Of a stretch of DNA of 64,000 nt, positions 1-64,000 are shown in pieces. The first letter of the stretch is position 1; every line of letters starts with the position of its first letter. Source of the DNA: Psychrilyobacter piezotolerans (GTDB lineage Bacteria > Fusobacteriota > Fusobacteriia > Fusobacteriales > Fusobacteriaceae); the NCBI RefSeq assembly GCF_003391055.1, contig NZ_QUAJ01000002.1:124001-188000 (forward strand), written 5' to 3'. The notes under the pieces were generated by a model. That model did no database searches, had not been told where the DNA came from, and saw only the letters and a program-made list of their open reading frames with translations. A program made the position numbers and the translations under genes.

Positions 1-56
1 TTTTTTATTTTGTGTTCTTTTATTGATAGTATCATCCTATTTCCAAAATGAAGTAG

Positions 57-85
57 TTGACATTCTCTTTTATCTAAGTTATACT
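57..85 (+). promoter_or_regulatory. Sigma70-type promoter of the AbgT gene
   Basis: TTGACA at 57-62 and TATACT at 80-85 are separated by exactly 17 bp and lie about 58 bp upstream of the AbgT start codon. No operator or riboswitch is recognisable in the short leader. Confidence 0.75.
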
Positions 86-142
86 CCTAATACAATTCTA
101 ATGAAAAACTAGAATTATTAATTGAAAATTCAAGGAGGAGTT

Positions 143-1663
143 ATGAACACATCAACGGTTAAAATCGAAAAAAAAATTAGTTTCGTAGACAAATTTCTAA
201 ACGTCATTGAAAAAGGTGGGAATGCATTACCCCATCCAGCAACATTATTTGGTATCTTAGCACTTGTAATGGTGGTTATATCTGGAATAGGATCAGCATT
301 GGGCTGGTCAGTTGAATTTGAAGGAATAAACAGAAAGACAATGCAAATGGAAAATATGGTTATTCAAACTAAATCTTTAATGAATGCAGAGGGGATCAAT
401 TATATCTTCACACGTATGGTTAAAAATTTTACAGGGTTTGCACCCCTTGGGACAGTGTTAGTAGCTATCATCGGTATCGGTGTGTGTGAAAGGTCCGGAT
501 TAATGGCAATCTTATTAAAGAAAACAGCTCTTTCTACACCAAAGAAATTAGTTACTGTAATGGTAGTATTCTTAGGAATCATGTCAAACGTTGCATCCGA
601 TGCTGGTTACGTAGTATTACCACCATTAGCAGCATTGATATTTTTATCATTTGGCAGACATCCATTGGCAGGATTAGCAGCAGCATTTGCCGGTGTATCG
701 GGAGGATTCTCAGCTAATCTATTGATCGGAACAATCGATCCATTATTAGGCGGTATCTCTACAGAAGCTTCCAGGCTTTTAGACGCTACATATGAAGTTG
801 CACCTACTGCAAACTACTTCTTCATGTTTGTTTCTACATTTGTAATAGCTGTCATTGGATGGTTTGTTACAGAAAAAATCGTTGAACCTAGATTAGGAAA
901 GTATGAAGGTGACGATACATTAGAATTTGATGAAGTTACACCTGCAGAAAAAAAAGGTTTAAGAGCTGCCGGATTAGCAACTGTAGCCTTAATCATCTGC
1001 TTAGTACCTCTATACTTCACATTAGGTAAAAACTTCTTAGGACACGGATTAGTTCCTATCATCGTATTGTTCTTCGCTGTACCAGGGTTAGCTTACGGTA
1101 TCTCTGTAGGAGTTATAAAATCTGATAAAGATGTTATGGGAATGATCAGTAAATCTATGGCAACTATGTCCGGGTACTTAGTATTAGTATTCTTTGCTGC
1201 ACAATTTATCGCATTCTTTAACTACTCAAACTTAGGTACTATCTTAGCAGTTAAAGGAGCAGGTTTATTAGAGGCTACAGGAATGACAGGCATCCCTTTA
1301 ATCATTGGATTTATCTTAGTAGTAGGAATTTTAAACTTATTCATGGGATCAGCCTCAGCTAAATGGGCTATCTTAGCACCCGTATTTATACCAATGTTAA
1401 TGAGAGTAGGATATACTCCTGAATTTACACAACTAGCATACAGAATTGGAGATTCAACTACAAATATCATCTCTCCATTGATGAGTTACTTTGCAATGAT
1501 CATTGTATTCATGCAAAAATACGATAAGAAAGGATCTATGGGAACATTAATCTCTATCATGTTACCATTCTCAATGGCATTCTTAATCGGTTGGTCAATC
1601 TTATTGATTGTATGGATGATGCTAGGATTACCTATCGGACCTGGAATCGGAATCTATATGTAA
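143..1663 (+). CDS. AbgT family transporter
   Basis: Predicted inner-membrane transporter of the AbgT family (p-aminobenzoyl-glutamate importer AbgT, antimetabolite exporters YdaH and MtrF). The start is the ATG at 143, preceded by AAGGAGGAG at 132-140; an in-frame TTG at 122 would lie upstream of that ribosome binding site. The 506-residue product has the family's usual length. It has many hydrophobic segments and the conserved stretches SDAGYVVLPPLAA near residue 155 and GDSTTNIISPLMSYF near residue 440. The gene is monocistronic, with its own promoter and terminator. Family members either import p-aminobenzoyl-glutamate or export sulfonamide-like compounds. The sequence does not settle direction or substrate; peptide or amino acid-derived substrates are equally possible. 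Confidence 0.85.
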   Translation: MNTSTVKIEKKISFVDKFLNVIEKGGNALPHPATLFGILALVMVVISGIGSALGWSVEFEGINRKTMQMENMVIQTKSLMNAEGINYIFTRMVKNFTGFAPLGTVLVAIIGIGVCERSGLMAILLKKTALSTPKKLVTVMVVFLGIMSNVASDAGYVVLPPLAALIFLSFGRHPLAGLAAAFAGVSGGFSANLLIGTIDPLLGGISTEASRLLDATYEVAPTANYFFMFVSTFVIAVIGWFVTEKIVEPRLGKYEGDDTLEFDEVTPAEKKGLRAAGLATVALIICLVPLYFTLGKNFLGHGLVPIIVLFFAVPGLAYGISVGVIKSDKDVMGMISKSMATMSGYLVLVFFAAQFIAFFNYSNLGTILAVKGAGLLEATGMTGIPLIIGFILVVGILNLFMGSASAKWAILAPVFIPMLMRVGYTPEFTQLAYRIGDSTTNIISPLMSYFAMIIVFMQKYDKKGSMGTLISIMLPFSMAFLIGWSILLIVWMMLGLPIGPGIGIYM

Positions 1664-1680
1664 TAATATAATAACAATAA

Positions 1681-1712
1681 AAGACGAGATTAATTTCTCG
1701 TCTTTTTTTTAT
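1681..1712 (+). terminator. Intrinsic terminator after the AbgT gene
   Basis: A 9-bp perfect stem (1681-1689 with 1696-1704) and a 6-nt loop are followed by a run of T on the plus strand. Confidence 0.85.
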
Positions 1713-1731
1713 TATATTAATTTAATTTTTT

Positions 1732-2232
1732 TTATCTATTTTTCATAGTTTCGTATCTAACTTCGTTCTTGATTTCATCTCTGATCTCATTTTTTAACTT
1801 CATTAATTCTAAATCTTTTTTTAATTTTTCAAGTTCAGAATCAGAATTTGCAGGAGAGTTTGTCTCTGTCATCCCTTCTCTTCTAGCTATCTCCTTTTTC
1901 CCTTCTGGGTTGTAGTTATAATAAGCTACAGTCTCTTTCGTGTTTATAGTCTTAGCATCCATAATAGCTTGTGGAACTCCCCATACTGCAGATACAGGCC
2001 AGAATAATAAATTTCCAATTGCCGGTCCCGTTTGACCTAAATAAAAGTTTCCTCCACCAGGTAACAAATTAAGAGCACCTGCTGCTGCTGGACTTTTTGT
2101 CCCTAAAGAATCCTCTTGTATCCCCAGACTCTTAAGCTTTAGCACTTGTTGCTTTTCTGCCGGGTTTAAAGAACTGCAGCTTGTCAATAATAATGCTGAT
2201 AATAAAGTAAGTATAAATGTGATTTTTTTCAT
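1732..2232 (-). CDS. Small lipoprotein of unknown function
   Basis: A 166-residue predicted lipoprotein. The N-terminus is a signal peptide ending in a lipobox (LLTSC), so the mature chain should start at Cys19 and be lipid-anchored. Residues about 50-95 form a Gly/Pro-rich hydrophobic block (GALNLLPGGGNFYLG followed by NLLFWPVSAVWG) that could be a re-entrant or membrane-associated hairpin. The C-terminus from about residue 125 is charged, Lys/Glu-rich and probably coiled coil. The start has a GGGAG-type ribosome binding site. I do not recognise a functional family. It is transcribed alone and convergent with the AbgT gene. Confidence 0.65.
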   Translation of the reverse strand: MKKITFILTLLSALLLTSCSSLNPAEKQQVLKLKSLGIQEDSLGTKSPAAAGALNLLPGGGNFYLGQTGPAIGNLLFWPVSAVWGVPQAIMDAKTINTKETVAYYNYNPEGKKEIARREGMTETNSPANSDSELEKLKKDLELMKLKNEIRDEIKNEVRYETMKNR

Positions 2233-2386
2233 AAATATGTCATCTCCCTAGTACATTTTTTTAACCATAGCAGTATATCATACCTTATACTACGTTAGCA
2301 ACCAGTAGATGAACTTCTCTCTCCCATTTGAAGTTAAATAAATCTAAAAAAATTTGAACTTTAATTTTAAATAAAATCACTCTAAC

Positions 2387-4354
2387 CTAATTATTTGTAT
2401 TATTTTTCAACTTACCTATCTCCTCCTCCAATTGATCCAGGAGTCTGTCTAAATCCTTACTAACTGCTTCTACAGTCTCCCTTTTAGACAGGTCTACCCC
2501 TGCTTTTTTCAGCTGATTCATAGGGTTGTCATTCCCCCCTGATTTTAGGAGAGTAAGATATTTTTCCAAAGCTTCCTTCCTCTCATCTGCACTATAGTTT
2601 TCATTAGTTATCCTGTCATAAAATACCGATGATGAGGCAAAACAGGTAGCATACTGATATACATAATAGGGTGAGTTAAAGAAATGCGGTATCCTAGCCC
2701 ATAAAACTTCCATTATCTTATCTGTTTCTGTTGAATCCCCATAATATTCTCTGAATAGGTCTGCCATAATTTTACTCAGCACATCCGGGGTTACAGGTTT
2801 CCCTTCTTCCACCAGTCTATGTGCCTGAAGCTCATAATCGGCCAAAAGAGATTGAAAATAAAATGTTCCGGTTATCCCCCTGATGGCTTGTTGTAATAGT
2901 GCGATCTTTTCCTTGGGATCCACAGTATTTTTCAGCATATGATCCAGTAACAGCCTCTCATTAAATGTAGAAGCCACTTCCGCTACAAAGATGGTATAGT
3001 CATGAGTTGCAAATGGCTGATTTTCACTGGAAAGGAGGGTATGCATGGTATGCCCCAATTCATGAGCCAGTGTAAATACATTGTCCAAAGTCTTATTATA
3101 ATTCATGAGCATATATGGATGGACCCCATACACTCCTACAGAGTACGCCCCGCTCCTCTTACCCTTACTTTCGTATACATCGATCCAGCCATCACTTATG
3201 GCCGTCTTCATCTTACTGCTGTAATCTTTCCCCAAGGGAGCTATAGAATCGTATACATATTGTTTTGCATCATCATATTCATACTCTTTTTGAAAATCTA
3301 CCAACGGAATCGAACCGTCATAACTATGGTAACTTTCTAATCCCAATATTTTCTTTCTGAGTCCGGCATACCTTTTCAATGGTTCACTGTTTGTTTTAGC
3401 TACCTCGATTAAATTTTCATACACCGAAGTAGGTATATCATTCTGCTCCAGAGCAGCTTCTAAAGTAGATTTATAATTCCTTGTTTGAGATACTGCAAAA
3501 TCCCGTTGTAGTGAACTTCTATAGATTGCGCCATAGGTGTTTTTATAATCTTCAAAAGTTTTATAGTGGGTATCAAAAGCTTTTTTCCTCTCCCCCTGAT
3601 CCATATTAGTTGCCATAATCTTGCTGTAGTTTCCATAGGTCATAGGCAGTTTAGTTCCGTCTTTAAATTCCACCTCACCAAATTTAATATCGGTTGTAGA
3701 TAACTCAGAATATATACTCTTAGGAGCCCCCTGATACTGGCCGTAATAGGAGATTAATTTTTCTGATTTTGCATCTAATGTATGTTCCTGCAACCTGTAA
3801 ATTTCCATCAGATTAAATTCATACGGTTTCAAATCTCGATTTTTCTTTATCCAGCTAACCACAGTTTCCCTTGGGATAGTCAATATTTCCGGAGTTACCC
3901 AAGCTGTAGAAGTAGTGTACTGACTGAATAACGTTATAATACGCTGGAGGTTTTCTCCAGCTTTTTGGTCTGCTCCATCCAAATCTTTTTTCATATTCGG
4001 ATATAGATAAACCTTATAGGATAAAATATCCACCTCCTCCTGTAACTTTAAAAATTCTATAAAAGTTTTAGGAGCCTCAGATATTTTCCCCTTGTATTTA
4101 TTGATTTCATCCATCATTTTTTCCATTTTAGAAAAATCTTTCTCCCATAAGGACCAGTCCCTGTATATATCATCTAAATTCCATTTATATCTATTTTTTA
4201 TTTTTATATCCGCCACCGCACTTTTCACTTTTTTTTCACCTATCCTCTGTGAACTTATTTTTCCTTCTTTTCCTGTATAATTTTGACCTATATAAAGGTG
4301 GGATGCGATCCCCAATGCCAAAATCCCGGTTAATATTAAAATTCTCTTTTTCAT
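2387..4354 (-). CDS. pepF: M3 family oligoendopeptidase F with signal anchor
   Basis: Zinc metallopeptidase of family M3B (oligoendopeptidase F), which cleaves short peptides. The zinc motif HELGH is near residue 430, with the downstream Glu in the EVASTFNE segment about 25 residues later. The start at 4354 is chosen because GGAGG lies at the right distance upstream and translation from there gives a hydrophobic N-terminal segment (MKKRILILTGILALG...). An upstream in-frame ATG at 4414 lacks these signals. Most PepF proteins are cytoplasmic, so the signal anchor suggests a membrane-tethered or periplasmic form. The length of 655 residues is slightly above the usual 600 because of the N-terminal extension. 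It may supply peptides to this amino-acid-fermenting organism. Confidence 0.9.
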   Translation of the reverse strand: MKKRILILTGILALGIASHLYIGQNYTGKEGKISSQRIGEKKVKSAVADIKIKNRYKWNLDDIYRDWSLWEKDFSKMEKMMDEINKYKGKISEAPKTFIEFLKLQEEVDILSYKVYLYPNMKKDLDGADQKAGENLQRIITLFSQYTTSTAWVTPEILTIPRETVVSWIKKNRDLKPYEFNLMEIYRLQEHTLDAKSEKLISYYGQYQGAPKSIYSELSTTDIKFGEVEFKDGTKLPMTYGNYSKIMATNMDQGERKKAFDTHYKTFEDYKNTYGAIYRSSLQRDFAVSQTRNYKSTLEAALEQNDIPTSVYENLIEVAKTNSEPLKRYAGLRKKILGLESYHSYDGSIPLVDFQKEYEYDDAKQYVYDSIAPLGKDYSSKMKTAISDGWIDVYESKGKRSGAYSVGVYGVHPYMLMNYNKTLDNVFTLAHELGHTMHTLLSSENQPFATHDYTIFVAEVASTFNERLLLDHMLKNTVDPKEKIALLQQAIRGITGTFYFQSLLADYELQAHRLVEEGKPVTPDVLSKIMADLFREYYGDSTETDKIMEVLWARIPHFFNSPYYVYQYATCFASSSVFYDRITNENYSADERKEALEKYLTLLKSGGNDNPMNQLKKAGVDLSKRETVEAVSKDLDRLLDQLEEEIGKLKNNTNN

Positions 4355-4623
4355 ATATTTTATCCTCCCTATCTCACTTCTGAAAAAAACCTTTCTTTTG
4401 CCACGAATTAACACCTATTTTCTCTAATAATTTTTCTGTCTCAGATTTCTCAGATTAACTTAGATTTTATTTTTCATCTGTGATACATTTAACTTTTATT
4501 TTCTTACTTCTAGTATATCCCTAATTTTAACCTTATTCAACAGGTTTTATTTATTTTAAAAACACCATATTTTTCAATCCTCAATGGACACTTTGTACAC
4601 ATTAAAACATTTTAATTATATCA
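4355..4623. other. Intergenic region between divergent pepF and yitT-like genes
   Basis: AT-rich spacer. It contains short degenerate stretches resembling the dispersed TCTGTG/TTACGC-type relics seen elsewhere in the window (around 4400-4490). No gene is apparent and no clear minus-strand promoter for pepF was resolved. Confidence 0.4.
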
Positions 4624-4652
4624 TTTACAATACCTGTAAAATAGTATATAAT
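4624..4652 (+). promoter_or_regulatory. Promoter of the YitT-family gene
   Basis: TTTACA at 4624-4629, a 17-bp spacer and TATAAT at 4647-4652, 45 bp upstream of the start codon. Confidence 0.75.
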
Positions 4653-4696
4653 GCATTGTTAAGACCAAAATGAATATACAAAAGGAGGATAAGGTA

Positions 4697-5335
4697 ATGT
4701 CGAAAAGAAAAAAACATCTAACAGAATTTTTATTTATTAATCTAGGATTTTTTATAGCAGCAATGGGTATCACTAATTTTTTAGGACCTGCAAAATTTAC
4801 TGCCGGAGGATTTACAGGGCTGGCAATCTTAATAAATACACTTTTTTCAAATTTTTCTATAGGCCAGGCTATGTTATTACTTAACATCCCTGTGTTTATT
4901 TTAGGGGCCCTTATTATAGGAAAAAAATATGCTCTTACCACTACGTATGCCCTTATATTATTCCCATTCTATGAATGGTTTACCCATAGTTTTTTAAGGT
5001 TTGATCATCCTGGTGCAGATAGTTTAATATTTAAATTTATCGCCGTTGTTGCAGGTGCCATCTGCATCGGCATGGGAATTGGACTGGCTGTAGCTTTTGG
5101 CAGCAATACTGGCGGAACTGTTATCGTAGCTCAGATTTTTAATAAACTTTTTAAATTTCCTGTAGGAAACGTAATGATAGTAGCAGATTCTATCGTAATA
5201 TTAATCTGTGCTTATTTCTTAGGATTTGATACAGCTATCTACGCTGTAGTCTGCTCATTCTTAATCGGAAGAACTGTTAATTTTACCATTGTTAAATCTA
5301 AGAAATTCCAGGAAAACATCTTTTCTGCAGCTTAA
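4697..5335 (+). CDS. YitT family membrane protein, short form
   Basis: A 212-residue polytopic membrane protein of the YitT (DUF161) family. The sequence shows about six hydrophobic segments, with family features FxAAMGITNFLGPAKFTAGGFTGLA near residue 20 and GSNTGGTVIVAQI near residue 135. Typical YitT proteins of about 280 residues carry a cytoplasmic C-terminal DUF2179 domain; here the chain stops soon after the last membrane segment, so that domain is absent. ATG 4697 is preceded by AAAGGAGGAT; an upstream ATG at 4670 lies before that site. The gene has its own promoter and terminator. Substrate and role are unknown. Confidence 0.75.
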   Translation: MSKRKKHLTEFLFINLGFFIAAMGITNFLGPAKFTAGGFTGLAILINTLFSNFSIGQAMLLLNIPVFILGALIIGKKYALTTTYALILFPFYEWFTHSFLRFDHPGADSLIFKFIAVVAGAICIGMGIGLAVAFGSNTGGTVIVAQIFNKLFKFPVGNVMIVADSIVILICAYFLGFDTAIYAVVCSFLIGRTVNFTIVKSKKFQENIFSAA

Positions 5336-5344
5336 GAAAATTCT

Positions 5345-5378
5345 AAAGAAACTTTTCAATGAAAAGTTTCTTTTTTTT
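5345..5378 (+). terminator. Intrinsic terminator after the YitT-family gene
   Basis: A stem of about 11 bp built from AAGAAACTTTT and its complement around a CAAT-containing loop, followed by eight T. Confidence 0.85.
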
Positions 5379-5383
5379 AATCA

Positions 5384-5412
5384 TTGACATCCGTAAATAA
5401 ATAGAGTATAAT
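5384..5412 (+). promoter_or_regulatory. Consensus promoter of the thioesterase gene
   Basis: TTGACA at 5384-5389 and TATAAT at 5407-5412 with a 17-bp spacer, matching the sigma70 consensus exactly. It begins only a few bases after the preceding terminator. Confidence 0.8.
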
Positions 5413-5443
5413 TTCGAAAGTTTAAAGTAGGGGAGGTAATACA

Positions 5444-5824
5444 ATGTTAAAAAAAGATCTATCTTATACATTAGAAAAAATTATAAATTCATCGGAAACT
5501 GCCATAAAAATGGAATCTGGCGGATTAGATGTTTTTTCTACTCCAAATTTAATTGCTTTTATGGAAAAAACTGCATTTCTTAGTGTTGAAAAATACCTGG
5601 ATAAAGAAAATACCACAGTAGGTATATCTGTAAATGCTAAACATCTAAAAGCTAACTTAGTAGGAGATAAATTAAGTTGTATTGCTACACTGACTGAGAT
5701 CGACGGAAAAAAACTTTCCTTCGAAATTGTTGTTATCCACGAAGAAACTATTGTAGGAAGTTGTTTCCATGACAGATTTATTGTCAATAAGGAAAAATTT
5801 ATAAATAAATTGATTAAAAGATAG
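5444..5824 (+). CDS. FlK-like hotdog-fold acyl-CoA thioesterase
   Basis: A 126-residue single hotdog-fold protein resembling fluoroacetyl-CoA thioesterase FlK. The catalytic triad spacing of FlK (Thr42, Glu50, His76) is reproduced as Thr33, Glu41 and His67, with the surrounding STPNLIAFMEKTA segment and a later GD..SC strand. Such proteins hydrolyse or bind small acyl-CoA esters. In this organism a role in clearing short acyl-CoA by-products is plausible but is inference; fluoroacetate detoxification is unlikely. The start has a GGGGAGG ribosome binding site. It is separated from uraA by a terminator that overlaps its stop codon. Confidence 0.7.
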   Translation: MLKKDLSYTLEKIINSSETAIKMESGGLDVFSTPNLIAFMEKTAFLSVEKYLDKENTTVGISVNAKHLKANLVGDKLSCIATLTEIDGKKLSFEIVVIHEETIVGSCFHDRFIVNKEKFINKLIKR

Positions 5825-5844
5825 ATTTTACTATCTTTTTTTTT
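5816..5844 (+). terminator. Terminator overlapping the thioesterase stop codon
   Basis: A 9-bp stem AAAAGATAG / CTATCTTTT with a 6-nt loop and a T run. The 5' arm lies inside the last codons of the thioesterase gene. Confidence 0.8.
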
Positions 5845-5873
5845 GAAAAAAAATTAGGAGGATTGAGAGAAAA

Positions 5874-7097
5874 ATGCATAAAATTAACGGAAAGACAAAA
5901 TATTTATTAGGATTACAACATGTGTTAGCTATGTTCGGGGCTACTGTACTGGTGCCATTCTTAACCGGGCTTAACCCATCTATCGCACTATTAGCCGCAG
6001 GGGGAGGAACTCTGCTATTCCATCTTTGTACCAAGAGAATTGTCCCTGTATTTTTAGGTTCTAGTTTCGCATTTATTGGAGCTATATCCTTAGTTTTAAA
6101 GCAAGATGGTATCGGAGCTGTAAAAGCAGGTGTTATATCGGCAGGATTTATCTATATCTTGATGTCTATAGTTATCATGGTCTTTGGTGTCGAGAAAGTA
6201 AAATCATTTTTCCCGCCAATAGTTGTCGGTCCCATCATCATGGTTATCGGTCTCAGAATGAGTCCGGTTGCCCTAGGTATGATTGGATACAATAATGGTT
6301 CATTTGAATCAAAAGGCTTGATCATTGCTGTAGTTGTGGTTACTACCATGGTAGTCATCTCTGTTTTAGAAAAATCTTTCTTTAGATTAGTTCCTATCCT
6401 TATCTCTGTAATGGTTGGATATACTTTAGCAGTCTTCTTCGGACTGGTAGATTTCACTCCCATTGCCAATGCCAAATGGATTGGATTTACAGATAGCGCC
6501 CTAAAAGACCTTACCACTATGCCTGAATTTTCGTGGACATCGGTTATAGCTATAGCTCCCATAGCTATGGTAGTATTCATAGAACACATTGGAGATATTA
6601 CAACTAATGGTGCTGTTGTTGGAAAAAACTTCTTTGATGAACCCGGAATTCACAGAACTATGTTAGGAGACGGTATCGCCACACTTTTTGCCGGACTTAT
6701 CGGCGGACCAGCCAATACAACTTATGGCGAGAACACCGGTGTATTGGCAGTTACCAAGGTATATGATCCCGCTGTCCTTAGAATCGCAGCTGTATACGCC
6801 ATTGTATTATCATTTATAGGAAAATTTGGTGCTGTCTTACAGACCATCCCTACTCCTGTCATGGGAGGAATATCTATCATTTTATTTGGGATGATCTCAA
6901 GTGTAGGAGTGAGAACATTGATTGAAGCCGACTTAGATTTTGCCCATTCAAGAAATTTAATCATTGCTTCCCTTATCTTTGTTTTAGGAATAGCTATCAG
7001 CAACGTAGTTCTTTGGGGAACTATCTCTCTATCTGGTCTAGCTGTAGCAGCTATTGTAGGAGTAGTTTTAAATAAAGTTCTGCCTAAGAATATATAA
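5874..7097 (+). CDS. uraA: Uracil permease, NCS2 family
   Basis: Predicted uracil:proton symporter in the inner membrane. The 407-residue chain has the length and hydrophobic pattern (about 14 segments) of UraA/PyrP. Visible family motifs are LGLQHVLAMFGATVLVP at the N-terminus, the FLGSSFAFIGA segment near residue 65, the substrate-binding region AMVVFIEHIGDITTNG near residue 235 and GGPANTTYGEN near residue 280. The start has AGGAGG about 12 bp upstream. No PyrR-type or other leader is seen in the 30 bp between the preceding terminator and the start, so its promoter must lie upstream and depend on readthrough, or be weak. Confidence 0.9.
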   Translation: MHKINGKTKYLLGLQHVLAMFGATVLVPFLTGLNPSIALLAAGGGTLLFHLCTKRIVPVFLGSSFAFIGAISLVLKQDGIGAVKAGVISAGFIYILMSIVIMVFGVEKVKSFFPPIVVGPIIMVIGLRMSPVALGMIGYNNGSFESKGLIIAVVVVTTMVVISVLEKSFFRLVPILISVMVGYTLAVFFGLVDFTPIANAKWIGFTDSALKDLTTMPEFSWTSVIAIAPIAMVVFIEHIGDITTNGAVVGKNFFDEPGIHRTMLGDGIATLFAGLIGGPANTTYGENTGVLAVTKVYDPAVLRIAAVYAIVLSFIGKFGAVLQTIPTPVMGGISIILFGMISSVGVRTLIEADLDFAHSRNLIIASLIFVLGIAISNVVLWGTISLSGLAVAAIVGVVLNKVLPKNI

Positions 7098-7114
7098 AAA
7101 AGTATGGAAAAAAT

Positions 7115-7146
7115 AAAAACAGGCGGCCATTGGCTGCCTGTTTTTA
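7115..7146. terminator. Bidirectional terminator between uraA and the MATE remnant
   Basis: A long GC-rich stem (AAAAACAGGC..GCC with its complement, one G-U pair) has A and T runs on both flanks, so it can serve both convergent genes. It overlaps the stop codon of the MATE remnant at 7144-7146. Confidence 0.8.
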
Positions 7147-8031
7147 TGCCAATTTATTTATCCACCTCTTGCTTACAAACCTTTTCATTCCAATTGCAAT
7201 ACGAAGAAACTCCTCAGCTAAAGTAGCTAAGTATACTATATATATAGGCAGGCCCAAATAAAAGGCCGCAAATATTGCTCCGGGGATCCTACATAGGGCT
7301 ATAAGATTTATTCCCATGGCAAATTTCGTGTCTCCCCCGCCTCTTAGAACTCCTACCATCTTCGTCATGCTCAGTGCCTTAAATGGGAAAGATATGCAGA
7401 ATGCCATCAATGTATATTTGCTGAGTCTCAATACATTTTCATCTACATTATACATTCCAACTAACTTAGAAGAGAATAATCCCATAGAGATTGCTAACAT
7501 CAGTGCCAGACCGAATGAAACTTTGTAAAATTTCTTCCCATCAGAATAAGCTTCACCTAATTTTCCTTGTCCTATTTTATGAGCTATCATTACTGTAGCT
7601 GCATTGGCAAATCCAATTATTCCAACTACTGCTAATCTCTCAAAACTATTCTCTATATTTATTGCTGCCAATGACTCTGTTCCTATCCTACCATAAACAG
7701 CACTGTACACAGTTTGTCCCAATGCCCATAAGATGTCATTTATAATAACTGCTCCTGCTGTTACAATAAATAACTTTAATACAGCCATATCAAAGGAGAA
7801 GAACTCCTTTAATCTTATAGCTATTGGGTATCTCCTCCTATAGATGACCCCTACTACAACTACACACTCTATCCCACGGGCTATAGATGTGGCTAATGCA
7901 GCACCTTCTACTCCTAATTCCGGGAATCCATAATTACCAAATATAAGCAGATAATTCAGCACAATATTTACCACTAATGATAAAAAACTTGTCAGCATAG
8001 GCAGCTGGCTTTCTCCTAAAAATAAATACAA
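7144..8031 (-). pseudogene. MATE family efflux transporter, N-terminal third missing
   Basis: The 295 residues match the C-terminal two thirds of a MATE (MepA/NorM-like) drug/cation antiporter. They begin at the segment GESQLPMLTSFLSLVVNIVL, which normally lies near residue 160 of a roughly 450-residue protein. About 150 N-terminal residues (four membrane helices) are absent. The frame is closed by a TGA about 40 bp upstream, the only possible start is a TTG without a ribosome binding site, and no N-terminal coding remnant is visible. The open frame directly abuts a leader terminator, consistent with an internal deletion joining the leader to the gene body. It is probably non-functional. Confidence 0.75.
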
Positions 8032-8045
8032 TAAAAAAAGATCAA

Positions 8046-8078
8046 CATTAAAAAGTTGACCCCTAAAGGTTCAACTTC
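8046..8078 (-). terminator. Leader terminator upstream of the MATE remnant
   Basis: On the minus strand AAGTTGAACC and GGGGTCAACTT form a 10-bp stem with one mismatch, followed by TTTTT. It lies between the structured leader and the MATE frame, the position expected for a riboswitch expression platform. Confidence 0.75.
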
Positions 8079-8185
8079 AAATATCAATTCACAGGATGAG
8101 CTTTAGCTTAATGATACTCCTGTAGCACCAATGAGATGGACAATTTTGCCTAACGACACTCTCACAGCACCATTGAATCGACTAT
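8079..8185 (-). ncRNA. Candidate tandem guanidine-IV (mepA motif) riboswitch
   Basis: Two similar units are read on the minus strand. Each has a hairpin of the form GGTGCT-N5-AGTRTC (8155-8171 and 8113-8129), a shared RTTARGC linker, and a second hairpin whose loop complements the first loop: ACAGG with CCTGT (8119-8123 with 8091-8095), and GTGAG with CTCAT (8161-8165 with 8131-8135). The second hairpin of the upstream unit overlaps the first hairpin of the downstream unit by two bases. A kissing interaction between CAGG and CCUG loops upstream of MATE genes is what I remember of the guanidine-IV (mepA) class. The leader has its own promoter and terminator. Class assignment is by memory and gene context. 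Confidence 0.5.
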
Positions 8186-8226
8186 TTCAAGTCAAACAAT
8201 GTATTTAATTTTAAATTACGTTGCAC

Positions 8227-8255
8227 ATTATACTCCTGGTTTTTATTTTTGTCAA
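8227..8255 (-). promoter_or_regulatory. Promoter of the MATE leader RNA
   Basis: On the minus strand TTGACA (8250-8255), a 17-bp spacer and TATAAT (8227-8232) form a full consensus match. Transcription would start near 8220 and cross the structured leader. Confidence 0.8.
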
Positions 8256-8346
8256 CCAACTCATTTATATAATTTTAAAGAATATATAGGTGGTATTTTA
8301 TTTTTATAAAATCCAATTTCCATAACTAACCTAAGTTATTACTTCT

Positions 8347-8405
8347 AAAAAAGACCTAAGGATTCCATCCTTAACTGGCTCTGTTTCTTTTTATCTGAAA
8401 AAGAA
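8347..8405. repeat. 59-bp dispersed repeat, copy A
   Basis: This stretch matches 52026-52084 at about 54 of 59 positions. It contains the shared core TTAACTGGCTCTGTTTC and a small hairpin TTCTTTTT-ATCTG-AAAAAGAA. Both copies are intergenic. No coding function is seen. Confidence 0.7.
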
Positions 8406-8423
8406 TTTTAACCTAAAAAATTA

Positions 8424-8452
8424 AAAAAAACACGGATATCCGTGTTTTTTTG
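8424..8452. terminator. Bidirectional palindromic terminator
   Basis: ACACGGATATCCGTGT is a perfect palindrome flanked by A8 and T8. It terminates the small downstream-strand gene 8467-8679 and could also act on plus-strand transcription. Confidence 0.75.
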
Positions 8453-8466
8453 TATAAATAGTATTT

Positions 8467-8679
8467 TTAGAAATTAAGCGGAGCTAATCTGTATGTCTCT
8501 CTAACTGCATTCCCTTCAATTACTAATTTTGAATTTGTCATCTCTATTACATTTCCTGCTATTACTTTTTCATTACCTTTAAAACTTTTTACAATAAAGG
8601 CTCCGTTTTCTTTTTTAAAAGAAACCATATTTTCCATAATTACCTTTGTCTCATTTAAATTTTTAAATAATAATTTCAT
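8467..8679 (-). CDS. Small hypothetical protein, 70 residues
   Basis: A short protein with no family I recognise. It is mostly beta-strand-like with alternating hydrophobic and charged residues (VIAGNVIEMTNSKLVIEG) and has no signal peptide or membrane segment. The ATG at 8679 is preferred over the ATG at 8685 because the AGGAGG ribosome binding site touches the upstream ATG but is 7 bp from 8679. It is supported as a real gene by its promoter (8733-8761), ribosome binding site and terminator. Confidence 0.6.
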   Translation of the reverse strand: MKLLFKNLNETKVIMENMVSFKKENGAFIVKSFKGNEKVIAGNVIEMTNSKLVIEGNAVRETYRLAPLNF

Positions 8680-8732
8680 TCTCATCCCTCCTAATATATT
8701 TCAAATAAATGTTGTTTTTATTTTATATACAT

Positions 8733-8761
8733 ATTATATATCGTTTGTTTGTTAAAGTCAA
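8733..8761 (-). promoter_or_regulatory. Promoter of the 70-residue hypothetical gene
   Basis: Minus strand TTGACT (8756-8761), 17-bp spacer, TATAAT (8733-8738), about 55 bp upstream of the start codon. Confidence 0.75.
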
Positions 8762-9006
8762 CAAAATATTTATTTTATTTATGAATGAATACAGACAACA
8801 TATTTAATATATATGTCCCAACTATTAAAATGTATCGAAATAAAGCGTTTTGTGTTTTTAAAAGATGTTACAAGCGAAAACAAATGATTTTCATATATGT
8901 ATTTAATTAAAACAATATATTAAAATTATGACACTTCTATTTTCCACTAAACTTCTTCTTATCCAATTTATTTTAGTCATCTTAATAAAACGCAACGTGA
9001 CGATAA
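8762..9006. other. AT-rich intergenic stretch
   Basis: No gene, RNA or clear repeat is recognisable between the promoter at 8733-8761 and the terminator at 9007-9042. A short ACGCAACGTGACG stretch near 8991 resembles the ACGTTGC motif noted elsewhere. Confidence 0.4.
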
Positions 9007-9042
9007 TAAAAAAAGGTGAAAGGATAGATTTCCTTTCACCTT
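9007..9042 (-). terminator. Terminator of the AmmeMemoRadiSam operon
   Basis: A 12-bp perfect stem (9013-9024 with 9031-9042) is followed on the minus strand by a T run. Confidence 0.85.
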
Positions 9043-9055
9043 GAAAACGACATTT

Positions 9056-9868
9056 TTACTTATAAACTAAAAATGTTATATAATCTACAACCTCTTCCAT
9101 AGGATAATTCTCCCCTGAATGCCCCCTCCTCAAAATTTCTATCTTTGGATCATCTGCCACCAATTTACTATATTCTAAAAGGGTCATAATAGGCCCATAC
9201 CCGCATATACTCAGATTATATTCATCTACTGTATTTTCTACTCCCTGACTGTCAAGTTCCATTATCCTGTCTATTGCCAACTGATCTAACCTATACCCAA
9301 CTTCTTTTTTTTCATAGTGGGAAAAGTCAGAAGATGCTATTACCAGAATTTTTTTCCTTTGTTTTTTAGCGGCTTCATCTATTTTTTCAGCCAGATATTT
9401 TGCATTTTTATAAGTTTGAATCTTCATGGTAATTGGGACTATTTTAAATTCACTTTTTATAAAATATTTTAAAAAAGGCAGCATGACCTCTCCTGAATGC
9501 TCAAATTTATGTGCATCTCCCGAATAGGGCAGATCCAATTCTTTTTCAAAATCAAGGTCTATCTCCAGGTCTCCCATAGGGGAACCCCACACTTCATTTG
9601 TATCTAAGTTTATGTCTTCCCCGTATCCCGTATGACTTGGATTCACTATAATCACAGTTTCTATATCTTTTTCCTTTAATGTATTAAAAAAATGAACTGC
9701 AGAAGGTCCCGAAAATTCATAACCTGCATGGGGAACTATCCCTCCCAGGATCTCACCATCCTTTTTTTTAGGAGATTCTATTTTTAAAAAATTTTCAATC
9801 ATTTTTTCAATATCTTTTTTTTTCTCAGGATAAAATTTCCCTCTTACAAACTCCTCCCTTTTTTTCAT
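9056..9868 (-). CDS. amrB: AmmeMemoRadiSam system protein B (MEMO1 family)
   Basis: A 270-residue MEMO1-family protein, structurally related to extradiol dioxygenases. The residues equivalent to the human MEMO1 metal ligands are visible: His in VPHAGYEFSG near residue 43, His in NPSHTGYG near residue 75, and Cys in SICGYGP near residue 230. The SSDFSHYE segment is also conserved. The start at 9868 is set by TAGGAGG immediately upstream; the upstream ATG at 9904 lies before that site. The start region overlaps the end of the radical SAM gene, so the two are translationally coupled. The bacterial substrate is not known to me. Confidence 0.85.
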   Translation of the reverse strand: MKKREEFVRGKFYPEKKKDIEKMIENFLKIESPKKKDGEILGGIVPHAGYEFSGPSAVHFFNTLKEKDIETVIIVNPSHTGYGEDINLDTNEVWGSPMGDLEIDLDFEKELDLPYSGDAHKFEHSGEVMLPFLKYFIKSEFKIVPITMKIQTYKNAKYLAEKIDEAAKKQRKKILVIASSDFSHYEKKEVGYRLDQLAIDRIMELDSQGVENTVDEYNLSICGYGPIMTLLEYSKLVADDPKIEILRRGHSGENYPMEEVVDYITFLVYK

Positions 9869-9876
9869 AGCGCCTC

Positions 9877-10851
9877 CTATATCTCCACTACCTTTTCTCC
9901 GCATTTATTACATTTACCATTTTCACTTAATCCTACCATCTCTATATTCCATCCATCCCTCTGAATAAGCAGATTTCCACAACCGCAGACTGTATCCATG
10001 TCTACCCCTGCATTTCCTACATATACATAGTTCAAATATTTTTTAGCCAGCTTATGAAATTCTAAAAGGAGTTTTTTTTCTGTTGCCGGAGTTTTCAGCT
10101 TATAACTGGGGTAATACCCGTTTATATGCAAAACAATATTTGATCCCAATTCATCCTTTATCCACTTAACCATTTTTATAAATGTCTCCCTATCATCATT
10201 TAATTCCGGCACCAATAAAAACTCGATCTCCAGATGTTTTTTTCTCCCTGCTATCAGTTTCAAGGTATTTTTAACCCCTTCTAAAGTTCCGCCCAGCTTA
10301 GAATAAACTTCTTCTGTAAATCCCTTTAAGTCTATGCTGAATGCATCTATGTAGGAAGTTAATTCCAGAAGCGGCTCCCTTTCTATAAGTCCGTTGCTTA
10401 CCATCATGGTTTTCTTAGAACAGCATTTAGCTAATTTTGCCACATCCATCATAAATTCATACCAAACAGTAGGTTCATTGTAGGTAAAGGCCACTCCAAA
10501 CCCTTTAAAGCCTTTCAATACCTCCTCATAGGTATATTCTTTAGTGGGTATCCCTTTAAATTCCTTGGCTATTTCATAGTTTTGGCAGTAAGCACAATTC
10601 ATATTACACCCTATACTTCCAATGGATAAAACCTCTTTCCCTGGGTAAAAATGGTAAAATGGTTTTTTTTCAATGGGGTCTATATTGAGAGCCGAAACTA
10701 CTCCATAATTTTGGGTTATCAATTTTCCCCATATGTTTTTCCTTACCCCGCATCTGCCCACACGACCCTCCTCTATGATACACCTGTGGGGACATAACTC
10801 ACATCCTACTCTTTCACCCTCTAATCTCTTATAAAACATAGCTTCTTTCAT
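9877..10851 (-). CDS. amrS: AmmeMemoRadiSam system radical SAM enzyme
   Basis: A 324-residue radical SAM protein of the PflA-like AmmeMemoRadiSam family. The [4Fe-4S] motif CxxxCxxC is seen as CNMNCAYC near residue 82. An N-terminal cysteine cluster (CELCPHRC, then GRCGV) and a C-terminal one (CGCGN, then CNKCG) suggest additional metal sites. ATG 10851 lies 4 bp after the stop of the AMMECR1 gene, with only a weak AGGTG ribosome binding site, implying coupling. Members of this trio nearly always occur together. The reaction is not established as far as I know; the enzyme may modify a protein or small-molecule partner handled by A and B. Confidence 0.85.
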   Translation of the reverse strand: MKEAMFYKRLEGERVGCELCPHRCIIEEGRVGRCGVRKNIWGKLITQNYGVVSALNIDPIEKKPFYHFYPGKEVLSIGSIGCNMNCAYCQNYEIAKEFKGIPTKEYTYEEVLKGFKGFGVAFTYNEPTVWYEFMMDVAKLAKCCSKKTMMVSNGLIEREPLLELTSYIDAFSIDLKGFTEEVYSKLGGTLEGVKNTLKLIAGRKKHLEIEFLLVPELNDDRETFIKMVKWIKDELGSNIVLHINGYYPSYKLKTPATEKKLLLEFHKLAKKYLNYVYVGNAGVDMDTVCGCGNLLIQRDGWNIEMVGLSENGKCNKCGEKVVEI

Positions 10852-10855
10852 CTTT

Positions 10856-11380
10856 TCACCTATACCTTTTTACAGTAAATTTTTTAATAACCAATCCAGG
10901 TTGACGGGTTATCCCGGCTTTATTCATGGCTATCTCTATCTGCTGCTCCACACTATCTACCCCTTCTAAATCCGGTAAAAGTACCCCTTGGGATCTTCCA
11001 TCACTGATTAAGATACCATATTTTTTAGGATCTAATTCTTTTATATCCTCTATCTCCTCCATAGGGGAAAGGACATCTACAGAAATTTCCAACCATTCTA
11101 ATTCCTCTTTTTTTAAGGGTTCAAATCTAGGATCATTGAAGGCAGCCGAGATGGCATTTGCCCTTATCTCCTCCAATAAATTTTCCCTGTATGGTACCAT
11201 GGTTCCTATACATCCCCTTAGGGAATTCTCCTTGTACAGGGTGACAAAACAAGGTTTTTTTTCCATCAGATCTTCCATTTCCTGATATTTATCTTCCTCT
11301 TCACTTTGTCCGCCTAAACCTAATTTGTTTAAAATACTCTCTAAAGCTACTTTTACATAGATACTCCTTGGTTTATACAC
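10856..11380 (-). CDS. amrA: AmmeMemoRadiSam system protein A (AMMECR1 domain)
   Basis: A 174-residue AMMECR1-domain protein with the diagnostic LRGCIGTM motif near residue 55 and the FNDPRFEPLKKEEL segment. The start is GTG at 11380, with AGGAGG 7 bp upstream. It is the first gene of a compact three-gene operon (A, radical SAM, B). Human AMMECR1 and MEMO1 are homologues of A and B, so the operon links the bacterial forms of both to a radical SAM enzyme. Confidence 0.85.
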   Translation of the reverse strand: MYKPRSIYVKVALESILNKLGLGGQSEEEDKYQEMEDLMEKKPCFVTLYKENSLRGCIGTMVPYRENLLEEIRANAISAAFNDPRFEPLKKEELEWLEISVDVLSPMEEIEDIKELDPKKYGILISDGRSQGVLLPDLEGVDSVEQQIEIAMNKAGITRQPGLVIKKFTVKRYR

Positions 11381-11800
11381 ACAACCACCTCCTAAAAAAT
11401 ATTTATTCCTTATTCTTTATTTCATAAATTTAATAAACTTCCTCTTTTATTAAATTTATATATTTATCATGGGAAAATAAAATTTAATTTTTCAACTAAT
11501 TATATAACTTTATTATGGTAACTATTCATTTTAAATATATTATTTTTTTTTAATAGTACAGATATTGCAGTCATATCTTCATTTTTCCTTAATAAAGTTA
11601 GCTTAAAAAACTAAGTTTATCAACTGGATAAGTAAATAAAAAAATACCGTCATAAAAAGACTTTTCTTTTTATTTCCTCTAATAAGGATATAAATATTTT
11701 TTTCACTTGACTTTGTGTTCTTTATATAGTAAAAATGTATTAGAACGAATCTATGAATGAGTTTTCATTTTTTTAGATAGGTAACATAAATCAAATATAT
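11381..11800. other. Divergent intergenic region upstream of the lysine riboswitch
   Basis: Very AT-rich. TTGACT at 11707-11712 and TATAGT at 11725-11730 are only 12 bp apart. An alternative pairing of TTTCAC (11701-11706) with TATAGT gives an 18-bp spacer. The lysine-operon promoter is therefore probably here but not resolved. No gene is seen. Confidence 0.45.
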
Positions 11801-11971
11801 AATAGAGGAGCATTTATTGTGGTAACTTTTAACATTCAAAGGATCGGAAGATCTTGCGAAGTTAAAAGTGAAGGACTTAATTGCCGAAAGGTTGGATCTA
11901 TATAGAGCTAACCTTGGTCAATATGGGAAAATCCATCTTGACTGTCACAACTTTAGTTGTGGAGAGCTATT
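11801..11971 (+). ncRNA. Lysine riboswitch (L box)
   Basis: The leader of the lysine fermentation operon matches the lysine aptamer as known from Bacillus lysC. P1 pairs AATAG (11801-11805) with CTATT (11967-11971). A GAGGAGCA-type 5' junction follows P1, GCCGAAAGG is at 11883-11891, and the 3' signature CTGTCA, a hairpin CACAAC/GTTGTG and GGAGAGCTAT is at 11942-11970. The expression platform between 11972 and 12056 is not clear: a short TGATTT/AAATCA hairpin and a T run at 12018-12024 are visible, so it may act at transcription. Since the downstream genes degrade lysine, lysine should switch the operon on; that direction is inferred from biology. Confidence 0.8.
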
Positions 11972-12056
11972 TCTTTTTAGTTCTTGGTGATTTTCTGTCT
12001 TAAATCATGGATAGGTGTTTTTTTGATGCAAAAAAATAAAAAAGGGGGAATGAGTT

Positions 12057-12440
12057 GTGAAAGAAGTAATGATTAGATTGAGGATGAGTACCCACGATGC
12101 TCATTATGGCGGTAATTTAGTGGATGGAGCCAGAATGTTAGGTTTATTTGGAGATGTAGCTACTGAACTGCTTATCAGACAAGATGGGGACGAGGGATTA
12201 TTTAAAGCTTATGACAACGTTGAGTTTATGGCTCCGGTATATGCAGGTGATTTTATCGAAGCTGTAGGTCATATAGAAAAAGTTGGTAATACATCCAGAA
12301 GGATGGTTTTTGAAGCTAGAAAAGTAATCGTTCCCAGACCTGATATCAGTGATTCTGCGTGTGAAGTCTTAGAGAAAGCAGTTGTTGTCTGCAGAGCCAC
12401 TGGAACTTGTGTTACACCTAAAGATAAACAAAGAAATTAG
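12057..12440 (+). CDS. kal: 3-Aminobutyryl-CoA ammonia lyase
   Basis: Eliminates ammonia from L-3-aminobutyryl-CoA to give crotonyl-CoA, the step that connects lysine fermentation to butyrate formation. The 127-residue hotdog-fold sequence ([26 protein letters not shown], then [17 protein letters not shown]) matches the Kal family in length and content. The start is GTG at 12057, 8 bp after a GGGGG-rich ribosome binding site. It is the first gene after the lysine riboswitch, and kce follows after 10 bp. Confidence 0.9.
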
Positions 12441-12450
12441 GGGGCAAAAG

Positions 12451-13266
12451 ATGGAAAAATTAATCATAACAGCTGCCATATGTGGAGCTGAGGTAACTAA
12501 GGAACACAATCCTAACGTTCCTTATACTGTAGAAGAAATAGTAGAGCAAGCATATGGGGCATATATAGAGGGAGCCAGTATCATACATCTTCATGTAAGG
12601 GAGGATGACGGTACTCCTACCCAGTCAAAGGAACGATTTAAAATATGTATGGACGCCATAAAAGAAAAATGTCCGGACGTTATCGTCCAGCCATCTACCG
12701 GGGGTGCTGTAGGGATGACCAATGAAGAAAGACTGCAGCCTACAGAATTACATCCTGAGATGGCAACACTGGATTGCGGGACTTTAAATTTCGGCGGGGA
12801 CGAAGTCTTTACCAACACAGAAAATACCATCAAAGAATTTGGTGAAAAAATGATAGAAAGAGGTGTCAAACCTGAACTGGAGTGTTTTGATAAATCGATG
12901 ATTGAGATGGCTGTCAGACTAAATAAAAAAGGGTTTATTAAGTCGCCTATGCACTTTAGTTTTGTAATGGGAGTTAACGGTGGTATCGGAGGAGATCTGA
13001 GAGACTTCTTATTTTTAAGAGACAGTTTGCCTTGTGGTTCTACTTATTCAGTTGCCGGTCTTGGAAGATTTGAGTTTTCGTTGGCAGCAGCAGCTATCAT
13101 AAGCGGTGGTCATGTGAGGGTTGGTTTTGAAGATAATATCTATTTAGAAAAAGGTGTCTTAGCTGAATCTAACGGTGTCTTGGTAGCTAAGGTAGTAAGG
13201 ATTGCCAAGGAACTGGGCAGGCAAATAGCTACACCAGCAGAAGCAAGAGCCATATTAGGATTATAA
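12451..13266 (+). CDS. kce: 3-Keto-5-aminohexanoate cleavage enzyme
   Basis: Zn-dependent beta-keto acid cleavage enzyme (BKACE, DUF849). It condenses 3-keto-5-aminohexanoate with acetyl-CoA and releases acetoacetate plus 3-aminobutyryl-CoA. The zinc ligands described for Kce (His46, His48) are seen at exactly these positions in IIHLHVR, and Glu227 in VGFED is the likely third ligand. ATG 12451 follows a GGGGG ribosome binding site; an upstream in-frame ATG at 12382 lies inside kal and is rejected. The length of 271 residues is typical. Confidence 0.93.
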   Translation: MEKLIITAAICGAEVTKEHNPNVPYTVEEIVEQAYGAYIEGASIIHLHVREDDGTPTQSKERFKICMDAIKEKCPDVIVQPSTGGAVGMTNEERLQPTELHPEMATLDCGTLNFGGDEVFTNTENTIKEFGEKMIERGVKPELECFDKSMIEMAVRLNKKGFIKSPMHFSFVMGVNGGIGGDLRDFLFLRDSLPCGSTYSVAGLGRFEFSLAAAAIISGGHVRVGFEDNIYLEKGVLAESNGVLVAKVVRIAKELGRQIATPAEARAILGL

Positions 13267-13278
13267 GGGGGAGAGAAA

Positions 13279-14313
13279 ATGATAAAAGGATGTCCATTTG
13301 GAACACACAGAGTAATAGAACCTATGGGAACTATGCCACAGGCTGCATTAAAAATTGACAATACAATGAAGATTAAAAACAACGAGTTATTATTAGATGT
13401 AATGACATTAAATATTGATTCAGCATCATTCACACAAATAAAGGAAGCATGCAACAAGGATATAGATAAGATGACCACTATGATCAATGAGATTGTAGGA
13501 GAGAGAGGAAAGATGCAAAATCCGGTAACCGGGTCTGGAGGAATGCTGATAGGTGTTGTTAAAGAGATAGGTCCTGATTTTCCTGATAAATCTTTAAAAG
13601 TAGGAGATAAATTAGCTACCTTAGTTTCATTGTCCCTTACACCATTAAAAATCAATAAGATTAAAAATGTAAATGTATCCAACGACCAAGTTGATATAGA
13701 CGGACAGGCTATCCTTTTTGAAACTGGTATATATTCTGTATTACCTGCAGATATTCCTGAAAAATTAGCTTTAGCTGCACTGGATGTAGCCGGTGCTCCT
13801 GCACAGGTAGAAAGATTAGTTAAAGAAGGTGACACTGTTTGTATTATTGGCGGAGGTGGAAAATCTGGTGTTTTATGTGCTTATCAAGCCATGGTAAATG
13901 CCGGGGCTTCTGGTAAAGTTATCGTTATTGAATACAGTGAAGAAAATGCAAAAAGAATATTGGATATGAATTTAGCTCACCATGTAATTATTGCAGACGC
14001 AACTAAGCCTGTTGAAGTTTATGAAAAAGTAAAAGAGATCACAGGGGAAGATGTGTGCGATGTAGTTATCAACAATGTAAATGTAGCCAATACAGAGATG
14101 TCATCTATCCTCATTACAAAGGACGACGGGGTAGTTTATTTCTTCTCCATGGCAACATCATTTACAAAAGCAGCTTTAGGAGCTGAAGGTGTAGGAAAAG
14201 ACGTACAAATGATCGTGGGAAATGGATATGCTAAGGGGCATGCTGACCTTACATTAGGTATCATACGTGAATCTAAAACTATCAGAAACTTATTTGAAAA
14301 ATTATATGTATAG
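13279..14313 (+). CDS. kdd: L-erythro-3,5-diaminohexanoate dehydrogenase
   Basis: Oxidises 3,5-diaminohexanoate to 3-keto-5-aminohexanoate, releasing ammonia and reducing NAD(P)+. The 344-residue chain has an MDR-like arrangement with a nucleotide-binding glycine motif IIGGGGKSGVLCAYQ near residue 195. The N-terminus (GCPFGTHRVIEPMGTMPQAA) is typical of Kdd. It sits directly between kce and kamA, 12 bp after kce, in the usual clostridial/fusobacterial order. Confidence 0.92.
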   Translation: MIKGCPFGTHRVIEPMGTMPQAALKIDNTMKIKNNELLLDVMTLNIDSASFTQIKEACNKDIDKMTTMINEIVGERGKMQNPVTGSGGMLIGVVKEIGPDFPDKSLKVGDKLATLVSLSLTPLKINKIKNVNVSNDQVDIDGQAILFETGIYSVLPADIPEKLALAALDVAGAPAQVERLVKEGDTVCIIGGGGKSGVLCAYQAMVNAGASGKVIVIEYSEENAKRILDMNLAHHVIIADATKPVEVYEKVKEITGEDVCDVVINNVNVANTEMSSILITKDDGVVYFFSMATSFTKAALGAEGVGKDVQMIVGNGYAKGHADLTLGIIRESKTIRNLFEKLYV

Positions 14314-14339
14314 AAAATAAAAGGGGAGGCAACAAAATT

Positions 14340-15596
14340 ATGATGAATTTAAACTACGAGAGCAGAAGAAAAGAATTATTTCCAAATGTAAGTGACGAGC
14401 AATGGAATGACTGGCACTGGCAAGTAAGAAATAGAATCGAAACTTTAGAAGATTTAAAAAAATATTTTGACCTAACACCAGAAGAGGAGGAGGGAGTAAA
14501 AACAGCTAACTCTATCCTTAGAATGGGAATCACTCCGTATTATTTAACATTGATCGATCCATCAAATCCAAAGTGTCCGGTAAGACAACAGGCAATTCCT
14601 ACAGCTGCTGAAGTATGTAAGTCAGATGCTGATCTAGACGACCCTCTACATGAAGATGAGGATTCACCGGTACCAGGACTCACTCATAGATATCCAGACA
14701 GAGTATTATTGTTAGTTACAGATATGTGTTCTATGTATTGCAGACACTGCACCAGAAGAAGATTTGCAGGCCAGACAGATGCTGCCTTGGGAATGGAAAA
14801 GATAGATACTGCCATCGATTATATAGCTAAAACTCCTGTAATCAGAGATGTATTACTTTCTGGAGGAGATGCTCTGCTTATCTCAGATGAAAAATTAGAG
14901 CATATTTTCAAAAGATTGAGAGATATTCCCCATGTACAGATCGTAAGAATAGGATCTAGAACTCCTGTTGTATTACCTCAAAGAATTACTCCCGAGTTAG
15001 TAAATATGATGAAAAAATACCATCCAATCTGGTTAAATACTCACTTCAATCATTCAGATGAAATCACATCTGCTTCTAAAGCTGCATGTGAACTGATGGC
15101 TGATGCTGGAATTCCACTAGGAAATCAATCTGTTTTACTGAGAGGAATAAACGACTGTACTCATATCATGAAAGAGTTAGTACAGGATCTGGTAGCTATA
15201 AGAGTAAGACCTTACTATATATATCAATGTGACCTGTCAGTAGGGTTGGAGCATTTTAGAACTCCTGTATCTAAAGGAATTGAGATCATCGAAGGTCTTC
15301 GTGGACATACATCTGGATATGCAATCCCAACATTTGTTGTAGACGCTCCTGGTGGCGGAGGTAAGACTCCGGTTATGCCTCAATATATTATCTCTCAAAG
15401 TCCAAAAAGAGTTGTTCTTAGAAACTTTGAAGGAGTTATCACAACATATACAGAACCAAAACCATATGAAGATAAGTGTGACTGTAAACACTGCCAGGAA
15501 GAACGTAACCACATTGGAATAGCTAACCTTTTAGACGGTAAACAGCTAGCTATCGAACCTAAGGTCCTCGCTAGACATATTAGAAATGAACACTAA
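14340..15596 (+). CDS. kamA: Lysine 2,3-aminomutase
   Basis: Radical SAM, PLP-dependent enzyme that converts L-lysine to L-beta-lysine, the first step of lysine fermentation. The 418-residue chain has the [4Fe-4S] motif CSMYCRHC near residue 130 and the PLP-lysine motif GGGGKTP near residue 340. The two aspartates that bind the lysine side chain in the clostridial enzyme (Asp293, Asp330) are present here, in QCDLSVGLEH and VVDAPGGGG. This distinguishes it from the paralogue at 29801-31054. Its 3' end overlaps kamB by 11 bp. GGGGAGG precedes the tandem ATG start. Confidence 0.95.
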   Translation: MMNLNYESRRKELFPNVSDEQWNDWHWQVRNRIETLEDLKKYFDLTPEEEEGVKTANSILRMGITPYYLTLIDPSNPKCPVRQQAIPTAAEVCKSDADLDDPLHEDEDSPVPGLTHRYPDRVLLLVTDMCSMYCRHCTRRRFAGQTDAALGMEKIDTAIDYIAKTPVIRDVLLSGGDALLISDEKLEHIFKRLRDIPHVQIVRIGSRTPVVLPQRITPELVNMMKKYHPIWLNTHFNHSDEITSASKAACELMADAGIPLGNQSVLLRGINDCTHIMKELVQDLVAIRVRPYYIYQCDLSVGLEHFRTPVSKGIEIIEGLRGHTSGYAIPTFVVDAPGGGGKTPVMPQYIISQSPKRVVLRNFEGVITTYTEPKPYEDKCDCKHCQEERNHIGIANLLDGKQLAIEPKVLARHIRNEH

Positions 15597-16626
15597 AAAG
15601 ATAATCACTTCCCTTTTCCCCTATAGCAGCGTGTCTATTATTGGAATGGAAAAAAACTCGGGAAAAACTACCACTTTAAATTATATATTACAAAATTTAA
15701 AGGGAAGTAAGGTTATCGGCCTTACGTCTATTGGACGTGATGGTGAAGACTGTGACAGAGTGACCAACACACACAAACCTAGGATCTATGTAGAAAAGGG
15801 CAGTTTAGTTGCTACAGCTAAAAATTTACTCTGTAAATGTGATATAACCAAGGAAATCTTAGCTGCCACTGGAATCTCTACTCCTCTGGGGGAAATAATA
15901 ATTATGAGAGCTCTGAGCAACGGATTTGTAGATGTGGCTGGTCCCTCCTACAACTCTGCTCTCATAAGGGTTAGAGATCTTATGTTAGATTTTGGATGTG
16001 ACTTGGTCCTTATTGATGGTGCACTGAGCCGAAAAGGCAGTGCAGGAAATTTAGTTTCAGAAGCCGCTATATTGGCTACTGGAGCTAGTTTTTCCCCCGA
16101 CCTGACAAAGGTCGTGGAAGAAAGCAGTCACAATGTAAAGATGTTACAATTACCAAAATGCTCTGATAAAACAGCAGATTTAACCAGACAGATATTAAAA
16201 ATGGGAAGGATCGGGTTTATTGATACCCAATCAAATATTGAGGTCTTAGATCTCCCTACTTCCCTTAATTCCCACAGGGAGATAGTAGATGCAGTTAAGC
16301 CTAATCATAAATATTTAATTTTAGGCGGTGCTGTATCCAGGGGATTGATAGAATCTATCATACAAAATAGAGAGTTGTTTAAAAGTTTTACGATCATCAT
16401 AGAAGATGGAACAAAGATTTTTATAGATTCTAATATGTATCATAAATTATCTATGATACCAGTCAGATTAGAGGTGTTGGACAGTATTAACCTCCTATAT
16501 TTGACCTGCAACCCCACATCCCCTTATGGATATTCATTTGATAGTGAAAAATTTTGTGAATTATTAAAAACATCTATAGATATAGATGTTGTAGATGTTG
16601 TAGATGTTGTAGGAGGAGAATTATGA
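15586..16626 (+). CDS. kamB: Lysine 5,6-aminomutase reactivase subunit KamB
   Basis: A 346-residue P-loop protein with the Walker A-like GMEKNSGKTT near residue 20, found between kamA and kamD in lysine fermenters. It is thought, with KamC, to reactivate the B12-dependent lysine 5,6-aminomutase after cofactor damage. That role rests on family knowledge and context. It overlaps kamA by 11 bp and kamC by 4 bp (ATGA), indicating coupled translation. Its last codons contain three copies of the 9-bp repeat GATGTTGTA (16585-16611), encoding DVV repeats just before the kamC ribosome binding site. Confidence 0.78.
   Translation: MNTKKIITSLFPYSSVSIIGMEKNSGKTTTLNYILQNLKGSKVIGLTSIGRDGEDCDRVTNTHKPRIYVEKGSLVATAKNLLCKCDITKEILAATGISTPLGEIIIMRALSNGFVDVAGPSYNSALIRVRDLMLDFGCDLVLIDGALSRKGSAGNLVSEAAILATGASFSPDLTKVVEESSHNVKMLQLPKCSDKTADLTRQILKMGRIGFIDTQSNIEVLDLPTSLNSHREIVDAVKPNHKYLILGGAVSRGLIESIIQNRELFKSFTIIIEDGTKIFIDSNMYHKLSMIPVRLEVLDSINLLYLTCNPTSPYGYSFDSEKFCELLKTSIDIDVVDVVDVVGGEL
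16585..16611 (+). repeat. Three tandem copies of GATGTTGTA at the kamB 3' end
   Basis: The 9-bp unit GATGTTGTA occurs three times in register and encodes Asp-Val-Val each time, so copy-number changes keep the reading frame. The last copy abuts the GGAGGAG ribosome binding site of kamC. Confidence 0.9.
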
Positions 16627-18065
16627 GATACCTTGATCTTAAAAACAGGGAAAAAATTGGCTTGGAATACCTCACAAATAATCTGACTACAATATCTCCA
16701 TATGGAAACCTGAAAAAAAGAGATATTATTCCCATAGAGGAACCCGAAACTTTGGAAGTAATTTTTGATCATTTGGAGTTTTTCATAAAAAGATGCCAGC
16801 AGAATAAAAAAGAGATCCAAAAGATAGACCTTCTCCTTATGAAGTTAAAAGATATTTCTAATATTGTCTTAAATCTTCAAAAAGGAAAAATTTTAGATGA
16901 GGTTGAATTATTTGAATTAAAGATAAATGCCATGATCTTTATGGAAATCAGAAGTATTTCAAATGATATATTTTTAAAAGATTTTCATCTGATTGATCTG
17001 AGTCCTATTATAGATATTTTAGACCCGGGATCCAAAAAAATCCCTACCTTCCATATTTATAACGAATACTCAGAAAAATTAAAAGAGATCAGATATAAAA
17101 AGGCAGAAATTGAAAAATTAATTTTTTCAGCTAAAGATAACCAGCTGCAGATAAAACTTAAGGAAGAAAGAAGAGAGATCGTTGTTTTAGAAAGTTGTGA
17201 AGAATCCAAAGTCAAGATGGAAATAAGCAGACGATTAACCTTTTACACCAACGATATTCTAATAGATATCGACAAAATTAAAAATATTGATTTTACCCTG
17301 GCTAAAGCAAAACTTGCTATAAAATATGGAGCTAACAGGCCTAAAATAGGTGAACACATCGAATTTATCGGGATGTTTAATCCAGAAATTTTAGAAACTT
17401 TAAAAATGAAAAACCAAGAATTTCAAAAATTAGATATCCTATTAAAAAATGGTAATACTATCTTAACAGGAGCCAATATGGGAGGGAAAAGTGTTATTTT
17501 AAAAACCCTTACCCTTAATCTCATCCTGGCACAAATGGGGTTTTATGTTTTTTCAGATTATGCAACTATCCCTATATTAAAGTTTATACAATTTTTATCC
17601 GATGATATTCAAGACGTTTCCAAGGGGCTCAGCAGTTTTGGGGCTGAAATAATGAAACTAAGGGAGATTACAGGCTGTCTCAGAACTTATGATAAGGGGT
17701 TTATTGCACTGGATGAATTTGCCCGGGGTACCAACCCAAGTGAAGGTAAAAAATTTGTAAAGGGATTGTCCAATTATATGAAAAACTTTGACAGTTTTTC
17801 AATCATGGCAACTCACTATGATGGTGTAGTCGATGATTCGACTCCTCATTATCAGGTTGTCGGATTAAAGAATATAAATTTTGACAGCTTAAAAAGAAAG
17901 ATTGACCTGAATAACCAGAATTCAATCTCTCTGATCCAGAAACATATGGATTATTCCATAGAAAAGATTTATTCTAACTTAGAGGTTCCAAAGGACGCAC
18001 TAAATGTAGCAGCTTTAATCGGAATCGATGAGGATTTAAAAGATATAATAAAAAATTTATATTAG
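16623..18065 (+). CDS. kamC: Lysine 5,6-aminomutase reactivase ATPase KamC (MutS-like)
   Basis: A 480-residue protein with a MutS-type ATPase domain at its C-terminus. Walker A is GANMGGKS near residue 285, Walker B with the MutS signature is FIALDEFARGTNP near residue 365, and a conserved THYD is at about 400. The N-terminal half is helical and charged and lacks MutS mismatch-recognition motifs. Location between kamA and kamDE marks it as KamC, proposed to reactivate lysine 5,6-aminomutase together with KamB rather than to repair DNA. It starts within an ATGA overlap with kamB, with GGAGGAG upstream. Confidence 0.8.
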   Translation: MRYLDLKNREKIGLEYLTNNLTTISPYGNLKKRDIIPIEEPETLEVIFDHLEFFIKRCQQNKKEIQKIDLLLMKLKDISNIVLNLQKGKILDEVELFELKINAMIFMEIRSISNDIFLKDFHLIDLSPIIDILDPGSKKIPTFHIYNEYSEKLKEIRYKKAEIEKLIFSAKDNQLQIKLKEERREIVVLESCEESKVKMEISRRLTFYTNDILIDIDKIKNIDFTLAKAKLAIKYGANRPKIGEHIEFIGMFNPEILETLKMKNQEFQKLDILLKNGNTILTGANMGGKSVILKTLTLNLILAQMGFYVFSDYATIPILKFIQFLSDDIQDVSKGLSSFGAEIMKLREITGCLRTYDKGFIALDEFARGTNPSEGKKFVKGLSNYMKNFDSFSIMATHYDGVVDDSTPHYQVVGLKNINFDSLKRKIDLNNQNSISLIQKHMDYSIEKIYSNLEVPKDALNVAALIGIDEDLKDIIKNLY

Positions 18066-18109
18066 TCCCTCTTCCTTCTTAGGGAGAGGGTAACTTTGGA
18101 GGTAAAGAT

Positions 18110-19669
18110 ATGCAAGATTCAAAATTACACTTAGATTGGGATGTAGTGGCAGACGCTAGGAAATCAGCTAAAAATATCGCCATAGATGTACAGACTTATA
18201 TAGATGACCATTCTACAGTATCGGTAGAAAGAACAATTTGTCGTTTACTTGGTATAGACGGTATCGATAAATTTGAAGTTCCCCTGCCAAATATCGTAGT
18301 AGAGCATATTGAAAAAGAAGGAAACCTTACTTTGGGAGTTTCCCACTATATTGGAAATGCCATGGTAGAAACAGGTCTTTCTCCCCAGGAGATTGCTGAA
18401 AAAGTATCCCACGGAGAATTGAATCTAGGGAAGATATCCACCCATGATGCATTTGAAATAAAATTAGCTATAGATAAGATTGCTCGTGAAAATACAGATA
18501 AGATTGCAAATAATAGAAAGGACAGAGAATCTTATTTAGAAAGATTTGGAGATAAAACCGGACCCCTTCTATATCTTATTGTAGCCACTGGAAATATCTA
18601 TGAGGATATAACTCAAGCTGTAGCAGCTGCTAAGCAGGGGGCAGATATTATTGCGGTTATCAGAAGTACAGGTCAGAGTTTACTGGACTATGTACCTTTT
18701 GGAGCTACTACAGAAGGATTTGGCGGGACATTAGCTACCCAGGAAAATTTTAGAATCATGAGAAAAGCACTGGATGAGGTAGGAGAGGAATTGGGTAGAT
18801 ATATCAGACTTTGCAACTACTGTTCTGGTCTATGTATGCCTGAGATCGCTGCCATGGGAGCATTTGAAAGACTGGATGTAATGTTAAATGATGCTCTTTA
18901 TGGAATTTTATTCAGAGATATCAATATGAAGAGAACATTTGTAGACCAATATTTTTCTAGAATCATCAATGGATTTGCAGGAGTAATCATCAACACCGGA
19001 GAGGATAACTACCTTACCACAGCAGATGCCATAGAGGAAGCTCATACGGTACTGGCTTCTCAATTCATAAATGAACAATTTGCACTCCTTGCTAACCTCC
19101 CTGAGGAGCAGCAAGGGTTAGGACACGCATTTGAGATCCATCCAGACACAGAGAATGGATTTTTATTGGAACTATCCCAGGCTCAAATGGCCAGAGAAAT
19201 ATTTCCAAAGGCACCATTAAAATATATGCCTCCTACAAAATTTATGACTGGAGATATCTTCAAAGGCCATGTACAGGATGCTCTATTTAATATGGTAACA
19301 ATTATGACAGGACAAAGACTTCACCTCATGGGAATGATGACCGAGGCCATCCATACTCCATTTATGTCCGACAGGGCCCTGGCTATCGATAATGCTCAAT
19401 ATATCTTCAAAAATATGAAAGATTTCGGTTCCGAGATAACATTTAAAAAAGATGGAATGATTGTGAATCGTGCCAAGGAAGTTTTAGAAAAAGGTAGAGA
19501 TCTGATCAAAGAGATTGAAACAACAGGAATGTTTGATACCCTGCAAAAAGGTAAATTTGCAGGTATAAAAAGACCTATTGATGGTGGAAAAGGATTAAAC
19601 GGAGTATTTGTAAAGGATACTACATACTTTAATCCATTTATAGAACTAATGACTGGAGGTGACAGATAA
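18110..19669 (+). CDS. kamD: Lysine 5,6-aminomutase alpha subunit
   Basis: Large subunit of the adenosylcobalamin- and PLP-dependent lysine 5,6-aminomutase, which moves the terminal amino group of beta-lysine to give 3,5-diaminohexanoate. The 519-residue TIM-barrel sequence is typical in length, with recognisable segments such as VIRSTGQSLLDYVPFGATTEGFGG near residue 183 and the NYCSGLCMPEIAAMGA segment near residue 235. The stop codon overlaps the kamE start by one base (TAATG). The 44-bp gap after kamC contains an inverted repeat near 18065-18090 (CCCTCTTCCTT/AGGGAGAGGG), perhaps a weak attenuator. Confidence 0.95.
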   Translation: MQDSKLHLDWDVVADARKSAKNIAIDVQTYIDDHSTVSVERTICRLLGIDGIDKFEVPLPNIVVEHIEKEGNLTLGVSHYIGNAMVETGLSPQEIAEKVSHGELNLGKISTHDAFEIKLAIDKIARENTDKIANNRKDRESYLERFGDKTGPLLYLIVATGNIYEDITQAVAAAKQGADIIAVIRSTGQSLLDYVPFGATTEGFGGTLATQENFRIMRKALDEVGEELGRYIRLCNYCSGLCMPEIAAMGAFERLDVMLNDALYGILFRDINMKRTFVDQYFSRIINGFAGVIINTGEDNYLTTADAIEEAHTVLASQFINEQFALLANLPEEQQGLGHAFEIHPDTENGFLLELSQAQMAREIFPKAPLKYMPPTKFMTGDIFKGHVQDALFNMVTIMTGQRLHLMGMMTEAIHTPFMSDRALAIDNAQYIFKNMKDFGSEITFKKDGMIVNRAKEVLEKGRDLIKEIETTGMFDTLQKGKFAGIKRPIDGGKGLNGVFVKDTTYFNPFIELMTGGDR

Positions 19670-20457
19670 TGAGTGGAGGATTATATTCAACTGAAGATAA
19701 AAATTTTGATACTACATTAGACCTAAAAAAATTAAAACCTTATGGGGATACTATGAATGATGGAAAGGTGCAGATCAGTCTGACTCTGCCAGTTCCTGCC
19801 GATGAAAAAGGTGCTGAAGCAGCCAAAGAATTGGCTAAAAAAATGGGGTTATCTGAACCTGCTGTTTCTCATTACGGATCTTTAGATACTCACTTCTCAT
19901 TTTATGTAGTTTACGGATCATTGAACCATACTGTAAATTATGATGAGATCCATGTAGAAACAGTGGATATAGAGACTATGGATATGTACGGAGTACAGAA
20001 CTTTATCAAGGAAAACATTAAAAGAGATGTAGTTATCGTAGGAGCCAGTACAGGGACCGACGCTCATACAGTGGGAATAGATGCTGTTATGAATATGAAG
20101 GGATATGCCGGGCACTACGGCCTTGAGAGATATAAAGGGATCGAAGCTTATAACTTGGGATCCCAGGTAGAAAATGAGGAGTTCATCAAAAAAGCTATTG
20201 AATTAAAAGCTGATGCATTACTGGTTTCCCAGACAGTTACTCAAAAAAATATTCATATTCAAAACCTGACTCACCTGGTGGAATTGATGGAAGCTGAGGG
20301 AATCAGAGATAAGGTAATCCTTATTGCCGGGGGTCCTAGAATCTCCCATGAACTGGCTAAAGAATTAGGTTATGATGCCGGATTCGGACCTGGAAAATAT
20401 GCAGATGATGTAGCAACCTTTATTGTAGAAGAGATGGTAAAAAGAGAGATGGTGTAA
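19669..20457 (+). CDS. kamE: Lysine 5,6-aminomutase beta subunit
   Basis: A 262-residue cobalamin- and PLP-binding subunit. The B12-binding signature DxHxxG is DAHTVG with His133, the lower axial ligand position known from the Clostridium sticklandii enzyme. Lys144 in MNMKG is at the exact position of the PLP-binding lysine in that enzyme. It overlaps kamD by one base. It makes the operon dependent on adenosylcobalamin, consistent with the B12 uptake genes at 48-53 kb. Confidence 0.95.
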   Translation: MSGGLYSTEDKNFDTTLDLKKLKPYGDTMNDGKVQISLTLPVPADEKGAEAAKELAKKMGLSEPAVSHYGSLDTHFSFYVVYGSLNHTVNYDEIHVETVDIETMDMYGVQNFIKENIKRDVVIVGASTGTDAHTVGIDAVMNMKGYAGHYGLERYKGIEAYNLGSQVENEEFIKKAIELKADALLVSQTVTQKNIHIQNLTHLVELMEAEGIRDKVILIAGGPRISHELAKELGYDAGFGPGKYADDVATFIVEEMVKREMV

Positions 20458-20526
20458 GAACGTTTAACTACGAATTACGCTAAATAGATATAGCCAGAAC
20501 TTTTGAAAATAAAAAATATAAAGATT

Positions 20527-20560
20527 AAGTAACAAGAATTTTTTTCTTGTTACTTTTTTC
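20527..20560 (+). terminator. Terminator after kamE
   Basis: AAGTAACAAGA and TCTTGTTACTT form an 11-bp stem followed by TTTTTT. It separates the kam genes from the atoE-atoD-atoA group. Confidence 0.8.
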
Positions 20561-20658
20561 CGGATAAGTTCTTACTATCCTTTTCCATAAAACTTAGAGT
20601 TTTTCGTAGAAATTTTGAAATCTTTTATTAATTTTTTAATTTAAAAGGAGTAAATTCT

Positions 20659-22049
20659 ATGAATGAAACTACAGCTAAAGAAACACCTATTAGACAAAAA
20701 AATATTTTTGAAAAGTTTACAAATTTATGTGTAATATTAATACAAAAATATCTGCCTGATCCATTTATATTTTGTGCCATTTTGACATTTATAGTTTTTT
20801 TGATTGCAATCCCTATTACTAAACAGTCTCCTATGTCTATTATCAATAGCTGGACCAATGGATTTTGGGGGTTATTATCCTTTGCCATGCAGATGGCACT
20901 GGTATTAGTTACTGGGCATACTATGGCTAGTTCTCCGTTTTTCAAAAGAACATTATCATTTATGGCCGGCAAATTAAAAAATCCATCTCAAGCCATAATA
21001 GGAGTTACTGTAGTTTCTATTTTAGCTTCGTTTATTAATTGGGGGTTCGGTCTTGTAATTGGGGCTATATTTGCTAAAGAAATTGCTAAAAAAGTCAAAG
21101 GTGTAGATTACCGGTTATTAATTGCTTCTGCGTATACTGGATTTTTAGTCTGGCACGGAGGATTATCCGCTTCAATACCTTTAAAACTTGCCTCTGGCGG
21201 AGGTTTAAAAAGTGCAACAGCTGGGGCTGTTACAGAAGCAATTCCTACATCTATGACTATTTTTTCAGCCACTAATTTAATAATCTTAGTCATTTTATTT
21301 ATTACTTTGCCCTTTGTTAATAGGGCTATGCATCCTAAAAAAGATGATGTTATAACTATAGACAATGATCTGCTTATCGAGGTTCCAGAAGAAAAACTAA
21401 ATATCGCTGCTATGACCCCGGCGGAAAAAATAGAAAACAGTAAGATAGTTTCTTTGCTTTTAGGAATAATGGGTTATACTTATATTATTTCATACTTTAT
21501 GAAAAATGGATTCGCATTAAACTTAAACATAGTTAATTTTGTGTTCTTATTTACAGCAATACTTTTACATGGAACACCTCATAGATTTCTAAATGCAATC
21601 AAAGAAGCTTCCAAGGGTGCCGCAGGAATAATCCTTCAATTCCCTTTCTATGCTGGAATAATGGGGATAATGATTGGAAAAGGACCCGAGGGAATTTCTC
21701 TGGCAGGAGCCATGTCTAATATGTTTGTTAATATTTCCACTGAAACAACTTTCCCTTTCTTTACTTTTTTAAGTGCAGGGATTGTTAACTTCTTTGTTCC
21801 ATCTGGTGGAGGTCAATGGGCAGTTCAGGCTCCAATAATGATGCCTGCTGGTGCTGCTTTAGGCATTCCAGCAGCAAAAACTGCCATGGCATAGCATGGG
21901 GGGATGCATGGACAAACATGATACAACCATTCTGGGCCCTTCCTGCTCTTGGTATTGCAGGCTTAGGTGCTAAAGATATAATGGGTTATTGTTTGGTAGT
22001 ACTTATTTACTCCGGTGCTATAATTTCACTGGTTTTAATGTTTCTATAA
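20659..22049 (+). pseudogene. atoE: Short-chain fatty acid transporter AtoE, frameshifted
   Basis: A member of the AtoE family of short-chain fatty acid transporters. The first frame (20659-21894) reads through about 411 residues with many membrane segments and ends abruptly at GIPAAKTAMA-stop. The next frame continues with IAWGDAWTNMIQPFWALPALGIAGLGAKD up to 22049, exactly the usual C-terminus. Restoring one A in GCATAGCA near 21890-21896 would rejoin the frames. It is therefore a single-base deletion, a sequencing error or a -1 recoding site; no canonical slippery heptamer is present. The missing part is the last two membrane helices. It lies directly upstream of atoDA. Confidence 0.8.
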
Positions 22050-22086
22050 GTTTAATGTCTTAAAATAAAAAGGGGGAAACAAGTTT

Positions 22087-22749
22087 ATGTCTAAGAAAAT
22101 AATTGATGTTGCAGATGCAGTATCTAAAATAGAAGATGGGATGACCATCATGGTAGGAGGGTTTTTAGGTACCGGAACACCTCATACCATCGTAGATGCT
22201 ATTATAAAAAAAGGTGTAAAAAACCTGACTATCATATCTAACGATACAGGAATAAAAGATAGTGGTGTAGGAAGGTTTATCTACAACAATATGGTTAAAA
22301 AAGTAATCACATCACACATTGGTACAAACCCGGAAACTGGCAGACAGATGAATGAAAAAGAGATCGAGGTAGAGTTAGTTCCCCAGGGTACTTTGGCAGA
22401 GAGGATTAGGTCTGGAGGAGCCGGTTTAGGCGGTGTTCTTACTCCTACTGGTCTGGGTACTATCGTAGCAGAAGGTAAACAAATAATAGAGGTAGATGGA
22501 AAACAATTCCTTTTGGAAAAACCTCTCAGAGCAGATGTTGCCATCCTTTTAGGACACACTGTGGATACCAAGGGTAATATTATCTATGCCAATACTGCCA
22601 GAAACTTTAACCCTATCATGGCTACAGCTGCTGATACAGTTATAGTAGAAGCTGAAAATATAGTAGAAGTAGGCAGTATCAATCCCAATGAAGTTGTTAC
22701 ACCTAGAATTTTTGTAGATCATATAGTAGGAAGTGGTTGTAATGGATAA
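22087..22749 (+). CDS. atoD: CoA-transferase subunit alpha (butyryl/aceto-CoA:acetoacetate)
   Basis: Alpha subunit of a family I CoA transferase. The 220-residue chain begins with the typical [18 protein letters not shown] and has the [15 protein letters not shown] glycine-rich region near residue 25. In lysine fermentation a butyryl-CoA:acetoacetate CoA-transferase consumes the acetoacetate made by Kce and frees butyrate, so this is the likely role here; acetate could also be an acceptor. A GGGGG ribosome binding site precedes the ATG. It overlaps atoA by 8 bp. Confidence 0.9.
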
Positions 22750-23401
22750 AAAATTAATCAGAGAGATTATTGCTAAAAGGGTTGCTCAGGAATTGAACGA
22801 TGGAGATGTAGTTAATCTGGGTATTGGTCTTCCCACTGCGGTTGCCAACTATGTCCCGGAGAATATGGATGTTATCTTCCAGTCGGAAAACGGCCTTATA
22901 GGAGTGGGTCCTGCCCCGAAAGAGGGAGAAGAGATCAAAGACCTTGTTAATGCAGGCGGAATGCCTATCACTACCTTAGATGGAGCAGTGTTCTTTGACT
23001 CTGCCATGTCTTTTTCTGTAATCCGTGGCGGACATGTAGATATGACTGTACTGGGAGCATTACAGGTAGATGAAAAAGGTAACCTTGCTAACTGGATAAT
23101 CCCTGGAAAGATGGTTCCCGGGATGGGTGGAGCCATGGACCTTGTTGTAGGAGCAAAAAAAGTAATAGTTTCTATGGAACATACTGCAAAGGGGAAGCCA
23201 AAGATCTTTCCGTTGTGCACATTGCCCCTGACTGCTGCTAACCAGGTAAACTTAATTATCACAGAGATGGCAGTCATTGAAGTAACTCCTGATGGGTTAT
23301 TGTTAAAAGAGATCGGGCCGCATAATACTGTAGAAGATGTAATAGCTAATACTCCTGCAAAGTTAATTATTGCAGATGATATAAAGGTTATGGAGGTTTA
23401 A
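22742..23401 (+). CDS. atoA: CoA-transferase subunit beta
   Basis: Beta subunit with the catalytic glutamate motif SENGLIG near residue 47, where the family forms the glutamyl-CoA intermediate, and the [15 protein letters not shown] segment. The 219-residue length is typical. ATG 22742 is chosen because AGGAAG lies 8 bp upstream; a GTG at 22733 in the same frame falls on that site. Coupled to atoD by overlap and followed after 2 bp by the MaoC-type hydratase. Confidence 0.92.
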
Positions 23402-23403
23402 TT

Positions 23404-23814
23404 ATGATAAAATCATTAAAAATCGGAGATTCTTATAGCTTTAATAAGCTCGTAGAAGCTGTGGATGTAGAAAAATTTGCAGAAGTAAGTACAGATCATA
23501 ACCCTGTTCATTTAGACGAGGAATATGCTAAGACTACTATGTTTAAAAAGAGGATAGCCCATGGGATGTTGGGAGTATCTTATATCTCATCTATCTTAGG
23601 GACGAAATTTCCCGGTGAAGGAACTATATATTTAGGACAGACAGTTAAATTTTTAGCTCCGGTTTATTTAGGAGATACTTTAGAAGTTAAGGCTGAAATT
23701 ATTGATCTTAAAGAGGGTCGAAACGACAGAGCTACTCTGAGAACTACCTGCACAAATCAGGAGGGCAAGATGGTAATCGATGGAGAAGCCAGTGTAATGC
23801 TTCCAAAGGCATAA
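23404..23814 (+). CDS. MaoC-like (R)-specific enoyl-CoA hydratase
   Basis: A 136-residue hotdog-fold hydratase of the PhaJ/MaoC family. The catalytic Asp/His hydratase motif is seen in STDHNPVHLDEEYA near residue 31, followed by RIAHGMLGVSYIS. It would interconvert crotonyl-CoA and (R)-3-hydroxybutyryl-CoA. It starts 2 bp after atoA, so it belongs to the same transcript. The sequence suggests either a side route from crotonyl-CoA or entry of 3-hydroxybutyrate; the physiological direction is not evident. Confidence 0.85.
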   Translation: MIKSLKIGDSYSFNKLVEAVDVEKFAEVSTDHNPVHLDEEYAKTTMFKKRIAHGMLGVSYISSILGTKFPGEGTIYLGQTVKFLAPVYLGDTLEVKAEIIDLKEGRNDRATLRTTCTNQEGKMVIDGEASVMLPKA

Positions 23815-23829
23815 AAACAACGTGACGTT

Positions 23830-23892
23830 GCATCCAGAGAGGCATAACTTATGTTTACGAAGTAAATTACTAGTGTTTTAATTATGCCTCTT
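23830..23892 (+). other. Long imperfect hairpin after the hydratase gene
   Basis: GAGGCATAA near 23838 pairs with TTATGCCTC near 23882-23890 across a loop of about 35 bp. It precedes the stronger terminator at 23916-23948. It is preceded by the ACGTTGCATCCAG motif (23825-23837). Confidence 0.5.
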
Positions 23893-23915
23893 ACAGGTGT
23901 AATTTTCTATACTAT

Positions 23916-23948
23916 AAAAAATCGAGGAATTTAATCCTCGATTTTTTT
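23916..23948 (+). terminator. Terminator of the atoE-atoD-atoA-hydratase unit
   Basis: ATCGAGGA (23921-23928) pairs with TCCTCGAT (23935-23942), flanked by A5 and T7. Confidence 0.85.
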
Positions 23949-23963
23949 ATTTTATTCCCAAAA

Positions 23964-23994
23964 GAAAAAAGAGCAGAACTCGCGTTCTGCTCTA
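23964..23994 (-). terminator. Terminator downstream of tRNA-Thr
   Basis: On the minus strand AGAGCAGAA and TTCTGCTCT form a stem around a CGCGAG-containing loop, followed by TTTTTT. Confidence 0.85.
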
Positions 23995-24007
23995 AGATTT
24001 ATATATA

Positions 24008-24083
24008 TGGTGCCACCTGCCGGAGTCGAACCGGCTACCTCTACCTTACCATGGTACTGCTCTACCTAGTGAGCTAAGGCGGC
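24008..24083 (-). tRNA. tRNA-Thr (anticodon GGT), CCA encoded
   Basis: Read on the minus strand the 76-nt cloverleaf has acceptor GCCGCCT paired with AGGTGGC (one G-U), D arm GCTC/GAGC with GG in the loop, anticodon loop ATGGTAA (anticodon GGT, decoding ACC/ACT), T arm GCCGG-TTCGACT-CCGGC, and an encoded CCA end. The outermost anticodon-stem pair (27-43) appears to be a G-G mismatch. It lies 24 bp after the LysM/M23 peptidase gene on the same strand and may be co-transcribed with the rho operon. Confidence 0.93.
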
Positions 24084-24107
24084 AAAATGCTGCTTTTAAG
24101 GCAGCAA

Positions 24108-25064
24108 TTATTTAAAATATTTCATTGGATTTACAGGAGTCCCATATTTTCTTATCTCATAGTGAAGATGCGGACCTGTTACCCGTCCGGTTTTTCCACT
24201 CTCTGCAATAAGCTGTCCTCTGCTTACCCTCTGACCTTTCTTTACTTTTATCTTATTTAGATGCGCATACCTGGTTTCATAGCCTTTGGAATGTTTAACA
24301 ATAACTATCTTACCATATCCACTCATCCATCCTGCATATGTAACAGTTCCGTTTTCCGAAGCTTTTACATCTATATAATGAGCTCGCAAATCTACTCCCA
24401 TATGACCTATCCACCTTTTTAATACAGGGTGTAATCTTCTTCCATAGGGACTGGTAACACCTTTCCAAGCTGTTGGCCAATATACATCGAAACCTTTTTT
24501 GGTTCTGGTAATTCTGGCTAGATCTACCTTGGGATTATTTATTATTAACATTTGATTCAGATTAACTATATTTGATGTTAAATTATTGGTAGTTTTTAAT
24601 TCACTTACGGTTTTCCCAAATTTTGAAGCTATCTTTGAAAGGGAATCTCCCTTAGCTACCTTGTAAGTTATGGAATTTCCTCTGGTAATTTTAAGTTTTT
24701 CTCCAATTTTTAGATACTTTCCCATATTGGGATTGTTGTATTTTAAAACCGTCTGCGACTGCCCAAATCTATTGGCAATTCCACCCAGTGTATCTCCAGA
24801 TTTTACCTTATAATACGTTATTTCTGCTCTTTTTTTTGATTCTTCTTGTGTTTTTTCACTTACAATGGTGTATTGTTTTTCATATACTTTAAAGTCAGAA
24901 GTTAATAGCTGGTAACCACCGTTATCGGCCTCTGATTCAGTATAGTAATCTGTAAAATCATTCAAATTAACAACTTCTTTTTCCATTTTTTTAATAGTAT
25001 TATATGCTAAAAACACATTAAATACAAGTAAAATTACGAGAAGCTTTTTTATTTTTTTATTCAA
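24108..25064 (-). CDS. LysM and M23 domain murein hydrolase/activator
   Basis: A 318-residue envelope protein. Residues 7-25 form a signal anchor, two LysM peptidoglycan-binding repeats start near 84 (YYKVKSGDT) and 132 (TYKVAKGDS), and a LytM/M23 domain fills about 205-315. The M23 zinc ligands appear intact: H and D in HMGVD and the HLHYE motif, with RYAHL between. It could therefore be an active endopeptidase rather than a degenerate NlpD/EnvC-type activator. The start is a TTG overlapping the rho stop (TTGA), with AGGAG upstream. Confidence 0.88.
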
Positions 25065-26311
25065 TTTTTTGCTTCTCCTTTCGAATAATAGTTTAACAAT
25101 TCTTCATTAGTCTTTGTTTTTTTTATAGTGTCTATCAGTTGTTTAGAACCTTCAGCAGTACTAAGCTTACTGAGGTATCTACGAATTTTCCAGATTGCCG
25201 AGAGTTTATCTTCCTCAATCAATAACTCCTCTTTTCTTGTTCCCGATCTTTTTATATCGATAGCTGGGTATATTCTTAATTCAGCTAAAGTTCTGTCCAG
25301 GTGGATATCCATGTTTCCAGTACCTTTAAACTCCTCAAAAATAATATCATCCATCTTACTTCCGGTATCTACCAACGCTGTCGCTAAGATGGTCAAACTT
25401 CCGCCGCCACGAATGTTTCTTGCTGATCCAAAAAATTTCTTTGGATAATATAGAGCTGTCGGGTCTATCCCACCAGATATAAGCTTACCACTAGATGGTA
25501 TCACAATATTATAGGCTCTTGCAAGTCTTGTTATTGAATCCATCAATATTACAATATCTTTTCCGTCTTCTAATATTCTTTTGGCTTTATCTAAAACCAT
25601 CTCAGTTACCTTAATATGGTTTTTAGGATCTTCGTCAAAGGTAGATGAAAAAACTTTAGCTCCACAAACTGTCTCCTTTATATCTGTTACTTCTTCAGGT
25701 CTTTCATCTATAAGTAATATCCATACTTCCAAACCCTTATTGTTCTTTATTATACTATTGGCAATATTACTTATTAACATGGTTTTACCGGCTTTAGGAG
25801 GAGCTACAATAAGACCTCTCTGTCCTTTTCCCAGAGGTGCAATGAGGTCGATAACTCTTCCTGAGATATCTCCCTCCCCTCCTAATAGGATTTTTTCATC
25901 TGGGTATGCCGGTATTAATTCATCAAAAGGTACACGATTTTCTGCTTTTTCTAAATTATCTCCATTTATCAGGAGAATCTTTCTCATGGCATAGTTTTTT
26001 TCTGTTCCCACCGGTACCCTGGCTTCACCTAAAACTATATCACCATTTCTAACCTTAAATCTTCTTATCTGTGTAGAAGATATATATACATCCTTTTCCA
26101 CATTGGTTTCACGGAGAAAACCATAACCATCAGCAAACACTTCGATCTTACCCCAGGCTATGGTGTGCCCGTCACTTTCCCTTACATATTCCCCTATTTT
26201 TTCAATCAATTCCAATTTTTTATAATCATAAGATTTATCTATATTTAATTTTTTAGCTATCTCCCTTAATTCAGAAAGGAGTAACCCACTTAAATCCACC
26301 AAAGTCATCAT
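25061..26311 (-). CDS. rho: Transcription termination factor Rho
   Basis: Hexameric RNA-dependent ATPase that terminates transcription. Domain order: Rho N-terminal helical domain at 1-45, cold-shock-like RNA-binding domain around [16 protein letters not shown] near residue 55, and ATPase with Walker A (PPKAGKTM) near 175 and Walker B ([14 protein letters not shown]) near 265. The 416-residue length is normal, with no long insertion. The start is ATGATG overlapping the antiporter stop; either ATG is possible. Overlaps on both sides place it in the middle of a tightly coupled operon. Confidence 0.95.
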
Positions 26312-27321
26312 CCCCTTTTTATATACAGTATATACATTGATACAAAGTAAATTAATCCAATAATATATGTATCATATCTTCTTTTTTTATTTTTAAACAT
26401 AATTCCCATCATAAATACCAAAAGTATCAGCATAGAAAATATAGCTGTTAACTTATGAAATCCACCTAATGATTGATATATATTTTCATCCCTTAAAAAT
26501 AGATCTGTAATAAATATAATCATTATATTAAATATGTTGCTTCCAAATAAATTTCCAACAGCCATATCATATGATTTTAATTTAATCGCTTCAATACTTA
26601 CAGTTAATTCCGGTAAGGATGTTGCCAGAGCTATTAATATCAGCCCTACAAAAGATTCTCCCAATTGGATTCCAAAGAATGGTGTGCTGGCAATCTTATC
26701 ACCTATAAAGCTAAGCCCTGTTCCTAAAACAACTACGAAAAATGCATTTATAGCAAATCCCTTTTTTGCCTGTGGAAGAGTTATCCCGCCCTCTTCTATC
26801 TCATGAAATTCCTTTATCTCTTCTTCCAATTTTTCACTAAATTCATCATTTTGCTGATGTTCATAGACATAGATTGATTTCATGGCTATAAAATAAATTC
26901 CTAAAATCATCAGGGAGAATAAACTGATGTTCATTATTCCCTCTGTTGGGAATGAAAATCCCAATAAAAATATTAAGGTTAAAATCATAGCCCAAAAACC
27001 AGCCATAAAGTTTTTACTGCTTACCTTGGATGACAAAGAGGTGGATCTTAATACAAATATATCAACTATAAATACTACAAATATATTGAATAAATTACTC
27101 CCAAATATATTTGATACTGCCATTTGAGGGTTCCCCATAAGGGTAGCACTGATACTTGTAACCATCTCTGGCAGGGAGGTTACCGCTGCTAACATCACTA
27201 TCCCTATCCAGGACTTTTCAATTCCCATCAAGTCTCCTATGGCATCTCCATATAAACTTAATTTTTTACCGACTACTATTATAAATCCTGCCAATACTGC
27301 AAAGATCAATATGTATAACAT
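26308..27321 (-). CDS. Cation/Ca2+ exchanger (CaCA family)
   Basis: A 337-residue membrane antiporter with the internal duplication typical of CaCA proteins. The first alpha-repeat is [11 protein letters not shown] with GSNLFNIF, and the second is [11 protein letters not shown] with GSNIFNIM. About ten membrane segments are split by a charged loop near residue 155-185 ([18 protein letters not shown]). It most likely exchanges Ca2+ for Na+ or H+. It overlaps rho by 4 bp and lies 15 bp after miaB. Confidence 0.88.
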
Positions 27322-27336
27322 CTTCTCACCTCTATT

Positions 27337-28665
27337 TTATGCTAACTCTCCGTATAAAGTCCATGTTTTTGCCGTTACAATTTTAACATCCACAAAGGTT
27401 CCCTTTAAAGAACTGTCACCTTCAAAGATAACTACTTTATTTGCACTTATCCTTCCTGTCATTTTTTCCTTATTTCTGTGACTAGGACCTTCCACTAGAA
27501 CCTTCACAGTCTTTCCTACATAACTCAAACTGCATTCCTTTGCATTTTCATTTTGAACTTCCATCAATCTTTGTAATCTTGATTTTTTTACTTCCTCTGA
27601 AATCTGCCCTTCCATAGTTGCTGCCGGTGTTCCCTCTCTGACAGAATACATAAACATATAAGAATTTTCATATTTAACTTTTTTAATTATATCCATAGTA
27701 TCCAAGAAATCTTCCTCTGTTTCCCCAGGAAATCCAACTATGATATCTGTAGTTAGTGATATGTCCGGCAATGCAGTCTTTATCCTATCTACCAGAGCCA
27801 GATAATCTTCCTTAGTATACTTTCTATTCATGGCTTTTAACATATTAGTCGATCCCGACTGCACTGGCAGATGCATATTCCGGGCTATTTTTTCCGGGTA
27901 TTTAGCAGCTACTTCCAGCACATCCAAAGTCAGATCTTTTGGATGAGGTGATACATATCTAATCCAGTAATCTCCCTCAATCTGACAAATTTCATCCAAT
28001 AATTTAGCAAAATTAATCTCATGACTATTATCAAAATCTTTTCCATAGGAGTTTACATTTTGCCCCAACAGTAAAATATCCTTATACCCTTTTTTTACAT
28101 ATTTTCTCACATCATTCACTATATCTTCCATGGGAACCGATCTTTCACGTCCCCTTACATATGGAACTATACAGTATGTACAAAAGTTATTACAACCATA
28201 ATTTATTGCTACAGAAGCCGAAATCCCGTCTCCGAAGTTAGCATCTATCCTAGGAGGCAACTCATCTTCCTTGTCAGTCAGTACTGCATGTACTACTTCT
28301 CCCTTTAATATTTTTTCCATAATTTCCGGCAGTTGTGCTATATTTTGATTCCCGATAACTATATCTACATGGGGTGCTCTTTCTAAGATATGCTCTTTTT
28401 CCTCTTGAGCTACACAGCCTGTTACTCCTATTATCATCTTAGTCTTTCTCGCATTTTTTATAGTCTTTAAGTTTCCTAATTTCCCCTCTATTCTTCCTGC
28501 TGCTCCACCTCTTACAGTACATGTATTTAAAAATACGGCATCTGAATCATGGATGTCGTCAGTCATCTCATATCCATTTCCCTCTAGTAATCTTGTCATT
28601 TTAGCAGTCTCATTTACATTCATTTGACAACCATATGTTATTATTGTAGCTTTTTTCTTACTCAT
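27337..28665 (-). CDS. miaB: tRNA-2-methylthio-N6-dimethylallyladenosine synthase MiaB
   Basis: Radical SAM methylthiotransferase that modifies A37 of tRNAs reading UNN codons. The N-terminal UPF0004 domain carries three cysteines (YGCQMN, NTCTVR, TGCVAQ). The radical SAM motif is CNNFCTYC near residue 155, and a C-terminal TRAM domain covers about residues 375-440. The length of 442 is typical. A GGAGG ribosome binding site precedes the ATG. Confidence 0.94.
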   Translation of the reverse strand: MSKKKATIITYGCQMNVNETAKMTRLLEGNGYEMTDDIHDSDAVFLNTCTVRGGAAGRIEGKLGNLKTIKNARKTKMIIGVTGCVAQEEKEHILERAPHVDIVIGNQNIAQLPEIMEKILKGEVVHAVLTDKEDELPPRIDANFGDGISASVAINYGCNNFCTYCIVPYVRGRERSVPMEDIVNDVRKYVKKGYKDILLLGQNVNSYGKDFDNSHEINFAKLLDEICQIEGDYWIRYVSPHPKDLTLDVLEVAAKYPEKIARNMHLPVQSGSTNMLKAMNRKYTKEDYLALVDRIKTALPDISLTTDIIVGFPGETEEDFLDTMDIIKKVKYENSYMFMYSVREGTPAATMEGQISEEVKKSRLQRLMEVQNENAKECSLSYVGKTVKVLVEGPSHRNKEKMTGRISANKVVIFEGDSSLKGTFVDVKIVTAKTWTLYGELA

Positions 28666-28745
28666 TAATTTCCTCCATCTAACATCTTTTATACATAAAA
28701 CTTAATCCTATATATTGTAGCATAATACTTTGTTTTTCGATAGGA

Positions 28746-29399
28746 TTACTTAAAGACTTCTCCTGCTTCTAAATACCATAACAATAGATCAAAATGATCC
28801 ATAGGAATCTCTATCTCCCTGCAATATTTTTCGATTTTTTTCTCGATTTCCAAATATTTTTTAGGCGTTATAGTTTTAGGAATTTCATCGATCACTCCTA
28901 ATCTCATTATATTTTTTAATATATGCCTGTCTAAAATGGCTATCTCGTCTCCAAACCCTATATTTCTAAGGAAATGACTGGCTTCTTTATACCCTATCCC
29001 CTTGATATTTTTTACCAGCCAAATTCTTTTTTCAAATACATCACCGATCTTGTCTACCAATGTCTTGGTGACTATCCTCCCCTCTTCATCCTTCATAAAT
29101 TCACGAAGAATAACAAGGTTTTTTGCCTTAGTATTTTTAAACCTCACTACATTTAGATACGGTATCAAATCATCTTCCATCCCGGTCCAAAATACCTCAG
29201 CCTCCAGCATCCCATTTATTGCCTTTTCTGCTCCCCTGGCCTTAGACTGGGGGGTCAGAATGCAAAAAGCCAGTTCTTTATAGACATCCTCATTGTTTCC
29301 GTTAAACCAAATCTCCTTATACCCATCTATCCTAGCTTCTATAAGCGGCTTTATCCTTTTATACACTTTCATTATTTCTATTAAATATTGATTACTCAT
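28746..29399 (-). CDS. ogg: 8-Oxoguanine DNA glycosylase/AP lyase, Ogg2 type
   Basis: A 217-residue HhH-GPD-fold base excision repair enzyme resembling archaeal Ogg2. The helix-hairpin-helix motif is IKGIGYKEASHFLRNIG near residue 133, with its lysine as the likely Schiff-base nucleophile, and the catalytic Asp is in AILDRHILKN near residue 155. The endonuclease III iron-sulfur cysteine cluster is absent, which argues against Nth. It is the first gene of the minus-strand run towards miaB and rho. Confidence 0.82.
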   Translation of the reverse strand: MSNQYLIEIMKVYKRIKPLIEARIDGYKEIWFNGNNEDVYKELAFCILTPQSKARGAEKAINGMLEAEVFWTGMEDDLIPYLNVVRFKNTKAKNLVILREFMKDEEGRIVTKTLVDKIGDVFEKRIWLVKNIKGIGYKEASHFLRNIGFGDEIAILDRHILKNIMRLGVIDEIPKTITPKKYLEIEKKIEKYCREIEIPMDHFDLLLWYLEAGEVFK

Positions 29400-29714
29400 C
29401 TACGATCCCTCCTTACAATAAATTAAAATTAATTCAATTATACCTCAAATTTTTGTCTTATCACAAATCTTTAAAAAATTTAACCCCTCATCCCTGGGAG
29501 ATTTAACCCCTAATGTCGCTAATAGAAAAATTAAAATCCCGTATTCTCTATTTCTTACCTATGCTTGTTCCCTCATCCGCGTTCTATTTCTTTAGGTTAA
29601 TTTGCGTAATCTGCGATTTTTTTGACACAGATCAAAATTTTAATATGGATTTTTTAAAATCATATAAAATATCAATTTTCTTATATATATATTATTCATT
29701 CTATTTATTAAAAT
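29400..29714. other. Intergenic region with degenerate dispersed repeat
   Basis: No real gene is seen; an open frame at 29513-29788 has no ribosome binding site. Around 29597-29635 the sequence carries TTGCGTAATCTGCG followed by GACACAGAT. This resembles relic repeats near 20471, 31151 and 36328 in either orientation. Confidence 0.45.
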
Positions 29715-29743
29715 TTGACACACTATGCTTATATCGGTATAAT
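29715..29743 (+). promoter_or_regulatory. Consensus promoter of the glutamate 2,3-aminomutase gene
   Basis: TTGACA (29715-29720), 17-bp spacer, TATAAT (29738-29743), 58 bp upstream of the TTG start. Confidence 0.8.
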
Positions 29744-29800
29744 ATAATATATACAATATATGCGATATATATATATCAAGAATTTTAGGAGGTAGATATT

Positions 29801-31054
29801 TTGACTGGTAGACAAATTTCCCTGAACAGGGCTGACGAACTTAAGAACACCATAAACGATTATTTAATAGCAAGAGACGGTATACCAACTGGTATGAGCG
29901 AAGATGTAAGGAAACAATTTGAAATCTCAAAAGCCGTCCTTTTAAAGCATTTTGGGGCTACAGAAAAGGACTGGAACGATTTTAAATGGCAGCTTTCAAA
30001 TAGAATCACAGACGTTAAAACTTTAAGTTTAATCTTAGACTTAAGTGAAGAAGAAAAAAAAGAGATTCAAAGTGTAGGAGATAAGTATAGATGGGCAGTT
30101 TCACCATACTATGCTTGTTTACTGGATCCAAAGGATAAATACGATCCTATTAGATTACTTAGTATCCCTGCTTCTGTCGAATTAGATAACAACTCTGGAG
30201 ATGCTGATCCCATGGGAGAGGAATACACTAACCCTGCTGGAACTATCACTAGAAGATATCCAGACAGACTTATCATAAACACAACCAATGAGTGTGCAAT
30301 GTATTGCAGACATTGCCAGAGAAGGAGAAATATCGGTGAGAACGACACCGCTACCCACGATAAAGATATTTTAGAATCAATTGAATATATCAGAAATAAC
30401 CCTGAAGTTAGAGATGTGTTGCTTACTGGAGGAGACGTTTTAGCCCTGTCTGATTCTAGATTGGAATGGATCTTAGCTGAACTTAGAACTATCCCCCATG
30501 TAGAAATCATTAGAATAGGTAGTAGAACACCTGTTACTATGCCGCAAAGGATCACAGATGATCTGGTTAATATGATAAAGAAGTATCATCCTATCTATTT
30601 AAATACCCATTTCAACCATCCAAAAGAAATAACTCCTGAAGCTAAGGCCGCGTGTGAAAAATTAGCTAATAATGGAATCCCTGTAGGAAACCAGGCAGTT
30701 TTATTAAACGGTATAAACAACAATAAGTTCGTAATGAGACTTATGAATCAAGAATTATTAAAAATCAGATGCAGACCTTACTATATCTTCCATGCAAAGC
30801 ATGTTCAAGGAACCGAGCATTTTAATACATCTGTAGATGACGGATTAGAGATCATGGAATACCTGAGAGGATTCACTTCTGGAATGGCTATTCCAACTTA
30901 TATTGTTAATGCACCAAAGGGACAGGGTAAAACACCTTTAATGCCTCAGTATATGTTATCTCGTGGAACTGATTATGTTATGATTAGAACTTGGGAAGGT
31001 AAAGTAATCAAGTATGAAAACCATCCTACAAAAAATATAAGAGAGATCTATTAA
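29801..31054 (+). CDS. eam: Glutamate 2,3-aminomutase (KamA paralogue)
   Basis: A 417-residue radical SAM, PLP-dependent aminomutase related to KamA, with CAMYCRHC near residue 167 and the PLP-lysine motif GQGKTP. The two side-chain-binding aspartates of lysine 2,3-aminomutase are replaced by Lys (HAKHVQGTEH) and Asn (IVNAPKGQGK). This Lys/Asn pair is the signature of the clostridial glutamate 2,3-aminomutase, which makes L-beta-glutamate. The product may serve as a compatible solute; that role is inference. The start is TTG with AGGAGG upstream. The gene is monocistronic, with its own promoter and terminator. Confidence 0.82.
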   Translation: MTGRQISLNRADELKNTINDYLIARDGIPTGMSEDVRKQFEISKAVLLKHFGATEKDWNDFKWQLSNRITDVKTLSLILDLSEEEKKEIQSVGDKYRWAVSPYYACLLDPKDKYDPIRLLSIPASVELDNNSGDADPMGEEYTNPAGTITRRYPDRLIINTTNECAMYCRHCQRRRNIGENDTATHDKDILESIEYIRNNPEVRDVLLTGGDVLALSDSRLEWILAELRTIPHVEIIRIGSRTPVTMPQRITDDLVNMIKKYHPIYLNTHFNHPKEITPEAKAACEKLANNGIPVGNQAVLLNGINNNKFVMRLMNQELLKIRCRPYYIFHAKHVQGTEHFNTSVDDGLEIMEYLRGFTSGMAIPTYIVNAPKGQGKTPLMPQYMLSRGTDYVMIRTWEGKVIKYENHPTKNIREIY

Positions 31055-31060
31055 TCTTTT

Positions 31061-31096
31061 AATTAGGCTGCCCCTCATGGTCAGCCTAATTTTTAT
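31061..31096 (+). terminator. Terminator after eam
   Basis: AATTAGGCTG pairs with CAGCCTAATT, followed by TTTT. Confidence 0.85.
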
Positions 31097-31296
31097 AATT
31101 TTTTTAACACCAATAAACATTAATATTCATAAATAAAAAAAAACTGAACCGCAAATTACGCTAGTAGACACGAATAAATAGAATGCGGATATTGAAATAT
31201 AGCTCTTTGGTGACGACCCTTGCGGTTACTTTGTGATAAAAGGGTTTTATTAGCGATATTAGCGGTTTCAAAAAATTAAAAACTACTTGCTCCTCC
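31097..31296. other. Intergenic region with degenerate repeats
   Basis: A stretch at 31151-31181 contains AATTACGCTA and ACACGAATA elements that resemble 20471-20487. Further TTGCGG/TTAGCG elements lie near 31240-31270. No gene is visible. Confidence 0.45.
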
Positions 31297-31325
31297 TTGT
31301 TTTTTGGGGGATCTTGTGGTAATAT
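31297..31325 (+). promoter_or_regulatory. Promoter of the xpt leader
   Basis: TTGTTT (31297-31302), 17-bp spacer, TAATAT (31320-31325), just upstream of the purine riboswitch. Confidence 0.55.
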
Positions 31326-31338
31326 AGATAAAATCAAT

Positions 31339-31403
31339 TCTCATATATTTTCTTAATAAGGAAGAAAGTTTCTACTAGCTGCCGTAAATAGCTAACTATG
31401 AGT
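31339..31403 (+). ncRNA. Purine riboswitch, guanine class
   Basis: P1 CTCATA (31340-31345) pairs with TATGAG (31397-31402). P2 TTCTT/AAGAA closes an AATAAGG loop, the core AGTTTCTAC is present, and P3 TAGCT/AGCTA closes a CCGTAA-type loop. The 3' junction reads ACTATG, with C at the specificity position, which predicts guanine/xanthine-type recognition rather than adenine. The expression platform shows GAGTG/CACTC pairing between 31401 and 31441 but no clear T run. It sits 75 bp upstream of xpt. Confidence 0.88.
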
Positions 31404-31478
31404 GTAATTTTAAGATGAATATTTTCTTAATAATTTCACTCAATATGAGGTGTTTAAAACATTTTTGGAGGTTTAATT

Positions 31479-32054
31479 ATGAAAATATTACATGATACTA
31501 TATTAAAGGATGGATTAGCGTTATCGGACTCAATCTTAAAGGTCGATTCATTCGTTAATCATCAAATAGATCCTAAACTTATGAACCTGGTTGGAAAAGA
31601 GTTTGTCAAAAGATTTGAAGGTAAGAAGATCGATAAGGTTCTAACTATCGAGGCTTCCGGGATTGCTCCTGCTATGATCACCGCTTTAGAACTAGGTGTC
31701 CCTATGGTCTTTGCTAAAAAACATAAACCCATTACTATGGATGACTTTTACTCTACCACTGTTTACTCATTTACAAAGGAAACAAATTATAATTTAACAG
31801 TTTCCAAAGAATTTATAAATGAAGGGGAGAATATTCTTCTAATCGATGACTTTTTGTCAGCAGGAAACGCTATCCTTGGACTTAGAGATATAGTAAATCA
31901 GGGTGGAGCCACTGTTGTAGGAGTAGGTATTGTTATTGAAAAAGGATTTAAAGAAGGAAGAGAAAATCTTTTAAAAGAAGGATTTCACCTGGAATCACTT
32001 GCCATTGTTGAGAAGATGGAAAAAGGTAAGATTACATTAAATAAATTAAAATAA
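31479..32054 (+). CDS. xpt: Xanthine phosphoribosyltransferase
   Basis: Purine salvage enzyme that converts xanthine and PRPP to XMP. The 191-residue chain has the PRPP-binding motif ILLIDDFLSAGNA near residue 125 and the N-terminal LKDGLALSDSILKVDSFVNHQIDP typical of Xpt. A GGAGG ribosome binding site precedes the ATG. Control by the upstream guanine riboswitch matches the xpt arrangement of Firmicutes. Monocistronic here, without the pbuX permease often paired with it. Confidence 0.93.
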   Translation: MKILHDTILKDGLALSDSILKVDSFVNHQIDPKLMNLVGKEFVKRFEGKKIDKVLTIEASGIAPAMITALELGVPMVFAKKHKPITMDDFYSTTVYSFTKETNYNLTVSKEFINEGENILLIDDFLSAGNAILGLRDIVNQGGATVVGVGIVIEKGFKEGRENLLKEGFHLESLAIVEKMEKGKITLNKLK

Positions 32055-32067
32055 CGCAGCATTGTGA

Positions 32068-32099
32068 AAAAGAAGATCCCTAGGGACCTTCTTTTTTTT
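32068..32099. terminator. Bidirectional terminator between xpt and the aminotransferase
   Basis: AGAAGATCCC and GGGACCTTCT form a stem around TA with one mismatch. A and T runs lie on both sides, serving xpt and the convergent aromatic operon. Confidence 0.8.
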
Positions 32100-33333
32100 A
32101 AGCTATAACCTTTTTAATTTTTTTAGCTAAACCTTCTAATTTTTTACTGGGACTTCCGCATATTGCAATCCTTATCCCATGGGCTACCTGGATTGGATAT
32201 ATATTTTCGTGGTTCAGCTTTTCAATACTTTCTTTGATTTTTTCATTTTCTATCTTTAATGTAATAAAAAAGCCCTCTTTATATGGATAAACTTCTAAAC
32301 CTACTTCCTTGGCTTCCTCTAAAAATATCTTAGACCTTTTCTCCAACAGTTTTACATATCCATCTCTTTCCTCTGTTAATTTATCCCTTAAGGTTTTATT
32401 ACTTTGGATAGTTGAAAATAATTTCATCCCACCCTTAGGAACATTTGACCAAACACCCCGACACGTAAATTCATTGGCTCTCATATAGTCATCTATATTT
32501 TTCTTTTCATTTGAAATAAATACACTTCCCCCTACACGAAGTCCATATTTAGTCAGTGTTTTCGAGCAGCTAAATGCGAATACAACTAAATTTTTAGGAG
32601 ATAAGTTCGTAAAACTTTCCATATATTTACGACTTTCTTCATATCCTTTTACAGAGTAGTCTATATAAGCAACATCATTTAAAAGGATAAAATTCCCATC
32701 TTCAGACAGGTCATTCATGACTTTTACAACACTCTCCCACTCAGATTTGCTCATAGAGTATCCTGTAGGATTGTGACACGGATCATTTATTATGACTAAA
32801 ACTTTTCCCTGTAATTTCATTATCTTGGATGATTTTTCTCTGAAACTTTCGATATTAAACTCATCTTTTTCATTGAATAACTCATAGGTTTCTATTTTTA
32901 AATCATGTTCCTTTGCCATTATCTTATAGGGGCCCCAACCGATATTTGGAATAAGCAGTGTTTCTCCTGCATCCAATATATTTTTCAGGGTAGAACTCAC
33001 AGATCCAGATCCACCAGGGGTAGCTATAGCTCCCACATTGAATTTTTCTTCATGATCCCCTAATACCCATGACTTTATTTCCCTCAGATAATCATTGTTT
33101 CCAATAAATGATTCTGCATACGGTGCTATGTCCATCTTATTTAAATTTTTATACACCTCACTTACAGAATCAAAAATAGTAAATTTGCCATCCTCATCAC
33201 AAAGTGCTCCTATCGTTACATCCACTACCTTGTCTTCACCATACTTAAGCTTAGCATCACTGGCCTTTTTTACCATGGTAAATACCGTATCTACAATATT
33301 TTTATCTTCCGATCTTTTGGCTAATATTCCCAT
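32098..33333 (-). CDS. Aromatic amino acid aminotransferase (class I/II)
   Basis: PLP-dependent aminotransferase of 411 residues. Visible features are the NDPCHNPTGYSMS segment near residue 190, the PLP lysine in FSCSKTLTKYGLRVG near residue 262, and a C-terminal arginine in GIRIAICG that would bind the substrate carboxylate. It is the last gene of the aromatic unit, 10 bp after aroE. It is therefore the likely transaminase of phenylpyruvate and 4-hydroxyphenylpyruvate, although aspartate aminotransferase activity cannot be excluded. Confidence 0.8.
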   Translation of the reverse strand: MGILAKRSEDKNIVDTVFTMVKKASDAKLKYGEDKVVDVTIGALCDEDGKFTIFDSVSEVYKNLNKMDIAPYAESFIGNNDYLREIKSWVLGDHEEKFNVGAIATPGGSGSVSSTLKNILDAGETLLIPNIGWGPYKIMAKEHDLKIETYELFNEKDEFNIESFREKSSKIMKLQGKVLVIINDPCHNPTGYSMSKSEWESVVKVMNDLSEDGNFILLNDVAYIDYSVKGYEESRKYMESFTNLSPKNLVVFAFSCSKTLTKYGLRVGGSVFISNEKKNIDDYMRANEFTCRGVWSNVPKGGMKLFSTIQSNKTLRDKLTEERDGYVKLLEKRSKIFLEEAKEVGLEVYPYKEGFFITLKIENEKIKESIEKLNHENIYPIQVAHGIRIAICGSPSKKLEGLAKKIKKVIA

Positions 33334-33343
33334 TTTCTCCTCC

Positions 33344-34159
33344 TTATTTTTTATAGATTGTTCCCTTTATCTTTTCATATATTTCCTGTATATCACCCTC
33401 CGGCATTTCTCTTTCCTGCCATATTTCTTCTGCTTTTACAGCCTGCCCCACCAGCATCAAGAGTCCATTTTCTCCTACTTCAAACCCCTCTAAAAATTTA
33501 GTTTTTTGCGGGTTATAGATAAGATCAATTCCAGCCTGGTATTCTTTTTTTTCCTCTATATCCAGTATACTACATTCTATATTTGGATGCATCCCACAGG
33601 GAGTGCAATTAACTATTAAATTTTTTTCAGATATGGTCCTTAATTCATTGTAGGAAATAATATTTAAATCTTGAAAATTTTGAAAATTAATCCTGGCTTT
33701 TTCTGTATCTCTGGTGACTAAGTAATTTTCTCCCCCTAAATCTTCCAAACACTTAACCACTGCTCTCGCTGATCCACCACCACCACAGATAAAGTTTTTT
33801 TTATTTTTTACCTCTAACTTTAATTTAGATATTATCATCTTGAATCCATAGTAATCTGTATTATAGCCGATTAATCTCCCGCCTTTAGACATTACAGTAT
33901 TAACTGCTCCTATCTGTTTGGCTTCTTCGGATATTTCATCTAAATACTCCAAAATATCTGTCTTGTAGGGGATGGTTATATTTATACCTAATAATTCTGA
34001 CCCTCTTAACTTTTTTACCACTTCTGCCAGATTATTATGAGCCACCTCTATCAATGAATATTCCCCATCTATCTCAAATCTTTCAAATATCATCTTATGG
34101 ATCATAGGAGAATAACTATGCCCTAATTTCTCTCCAATTAAAGCGTATTTATTTTTCAT
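33344..34159 (-). CDS. aroE: Shikimate dehydrogenase
   Basis: NADPH-dependent reduction of 3-dehydroshikimate to shikimate. The 271-residue chain shows GEKLGHSYSPMIH near the N-terminus, the catalytic Lys in ITIPYKTDI near residue 65, and the nucleotide-binding GGGGSARAV near residue 125. ATG 34159 is chosen with GAGGTG upstream; a TTG at 34168 is an alternative. It overlaps the end of pheA by 11 bp. Confidence 0.93.
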   Translation of the reverse strand: MKNKYALIGEKLGHSYSPMIHKMIFERFEIDGEYSLIEVAHNNLAEVVKKLRGSELLGINITIPYKTDILEYLDEISEEAKQIGAVNTVMSKGGRLIGYNTDYYGFKMIISKLKLEVKNKKNFICGGGGSARAVVKCLEDLGGENYLVTRDTEKARINFQNFQDLNIISYNELRTISEKNLIVNCTPCGMHPNIECSILDIEEKKEYQAGIDLIYNPQKTKFLEGFEVGENGLLMLVGQAVKAEEIWQEREMPEGDIQEIYEKIKGTIYKK

Positions 34160-35219
34160 AACTGCCAATCACCTCAAAATATTTACTTTTTTTCTCTATC
34201 TCTTCTATTGAAGGTTTCAAGGTGTTGTAGTTCCCCTCCAATTCTACAAAAAAAACATATTCCCAGGGAGAATCTTTAAGAGGCCTTGATTTTATACTTA
34301 ACATATTGATACCGTATCTGCTGAACTTCCCTAAAACACTGGAAAGGTCTCCTGATTTATTATATGTGGAAAATGCCACCATGATCCTGTTATGATTTTT
34401 GTTTACAATTAATTTATTCCCAATGACCATAAATTTAGTTGTATTTTCTTCATGGGTATTTATGTTTTTTGCCAGGATATCCAAATTATAGATCCTTGCT
34501 GTTTCAGCACTTCCTATAGCCCCTTTAGTTATATCCTTCATTTCACTTACATATTTTGCACTTATAGCTGTATTGTAGTATGGAATCTCCTTATAACCTC
34601 TCCCCTTTAAAAAAGTTTGAGATTGTTTGAACCCCTGAATATGAGAATAGATTTCTTTGATATCACTTAATTTAGAGCCCTTTATCCCCAGTAAATTGTG
34701 GTCTATTTTCAACTCTATAATATCTATTATATAGGCATTGTATTTTTTTATAAGATCAAAATTATCGGTGATATCCCCTGTATAGGAATTTTCAATAGGC
34801 AGTACCCCTACCTCTATTTCTTTATTTTTTAATGCTATAAATACATCTTCAAAGTTGTGGTAGGAGTTTAGGAGTTCATCTTTATATTTAGTTTTAAGTG
34901 CCAAATAACTGAAGGATCCCGGTATCCCCTGGTATCCAACCACCTTATCCAGCCCCAGAATAGCCTTTTGATAACTTCTAGAAATTTCCATATTTCCTTC
35001 TAAAAATTCAACATAATATTTTTTTAGTTTTTCATCTGAAACCCTCCTGGAATTTTCTTCTATTACTACTTTTTCCCTTGCTGTATCCAGCACTTCCATC
35101 CCTGTACTCTGCTTATATTTTGCAATTTTTTCCACCACGTTCATTCTTTTTACAAATAATTTTGCCATCTCTTCATCTATTTTATTTATCTCACTTCTCA
35201 ATTGATCTAATTTATTCAT
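34149..35219 (-). CDS. pheA: Bifunctional chorismate mutase/prephenate dehydratase
   Basis: Converts chorismate to prephenate and then phenylpyruvate for phenylalanine synthesis. Domains in order: AroQ-type chorismate mutase (about 1-85), prephenate dehydratase (about 90-270, starting GYQGIPGSFSYLA, with ENTTKFMVIG near its end), and a C-terminal ACT domain (about 275-355) containing IKSRPLKDSPWEY, which corresponds to the Phe-binding ESRP motif. Feedback inhibition by phenylalanine is therefore likely. Start 35219 is preferred on ribosome binding site spacing; ATG 35228 is possible. It follows aroC after a few bases. Confidence 0.92.
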   Translation of the reverse strand: MNKLDQLRSEINKIDEEMAKLFVKRMNVVEKIAKYKQSTGMEVLDTAREKVVIEENSRRVSDEKLKKYYVEFLEGNMEISRSYQKAILGLDKVVGYQGIPGSFSYLALKTKYKDELLNSYHNFEDVFIALKNKEIEVGVLPIENSYTGDITDNFDLIKKYNAYIIDIIELKIDHNLLGIKGSKLSDIKEIYSHIQGFKQSQTFLKGRGYKEIPYYNTAISAKYVSEMKDITKGAIGSAETARIYNLDILAKNINTHEENTTKFMVIGNKLIVNKNHNRIMVAFSTYNKSGDLSSVLGKFSRYGINMLSIKSRPLKDSPWEYVFFVELEGNYNTLKPSIEEIEKKSKYFEVIGSYEK

Positions 35220-35229
35220 TTCCACCATC

Positions 35230-36309
35230 CTAAGATACCATCAAAAAATCTAAGATCCCTATGGCTGCCATGGCTTCTACTACCACTAAAGCTCTTGGAA
35301 CTATACAGGGATCGTGCCTTCCTACAATTTTAAATTCTGTTTCCTCATTAGTTTTCATATTTATAGTTTTTTGAGCCTTTGATATAGAAGGAGTTGGTTT
35401 TATAGCCACCTTAAAGTTTATAGGCATCCCATTGGTAATTCCTCCTAAAACTCCCCCGTTATTATTAGTTATAGTTTTTACTTGCTCGCCATCCATATAG
35501 ATATCATCATTGGCTTCACTTCCAAATAGATCGGTTATTCCAAATCCAGCACCAAACTCCACACCTTTTACAGCTGGGATAGAATACATCAACCCGGCTA
35601 ACTGGCTCTCAATAGAATTAAAAAATGGGTTTCCAATTCCGGGTTTCATCCCTATGATAGAGCACTCTATTACTCCTCCCAAGGAATCACACCTACTTTT
35701 TGCCTGGAGTATCTTTTCCCGGCTGAGACTTTCCAAGGTTTCATCTAAAAATGGGAGCTGTTTTTCAGACAGTTTTTTAAAAACTTCCATATTCAGATCC
35801 TTTTCACAAAAATCCCTGTCTTTAAGATCTTTTATACTCTTTATATGTGTTCCTATATGGATCCCTTTCTGCTTTAATATTTGCTTTGCCACTGCCCCTG
35901 CAAATACAACGGGAGCTGTCAGCCTGCCGGAAAAATGACCTCCTCCACGATAATCATTGTACCCGTCATACCTTTTATACCCGGTATAGTCAGCATGAGC
36001 CGGTCTGGCTATATTCTTTATCTGGCTGTAATCCCTCGATTGCTGGTCTCTATTTCTAATCAGTATACTCAGAGGTGCTCCTGTAGTATAACCATTAAAA
36101 TATCCGCTTAAAATTTCAAAAGTATCTGCTTCTTTTCTGGCTGTTGTAAGTTCATTTTTACCTGTAGCACGTCTTTGCATCTCGAATTTTATCAAATCCA
36201 GGTCTAACTCCACCCCTGCCGGTAAGCCGTCAATGGTAATCCCTATCCCTGCACCGTGGGATTCTCCAAACAATGATAATTTTATATTTTTCCCCCAAGT
36301 TGAACCCAT
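35230..36309 (-). CDS. aroC: Chorismate synthase
   Basis: FMN-dependent conversion of EPSP to chorismate. The 359-residue chain has the family signatures GESHGAGIGITIDG near residue 15, RPAHADYTGYKRYDGYNDYRGGGHFSGR near residues 105-130 and RHDPCIVPRA near residue 335. ATG 36309 follows AAAGGAGG; the upstream ATG at 36366 lies before that site. The preceding 260 bp up to aroA are non-coding, so an additional promoter for aroC-pheA-aroE is possible but not evident. Confidence 0.95.
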   Translation of the reverse strand: MGSTWGKNIKLSLFGESHGAGIGITIDGLPAGVELDLDLIKFEMQRRATGKNELTTARKEADTFEILSGYFNGYTTGAPLSILIRNRDQQSRDYSQIKNIARPAHADYTGYKRYDGYNDYRGGGHFSGRLTAPVVFAGAVAKQILKQKGIHIGTHIKSIKDLKDRDFCEKDLNMEVFKKLSEKQLPFLDETLESLSREKILQAKSRCDSLGGVIECSIIGMKPGIGNPFFNSIESQLAGLMYSIPAVKGVEFGAGFGITDLFGSEANDDIYMDGEQVKTITNNNGGVLGGITNGMPINFKVAIKPTPSISKAQKTINMKTNEETEFKIVGRHDPCIVPRALVVVEAMAAIGILDFLMVS

Positions 36310-36573
36310 AACGCCTCCTTTTTTGCCGCAGATGACACTGATTATCAACAGAGCTTTTAGAATCACAGAACACGGTTCTCTTTTAGATTACCCGATATGG
36401 GCATCACCAATATCTCTAAAGTTTATTCCATAAACTAAGAATATTGCGAACACAGGAAACTCTCTGATTTTTACGGATTAACTTTTTTCTAGGTTTTACC
36501 CATAAAATAAAAAGCCAATTTTTCTCATTTCCGTGATAATTTATGTCATTCATGGTTTCAGTTTTTTATCTTT
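36310..36573. other. Gap inside the aro unit with degenerate repeats
   Basis: Non-coding. It contains GCCGCAGATGACACTGATTAT near 36328 and TTACGGATTAAC near 36469, which resemble relic repeats at 29600 and elsewhere. No terminator or clear promoter was recognised, so aroA and aroC may still be co-transcribed. Confidence 0.4.
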
Positions 36574-37848
36574 TTACTCCTCTATTATTTCCATATTCCC
36601 GCTTAGTTTTTCAAAATCTTTCCAAAAGTTCGGATATGATTTTTTCACCGAATCTGCACCTGTAAGGATAATCGGCTCATCACATCTGCTGCTGGCTACT
36701 GCCAGTGCCATGGCTACCCTATGATCGTTCCAGGCATCTACTTCTACTCCACCCTTTAGTTTTTTTACTCCCTCTATGATCATCCCATCCTCAGTTTCTA
36801 CTATCTTAGCACCCAATTTATTCAGTTCGGTTGTCATAGAAGTTATCCTGTCAGATTCTTTTATCCTCAGTCTGCCGGCATTAATTATCCTGGTAGTCCC
36901 TTCACTTAAACTAGCCAAGACCGTCACTATAGGCCCTAAATCCGGGCATTGACTCAGGTCAATTGTTGCCCCGGTTGATTTTTTCCCTGCTATACTAATT
37001 ACACCTTCATCTATTGTCAAGTCGCCACCCATATCTTTCAATATCTTTATTATTTCCCTGTCGCCTTGCAGAGACTCAGGGTTCATTCCAAGACAATTGA
37101 TACCATCATTTAAAAATCCAGCTACCAGCCAAAAGGCTACCTGGGAAAAATCTCCCTCGACCCTATAATCATGTGCCCTGTATCCTTGATTCCCAGGAAC
37201 AATAAATTTTTCATAATTTTCATTGATTATTTTGATGCCGAATCTGTCTAAAATATCTAAAGTCAGGTCTATATACCCTTTAGATTCCAAATTAGTAGTT
37301 ATAATTATTTCAGAATCGCCATCTAATTTTGGCAGTGTATAGAGCAGCCCCGTTATAAATTGAGAACTTATATCTCCCCTTACCTCAAACCTGCCTGGTT
37401 TTAATTTCCCATCTATAGTTAAGGGCAGTTCTTCCACACCCCGGCTGTATTTTATCCCCTGTTTGTCAAAAATTTCATGGAATACATTGAGTGGTCTGGT
37501 AGTCAGTCTTCCCTCTCCTACAAAGGTCACTTCCCCATCTGCCAATAGAGATATAGGTATCATAAATCTGATTGTAGATCCCGATTCCCCGCAATTTATA
37601 ATTTTATTTATCCTTTTTAGGTTTTTAGATCCTGTAATAACTTCATAATCTTCAAATATTTCTATCTCCACTCCTAAATCTTTCATAGCCTGGGTTGTTA
37701 CTGCTATATCATTTGAAAAATTAAGGTTTGTTATCACACTCTTTCCATCAGCTAATGAACCTGCAATTATAGCTCTATGTGCCAGACTTTTAGACGGTGG
37801 TATCACCACATCCCCTTTTAATTTGTTTGGAATTATTCTTACCTTCAT
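36574..37848 (-). CDS. aroA: 3-Phosphoshikimate 1-carboxyvinyltransferase (EPSP synthase)
   Basis: Forms EPSP from shikimate 3-phosphate and PEP. The 424-residue chain has PSKSLAHRAIIAGSLADG near residue 18, the NCGESGSTIRFM segment near residue 85 and LRIKESDRI near residue 330. The first signature carries Ala rather than Gly in the usual NAGTAMR-like PEP-loop region, which here reads GESGSTIRF, a class II-like form. ATG 37848 is set by TAGGAGGG just upstream. Confidence 0.93.
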   Translation of the reverse strand: MKVRIIPNKLKGDVVIPPSKSLAHRAIIAGSLADGKSVITNLNFSNDIAVTTQAMKDLGVEIEIFEDYEVITGSKNLKRINKIINCGESGSTIRFMIPISLLADGEVTFVGEGRLTTRPLNVFHEIFDKQGIKYSRGVEELPLTIDGKLKPGRFEVRGDISSQFITGLLYTLPKLDGDSEIIITTNLESKGYIDLTLDILDRFGIKIINENYEKFIVPGNQGYRAHDYRVEGDFSQVAFWLVAGFLNDGINCLGMNPESLQGDREIIKILKDMGGDLTIDEGVISIAGKKSTGATIDLSQCPDLGPIVTVLASLSEGTTRIINAGRLRIKESDRITSMTTELNKLGAKIVETEDGMIIEGVKKLKGGVEVDAWNDHRVAMALAVASSRCDEPIILTGADSVKKSYPNFWKDFEKLSGNMEIIEE

Positions 37849-37919
37849 TTCTACCCTCCTACCCTGCAAAATTACTAGTTCTAGACTACGTTGCATCCAT
37901 TTGATTTAAATCTAATCTT

Positions 37920-38984
37920 TTATTTAAACAATTTATTGGTGATCTCTTCCTCTCCTACCTTCTTTATCTCTACCTTCCCTATTTCAGATAAAAATATAAA
38001 ATTTAATATTCCCGATATATTTTTTTTATCGGTTTTCATGATCTCTATAAGATCTTTTATTTCAACCTCGTCTTCTATGGGAAGGTTATATTTTTTTAAA
38101 ATTTCCTTTATTTTATCCGAAACCCCTGGTTTTGTTATTCCTAATCTTTCCCCTAACTTTGTTATGTCATACATGCCTATGGAGATTGCCTCTCCGTGGG
38201 TATATTTCCCATAGTTATAATATTTTTCAATGGCATGACCCAGAGTATGACCAAAATTTAATATCATACGCAAGCCCAGATCCAGCTCATCTTTTTCTAC
38301 TATTTTCGCCTTTATCTCACAGCATTTTTTAATTATTTTTTCAATATCCGTCATGGAACTCTTTAGATCTTCCTTCCCCAGCAGATAGTCAAAAAACTCA
38401 CTGTCATAGATGGCACCATATTTTATTACCTCGGCCATCCCGCTCCTGACTTCCCTTTCATCCAGAGTTTTAAGGAGATCAGGATCGATAACTACCATCC
38501 TGGGCTGGTAAAAACTTCCAACTAAATTTTTACCCCTGGTTGTATCCACTGCAACCTTCCCTCCTACACTGCTGTCTACCTGAGCCAGCAGTGTAGTTGG
38601 TATCTGTATAAAATCTATCCCTCTATATATTGTAGATGCTGCAAATCCTGCCAAATCTCCAACAACTCCTCCACCAAAAGCTATGAGAAGATCTCCCCTT
38701 TTTATCTCTGAATCGATTATTTTTTCATATACTTCGGTGAGGGTCTCAAAGTTTTTATTTTCTTCCCCTGCATCAAAGACTACCTTTGCAGGCATATAAC
38801 CTGACATTTTCAAATTTTTTAATAATTTATCTCCATAAAGTTTATCTACATTTGTATCGGTCACTACAACTATTTTTTTCTTCTTGTAGACTTTTGATAT
38901 ATATTTTCCTATCTCATTAAATATTCCCCTGTCTATAAAAATATCATAGGATTTTTCATCCAAATTTATATGCAATTTTTCCAT
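37920..38984 (-). CDS. aroB: 3-Dehydroquinate synthase
   Basis: NAD- and metal-dependent cyclisation of DAHP to 3-dehydroquinate. The 354-residue chain has FGGGVVGDLAGFAASTIYRGI near residue 103 and the zinc-ligand motifs GMAEVIKYGAI near residue 180, NFGHTLGHAIE near residue 243 and YTHGEAISIGM near residue 260. It starts 2 bp after tyrA. Confidence 0.95.
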   Translation of the reverse strand: MEKLHINLDEKSYDIFIDRGIFNEIGKYISKVYKKKKIVVVTDTNVDKLYGDKLLKNLKMSGYMPAKVVFDAGEENKNFETLTEVYEKIIDSEIKRGDLLIAFGGGVVGDLAGFAASTIYRGIDFIQIPTTLLAQVDSSVGGKVAVDTTRGKNLVGSFYQPRMVVIDPDLLKTLDEREVRSGMAEVIKYGAIYDSEFFDYLLGKEDLKSSMTDIEKIIKKCCEIKAKIVEKDELDLGLRMILNFGHTLGHAIEKYYNYGKYTHGEAISIGMYDITKLGERLGITKPGVSDKIKEILKKYNLPIEDEVEIKDLIEIMKTDKKNISGILNFIFLSEIGKVEIKKVGEEEITNKLFK

Positions 38985-38986
38985 TT

Positions 38987-39832
38987 TTAAGATATCTCCT
39001 TTCTCCTCATGGTAGATTTTCTAAACTCTTCTTTCAGGGATTCACTATCTCCTTCTTTTAAAGAATTTTTTATTATATCTAAACTTTCCTCAAACCTTTC
39101 TATCTTTTTTATAAGATTTTCCTTGTTTCCCATGAACAGTTTATCCCACAGGTCTTCATTGATCATGGCTATACGGGTAAGATCCCGGTATGAATCTCCT
39201 ACAAACACATTGGTATCAAAGTCTTTTTCATCTGAATTAACTAATGCAACTGCTATGGCATGAGTTAACTGACTGGTAAAGGATATAATTTCGTCATGCT
39301 TTTCAGGAGTTATCCGGGAAACCCTCTTAAATCCCATCTTATATGCTAATTTTTCTACTAAGTCCAAATTTTCGGCATGATTCAAAGGATGAGGAGTTAT
39401 TATAAAGTTGGCTCCATGAAATATCTTTTCACTGGAGTTCCATACTCCCTGGACTTCCCTTCCTGCCATGGGATGGGCTCCTATAAAGTCTATATCTAAT
39501 GGAAGTTTTTTCATTACCCTGTCTAAAAGATCACCCTTTACTCCTGCTGCGTCTGTAATAACTGCATTAGTTTTAAAATCATCTCTATTTTCCCCTATAA
39601 ATTTTTCTACCAGGTTTGGATAGAGACAGATTACTATTAGGTCACTTTCAGATAGAGGGAGTTTAGGATCTGCAAATCCCCTGTCTATTATACCTTCAGA
39701 TTCTGCATAGGAGAGGGCTTTTTCATCCACATCTATCCCATAGATCACATCAAATTCATCTCTCAATGTTTTAGCATAACATCCACCTATAAGTCCTAAC
39801 CCTACTATACTTAATGTTTTTTTCTGCTTCAT
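38987..39832 (-). CDS. tyrA: Prephenate dehydrogenase
   Basis: NAD-dependent oxidative decarboxylation of prephenate to 4-hydroxyphenylpyruvate for tyrosine. The 281-residue chain has the Rossmann motif VGLGLIGGCYAKTL at the N-terminus, GAHPMAGRE near residue 120 and TPEKHDEIISFTSQLTHAIA near residue 180. It is monofunctional, with no chorismate mutase and no ACT domain. ATG 39832 is chosen because the longer frame to 39886 lacks a ribosome binding site and would add a non-homologous leader. Confidence 0.9.
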   Translation of the reverse strand: MKQKKTLSIVGLGLIGGCYAKTLRDEFDVIYGIDVDEKALSYAESEGIIDRGFADPKLPLSESDLIVICLYPNLVEKFIGENRDDFKTNAVITDAAGVKGDLLDRVMKKLPLDIDFIGAHPMAGREVQGVWNSSEKIFHGANFIITPHPLNHAENLDLVEKLAYKMGFKRVSRITPEKHDEIISFTSQLTHAIAVALVNSDEKDFDTNVFVGDSYRDLTRIAMINEDLWDKLFMGNKENLIKKIERFEESLDIIKNSLKEGDSESLKEEFRKSTMRRKEIS

Positions 39833-39888
39833 AATAAAAATCCCTTTCCTTAAAGGTTTCCCTAAAGGGACACCAAATAACATCATTT

Positions 39889-39917
39889 AGAAAAAAGATT
39901 ATTTCATAATCTTTTCT
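39889..39917 (-). terminator. Possible internal terminator between aroG and tyrA
   Basis: On the minus strand AAAAGATTA pairs with TAATCTTTT around TGAAA and is followed by TTTCT. It could partly separate aroG from tyrA-aroB. Confidence 0.55.
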
Positions 39918-40034
39918 CTAAAACTTTTTTGTTAAATTCCGCCATATGCTGCCACTATAATTTTATGATTTACAACTGCTTAAATTTGATATTTGATAAA
40001 AGAATAGATACCCCGGGGGTATCTCATATAATTA

Positions 40035-41051
40035 CTACATCTTCTTACCTACTACCTCTAATATCTTCTTTACATCGATTACTAAGTCTTCAAATTGCTC
40101 TGGTCTGAGTGATTGTGCCCCGTCACATAGGGCATTTTCAGGATCATTATGCACCTCTATCATCAACCCATCTGCTCCTACTGCTGCTGCTGCCATGGCT
40201 AACTTTTTTACCATCCATCTTTTTCCTGTAGCATGGCTGGGATCTACAATTACCGGCAGGTGACTCAATTTTTTTACTGCTAATACCGCACTTAGATCCA
40301 GTGTGTTCCTTGTATACTTTTCATATGTTCTGATTCCTCTTTCACACAGGATTACCTTGTCATTTCCCCCTGCCATGATATATTCAGCAGACATCAGCCA
40401 TTCTTCGATGGTAGCCGACAGCCCTCTTTTTAATAAAATTGGTTTATCTATCTTACCAAGGGCTTTCAACAGATCAAAGTTCTGCATATTTCTAGCTCCC
40501 ACCTGGATTATATCCACTTCTTCAGCAAATTTTTCCACCAGATCTACCGACATAATTTCAGTTACTATTGGCATCCCCGTTTCTTTTTTCGCTTCCTTTA
40601 ATAGTTCTAATCCCTCTAATTCCATCCCTTGGAAAGCGTAAGGAGAAGTTCTCGGCTTATATGCTCCTCCACGGAGGATTTGAGCCCCTGATGCTTTTAC
40701 CGATCTTGCTACTTCCAAGATTTGATCCCTTGATTCTACCGAACAAGGTCCAGACATAATAGTAAAATTCCCCCTGCCGATTTTTATCCCGTTTACATCT
40801 ATTATTGTGCATTCCTCCTGCATCTTCCTGTTGGCTTTCTTAAATGGTTCTTGTATTCTAGTCACCTTTTCTACTCCTTCTAATGCTTCCATATCTCTTA
40901 TGCTTAATTTTGATGTGTCTCCTACTATTCCTAAAACTCCATATTCCTTTCCCGATATATCCTTTATTTCCATTCCAAGGCTTTCAAATACTTCTACAAT
41001 ATGGCTCACTTGATCATTTGTGGCACCTTTTTTTAGTTTAATTATCATCAT
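40035..41051 (-). CDS. aroG: 3-Deoxy-7-phosphoheptulonate synthase (DAHP synthase, type I beta with N-terminal ACT-like domain)
   Basis: First committed step of aromatic biosynthesis: PEP plus erythrose 4-phosphate give DAHP. Residues 1-70 form the ferredoxin/ACT-like domain known from the Thermotoga enzyme, where it mediates inhibition by Tyr/Phe. The catalytic barrel follows, with MSGPCSVES near residue 98, [15 protein letters not shown] near residue 125 and DPSHATGKR near residue 265. The ATG at 41051 follows GGGAGG. The gene is preceded by a leader peptide, attenuator hairpins and its own promoter (41090-41340). Confidence 0.93.
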
Positions 41052-41090
41052 TTTTCCTCCCAATATATCTAGATTTTTAAATTATCCTAT

Positions 41091-41123
41091 AAAATAAAAA
41101 ACCTGTTCTCAATAGAACAGGTT
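41091..41123 (-). terminator. Attenuator terminator of the aroG leader
   Basis: On the minus strand AACCTGTTCT pairs with AGAACAGGTT and is followed by TTTTTTATTTT. Its 5' arm (41116-41123) is perfectly complementary to AACAGGTT just downstream of the leader peptide (41210-41217), which can form the antiterminator. Confidence 0.85.
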
Positions 41124-41135
41124 ACAATTTCCCTA

Positions 41136-41164
41136 ATAAAAAAACCTATATTTAAAATATAGGT
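41136..41164 (-). terminator. First hairpin-T-run of the aroG leader
   Basis: On the minus strand ACCTATATTT pairs with AAATATAGGT, followed by TTTTTTT. TAGACCT in its 5' arm can also pair with AGGTTTA next to the leader peptide stop (one G-U pair), so it may be regulated as well. Confidence 0.75.
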
Positions 41165-41219
41165 CTACAATTAAAAAATTTATTTTAACGAATTGTTTTA
41201 AGTTTAATAAACCTGTTGG

Positions 41220-41276
41220 TTATGAAATTTGATTGCTTTTCAATTCATACCAATATCTAAAGCCCTTCATCACCAT
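41220..41276 (-). CDS. Aromatic leader peptide of the aroG unit
   Basis: An 18-codon open frame, MVMKGFRYWYELKSNQIS, with a perfect AAGGAGGT ribosome binding site (41284-41291) 7-8 bp upstream of the ATG. Phe, Tyr, Trp and Tyr lie within five codons, so scarcity of any aromatic amino acid would stall a ribosome there. The stop codon lies 2 bp before AACAGGTT (41210-41217), so a ribosome that finishes translation would cover the antiterminator segment. This is the geometry of classical transcription attenuation. It is too short to appear in ordinary gene calls. Confidence 0.85.
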   Translation of the reverse strand: MVMKGFRYWYELKSNQIS

Positions 41277-41308
41277 CTGATTTACCTCCTTAAAATTTAT
41301 TTGATCTA

Positions 41309-41337
41309 ATCATACTCCTATTGTATCTCTTTGTCAA
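41309..41337 (-). promoter_or_regulatory. Promoter of the aroG leader
   Basis: Minus strand TTGACA (41332-41337), 17-bp spacer, TATGAT (41309-41314), about 33 bp upstream of the leader peptide start. Confidence 0.8.
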
Positions 41338-41389
41338 ACATTTTTTATTTATTTTTATCCCTGCTCTACATCTATACCATTCTGTAACT

Positions 41390-42163
41390 TCAACAGCCTT
41401 TTAATTCCCTGACTTTCTTCTCTATTACTTTTGGATCACCATTAGTTTCATGAACTAATTTTACGATAGCTGATCCGACTATGGCTCCATCTGCTATCCT
41501 ATGTATCTTTTCTACATGTTCCCTGCTGGATATCCCAAAACCAACCGCTAAAGGTAAGTCTGTCACGGCCCTTACTTCTTCCAGAAAACTTTTTAAATCT
41601 ACATCAAAGTTATCCCGAACCCCGGTCACACCAAAAGATGATATGCAGTAGACAAATCCACTCCCTCCCTGATTAATTATGTCCCCTAACCTCTCCTTGG
41701 AATTAGGAGCAACCAAGGGTATTAAATCTACATCGCTTCCCTCTATTAATTCTCTGATTTCTTCCCTTTCCTCCAGGGGAAGATCCGGTATTATGAGCCC
41801 ATCTACCCCAGCTTCCTTACATTTTTTTATAAAATTTTCTATCCCCTGGCTCAAGATAGTATTGAAATAGATTAAAAACACCAAGGGGATCTCTGTTTTT
41901 TCCCTGGTTTTTTTTACAACTTCAAATACTTTAAATAACCTGGTCCCATTGTCCAGGGCCCTCTTGCCGGCTGCCTGGATAACAGGCCCGTCAGCTATGG
42001 GATCTGAGTACGGTATCCCCAATTCTATTATGTCGGCTCCTCCCCTTTCCATAGCATAAATCAGCTGTTCTGTCTCATCTAAGCCAGGATCTCCAGCTGT
42101 TATATATGTAACCAGCGCTTTTTTATCTCCTAATTCTTTAAATTTTTGCTCTATCCTCTTCAT
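41390..42163 (-). CDS. trpA: Tryptophan synthase alpha chain
   Basis: Cleaves indole-3-glycerol phosphate to indole and glyceraldehyde 3-phosphate. The 257-residue TIM barrel has the catalytic Glu in DIIELGIPYSDPIADGP near residue 45 and the catalytic Asp in VDGLIIPDLP near residue 125, with GFGISSREH near residue 207. It starts 4 bp after trpB and ends the trp unit, about 50 bp before the aroG promoter. Confidence 0.95.
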   Translation of the reverse strand: MKRIEQKFKELGDKKALVTYITAGDPGLDETEQLIYAMERGGADIIELGIPYSDPIADGPVIQAAGKRALDNGTRLFKVFEVVKKTREKTEIPLVFLIYFNTILSQGIENFIKKCKEAGVDGLIIPDLPLEEREEIRELIEGSDVDLIPLVAPNSKERLGDIINQGGSGFVYCISSFGVTGVRDNFDVDLKSFLEEVRAVTDLPLAVGFGISSREHVEKIHRIADGAIVGSAIVKLVHETNGDPKVIEKKVRELKGC

Positions 42164-42167
42164 AGTT

Positions 42168-43337
42168 TTATTCCCCCCCTAAATATTCAGCCACCGTATG
42201 GATATCTTTATCCCCACGTCCCGATATGTTTATTACTAATACCTGCTCTTTTCCCATCTTAGGAGCTAATTTCACTGCATAAGCTATGGCATGGGAACTT
42301 TCCAGTGCCGGTATTATTCCCTCCTGTCTGGTTAACAATTTAAACCCTTCCAAGGCTTCATCATCTGTTACCGATTCATATTTCACCCTTTTTATATCAT
42401 GCAGATGGGCATGTTCCGGACCTACCCCAGGATAATCTAATCCAGCCGATATAGAGTGTGCCGGCGTTATATTTCCATCCTCATCGCAGAGCATATAAGT
42501 TTTCATCCCGTGTATTACTCCTACGTGACCGCAAAATGCTGCCGCATGCTGCCCTGTTCCTATTCCATACCCCGCTGCCTCTACTCCATACAGTGCTACT
42601 TCTTCATTTTTTATAAAGTCATAAAACATCCCCATGGCATTGGAGCCTCCCCCTACACAGGCAATTATCGCATCTGGCAGCCTTCCTTCAGCTTTGACTA
42701 TCTGTGATTTGGTTTCTTCTCCTATTACCTTTTGAAAATCCCTTACCATAGTCGGATATGGATGGGGTCCCACTACCGATCCAATCACATAAAATGTATC
42801 CCCTACCCTCTGCACCCATTTTCTTATGGCTTCATTGGTTGCATCTTTTAATGTCCCCGTTCCTGATGATACACCTGTTACCTTGGCTCCCAATAGTTCC
42901 ATCTTAAAAACATTTATTTTCTGTCTTTCCATATCCTCTACACCCATGAAAACTTCACATTCCATCCCGAATAATGCCGCACCTGTTGCTGTTGCTACCC
43001 CATGCTGCCCTGCTCCCGTTTCAGCTATCACCTTCTTTTTTCCCATTCTTTTAGCCAGTAAGATCTGTCCAAGCACATTATTTATCTTATGAGCCCCAGT
43101 ATGATTCAGATCCTCTCTTTTTAAGTAGATCTTTGCCCCTCCTAATTTTTCACTTATTTTTTCAGCATAAAATAACGGTGTTTCACGGCCTACGTATTCT
43201 TTCAGGTAATACCTGTATTCCTCCATAAATTCCGGATCATTCTTTGCCTCTTTATAGGCTGATTCCAGTTTTTTCAATGGATTCATCAGTGTTTCAGCCA
43301 CATATTGACCACCAAATTTTCCAAATTTTCTATTCAT
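42168..43337 (-). CDS. trpB: Tryptophan synthase beta chain
   Basis: PLP-dependent condensation of indole with serine. The 389-residue chain is of the TrpB1 type. The PLP lysine lies in HTGAHKINN near residue 80, the glycine loop in [11 protein letters not shown] near residue 105, and the phosphate-binding GGGSNAMG near residue 226. ATG 43337 overlaps the trpF stop by 8 bp and has GGGGTGGG upstream; a GTG at 43346 is an alternative. Confidence 0.95.
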
Positions 43338-43959
43338 TTTTCCCACCCCTTCTTAGTTTTTGAATAACGTTCTTTATTTTTTCACCATCTTTAACCCCAT
43401 CTGTTTCCACCCCTGAACTGAGGTCTATAATATAAGGCTCTACCTTTCCCACAGCTTCTAATATATTTTTATAAGTTATCCCTCCAGCCAGAGCAATCTT
43501 ATATTTTTTACTCATCCCCTGGATCAAATCCCAGTTGAAAACTTTACCACTTCCGCCTCTGACCCCTTTATTATAGGCATCTAAAATACACAGGTCTGTA
43601 TGTTCTTTATATTTTAGAAGCCTTTCCTCTATACCTCTATTCTTTACCGAAAACGCCTTCCAGATTTCATATCTGCCTCTGAATTGCCCACAATACTCAG
43701 CTGTTTCTTCCCCGTGGAATTGCAGAATATCCAGTCTACAGTATTTTGCTGTCTTTTCTACATCTTCTCTTCTTTCATCTACAAATACTCCTACAGTTTT
43801 TATCCTTTTATCCAGTTTGTCGATCAATTCTTTAGCTTTTTCTTTAGCGATCTTTCTCTTACTCTCGGCAAAAATAAATCCCACATAATCAGGTAAATTT
43901 TTATTCACCATCCCGATATCTTCCACCCTTTGCAATCCGCATATTTTTATTTTGGTCAT
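43330..43959 (-). CDS. trpF: Phosphoribosylanthranilate isomerase
   Basis: Amadori rearrangement of phosphoribosylanthranilate to CdRP. The 209-residue barrel has the catalytic Cys in [10 protein letters not shown] near residue 7 and the catalytic Asp in [16 protein letters not shown] near residue 128. It overlaps trpC by 4 bp. It is a separate gene and is not fused to trpC. Confidence 0.92.
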
Positions 43960-44723
43960 CCTTTCCCCCTAAATTTTTCTGCTAATTTCCCTATATCATC
44001 ACACCTCATAAATACTTCTCCGATCAGAACTCCGTCTATCCCTGCTTTTTTTAACTTTTCTATATCCATCTGATTTTTTATCCCGCTCTCAGAGACTATC
44101 ACCTTATTTTTTGGAATTAATTTTGCCAGCTCTACCGTTGTATTCAGGTCCACTTCAAAGGTTTTTAAATCCCTGTTATTTATCCCTATTATCTGAGCTC
44201 CTGCCCTGATGGCTGTCTCAATTCCCTCTTTTGCATGGACCTCTACCAGGGCATCCATCCCCAAACTTTCAGCTGTCTGTATAAATTTTTTCAATGTCTT
44301 TTCTTCTAAAATTGCTGTTATTAAAAGTATTGCTGAAGCTCCTAATATTTTTGCCTCATAAATTTGAACCTCTTCTATTATAAAATCCTTCCTCAGGGCA
44401 GGGATCCCCACCGCATCTGTTATTTTTTTTAAATATTCCGGGCTTCCCAGGAAAAAATCTTCCTCTGTCAGTACAGAAACTGCATCTACACAATTTTCAT
44501 ATTCCACAGCTAATTCCAATGGATCAAAATTTTCTTTTATCACCCCCTTAGATGGAGATGCTCTTTTCACCTCCCCGATTATGGATAAGCCTTTTTTTTG
44601 AAGTGATTCTATAAAACTAGGTCCGGGTTCTGACCTTTCAGCTTTTTCCTTTAGCAGTTTTATGTCTAAATTTAACTCCTTCAGCCTCATCTTCTTTCTT
44701 TCTACTATCCTTTCTAAGATCAT
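43956..44723 (-). CDS. trpC: Indole-3-glycerol phosphate synthase
   Basis: Closes the indole ring from CdRP. The 255-residue barrel has the N-terminal ILERIVERKK helix, GEVKRASPSKG near residue 52 with the catalytic lysine, LRKDFII near residue 110, INNRDLKTF near residue 180 and VSESGI near residue 207. Starts after a GGGAGGG ribosome binding site, 15 bp downstream of trpD. Confidence 0.94.
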   Translation of the reverse strand: MILERIVERKKMRLKELNLDIKLLKEKAERSEPGPSFIESLQKKGLSIIGEVKRASPSKGVIKENFDPLELAVEYENCVDAVSVLTEEDFFLGSPEYLKKITDAVGIPALRKDFIIEEVQIYEAKILGASAILLITAILEEKTLKKFIQTAESLGMDALVEVHAKEGIETAIRAGAQIIGINNRDLKTFEVDLNTTVELAKLIPKNKVIVSESGIKNQMDIEKLKKAGIDGVLIGEVFMRCDDIGKLAEKFRGKG

Positions 44724-44738
44724 TTTTACCCTCCCTAT

Positions 44739-45749
44739 TTATCTGTTTGTCATTTCTACCAGTTCATCTAATTTAGCAAGAGCCTTACCGCTTTCGATTA
44801 TCTCTCTGGCCATCTCTACTCCCTCCTGGATAGACGATGCTTTTTTTCCTGCATACAGAGCTGCTCCGCTGTTTAGAAGTAATATATCTTTTTTTGCTTC
44901 TCTTATCTCTCCCTTAAATATTCCCCTTATTATCTCTGCATTTTCTTTAGGAGTTCCCCCTTCCAATTCTTCTTTAAACCTTCTTTTCATTCCAAAATCT
45001 TCTGGTTCTATATAATAGGAGTTAATTTTTCCACCTTTCAATTCACTTACCTTGGTTCTATCGGTTACTGTTATCTCGTCCATTCCATCCATTCCATGAA
45101 CAACCAATACATGTTCAGTTCCTAATTTTTTCATAGCCTCTGCCATAAGTCCGGTTAAATTTTCATGGAATACTCCCAATACCTGTCCATTGGCTCTGGC
45201 AGGATTCGTAAGGGGCCCCAGCATATTGAATATCGTCCTAAACCCCAGCTCTTTTCTAACTGCTGCTGCGTATTTCATAGAACTATGAAATGCAGGAGCA
45301 TATAGAAATCCCAGATCTATCTTTTCCACACATTCTTTTACCCTTTTTGAATTTATTCCTATATTTATGCCCAAAGTTTCCAGTACATCTGCACTCCCGC
45401 ACTGGCTGGATACCGACCTATTTCCATGTTTTACTACTGCTACTCCTCCAGCAGCTGTTACAAATGCTGATGCTGTAGAGATATTGTATGTGTCTGTACC
45501 ATCTCCCCCTGTTCCGCAGGTATCCACAGTATATCTATCCCCTAAATCTATCTGTTCCGCTTTATCCCTCATAACCTTAGCTCCACCACTTATTTCTTCT
45601 GAGGTTTCCCCTTTTAATCTTAGAGCTGTTAAAAAGCTGGCCATATGAACGCTGCTCACCCTCCCTTCCATTATTTCTGTCATTGCATAGGTCATCTGAG
45701 ATTCTTTAAGATTTTCACCACTGACTAATCTCTCAATAATTTTAATCAT
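44739..45749 (-). CDS. trpD: Anthranilate phosphoribosyltransferase
   Basis: Transfers the phosphoribosyl group from PRPP to anthranilate. The 336-residue chain has the PRPP motif DTCGTGGDGTDTYNIST near residue 75, KHGNRSVSSQCGSADVLE near residue 105 and FNMLGPLTNPA near residue 165. It is separate from the TrpG amidotransferase and starts in an ATGA overlap with trpG. Confidence 0.95.
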   Translation of the reverse strand: MIKIIERLVSGENLKESQMTYAMTEIMEGRVSSVHMASFLTALRLKGETSEEISGGAKVMRDKAEQIDLGDRYTVDTCGTGGDGTDTYNISTASAFVTAAGGVAVVKHGNRSVSSQCGSADVLETLGINIGINSKRVKECVEKIDLGFLYAPAFHSSMKYAAAVRKELGFRTIFNMLGPLTNPARANGQVLGVFHENLTGLMAEAMKKLGTEHVLVVHGMDGMDEITVTDRTKVSELKGGKINSYYIEPEDFGMKRRFKEELEGGTPKENAEIIRGIFKGEIREAKKDILLLNSGAALYAGKKASSIQEGVEMAREIIESGKALAKLDELVEMTNR

Positions 45750-46318
45750 ATACCTCCTCCTACAACAAAATTTTCTATCATCTTCATCCCTTCAGGTGTG
45801 TAAACAGATTCAGGATGAAACTGTAATCCTACAATCTTATATTTTTTATGTCTCACAGCCATTATTTCCCCATCATCAGTTCTTGCTATTATCTCCAGCT
45901 CTTCATTTAACGTCTCCTCTGCAATAGCCAGGGAATGATATCTTGCCGCCTTTGTATTTTGGGTTATGCCGCTGAATATTCCATCTTCAGAATGAATTAT
46001 TTTAGAAGCTTTTCCGTGAAATATCTCCTTGGCGTAGGATACAGTCCCGCCAAATGCCTCTCCTATAGCCTGATGTCCCAGACATATCCCCAGGATGGAA
46101 TATTTTTTATACAATTTTTTTATAAGTTCTATGCATATCCCTGCTTCCTTAGGAGTCTTAGGCCCCGGAGATATCACTATCTTATCGGGATTCAGCCTGT
46201 CTATCTCCTTTACACTTATCTCGTCATTTCTAAAAACTCTTATATCTTTTTCAAACCTTCCTAAATACTGATATAAGTTATATGTAAATGAATCGTAATT
46301 ATCTATTAAAATTATCAT
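45746..46318 (-). CDS. trpG: Anthranilate synthase component II (glutamine amidotransferase)
   Basis: Class I amidotransferase that supplies ammonia to TrpE. The nucleophile cysteine lies in GICLGHQAIG near residue 78 and the His/Glu pair in LQFHPESV near residue 170. The 190-residue length is typical. It could also serve p-aminobenzoate synthase, as in organisms with a shared subunit; no pabB lies in this window. Confidence 0.93.
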   Translation of the reverse strand: MIILIDNYDSFTYNLYQYLGRFEKDIRVFRNDEISVKEIDRLNPDKIVISPGPKTPKEAGICIELIKKLYKKYSILGICLGHQAIGEAFGGTVSYAKEIFHGKASKIIHSEDGIFSGITQNTKAARYHSLAIAEETLNEELEIIARTDDGEIMAVRHKKYKIVGLQFHPESVYTPEGMKMIENFVVGGGI

Positions 46319-46330
46319 GAATCCCTCCTC

Positions 46331-47728
46331 TTAACTGTTAAGTGCCGATACCAGAGCTCCTATCTTGTTCCTGCACTCCTCATATTCATTTTCCGGAACA
46401 GAATCTCCTGTGATCCCTGCTCCTGCCTGCAGATATACCTTTTCATTTTTTATAACCATGGTTCTAATGGCTATACAGGTATCCATATTCCCTCCATAGG
46501 AAAAATACCCCACTGCTCCTCCATATATTCCCCTTCTATTTTTTTCTAATTCCTCTATTATTTCCATAGCCCTTACCTTTGGAGCTCCTGACAATGTTCC
46601 CGCCGGCAGGATAGAAGAAAGTACAGAAAAATTGGTTTCCTTCTCTTTTTTCTCCCCTTCAACTAAAGAGACCAGATGCATCACATGGGAATAATTTTGT
46701 ACTTTCATAAATTGAGTTACCTCTACACTGTCTATCTTTGAAACTTTCCCCACATCATTCCGGGCCAGATCCACCAGCATCACATGTTCCGCTGCCTCCT
46801 TTTCATCATTTATCAGGTCTTCTGCCAGAATTCTATCTTCTTCCGGACTTGTCCCTCTTCTCCTTGTTCCTGCTATTGGGCAGGTATATATCTTATTTCC
46901 CTTTACTTCCACCAGCATCTCAGGGGAACTTCCAGCTATCTGATAATCTCCAAAATTTATATAAAATAAATATGGAGAGGGGTTTGTAATCCTCAATTTT
47001 CTGTATAGGTCAAATGATTTTTCCCTTGTCTCCATCTCCCACCTCTGTGACAATACCACCTGGAATACATCCCCTTCATAGATATATTTTTGTGCTTTCT
47101 CTACATTTTTCATAAATTCTTCCTTTGTTATATTCCCTTTTAACCCTCCTTCAAGTCCCCTTTCTTTCTTAGGATCTAATTTCATATCAAGGTCATTTTC
47201 CAAGGTCTTTTCCATCTCCATAAATTTAACATCTGCCTTTAATTTTCCCTCTCTATCCGATTCTTCTATCACTGTAAATATAAGATTCTGGTGAAAATGA
47301 TCAAATACAATCCCTTCTTTAAAAAACATTAAATCTGAATCTGGGGTTCCTATATTATCTGGGTTCTCATCCAATAATTTTTCATATTCCCTGACCATGT
47401 CGTATCCTATGGTCCCGTAAGCTCCTCCGATATATACACTTTCCTCATCCTCTAGAGGATATTCTTTTATATAACCCTCCACAATTTCCATAAATTTCTT
47501 TCCATCTTTTTTTATCTTTTCACCATCTAACTCATATTCATCTCCATAACTTTTCAGCCTTCTAAATGGATTTTTAGCTATAAACGAATATCTGCCTTTC
47601 TTATTGTCCCTGCTTTCAAGGAGCAAGCCCACTTTATCGCCTACATATTTTTTAAAGACAGTAACCGGGGTTTCAATGTCCCCTGTTATTACCCTTGTAT
47701 AAACTTTCATCTGCCCTTTCTTTTCCAT
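46331..47728 (-). CDS. trpE: Anthranilate synthase component I
   Basis: Converts chorismate and ammonia to anthranilate. The 465-residue chain has the tryptophan-binding LLESRD motif near residue 37, with the chorismate-binding features SSPEMLVEV near residue 275, CPIAGTRRRGTSPEED near residue 290 and the ILPAGTLSGAPKVRAMEI segment near residue 370. Feedback inhibition by Trp is expected. ATG 47728 follows AAGGAGGA. It is the first structural gene after the trp leader. Confidence 0.94.
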   Translation of the reverse strand: MEKKGQMKVYTRVITGDIETPVTVFKKYVGDKVGLLLESRDNKKGRYSFIAKNPFRRLKSYGDEYELDGEKIKKDGKKFMEIVEGYIKEYPLEDEESVYIGGAYGTIGYDMVREYEKLLDENPDNIGTPDSDLMFFKEGIVFDHFHQNLIFTVIEESDREGKLKADVKFMEMEKTLENDLDMKLDPKKERGLEGGLKGNITKEEFMKNVEKAQKYIYEGDVFQVVLSQRWEMETREKSFDLYRKLRITNPSPYLFYINFGDYQIAGSSPEMLVEVKGNKIYTCPIAGTRRRGTSPEEDRILAEDLINDEKEAAEHVMLVDLARNDVGKVSKIDSVEVTQFMKVQNYSHVMHLVSLVEGEKKEKETNFSVLSSILPAGTLSGAPKVRAMEIIEELEKNRRGIYGGAVGYFSYGGNMDTCIAIRTMVIKNEKVYLQAGAGITGDSVPENEYEECRNKIGALVSALNS

Positions 47729-47785
47729 CTTACTCCTCCTTTTTTACTTTTTTTGCCCTGTTCATCTATAAATTTATATAAAAAA

Positions 47786-47815
47786 AAGCCCCCTCATTAT
47801 GAATAGGCTTTTCCT
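47786..47815 (-). terminator. Second terminator of the trp leader
   Basis: On the minus strand AGCCTATTCA pairs imperfectly with TGAGGGGGCT and is followed by TTTTTTTT. It lies between the attenuator hairpin and trpE. Confidence 0.7.
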
Positions 47816-47834
47816 CAGAAAAATATAACAAAAA

Positions 47835-47856
47835 AACCTGCTCATAGTGAACAGGC
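47835..47856 (-). terminator. Attenuator terminator of the trp leader
   Basis: On the minus strand CCTGTTCA pairs with TGAGCAGG (one G-U) and is followed by TTTTTTTG. The 5' arm CCTGTTCAC (47847-47855) can alternatively pair with GTGGACCAGG inside the leader ORF (47918-47927), with one bulged C. Confidence 0.8.
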
Positions 47857-47892
47857 TGTTAATTTTAAAAAATTAAATTTTATATACAAAAA

Positions 47893-47988
47893 TTAATAGA
47901 TCGATTTATTGCCTAAACCTGGTCCACGTGTCAAAGCTATTTTATTTGTTGAGTTATCGCTTTTCCACCACCAAGTAATTCTAATCAT
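47893..47988 (-). CDS. trpL: trp leader peptide with three consecutive Trp codons
   Basis: A 31-codon frame beginning MIRITWWWKSDN, with GAGGAG (47995-48000) about 6 bp upstream of the ATG. The three consecutive TGG codons (47965-47973) are the hallmark of ribosome-mediated trp attenuation. The 3' part of the frame contains a segment complementary to the 5' arm of the following terminator. A ribosome stalled at the Trp codons leaves that segment free to form an antiterminator. It precedes trpE by about 165 bp, with two hairpin-T-run elements between. Confidence 0.88.
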   Translation of the reverse strand: MIRITWWWKSDNSTNKIALTRGPGLGNKSIY

Positions 47989-48019
47989 CTCTATCTCCTC
48001 TTTAAATTTTATTACAATC

Positions 48020-48048
48020 ACTATATAATTTAATTTTTATTTTGTCAA
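48020..48048 (-). promoter_or_regulatory. Promoter of the trp leader
   Basis: Minus strand TTGACA (48043-48048), 17-bp spacer, TATAGT (48020-48025), 31 bp upstream of the leader start codon. Confidence 0.8.
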
Positions 48049-48064
48049 ACTTTTTTTATATTTT

Positions 48065-48538
48065 TTATTGTTCACCATAAACTTTTATCTCCTCAACTCC
48101 TAGTCTATGATTTATATATTTAGATAAGATAAAAAGGTAGTTCGACAGTTTATTTAAATAGTCAAAAATTACACCATCTACATGGATTCCTGTAGCACTG
48201 CAGTAAGTTACCTGTCTGAACAACCTCCTATTTACTGCCCTGGCAATATGAATTTCTGCTCCCAAAAGGCTTCCTCCCTGAAGGATGAATCCGTCAAATT
48301 TTCCAACTATCTCCTTATATTTTTTTTCTTTATTTTCGAGAAAACTTATATTTTTTGAAGTTATTTTGGTTTTATTATTCAGAGAATAGCTCACTAAAAA
48401 ATTATTTTTTTGGATTTCGATTACCTCTTCCACCACCTCCGGCAGATCGATTTTAGCCATGGCTGCAGCCTTTCCTAAATGACAATTCAACTCATCTATG
48501 ACTCCCTTGGCTTCTATCATATAGTTTATTTTTAACAT
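48065..48538 (-). CDS. PduO-like cob(I)alamin adenosyltransferase, shortened
   Basis: A 157-residue protein of the PduO-type adenosyltransferase fold. Family features are IEAKGVIDELNCHLG at the N-terminus (compare RVEAYGTVDELNS), and ILQGGSLLGAEIHIARAVNRR near residue 85 followed by YLNKLSNYLFILSKYIN near residue 130. The N-terminal segment with the ATP-binding TGDxGxTxL motif is missing and is not found upstream: the frame starts directly before DELN. The protein is therefore about 30 residues short. It may be inactive as an adenosyltransferase or use another partner. It lies 56 bp after btuB in the same direction, under the cobalamin riboswitch. Confidence 0.7.
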   Translation of the reverse strand: MLKINYMIEAKGVIDELNCHLGKAAAMAKIDLPEVVEEVIEIQKNNFLVSYSLNNKTKITSKNISFLENKEKKYKEIVGKFDGFILQGGSLLGAEIHIARAVNRRLFRQVTYCSATGIHVDGVIFDYLNKLSNYLFILSKYINHRLGVEEIKVYGEQ

Positions 48539-48560
48539 GATTTTTCATCCATATAGATAA

Positions 48561-48590
48561 AGCCCCAGAAAATAAATTTCTGAGGCTTTT
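48561..48590. terminator. Hairpin between btuB and the PduO-like gene
   Basis: AAGCCCCAGAAA pairs with TTTCTGAGGCTT around a short AT loop. The T run is better on the plus strand. On the minus strand it may limit readthrough from btuB. Confidence 0.55.
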
Positions 48591-48593
48591 TCC

Positions 48594-50519
48594 TTACATT
48601 GTATATCTGAATCCTACATAATATCTTCTCTCTGGTGCTGGATAATAATATCTTCCTGACCATGAGCTTTCTCCTACATATTCATAGTATTCTTCATCGG
48701 TTAAATTCTTTATTCCTCCGTAAATATCGAAAGAATCATTTATCTTATATGATAAATTAAGATCTAAAGTCGTATAGGAATCTACCTTGCTTTCCTCATT
48801 AGTCTCATCACCAAATGCATAAGATGACCCTACATAGTTTAATAGTAAATTAGACTTCAACTTTTCCGTGAAATCATATTTTGCTCCTATGGAGAACTTA
48901 TGATTAGGCACTCCTGGAGTTTCATTACCTTTATCTTCTCCCCCGTCTATCTTGGATTCTAAATAAGAATAAGATGTAGTCAAGGTTAATTTTTTCATAA
49001 TTTTTCTCTCAGCCAACAATTCAAAACCTATTTTTTTATTGTCTTCGTCATAGTTAGTATTAGTCCTTGTATTTGAATTATAATATATCTCATCTTTTAC
49101 TATTTTATGAAATACCGATGCACTGACAAAGGTCTCTGCAATATAATCCTTTACCCCGATCTCAAAGTTTTCCCCAGTTTGAGGTTCTAAATCACTGTTA
49201 AACTGGATTCCTCCATAAGTTTGTAAAAGTTCATCCGTTGTAGGAGTCCTGAAATCAGTTCCATAGCTGATAAAAGTTGAACCGGTATCTGAGTATTTAT
49301 AGTTTAATGCCAGATCATAGATTGTATTATTATACGTCTTATCTTCATCACTTACAGAATATTTAAATTTAGTATGCTGCTGTCTGATTCCCCCTGTGAA
49401 ATCCAATTTATCCGTAAGACTGTAAGTATCCGATATAAACCCGCCTATACTCTGCTTTTTAGCCCAAGTATCTGTGTTTCTTGAATTTTCAACCTTACCT
49501 TCCAGAATATCAAATCCGGCTATAACTTTATTTCTGTCGGTATTATATTTAATTTTAAAATCATTGGATAAGTTATTTGTATCTTTTTCAGTTTCTGATC
49601 CCCACATATAAGAATTATAATTATTTTTATAATAATTTACATTATTTATTATCTCTAAATTATCCTGCTTATAGTTATATCCCAGATTAAATCTATGGGA
49701 TTCATTCTTACCCCAGTCATCCGCTGAGCTAGCCTGTGTTCTGTCATGATCTATTTGATCTTCCGATAACGATCCGGGGAATCCCATATGATCTTTATGA
49801 TAGTCATATTTTAGTGTTAAGGCATTGGCCTCATTTATCTGATATTTTGTCCCTGCCATTACATCGTCTGATTTTAAGAATGCATTATCCCTGTACCCGT
49901 CGGTATTTTTTCTTCCGGCATTTCCAAAAACCTTAAATTTCCCTGCTGTAGTACTAAATCCTACATTTGAATTTAACTGGTTATATGATCCTGCTTCCGT
50001 CTGAAGAGTCAAACTGTCTTTTCCTTTACCAGTTTTAGTAATGATATTTACAGCTCCCCCTACGGTATTATCCCCGTAGACTACAGAAGCCCCGCTTGGG
50101 ATTATCTCTATTTTTTCTACTGTTTCAATAGGTATGCTGTACAGGTTAAAATTCGACATATCGATAGGATTCATCTTTACCCCGTCTAAGATAATAGCTG
50201 TATTTCTATTATAATTAGCTCCCTGCCCCCTGATATCGATTACCCCTGTGTTGCTCATCCCCTCACTTATTTTTACTCCTGGTACTGATTTTACTGCTTC
50301 CACTACATTTTTAGCTCCGCTTTCCTTTATATCCTCTGCAGTAATTATGGTAATATTTTTAGGTGTATTTCTTACCGTGTTTTCAAAACCGTCTCCGGAT
50401 ATTGTTGTTTCCTCTAATCTGATTACTCCGCTTTCCTCAAAATACTGATCCTCATTCACGTCATTGGCATAAACTGTGCATGCCAAAATAAGGGCTAAAA
50501 CCCCTGCTCTTTTTATCAT
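48594..50519 (-). CDS. btuB: TonB-dependent outer membrane receptor, probably for cobalamin
   Basis: A 641-residue outer membrane protein. Signal peptide at 1-18 (ending VYAN), a TonB-box-like region VIRLEETTISG near residue 31, and a plug domain at about 50-165 (IDIRGQGANYNRNTAIILDGV, then IEIIPSGASVVYGDNTVGGAVNIITK). The beta-barrel then runs to the C-terminus, which ends in YYVGFRYTM. The upstream cobalamin riboswitch and the nearby btuC, btuD and PduO-like genes identify vitamin B12 as the likely ligand. This supports a diderm envelope. Confidence 0.88.
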   Translation of the reverse strand: MIKRAGVLALILACTVYANDVNEDQYFEESGVIRLEETTISGDGFENTVRNTPKNITIITAEDIKESGAKNVVEAVKSVPGVKISEGMSNTGVIDIRGQGANYNRNTAIILDGVKMNPIDMSNFNLYSIPIETVEKIEIIPSGASVVYGDNTVGGAVNIITKTGKGKDSLTLQTEAGSYNQLNSNVGFSTTAGKFKVFGNAGRKNTDGYRDNAFLKSDDVMAGTKYQINEANALTLKYDYHKDHMGFPGSLSEDQIDHDRTQASSADDWGKNESHRFNLGYNYKQDNLEIINNVNYYKNNYNSYMWGSETEKDTNNLSNDFKIKYNTDRNKVIAGFDILEGKVENSRNTDTWAKKQSIGGFISDTYSLTDKLDFTGGIRQQHTKFKYSVSDEDKTYNNTIYDLALNYKYSDTGSTFISYGTDFRTPTTDELLQTYGGIQFNSDLEPQTGENFEIGVKDYIAETFVSASVFHKIVKDEIYYNSNTRTNTNYDEDNKKIGFELLAERKIMKKLTLTTSYSYLESKIDGGEDKGNETPGVPNHKFSIGAKYDFTEKLKSNLLLNYVGSSYAFGDETNEESKVDSYTTLDLNLSYKINDSFDIYGGIKNLTDEEYYEYVGESSWSGRYYYPAPERRYYVGFRYTM

Positions 50520-50534
50520 CTCTTTTCTCCCCTC

Positions 50535-50680
50535 AGATTAGGTGTCCTGACTTAGTTTCTTCCTACTCCCATCCCTTCCCAAGGTTTCTCCTCAGTGGTT
50601 AATGATGGTTTCGTCCACTTCTACAGTAGTGAAGGCTGTACTAGAATCGCACTAGTTTCCCTATTATTATTCTCTTCGTT
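50535..50680 (-). ncRNA. Cobalamin riboswitch (B12 element)
   Basis: Read on the minus strand, the leader contains the conserved GGGAA and GTGCGATTCTAGTACAGCC blocks, a central CACT/AGTG hairpin region, GGGAAGGGATGGGAG, and the B12-box-like GTCAGGACACCT about 20 bp before btuB. Length and order of the blocks fit the cobalamin aptamer. The last block lies close to the ribosome binding site, which suggests translational repression of btuB when B12 is abundant. Confidence 0.88.
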
Positions 50681-50683
50681 CTC

Positions 50684-50712
50684 AGTTTACAAAAACTATA
50701 AAAAAATGTCAA
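50684..50712 (-). promoter_or_regulatory. Promoter of the btuB riboswitch transcript
   Basis: Minus strand TTGACA (50707-50712), 17-bp spacer, TAAACT (50684-50689), directly upstream of the aptamer. Confidence 0.65.
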
Positions 50713-50965
50713 GATATTAACATTTTATTAATTAAAATTTAATTGTTTGCATTTAGTATGTTATCCGAATTTTGTCAGTGTTTAAAGATCAGACCTTCCT
50801 TGTGGTTCAACTGAGGAGGTATTAAAAAAATATATTTCTAGACATTTTTATGAATCTATCTTAATATTAGTATGATTATTATAAAAAAGTAAGGTTGAAT
50901 CTAATCTAGGATTTTATGATTTTTATCTTTCCTAAACTATCAAAAAATATAAAGGAGTCTCATCC
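50713..50965. other. Upstream region of btuC
   Basis: A non-coding region between the divergent btuB promoter and btuC. No B12 element is recognised on the plus strand, so btuC and btuD control is unclear. A GGAG ribosome binding site lies at 50952-50955. Confidence 0.4.
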
Positions 50966-51985
50966 ATGAAATTAAAAACTTTTTTTATCTTCCTATTTAT
51001 AGGAAGTTTAGCTACGATCTTTGCCCTGTCAAGGGGGGTCATAAAGATAAACCCCGTGGTCACACTAAAAATTCTTATCAATTCCATTACAGATCATAAT
51101 TTATTTGAGGTCACTTGGAATCAAAATTTAGAAATAATCCTATTAAAACTCCGGTTGCCTCGTATATTTTTAGCTTTCTTAGTAGGCGGCGGACTCTCCT
51201 TGGTTGGAGTCCTTATGCAGGCTCTTACAAAGAACTCCCTTGCCGACCCTTATATCTTAGGAGTTTCCAGTGGGGCTTCTACAGGGGCAGTTTTATCCCT
51301 TATCATAGGACTTAACATTGGTGGTTTAGGTACTCCATTTATGGCATTTTTAGGAGCTATTACAGCTTCTGTCCTGGTTTTCAGGATTGCTAATATCGGC
51401 GGAAATTATAGTTCTACTAAGCTGGTCCTTACAGGAATTGCCATCTCCTCCATGTTTTCCTCTATTACTACTTTCATCACTTTCTCCGCCCAGAACGGAG
51501 ATCTGTATACAGCATTATTTTGGATTGTAGGTAGTTTAAGCGGGGCTAAATGGTCATCTATCTATCTTTTGACTGCTTTACTGCTATTTGTCTTTGGAGT
51601 AATGATGTTTTTTCATCGGGAACTGGATATTTTACTTTTAGGAGAGGAAAGTTCCAAAATTTTAGGAGTCAACACCAATAAGATAAGGATTATAATTATT
51701 CTTACATCTACCCTTCTTACAGGGGTCTTAGTTTCTATAAGTGGTGTCATAGGATTTATCGGTCTTATTATTCCCCATATTTCCAGAAAACTAACCAGTT
51801 CCAAACACAGGGTTCTTATACCAGTATCCATATTTTTAGGCGGATTTTTTCTTACTCTGGCTGATACTTTTTCCAGGGTAGTGATGGCTCCCAATGAACT
51901 TCCTGTAGGAATTGTCACTTCGTTTTTAGGAGCACCATTCTTTTTATGGATCATGAAAAAAAGTATCTATAATTTTAATAAATAA
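50966..51985 (+). CDS. btuC: Vitamin B12/iron-chelate ABC transporter permease (FecCD family)
   Basis: A 339-residue permease with about ten membrane segments. FecCD family signatures are LRLPRIFLAFLVGGGLSLVGVLMQALTKNSLADPYILG near residues 62-100 and SISGVIGFIGLIIPHISRKL near residue 255. Adjacency to btuB and the downstream ATPase suggests B12. On sequence alone iron-siderophore or haem import is equally possible. No substrate-binding protein gene (btuF) is found in the window. Confidence 0.82.
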   Translation: MKLKTFFIFLFIGSLATIFALSRGVIKINPVVTLKILINSITDHNLFEVTWNQNLEIILLKLRLPRIFLAFLVGGGLSLVGVLMQALTKNSLADPYILGVSSGASTGAVLSLIIGLNIGGLGTPFMAFLGAITASVLVFRIANIGGNYSSTKLVLTGIAISSMFSSITTFITFSAQNGDLYTALFWIVGSLSGAKWSSIYLLTALLLFVFGVMMFFHRELDILLLGEESSKILGVNTNKIRIIIILTSTLLTGVLVSISGVIGFIGLIIPHISRKLTSSKHRVLIPVSIFLGGFFLTLADTFSRVVMAPNELPVGIVTSFLGAPFFLWIMKKSIYNFNK

Positions 51986-52434
51986 GGTTGCATCCAGATA
52001 ATAAAAAATTATTCATGAAAGTGATAAAAAAGTTCCAAGGCTTCCACCCTTAACTGGCTCTGTTTCTTTTTATCTGAAAAAGAAATAGAGGAAAGAAAAG
52101 CAGACTTTTTCTAAATGATATTATATGAGTAAGATCATGGATCCCCGTTTCTTAGTGGGATGCCTGATGGGCATGGAGGGTGCGACGAAACTCGCAAAAG
52201 ATATACTGTGGAGTAGAGTAATATCTAGAAAAAGAATTAAATTCAAAAGAAGGTTTGGTTTTATCTGTATTTAAATGTCAGAATTTAGTCTACAGGAATA
52301 TCGAGATTGTAATTTCAAACGATCTCTTATATCTGACTAAGTTCAGCTACAGAGTTATATTCATAACTCTAAGTTTCAGTTATGCGTCAAGGCTTTTTAA
52401 GTAAAAAAATTATTTACAAATAGGGAGGATAAAT
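51986..52434. other. Long spacer between btuC and btuD
   Basis: 449 bp without a convincing gene. It starts with GGTTGCATCCAG directly after the btuC stop and then holds copy B of the 59-bp repeat (52026-52084). A GC-richer structured stretch at 52136-52200 follows, with stems ATCCC/GGGAT and ATGCC/GGCAT. The spacer interrupts a gene pair that is normally adjacent, so it may be an insertion. Confidence 0.5.
52026..52084. repeat. 59-bp dispersed repeat, copy B
   Basis: About 54 of 59 positions match copy A at 8347-8405, in the same orientation, including the TTCTTTTT-ATCTG-AAAAAGAA hairpin. It lies between btuC and btuD. Confidence 0.7.
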
Positions 52435-53214
52435 TTGAAATTAAAAATTGAAAACTTAAGTTTTGAAATAGATGATACAAAAATTTTAAACGATATAAAT
52501 TTTGAAATAAAAAAAGGCGAATTTGTTGGGATTATAGGTCCCAATGGCTGCGGTAAGTCTACCCTCTTGAAAAATATATATAATATACTGACTCCTACCA
52601 ATGGCAGTATTTTCATCGACAACACCCCTATAGATGGTTTTTCCTCCAAGGAGTTAGCCAAGAAAATATCCACCCTCACACAGCATTCAGGGGGAGACTT
52701 TGACTTTTCCATTATAGATATCGTTCTCATGGGAAGATATGCTCATTCCTCCATATTTTCTTCTACATCTAAAAAAGATCTCGAGATAGCCAAAGGGGCT
52801 TTGGAAAAAGTCGGGTTATCTCATTTTGAAAAGAGGAGCTTTTTGAGCCTTTCCGGCGGAGAACAGCAAAGAGTTATGATTGCCCGTGCCATTGCAGGGG
52901 AAAATGATTTCTTTATCTTAGATGAACCTACAAATCACCTGGATATCAGATACCAGTTGGAGATAATGGATATTATGAAATCCCTGGATATCACTATGTT
53001 TTCTGCAATCCACGATATGAATATTGCAGCTACATATTGTGATAAACTCATCCTTTTAGAGGAGGGGAATATCATAGCTATCGGTACTCCTGCTGAAGTT
53101 TTATCCAAGGAAAATTTTAAAAATGTATTCGGTGTAGAAGTATACCTGTCTAAAAATCCCTATACCAATAAACTGTCTATAAATTATATTCCAAAATGCT
53201 TTTCCACTAAATAA
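52435..53214 (+). CDS. btuD: Vitamin B12/iron-chelate ABC transporter ATP-binding protein
   Basis: A 259-residue ABC ATPase with Walker A GPNGCGKST near residue 37, the Q-loop near residue 80 (LTQHSGG), signature LSGGEQQRVMIARA near residue 137, Walker B FFILDEPTNHLD near residue 155 and the H-loop AIHDMN near residue 190. The start is TTG at 52435, preceded by GGGAGGA. It is the likely partner of BtuC despite the 449-bp gap. Confidence 0.83.
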   Translation: MKLKIENLSFEIDDTKILNDINFEIKKGEFVGIIGPNGCGKSTLLKNIYNILTPTNGSIFIDNTPIDGFSSKELAKKISTLTQHSGGDFDFSIIDIVLMGRYAHSSIFSSTSKKDLEIAKGALEKVGLSHFEKRSFLSLSGGEQQRVMIARAIAGENDFFILDEPTNHLDIRYQLEIMDIMKSLDITMFSAIHDMNIAATYCDKLILLEEGNIIAIGTPAEVLSKENFKNVFGVEVYLSKNPYTNKLSINYIPKCFSTK

Positions 53215-53216
53215 AT

Positions 53217-53247
53217 AAAAAGGGTTGTAAGTTAACAACCCTTTTCC
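53217..53247. terminator. Bidirectional terminator after btuD
   Basis: AAAAGGGTTGT pairs with ACAACCCTTTT around AAGTTA. It serves btuD and the convergent Pel remnant. Confidence 0.85.
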
Positions 53248-53267
53248 CTATTAATAATTTATTTATC

Positions 53268-53583
53268 CTATATATTTTTTCTATCAAAACCTTCTTCATA
53301 TAGTTTAGTATATATATTTAAAAAATTATCTGCCCGATAATATTTACTATTTCGTAGCCTCTCTCTCCCAATAATTTTAATCTAGGTTCATTGTTATAAA
53401 GAGATATAATCTCTGCAGCCATTGCTGTATAAGATGTGGGAGGAACCCTATCTCTTTATGAGCAGTCAACACACCTTTGCAATCGCCTACATCTGTAGCT
53501 ATAATAGGTATCTTGGCTGACATAGCTTCTAATACTGGTAGAAGCTGCCCCTCTGCTATTATACAAATCACCTTTTTTTTCAT
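53268..53583 (-). pseudogene. pelF: Remnant of PelF-type glycosyltransferase (C-terminal end, frameshifted)
   Basis: Only the end of a GT4-like glycosyltransferase survives, in three frames. The first frame reads EGQLLPVLEAMSAKIPIIATDVGDC after 53583. The next continues as VPPTSYTAMAAEIISLYNNEP with LKLLGERGYEIV. The third gives ADNFLNIYTKLYEEGFDRK up to the stop near 53268. These join in the usual order of PelF (UDP-glucose-dependent synthase of the Pel polysaccharide) after two frameshifts. About 400 N-terminal residues are missing. The position directly after pelE fits the pel gene order. Confidence 0.7.
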
Positions 53584-53587
53584 GATT

Positions 53588-54529
53588 TTACCTCTCTATT
53601 CCACATATTTTAAATATATTTTCTAACACCTCAGAGTTATCAATATCCCTTTTTAGGCACTCATAATATATTTTTTTTAATCCTTCTAAGTTATCACTCT
53701 CATAGTAAACTTTTGCCATAATTTCGTATATTCTAGAATTGTTTATATATTTTTCTAAAAGTTTTTCCCCTCTTTTTTCTGCCTCCGAATAATTTTTTAA
53801 AGTTATATACATACCTAAAATTTTTATATGGTCTTCTAACTCGTCGTCTATTAATATCCGTTCTTCTAAGAGTTTTATATAATCTTCCCTATACACCTTC
53901 AGAATTTCCCCCTCTAATATCCCTACCTCTAAATATTTTCCATAAAAACCAATTAAATTTTGGAAATCTTTCCTTAATTTCGATTTATTATATAACTTTT
54001 TATATTTTTTTAGCTGTTTTTCAAAATTTTCAGATAACTGATTAAATACAACTGCTGAATAATGCACTACCTCTATATCTTTATCTACCAGACCCTTTTT
54101 CAACATTCTTACTCTTATTTTTATATCTCGAGGTTTTAATTTTGTTATAAATTCTTTTTTTTCATCTATTCCTTTAGTATTAGCACCGATTAATTTTAAC
54201 TCCTCCCTTAACTCCACTTCTTTTAAAAATTTTTCTTTATCTAAATATTTTTCAAAATCAAAACCTTCCTCTACTACCTTAAAATCATTTCCCCTAAAAA
54301 AAACTAGATCTATCAGATAGAGAAATATTCCTACAAAGGGAATCGCAACAGTTAATCTATTAGACATAAAAATATCCCTTTTATTATATTGGTTGGGGAA
54401 AAATAAAACCAGTGCTACCAACCCGTGTAGGATTAAAAAATTAGAAAATTTTAAACTTTCCAAATAAAAAGCCATATACGTTATCCTGGCTTCTAATATT
54501 GTCAATAATAATATTGTTAACTTATACAT
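53588..54529 (-). CDS. pelE: PelE-like membrane and TPR protein
   Basis: A 313-residue protein with three to four N-terminal membrane segments (residues 1-85) followed by a helical region with TPR-like repeats up to the C-terminus (for example YEIMAKVYYESDNLEGLKKIYYECLKRD). In Pel loci PelE is a membrane protein with TPRs that works with PelD in the inner-membrane synthase complex. The assignment rests on this architecture and on the PelD and PelF neighbours; sequence conservation in this family is low. The gene itself looks intact. Confidence 0.6.
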   Translation of the reverse strand: MYKLTILLLTILEARITYMAFYLESLKFSNFLILHGLVALVLFFPNQYNKRDIFMSNRLTVAIPFVGIFLYLIDLVFFRGNDFKVVEEGFDFEKYLDKEKFLKEVELREELKLIGANTKGIDEKKEFITKLKPRDIKIRVRMLKKGLVDKDIEVVHYSAVVFNQLSENFEKQLKKYKKLYNKSKLRKDFQNLIGFYGKYLEVGILEGEILKVYREDYIKLLEERILIDDELEDHIKILGMYITLKNYSEAEKRGEKLLEKYINNSRIYEIMAKVYYESDNLEGLKKIYYECLKRDIDNSEVLENIFKICGIER

Positions 54530-54627
54530 TCCATCACCTACTTTAATATAATTGATATCTTATTTTTTAAACAAAGGGTACTAACTCCATCATAGACTAT
54601 CAACCAAATATTAATCCTATTAAATAT

Positions 54628-55845
54628 TTAATCTTCATAATATTCCTCCAAAATACCTATATTTTCTTCCAACATCTTAGATTTCAATAAATTTCCACGC
54701 TCTAAAGGGGTAGCAGGAAATATAGTACAAAGGATTTTTTCTTTTTCATAATAACCTGCTATATCCCCACTTCTTGCCACTAATCTTATTTTTTTCAGAT
54801 CCTCCACCAACATCCTAAATCTAATCGAAACATGAGAAAGTTCAAACATCTCTGTTCTTTTTTTCTCCTCTTTCATTCTATTTTCAAAGAATTTTTCACG
54901 CATAATCTTAGTTCCCTTATAATAAATCTCATCTTCTATTTTTTCAGTATAAGATATTGCATTGGAGATCGATTTAGTAGTCCAAGATACCAACATTTCA
55001 AAGATTTTTTCTGTATAAATAGTATAGGTTTCATAGGATAGCCTCTCTATATTCAATATTGCTATTACCTCTCCCTTATTTAAAATAGGTGCGTAGAATA
55101 CTGGAATTTTCAAATTTTCCCCATCTCTCTTACCATACTTTTTATCCTTTATCACCCTACTAAATTCTGGATACTCGGATATTTCTATAGAGCTGGGTAA
55201 TTTTCTGTTTTCTCCTACAGCCTCCTTGAGCCTCATATATTTTTTTGAACTATCAACAGTGTATAAGGAAATCACCTCTGCATTTATATACGTTCTAAAA
55301 ACCCCTATTAAATTAGTGATTATCTCCTCAGGATCTAAGATATCCAAGGTATTGGCGATATTGTAAAGAGTTATTACACTTTCTTCAGATTTAATGATAT
55401 GACCTTTCATACGATTATTTATGTACATTAATTTATTATTATTTTCATACAAACTCTTATAATTTTTATGTAATAGTGATATTTCCTCACTCAATTCACC
55501 TAATTTTTCTTTTTGATTATCTTTTATTCTTCCTAGAATAAAGGATATAATATAAAACATTAGGATAAATTTATAGTATTTAAAATCATAAAAAAATACT
55601 ACAATATTGTGCCCTAACTCTAGATAACTGTAGATATACACAAATGCAGCCATTGTTGCACTTATAATCCCTAAATACATTCCATATCTATACGCCATTA
55701 TTCCAGTCAAAATAAATAGTGGATGAATATTCAAATTTAGAAATTCTTCTCCCTTTCCCGTTAAGTTTTTAAATAAAAAAAATATTAAAATATAGTAAAA
55801 AATATTTTCTAGGAAAAATCTAATATTCTGCCTTCTTTTATCCAT
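54628..55845 (-). CDS. pelD: PelD-like c-di-GMP receptor (membrane, GAF, degenerate GGDEF)
   Basis: A 405-residue protein with four N-terminal membrane segments (about 10-110), a coiled-coil linker (about 115-150), a GAF domain (about 155-290) and a C-terminal domain resembling a degenerate GGDEF (about 320-400) without the GGDEF signature. ARSGDIAGYY near residue 370 supplies an RxxD, the motif by which PelD of Pseudomonas binds c-di-GMP. ATG 55845 is preferred because AAGGAGG lies 7 bp upstream; ATG 55851 touches it. The gene is intact although pelF and pelA beside it are broken. Confidence 0.65.
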   Translation of the reverse strand: MDKRRQNIRFFLENIFYYILIFFLFKNLTGKGEEFLNLNIHPLFILTGIMAYRYGMYLGIISATMAAFVYIYSYLELGHNIVVFFYDFKYYKFILMFYIISFILGRIKDNQKEKLGELSEEISLLHKNYKSLYENNNKLMYINNRMKGHIIKSEESVITLYNIANTLDILDPEEIITNLIGVFRTYINAEVISLYTVDSSKKYMRLKEAVGENRKLPSSIEISEYPEFSRVIKDKKYGKRDGENLKIPVFYAPILNKGEVIAILNIERLSYETYTIYTEKIFEMLVSWTTKSISNAISYTEKIEDEIYYKGTKIMREKFFENRMKEEKKRTEMFELSHVSIRFRMLVEDLKKIRLVARSGDIAGYYEKEKILCTIFPATPLERGNLLKSKMLEENIGILEEYYED

Positions 55846-55847
55846 TC

Positions 55848-55991
55848 TCATTCCTCCTTCTCAAAGCTTTTATAGCTATTTATGGCGTTTATTCCACCTC
55901 TGCCTCCAAAACAAATATCTGTTCCATTCTGTGGAATTATAATAAAATCTTCCGGGCTCTCCTTTCTTATCTTTAATATCAATTTTTTCAT
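55848..55991 (-). pseudogene. Remnant of PelA-like GH114 protein
   Basis: A short frame of about 47 codons just upstream of pelD reads KIRKESPEDFIIIPQNG and later GGINAINSYKSFEKEE. This resembles the GH114 polygalactosaminidase region, where NPDFLIIPQNG is followed by an AIDSxGxED-like segment. The N-terminal and C-terminal parts are gone. A ribosome binding site upstream leads into ATG AAA TAG, so it cannot be expressed as a useful protein. The identification is tentative and supported by the pelD-pelE neighbours. Confidence 0.45.
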
Positions 55992-56146
55992 CTATTTCAT
56001 AAAAACTCTCCTTTCTTTCTTTGTTCATTGATTAGTTAATATCTTCAAAAAAAACATCGATTTTCCTTTTATTTTATATTTTTTATAGGATTTTTTTACT
56101 TATTTTAAATTATGTAGATATAGTTTTATTTTTAGGAGGATATAAT

Positions 56147-56256
56147 ATGAAAAAACTAATTTTTCTTTCAATTTTAGTATCTCAACTAACGTTTTCTTAA
56201 AAAAAAATGGTTTTTATGCCAAGGGAGTAGCAGGAATCACATATAGGTGGTAAAAA
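56147..56256 (+). pseudogene. Remnant of an exported protein start
   Basis: TAGGAGGATATAAT precedes an ATG and an 18-codon frame encoding a signal peptide (MKKLIFLSILVSQLTFS) that stops at TAA. Beyond a poly-A run the frame resumes as KNGFYAKGVAGITYRW-stop, like the start of an outer membrane beta-barrel protein. It is a truncated, frame-disrupted relic that abuts the inverted-repeat element. Confidence 0.45.
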
Positions 56257-56257
56257 A

Positions 56258-56387
56258 GAGTGTCGAAGTAAACTGTACCCATAGATATCAATGGAACTAA
56301 AAAAAGATGACTCCTGTACAATACAAAAATCATCTCAGCCTAACTATACTTTTTTTTAGTTTCCTTGGGTAAAGTTTACATCGGCTC
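56258..56387. mobile_element. Candidate 130-bp inverted-repeat element (MITE-like)
   Basis: The ends are imperfect inverted repeats: GTCGAAGTAAACTGTACCC on the left and, read from the right end, GCCGATGTAAACTTTACCC. GGAACTAAAAAAAG and GGAAACTAAAAAAAAG lie further inside. No transposase is encoded. The element sits between the exported-protein relic and PBP1A in a decayed region. It could be a solo remnant of a larger insertion sequence. Confidence 0.45.
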
Positions 56388-56405
56388 ATTTTTTTATCCG
56401 TTACC

Positions 56406-58613
56406 TTAAGAATGATCCCCTTCATCTATAATTTTTGAATCTGTCTCTTTTATATCCTTAGCCAGTATCCCTGCATCGATATCTTCCTCTTCTTCACCTG
56501 TAACTTCCTGGTCTTCATCTATAATTTCAGCTTCTATCTCTTTTACATCTTCATCTAGGATCTCTGTATCTTTCCCAAAGAATTTTTTTAGTCTCAGTAA
56601 GTGTCCCCTGGGTTCTTTTTCAGGTTCATCCCCCCTCTTAAAGAGTCCGGTTCTTTTTGATCCCATGGTGGGCTCTCCTGCAAAACCTGTTTTGGAATCT
56701 ATATCCACCAGAACAAGCTCTCCTTTGCTTATATGGTTCTCCATAAACTTAAATTTTCCGGGCTTATAGACATCCTTATCTATCATCTTCTGATAATATT
56801 TTCTCCAGAGTGGAGCAGCCAGAGAACCACCGGTAGAACCGGCCGGCATAGATGAATTATCATCATAACCTACATAGAGAGTAGTTACATATTCAGGTGT
56901 AATACCAGCATACCAGGCTGATCTGAAATCATTTGTAGTTCCCGTTTTCCCCCCTTGTTCTATAGGGTTCCCTTTCCTATCCTTCACTTTAGCAGTTTTC
57001 CCCGAACCATTGGCAACCACACCCTTCATCATGTGTACAAGTAAAGATACATCGGTACTTTTAAAAACCTTCTCCATCTTCACAGGGGTTTCGTAGATTA
57101 TATGTCCCTCTCTATTCAAAATTTTGGTGATGAATACGGGATTTATCTTATATCCTCCGTTGGAAAAAGGTATGTAGGCAGTGGCCAGCTCATAGGGAGA
57201 TGTGGTCATTGTCCCCAGAGCAGCAGTAAGATCCTTTGGAATATCCATATGTGCTCCGGTTTTTTCAACAGTTTCAATTACTTCTTTAATTCCTATTTCT
57301 TTCAGCAGCTTGATGGCTATTATATTTATAGACTTCTCCATTGCCTCAAGAAGGGTTACATCTCCTGTAAAATTCTTACCGTAATTTTGGGGTTCCCATT
57401 TCCCAAACTTAGCCTCCGAGTCTTCCCTCACTGCATTCATAGATATCCCCTTTTCAAGGGCAGTGTAGTAGACAAAAGGTTTAAAGGCAGATCCTGCCTG
57501 TCTTTCAGCCCTTATAGCTCTGTTAAAATTTCCGTCCTTAAAGTTTTTCCCCCCTACTATACTCTTTACATAACCATTGCTGGAATCTATGGTTATGAGA
57601 GCACCCTGAAGCCTGGGATTATTTTTAAAGGGCTGATATTCATTAAAGGTTTCCAGTGCGATTTTCTGCATCTCAAGATCAAGAGATGTATATACTTGAA
57701 GTCCACCTTCGTATACTGTATTTTCATCAAATAACTCAAAGAGCTTTTTTTCTATGATATCGGTAAATTCCGGAGATTTAAGATAATTTCTGCTGCTCTT
57801 CTCCTTTATCACAGAGGTAAAGTCATCTCCTTTAAAGTTTTTAGTAAACTCCTTTTCCCCGATGAACTTATGTTTTACAGCCTGCTCATATTCTTTCTGG
57901 CTTATGAGATCCTGTTTTTTCATCTGCTTTAGCACCAGACGGGATCTTTTCACTGCATTCTCCAGATTTTTTCTGGGATTATAGTAGGATGGTCTGTTTG
58001 GAATTCCTGCCAGCAATGCTGCTTCAGGAAGGTTTAGTTCAGATACCTGCTTCCCAAAGATGGACTCCGATGCTGTTTGGATTCCATAAAACCCGGAACC
58101 AAAATAGATTTCATTGATGTATTTTTCCAAGATCTCATCCTTACTGAATTTTTTTTCGATTTCCAAAGCTATAAGAACTTCCTTTACCTTTCTCATGAGC
58201 TTTTTTTCATTGCTTAGGAATGCATTTTTGGCCAGCTGCTGGGTAATAGTGCTTCCACCCTGGGCAATTCTTCCCTGAGACAGGTTTACCAGAACAGCTT
58301 TTCCCAGCCTTATGGGATCCAGTCCCGGATGTTTGTAAAACCTCTTATCTTCTATAGCCACAAAGGCATCCTTTACATAATCGGGTATTTCATCCATGGT
58401 TACCATCTCCCGCATCTCTCTGGAGATGAGATCCACCACCTTTTCATTGGAATCATAAATTGTAGTGGGCACAGAAGGGTCATAGGATTCTACCAATTCC
58501 TCAACATTAGGAAGACTTTTAAATGCTCCTATCACAAGAACAAGACCCAAAAGAGACATAGCAGCAAATACTGCTACAGCCCCCACAAAAGAAAATTTAA
58601 ATAATTTTTTCAT
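56406..58613 (-). CDS. Penicillin-binding protein 1A (bifunctional)
   Basis: A 735-residue class A PBP that polymerises and crosslinks peptidoglycan. Signal anchor at about 8-30. The GT51 transglycosylase at about 55-225 has FVAIEDKRFYKHPGLDP with its catalytic Glu and QGGSTITQQLAKN. The transpeptidase at about 300-620 has SxxK in GSAFKPF near residue 375, SxN in EKSINI near residue 435 and KTGT in GGKTGTTND near residue 557. The last 80 residues are very acidic and low in complexity (EEEEDIDAG). It lies downstream of gpmI on the same strand. Confidence 0.93.
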   Translation of the reverse strand: MKKLFKFSFVGAVAVFAAMSLLGLVLVIGAFKSLPNVEELVESYDPSVPTTIYDSNEKVVDLISREMREMVTMDEIPDYVKDAFVAIEDKRFYKHPGLDPIRLGKAVLVNLSQGRIAQGGSTITQQLAKNAFLSNEKKLMRKVKEVLIALEIEKKFSKDEILEKYINEIYFGSGFYGIQTASESIFGKQVSELNLPEAALLAGIPNRPSYYNPRKNLENAVKRSRLVLKQMKKQDLISQKEYEQAVKHKFIGEKEFTKNFKGDDFTSVIKEKSSRNYLKSPEFTDIIEKKLFELFDENTVYEGGLQVYTSLDLEMQKIALETFNEYQPFKNNPRLQGALITIDSSNGYVKSIVGGKNFKDGNFNRAIRAERQAGSAFKPFVYYTALEKGISMNAVREDSEAKFGKWEPQNYGKNFTGDVTLLEAMEKSINIIAIKLLKEIGIKEVIETVEKTGAHMDIPKDLTAALGTMTTSPYELATAYIPFSNGGYKINPVFITKILNREGHIIYETPVKMEKVFKSTDVSLLVHMMKGVVANGSGKTAKVKDRKGNPIEQGGKTGTTNDFRSAWYAGITPEYVTTLYVGYDDNSSMPAGSTGGSLAAPLWRKYYQKMIDKDVYKPGKFKFMENHISKGELVLVDIDSKTGFAGEPTMGSKRTGLFKRGDEPEKEPRGHLLRLKKFFGKDTEILDEDVKEIEAEIIDEDQEVTGEEEEDIDAGILAKDIKETDSKIIDEGDHS

Positions 58614-58752
58614 AATTTTTACCTCTTTTTATTAAAATATAGTATCTTTATTGAAATATTGTAATATTGTAATATAAAACAGTATCAAAGTATGATACCA
58701 TTTTTGTTATAAAGAGTCAATTTATGATTCAGCTTTGCAAAAGGAAGGATAT

Positions 58753-58787
58753 AAAAAAGGAGCTAATAAAATATTAACTCCTTTTTT
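58753..58787 (-). terminator. Terminator after gpmI
   Basis: On the minus strand AAAAAGGAGTTAATA pairs with TATTAGCTCCTTTTT (one mismatch), followed by T. Confidence 0.8.
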
Positions 58788-58803
58788 AGTTCCCGGTTGT
58801 CGA

Positions 58804-60330
58804 TTAATTCTTAATTAATATATCTCCTGTCATCTCTTTAGGCACTTCTATTCCTAAAACAGTTAATATTGTAGGAGCAAAATCTGCCAATTTCCCGTCT
58901 TTTACCAGGGCATCCTTATATCTATTGGATACTAAGATAAACGGTACATCATTGGTTGTGTGGGCAGTAAACGGCACATGGGTCTCTGGATCTTCCATCA
59001 GATCTACATTTCCATGATCTGCTGTAACCATAAGTACACCATCTAATTCCAGCATCTTATCTGCAATTTTACCTACACACTCATCCACTACTGCTACAGC
59101 CTTTTTAGCTGCCTCAAAGTTTCCAGTATGTCCTACCATATCAGGGTTAGCAAAATTTAATATGATTACATCATATTTATTCTCTTCTAACGCCTCTAAT
59201 ACACCATCTGTCACCTCATATGCACTCATTTCAGGCTTTAAATCGTAGGTAGCTACCTTAGGAGAAGCTACTAATTTTCTATCCTCGCCATCAAAGGCAA
59301 TTTCCTCCCCTCCATTAAAGAAGAAAGTAACATGGGCATATTTTTCAGTTTCTGCTGTTCTCAATTGGTTCAGGTTATTTTTAGCCAATACCTCACCCAA
59401 TGTATTTACTATTTTATCATCTGTATAGATGATATCTGCATCGATAGTAGCGTCATATTGTCTCATACACAGTACTTCTATCTCTTTATATTCCCTTTGA
59501 AAACCTGTGAACTCCTTATCATTTACAGCTCTTGTGATCTGTCTGGCTCTATCTGGTCTGAAGTTGAAGTTGATAAACACATCTCCATCTTTCAACTGCC
59601 CGTCTACACCTTCTATGACTGTGGGCATTACAAATTCATCATTTATTTTATTTGTATATGAATCTTTAACAGCTGTGATCCCGTCTTTTGCAGTATTTCC
59701 TATTCCATTAGCCATGGCATCGTAGGCTAACTTTGTTCTGTCATAGTTATTATCCCTGTCCATTGCATAGTATCTACCAGCAACAGTTGCTATCTGGCCT
59801 ACACCAATCTCAGATATTTTAGCTTCTAATTCTGCTACATATTTATCCGCTGATTGTGGAGGAGTATCCCTTCCGTCAAGGAATGCATGGATATACACTT
59901 TTTCTACTCCTGATTTTTTAGCCATCTCTAACAATCCATAAATATGAGTTATATGAGAATGAACTCCACCGTCAGATACCAGTCCTCCTAAATGTACTGC
60001 ACTATTGTTTTCTTTGGCATGGCTAAATGCCTTTTTTAATGTTTCTATCTCAAAAAACTCTCCATCTTTGATATCCTTTGATATCTTAACCAGTGGCTGG
60101 TATATTACCCTTCCTGCTCCTAAATTAAGATGTCCTACCTCTGAGTTACCCATTTGACCATCTGGAAGTCCCACAGCTTCTCCTGCTGCCTTGATCCTAG
60201 AATTAGGATAGTCCTTCATCAGCTTGCATATATTTTCCGGGTGCACATCTGCAATTGCATTTTTTTGTTCTTTATGCTCATTTATTCCCCAACCGTCCAA
60301 TATCATCAGCATAACTGGTTTCTTTGCCAT
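58804..60330 (-). CDS. gpmI: 2,3-Bisphosphoglycerate-independent phosphoglycerate mutase
   Basis: Mn-dependent glycolytic mutase. The 508-residue chain has the metal-binding DGWG near residue 12, the phospho-serine in MGNSEVGHLNLGAGR near residue 62, FLDGRDTPP near residue 150, NFANPDMVGHTG near residue 400 and VTADHGN near residue 440. AGGAGA precedes the ATG. It follows tpiA, forming a small glycolytic cluster. Confidence 0.96.
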   Translation of the reverse strand: MAKKPVMLMILDGWGINEHKEQKNAIADVHPENICKLMKDYPNSRIKAAGEAVGLPDGQMGNSEVGHLNLGAGRVIYQPLVKISKDIKDGEFFEIETLKKAFSHAKENNSAVHLGGLVSDGGVHSHITHIYGLLEMAKKSGVEKVYIHAFLDGRDTPPQSADKYVAELEAKISEIGVGQIATVAGRYYAMDRDNNYDRTKLAYDAMANGIGNTAKDGITAVKDSYTNKINDEFVMPTVIEGVDGQLKDGDVFINFNFRPDRARQITRAVNDKEFTGFQREYKEIEVLCMRQYDATIDADIIYTDDKIVNTLGEVLAKNNLNQLRTAETEKYAHVTFFFNGGEEIAFDGEDRKLVASPKVATYDLKPEMSAYEVTDGVLEALEENKYDVIILNFANPDMVGHTGNFEAAKKAVAVVDECVGKIADKMLELDGVLMVTADHGNVDLMEDPETHVPFTAHTTNDVPFILVSNRYKDALVKDGKLADFAPTILTVLGIEVPKEMTGDILIKN

Positions 60331-60366
60331 ATTAAATCATCTCCTATGTTTTATTTTTTTACCTTT

Positions 60367-60403
60367 TAAAAACAAGACACGGAATACTCCGTGTCTTGTT
60401 TTT
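60367..60403. terminator. Bidirectional hairpin between tpiA and gpmI
   Basis: AAAACAAGACACGGA pairs with TCCGTGTCTTGTTTT around ATAC. It could terminate or attenuate tpiA transcription before gpmI. Confidence 0.8.
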
Positions 60404-60427
60404 ATGAAACATCACGTTTCTTATTTA

Positions 60428-61192
60428 CTATTTTCCTGCTGCGATGATACCGTAGAATACTTCTGCATCAAGTGCAGCTCCTCCAACTAATCCACCATCT
60501 ATATTTTTTTGTGCTAATAATTCCTTTGCATTTTCCGGCTTCATAGATCCACCATACTGGATAGTAACTTCTTCAGCTACGTCATTTCCGTATAATTCTA
60601 CCAATACACTTCTTACGAATGCATGAGTTTCCTCTGCCATCTCAGGAGTTGCTGTTACCCCAGTTCCGATAGCCCATACCGGCTCATATGCTACGATTAC
60701 GTTTTTCATATCTTCAACTGATACTCCAGATAATCCACCTTTTAATTGAGTTCCGTTAACTTCATTTGTCTTTCCAGTTTCTCTGTCTTCTAACTGCTCA
60801 CCGATACATAAGATTGGCTTCAATCCTGCTTTTAATGCAGCTAATACTTTTGCATTTACAATTGCATCTGTTTCACCATACATTGCTCTTCTTTCAGAAT
60901 GTCCTAGGATTACATATTCTACTCCCAATTCCTTTAACATAGTTGCAGATATTTCTCCTGTAAATGCTCCAGATTCGTTTGCATTCATATTTTCTGCTGC
61001 AATTGCGATAGGTGTATTTTCAGTAGCTCTTACTGCAGATTCAAGTGCTGTAAATGGAGCTCCTATGATTACTTCTACTCCACCTAAGTTTTCTCTATCT
61101 ATTACTAATTCAGCTAATTTCTTCAATGTTTCAGCTGCTTCTTTATGTGTTTTGTTCATCTTCCAGTTTCCTGCAATTATCGTTTTTCTCAT
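60428..61192 (-). CDS. tpiA: Triosephosphate isomerase
   Basis: Interconverts dihydroxyacetone phosphate and glyceraldehyde 3-phosphate. The 254-residue barrel has GNWKMNKTHKE near residue 8, the catalytic His in ILGHSERR near residue 96, the catalytic Glu in VAYEPVWAIGTG near residue 168 and the phosphate-binding GGS and GGLVGGAAL loops. It is preceded by GGGAGG and by a promoter at 61328-61356. Confidence 0.96.
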   Translation of the reverse strand: MRKTIIAGNWKMNKTHKEAAETLKKLAELVIDRENLGGVEVIIGAPFTALESAVRATENTPIAIAAENMNANESGAFTGEISATMLKELGVEYVILGHSERRAMYGETDAIVNAKVLAALKAGLKPILCIGEQLEDRETGKTNEVNGTQLKGGLSGVSVEDMKNVIVAYEPVWAIGTGVTATPEMAEETHAFVRSVLVELYGNDVAEEVTIQYGGSMKPENAKELLAQKNIDGGLVGGAALDAEVFYGIIAAGK

Positions 61193-61327
61193 TTTATGCC
61201 TCCCAAATATTATTTTACTTTTATCTCTACCCAGGTTTCCTTATCACATTGCAATATTTCTTTCGATTAAAAAGAAATATTAGTAATCGTGAAACTCCAT
61301 CCAAAGGAAGAGTTGTTTTCTTTTAAA

Positions 61328-61356
61328 ATTCTAGCATATAAAATTCCATATTTCAA
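61328..61356 (-). promoter_or_regulatory. Promoter of tpiA
   Basis: Minus strand TTGAAA (61351-61356), 17-bp spacer with a TATGC extension, TAGAAT (61328-61333). The leader to tpiA is about 130 nt. Confidence 0.65.
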
Positions 61357-61397
61357 ACATTAAATAGTACACATTTTAATCACAGATGATTAAGTTA

Positions 61398-63659
61398 TTA
61401 ATCAAATTCCACCCTTCTGTATAAAATCAGATATCCGTAACCTTCCAGTTCTACCCTGATTTTATCTCCCAGGATATTATATCTTTTTCCAGAGTAATAA
61501 TCTGTATAACCTTTTTCCCCCTGTACCGGCACTTCCACTGTTTTCTTCAGACCCGATCTGTTTATTACTATAATTGCACTTCTGCCCTTATATTCCCTCT
61601 TATAAGAAAACACATCTGTCTCCCATATCTTTTCCACACTTCCATCTTCCAGATATTTATCTTTGTCCAGGTCCAGTATCTCTAAATCACCATTTTTAAA
61701 CAGCTCCATGTCAAAGTTTCTAAATTCAGAAATTTGTCTGTACCAGTCTTCTAAAGTTTTATCTGCCACTACACTATAAGATATTCTATCTTTTATCATG
61801 TCCGTTTTAAATATTCCGGCTATTTTATCTCTATTTTTACTGTATTTTTTCAGACTATCGGTTTCATTTTCAAACTTTATATCGTCCCAGATCATTGGTT
61901 TTCTGTTGTCAGGAGAATCACCGCCCCACATTGCTTTTTCATTACCATAGTATATAACCGGGCTTCCATCTATAGTTAACTGGATTAAGGCAGCTAATTT
62001 TAATTTTTTTATAGCATTTTTGTCGATCAAATCAGGTCTGATATTTATATAATCATCTCTGCCATAACTGTTTAATCGGTCAAATTCCCGATTTGGATTT
62101 ATCAGACCAGAATAAAATCTGTCGGTATCATAGGATTCTATCAAATTCCACCTGGGAGTTTTAATACTGTAAATTTCCATCCCGCCCTTTACTGTCTCTA
62201 TACTGCTTCTGCTTTCAAATAAGCCCTCCATCCAGGCTCCCAGTTCATAGGAACCTATGATATCAAAACCATCTTTTCCTAAATTATTTTCATTTTCCTC
62301 TGTAGATTCTCCAACCAGGATAAATTCACTGTTTATCTCTAAAAGTGCCTTTTTCCATCTGGTCAAAAAACCTTTGCCGGTCAGGTCATTTTTTACAAAA
62401 TACCCGTCTATCCCCTTATTTTCATAGCCCTTTACCCATTTTACTGTTGCTGCAATCAGGTAATCCTGCACCGACTTATCCTCTAGATTTAAAAGTATTT
62501 TTTTATCTTTATTTTTTAATTCCCCGTTGAGAATAAACCAGTTTTTATATTTTGAACTGTCCCCATTTTTCAACAGATCCCTGTATGCAAAAAATTCTGG
62601 AGATACATATGAAAAGTTAATATCCAAGACCACTCTCATATTTTTTTTATGGATCTCATCCACTAAATTTTGAAAAAATTTATCTGAGTTAGTCCAGATA
62701 TCACTTCCTAAGCCAGTTTCTAATTCTCTGTATGAATTTTTATCTGTAATTCCGTAATCTGGGGAGATATGCCCGTAATCTATGGTATCTAATTTATGAC
62801 TTGAACTTGAATAATACACAGGGGACAGTTTTATCCCCTCAACTCCTAAATCTTTCAGATAATCCAGTTTATCCATTACCCCCTGGAGGTCCCCCCCATA
62901 TCTTCTGGTATTTTTTACTGCATAGGTAAAATACCTGTTTTTAGCTTCAATTTCTGAATATGGAGGAGTATTCCAGTCATCTCCCCAATCTGTTACTTCA
63001 AACCCCTGGAGGGTTCCATTTGTCTGCCACTTTTCCGGGGAGATCAATTCCGATCTTAAAGTTCCGTCATTTAACCTTCCGCTGGGACTAAAATAATACC
63101 CGGGCCCGAATTCTGAATAGATAGGGCTGTTTTTTTCATCTCCATCCCGAAAGCTGTCCACATAGATGGAATACCATACCATTCCCCCAGCCCAGCTGGG
63201 GAGTTCCCTCTGTTTATACTCTATAGTATAGGTAAATGCAGTCACATCTTCCGGATAATATGATGATTTTTCCCCATAAAAATATTTAAATCTACCATCT
63301 ATTATCTCAAAATAATAATTTACGTCTTTTTTGACTGTTTCATTTATGTCGGCTGAAAAAACTTCATACTCCCCACGAAATCCCAGAGATTCCATCTTTT
63401 TTGTCTCCCCATCCAATATTAAATTTATCTTTTCTATATCATTTTTTCGTACTCTGATTAATATTTTCAGCTGTTTTTTATCCCCATCACAGATCATATA
63501 CTTAGTTGTAGATCTATGCTTTAAATCATCTAAAAATACATAACTGTCTCCTTTTTTTGTAACGACAGGAATCGGAGTATCCTCCTTTATCTTTAATATC
63601 TCATTGTTTGAGCACCCCATAAGCAGAGTCATTCCCATAATAGTCAACCATTTTTTCAT
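61398..63659 (-). CDS. GH13-family lipoprotein with degenerate catalytic site
   Basis: A 753-residue lipoprotein (lipobox LLMGC, Cys16) with a carbohydrate-binding-like N-terminal domain and an alpha-amylase/neopullulanase-type barrel from about residue 160. Four GH13 regions can be aligned. Region I reads DINFSY instead of DxxxNH. Region II reads GIDGYFVKND, where the usual GxRxD gives R to F and the nucleophile D to K. Region III keeps the acid Glu (LVGES). Region IV reads SYDTDR instead of NHD. With the nucleophile, the arginine and both histidines lost, hydrolysis is unlikely. A glycan-binding or structural role is inferred. Confidence 0.75.
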   Translation of the reverse strand: MKKWLTIMGMTLLMGCSNNEILKIKEDTPIPVVTKKGDSYVFLDDLKHRSTTKYMICDGDKKQLKILIRVRKNDIEKINLILDGETKKMESLGFRGEYEVFSADINETVKKDVNYYFEIIDGRFKYFYGEKSSYYPEDVTAFTYTIEYKQRELPSWAGGMVWYSIYVDSFRDGDEKNSPIYSEFGPGYYFSPSGRLNDGTLRSELISPEKWQTNGTLQGFEVTDWGDDWNTPPYSEIEAKNRYFTYAVKNTRRYGGDLQGVMDKLDYLKDLGVEGIKLSPVYYSSSSHKLDTIDYGHISPDYGITDKNSYRELETGLGSDIWTNSDKFFQNLVDEIHKKNMRVVLDINFSYVSPEFFAYRDLLKNGDSSKYKNWFILNGELKNKDKKILLNLEDKSVQDYLIAATVKWVKGYENKGIDGYFVKNDLTGKGFLTRWKKALLEINSEFILVGESTEENENNLGKDGFDIIGSYELGAWMEGLFESRSSIETVKGGMEIYSIKTPRWNLIESYDTDRFYSGLINPNREFDRLNSYGRDDYINIRPDLIDKNAIKKLKLAALIQLTIDGSPVIYYGNEKAMWGGDSPDNRKPMIWDDIKFENETDSLKKYSKNRDKIAGIFKTDMIKDRISYSVVADKTLEDWYRQISEFRNFDMELFKNGDLEILDLDKDKYLEDGSVEKIWETDVFSYKREYKGRSAIIVINRSGLKKTVEVPVQGEKGYTDYYSGKRYNILGDKIRVELEGYGYLILYRRVEFD

Positions 63660-63709
63660 AATTTTACTCCTTTATTGTGCACATAAATTAAGAGTGGTTT
63701 CCCACTCTT

Positions 63710-64000
63710 TTAATTATATTTATATTCGTCTATCTCCTCATCTATAATATCTTTCATATAGGCATCCAGGTTTTCCTGCAAAAATATCAGCTCGCTGCTC
63801 ATATCGACCTCTAAAAGAGTTAGACCACCGATATAATCACCGCTTTCTGTGCACTCCTGCACCCTTTCTAAGATAGTTCTATATTCTAAAAACATCATAT
63901 CAAATTCAGGATATCTAAAATCAATAGCTGTATTTTCCTTCATGGAAGCTAAAACATTGTATACCCATTCCAGTCCATTTTCTACCTCTAAGAGGATCTC
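63710..64000 (-). CDS. Unknown protein, partial at the right edge
   Basis: The frame is open to the end of the window, so the N-terminus is missing. A Met at 63943 is internal, because in-frame codons continue upstream as EILLEVENGLEWVYNVLASM. The visible 96 residues are acidic and helical, with leucine-rich heptads and no cysteine motifs or membrane segments. I do not recognise the family. It lies 50 bp upstream of the GH13-like lipoprotein, with a GAAA-loop hairpin at 63690-63710 between them. Confidence 0.6.
   Translation of the reverse strand, partial: EILLEVENGLEWVYNVLASMKENTAIDFRYPEFDMMFLEYRTILERVQECTESGDYIGGLTLLEVDMSSELIFLQENLDAYMKDIIDEEIDEYKYN

Follow-up and report, generated by a model that had tools for sequence, protein, structure and literature searches.

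An aromatic leader region between trpA and aroG

The window analysed here is a stretch of 64,000 nt from Psychrilyobacter piezotolerans (GCF_003391055.1, contig NZ_QUAJ01000002.1, positions 124,001-188,000). On its minus strand trpA ends at 41390 and aroG, encoding a DAHP synthase, starts at 41051, and the aro leader region lies between the two. The genes that follow the leader (DAHP synthase, tyrA, aroB, aroA, aroC, pheA and aroE) make the amino acids for which it codes. The aroG-tyrA gap measures 148 nt in the window versus about 15 nt in two Fusobacteriaceae outside the genus (G042 and G054), in which aroG-tyrA is followed by aroA, pheA, an aminotransferase gene and aroC; in the window, aroG, tyrA and the onward genes are likely co-transcribed.

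The sequence-only reading had described a promoter, a ribosome-binding site and an 18-codon frame with F, Y, W and Y codons, followed by two hairpins with T runs ahead of aroG, and a segment after the stop codon complementary to the 5′ arm of the main terminator. All of these were found in place on the minus strand (Table 1). Leader codons 6-10 read F-R-Y-W-Y and represent the control codons. The 5′ arm of the main terminator T2, AACCTGTT (41123-41116), complements AACAGGTT (41217-41210), while the 5′ arm of the first hairpin, T1, can alternatively pair with AGGTTTA of the same region. Two nucleotides separate the stop codon from AACAGGTT, so that a ribosome standing at the stop would cover this segment.

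Table 1. Elements of the trp-aro region and riboswitches of the window, in window positions
Feature	Position	Strand	Basis or remark
Promoter of the leader transcript, TTGACA (41337-41332)-17-TATGAT (41314-41309)	41309-41337	-	11/12 consensus; sequence scan
Ribosome-binding site AGGAGG, 8 nt 5′ of ATG	41285-41290	-	GGAGG invariant in 6/6 genus members
Leader ORF MVMKGFRYWYELKSNQIS*, 18 codons, ATG 41276, TAA 41222-41220	41220-41276	-	four variable codons, all synonymous
Possible protector (1:2) hairpin, TTGGTATGAA (W-Y-E codons and flanks) with TTCATAACCAA across the leader end	41216-41254, ends approximate	-	predicted fold, 5/6 genus members
Antiterminator segment AACAGGTT (region 2)	41210-41217	-	invariant in 6/6 genus members
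Hairpin T1, GACCTATATT-TTA-AATATAGGTT (41165-41143) and T run	41137-41165	-	predicted fold
Main intrinsic terminator T2, AACCTGTTCT-ATTG-AGAACAGGTT (41123-41100) and T run	41091-41123	-	terminator scan, folding
aroG-type (type I-beta) DAHP synthase, RBS GGAGG 41060-41056	40035-41051	-	NF006421 / TIGR01361
tyrA-like prephenate dehydrogenase, presumed in the aroG unit	38987-39886	-	family match
aroB	37920-38984	-	family match
aroA	36574-37896	-	family match
aroC	35230-36366	-	family match
pheA-type chorismate mutase/prephenate dehydratase	34149-35228	-	family match
aroE	33344-34168	-	just under the curated cut-off of TIGR00507
Aminotransferase, aromatic type, possible unit end	32098-33333	-	below curated cut-offs
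trp operon leader MIRITWWWKSDNSTNKIALTRGPGLGNKSIY with WWW	47988-47893	-	
Promoter of the trp leader	48048-48020	-	
Terminator of the trp leader	47857-47835	-	
Cobalamin riboswitch	50520-50715	-	Rfam
Lysine riboswitch	11795-11977	+	Rfam
Purine riboswitch	31321-31418	+	Rfam

T2 is the sole terminator-like site within 500 bases, where 0.1 would be expected. When 18.5 kb were scanned on both strands, the overall count of promoter-like sites was no higher than in shuffled sequence, and only two sites matched at 11/12 positions, namely the promoters of the trp leader and of the aro leader. The frame itself is less telling, as shuffles gave about 0.18 SD-preceded small frames with at least four aromatics in 10 codons per 1000-nt upstream region. 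Since such small frames are not rare in AT-rich DNA, conservation had to decide whether the leader is real.

T-boxes regulate aromatic genes in many Firmicutes, and a T-box precedes trpE in one relative (G035), so we considered whether a tRNA-binding T-box or another riboswitch might stand ahead of aroG. An Rfam scan at the gathering score found no match to Trp_leader (RF00513), Phe_leader or T-box (RF00230) over the leader, whereas the same scans detect the lysine, purine and cobalamin elements of the window and T-boxes elsewhere, which makes this explanation extremely improbable. The other leaders examined likewise had no Rfam match to a T-box or another riboswitch. Six leader peptides were searched against Pfam and NCBIfam, and none matched a family.

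Conservation of the leader within the genus

Of 98 Fusobacteriota genomes, 88 yielded a DAHP synthase or a relative, and six genomes of the genus (group g1) have DNA upstream of this gene and were compared. Promoter layout, SD, AACAGGTT, T1 and T2 are common to all six, the other members carrying TTGACA with a TAnnAT-type -10 at the leader promoter. The leader peptide is identical in all six genomes; codons 2, 4, 14 and 15 vary and every change is synonymous, as compared with a synonymous share of 16% expected of all random single changes and 31% of transitions. One genome (G059) has AAGCCTGTT as its terminator arm, which still pairs with AACAGGTTT by means of a G-U wobble. The small ORF and the pairing of AACAGGTT with the terminator arm, whose conservation in relatives the sequence-only reading had named as its check, are therefore both retained in the genus. 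Covariation was uninformative at this level, because the six sequences are nearly identical.

The aro leader unit lies directly after trpA in five genomes of the genus. In the sixth, G056 (locus L005, upstream of 1501; a genome only 62% complete), it has no trp operon in front, which indicates that the unit stands on its own. The DNA ahead of the aro leader in G056 resembles that ahead of the trp leader in the window, and the arrangement looks as if trp had been lost between two TTTGACAAA boxes.

It could be argued that T1 and T2 are mere tandem terminators closing the trp operon, with the small ORF incidental. No other terminator occurs between trpA and the aro promoter (41337-41390), so T1 and T2 would also end trp transcripts, and a similar aromatic frame arises by chance at the rate of about 0.18 per region given above. 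However, the peptide is identical with synonymous changes only, the promoter and SD are conserved, the unit is kept in G056 without a trp operon, and differing aromatic leaders occur in other genera. We consider this explanation highly improbable.

Predicted dependence of antitermination on ribosome position

For the switch test we folded only the RNA downstream of a modelled ribosome, placed either at F6, Y8, W9 or Y10 or at the stop codon. This replaced two-sided folding, since the stall/stop contrast was weaker and blurred when RNA on both sides of the ribosome was free to pair. With the ribosome at any of the four aromatic codons, the T2 5′ arm was predicted to pair upstream with a probability of 0.84-0.87 in all six genus genomes. 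With the ribosome at the stop codon, the antiterminator probability dropped to 0.35 for the window and to 0.04-0.12 for the other five, and in each of the six genomes none of 60 dinucleotide shuffles of the stop-to-terminator stretch reached the stall-stop difference. The predicted switch point falls at leader codons 17-19. The stalled ribosome was also predicted to disfavour hairpin T1, whose 5′ arm was paired upstream at about 0.5 with a stalled ribosome versus 0.05-0.30 at the stop. Ribosome-masked folding thus gives the on/off behaviour anticipated by the sequence-only reading, at the level of prediction.

In the same model, a stall at nearly any of codons 1-16 gives antitermination, and the antiterminator is still predominant in ribosome-free RNA (predicted probability 0.69-0.87) despite the possible 1:2 hairpin, of a kind found in classical attenuators, that is predicted in five of the six genomes. 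Amino-acid specificity is therefore to be read from codon content only, and strong superattenuation is not predicted. When the complete terminator is included, T2 is the more stable fold at every ribosome position in the genus, so that control has to be kinetic, as it is in other attenuators.

Sequence comparison and folding establish the ORF, its coding conservation, the hairpins, the mutually exclusive pairings and the predicted dependence on ribosome position. We propose, with a probability of roughly 0.87, that the aroG leader is a transcription attenuator of the classical, ribosome-mediated trp/phe type. Transcription would start at the promoter and a ribosome would translate the 18-codon leader while RNA polymerase proceeds. 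A shortage of charged tRNA-Phe, -Tyr or -Trp would make the ribosome stall within codons 6-10 and leave AACAGGTT free to pair with AACCTGTT, the 5′ arm of T2; the free segment could also compete with T1. Polymerase would then continue into aroG and probably on through tyrA-aroB-aroA-aroC-pheA-aroE. With an ample supply of the amino acids, the ribosome would reach the stop codon and cover AACAGGTT, T2 would form and transcription would end. We infer that the leader is transcribed and translated, that ribosomes truly stall on it and that all three amino acids act; for the last point, which is read from the codons only, our confidence is moderate.

Aromatic leaders in other Fusobacteriaceae

The sequence-only reading had suggested looking for aromatic leaders ahead of aroG in other Fusobacteriota, and further Fusobacteriaceae indeed carry them before the same gene. 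SD-preceded aromatic leaders stand ahead of DAHP synthase in G054 (MRDMKKIENRKLNTANSFWYFYYFINTDL, including SFWYFYYF), in G042-G044 (TNWYFYYYFRN), in G045 (YFYFRSLNYFFGISYF), G046 (NYFYFKFYF) and G047 (KYFFYF), and, farther upstream of the gene, in G035 (FSWYWY) and G032 (FSWYWC). The leaders outside the genus are thus rich in W, Y and F, with two genera carrying leaders of Y and F only (G045-G047). The predicted antiterminator depended strongly on ribosome position in G054 (0.74 at stall, 0.03 at stop) and G045 (0.72 and 0.02). Stall-favoured antitermination was also predicted clearly in G042, G043 and G032 and weakly in G044, and the folding model gave no stall/stop switching in G046, G047 and G035. 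The DAHP-synthase tree groups the genus with G054 and G042-G044 in a single clade (SH-aLRT 99) of 10 rows, and Trp, Tyr and Phe codons are present in the leader of every row.

These leaders bear on which amino acids the attenuator would sense. The same attenuator may in practice respond to just one or two of the three, for instance to Phe or Tyr, with the remaining aromatic codons as passengers. Limitation of Phe, but not of Tyr, is reported to elicit a response of the C. glutamicum aroR leader (FYF; PMC11802643). In addition, the leaders of G045-G047 lack a Trp codon although trp genes are present, and Trp already has its own WWW leader at the trp operon. Against this, a Trp codon stands beside Tyr in every leader of the ten-row clade, and the Trp-Tyr pair is kept though the surrounding peptide differs among three genera. 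We regard such a narrower sensor as a serious possibility, at somewhat less than even odds. The idea that Trp-less leaders mark organisms without trp genes fails, as G045-G047 carry trpA and trpC.

The comparison among genera also bears on a TnaC-like nascent-peptide arrest, in which the peptide would sense a free amino acid or other metabolite in the ribosome tunnel instead of codon starvation. Within the genus, invariance extends beyond the aromatic core to the entire peptide, and leaders of Clostridia (see below) conserve F-S-x-G beyond the aromatic codons, as such an arrest might require. Yet the fusobacterial genera share aromatic richness and no common arrest motif, and RNA pairing of codons 9-18 would equally explain invariance in one genus; nascent-peptide arrest thus appears very unlikely.

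A Trp leader upstream of the trp operon

The trp operon of the window has a leader of its own (Table 1), with a predicted antiterminator probability of 0.96 when the ribosome stalls at W and 0.06 when it is at the stop. WW or WWW leaders also occur ahead of trpE in relatives from groups g1, g8, g9, g10, g11 and g14. Since no terminator separates trpA from the aro promoter, trp transcripts would also enter the aro attenuator, and the window would then hold two ribosome-read attenuators, the trp leader and the aro leader, in series.

Aromatic leaders ahead of DAHP synthase in Bacillota

A search of named genomes yielded 78 DAHP-synthase loci with enough upstream DNA, mostly from Bacillota, with a few from Fusobacteriota, Acholeplasmatales and others. 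We counted as leaders SD-preceded frames with at least five aromatics in 10 codons, 40-350 nt upstream of the gene. Such leaders were found at 40 of the 78 loci, as compared with 0.4 expected from shuffles and 1 in reverse complements; among 726 other genes at these loci, taken as controls, four had one. One of these four precedes a shikimate-kinase-like gene of Pelosinus, named by eye from its sequence (L090, minus strand, gene at about 8768). The stall/stop test was applied to 39 leaders that have a clear terminator and favoured antitermination in 35, with means of 0.74 at stall and 0.31 at stop (controls 0.54 and 0.41). The corresponding p-values (Wilcoxon, about 1e-10; difference beyond shuffles, about 4e-8) are optimistic because the loci are related to each other.

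A leader sequence model built from 15 leaders, mostly of Clostridia, was run on 18 genomes. Strong matches appeared at the head of an aroB-like gene in C. puniceum (L171) and before another DAHP synthase in C. sardiniense (L172); both genomes were outside the building set of the model and have no leader beside the DAHP synthase used as the query. Reading by eye shows a comparable complementarity in many Clostridia, between AATGAGT within the end of the leader and ACTCATT in the terminator, which follows the same logic as AACAGGTT and AACCTGTT in the window. Taken together, these results suggest that a switch of the aroG type is widespread ahead of DAHP synthase in Fusobacteria and Clostridia.

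The DAHP-synthase leaders of Clostridia are about 45 codons long and have KFYSFFYF-FWGFYFSAGYLFCKK in common (alignment A2; L038, L040, L044, L047, L066, L068, L087 and others). All 15 of the 15 leaders compared keep TTTTAGC, with the Ser codon AGC in it, unchanged or almost so. A local RNA structure was considered as the reason and set aside, as RNAalifold gave only three pairs, without compensatory changes.

Relation to known attenuators and regulatory implications

The step that commits carbon to the aromatic amino acids as a whole is catalysed by DAHP synthase, the control of which is generally attributed to repressors, to feedback inhibition or to T-boxes. Our results suggest that in Fusobacteriaceae and many Clostridia this control is read by the translating ribosome instead. 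The tri-aromatic codon set of one fusobacterial clade would make an integrated end-product sensor of a branched pathway, testable by reporter fusions, and offers a concrete hypothesis for anaerobe lineages with little characterised aromatic regulation. Taking all lineages together, we give even odds to a broader proposal, namely that an uncollected class of aromatic leader attenuators governs how the shikimate pathway is entered across both Fusobacteriota and Bacillota, that one Fusobacteriaceae clade integrates Phe, Tyr and Trp, and that in the genus of the window this attenuator lies in series behind a Trp-specific one, a single trp-aro supra-operon thus being gated by two sensors that ribosomes read.

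The aro leader shares with trpL and pheL of E. coli a short ORF, control codons, antiterminator and terminator, with a ribosome at the stop favouring termination. Those leaders each serve one amino acid and one terminal branch, whereas in the window the common pathway with tyrA and pheA follows. Leaders whose codons represent more than one end product of a branched pathway are known from ilvGMEDA and thr, where they concern the branched-chain amino acids or Thr/Ile rather than the aromatic ones.

Among DAHP-synthase leaders, aroR ahead of aroF in C. glutamicum (Neshat et al. 2014) contains FYF and is described as responding to Phe and not to Tyr (PMC11802643, PMC4046766). Like the leader in the window, it is an aromatic-codon peptide directly before a DAHP-synthase operon, and it acts by stalled-ribosome attenuation, as is proposed here; unlike the leader in the window, aroR is actinobacterial, has no Trp codon and responds to Phe but not to Tyr. 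The uORFC-13-1 motif, a predicted uORF with one or more Phe codons and a terminator before aroF, differs from the leader in the window in that it comes from Acholeplasma and environmental sequences only, is a prediction and has no Trp/Tyr set described (PMC8632094). A survey of five genomes, including Clostridium novyi and Thermovirga lienii, lists two shikimate-gene uORF candidates with F and Y codons; these are not from Fusobacteria, and the main text of that survey does not analyse their mechanism (PMC6429828). They may well correspond to the Clostridia-type leader described here.

In 2010 a leader-peptide system of Firmicutes was presented as the first one beyond Proteobacteria and Actinobacteria (PMC2965389), and a T-box survey of 2008 reported none in its two Fusobacteria/Thermotogae genomes (PMC2494555). 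The sequence-only reading had known of no characterised example in Fusobacteriota. Our search of open-licence papers likewise found no description of aromatic DAHP-synthase leader attenuation in this phylum, but the kind itself is known or proposed in Corynebacterium, in Acholeplasma and for shikimate uORFs, so the claim of novelty must be narrowed. The aro leader belongs to a known kind of attenuator, the distribution of which is wider than described in the open-licence literature.

Other arrangements occur among the relatives as well. G035 (g6 lineage) carries a T-box before trpE (L158, 3092-3363) together with the FSWYWY leader at DAHP synthase, that is, two different amino-acid sensors in one genome. 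In G040 and G041 (loci L017 and L018), where no aromatic leader was found upstream of DAHP synthase, TTGTTCG...CGAACAA inverted repeats flank a promoter upstream of this gene and are possibly a repressor site.
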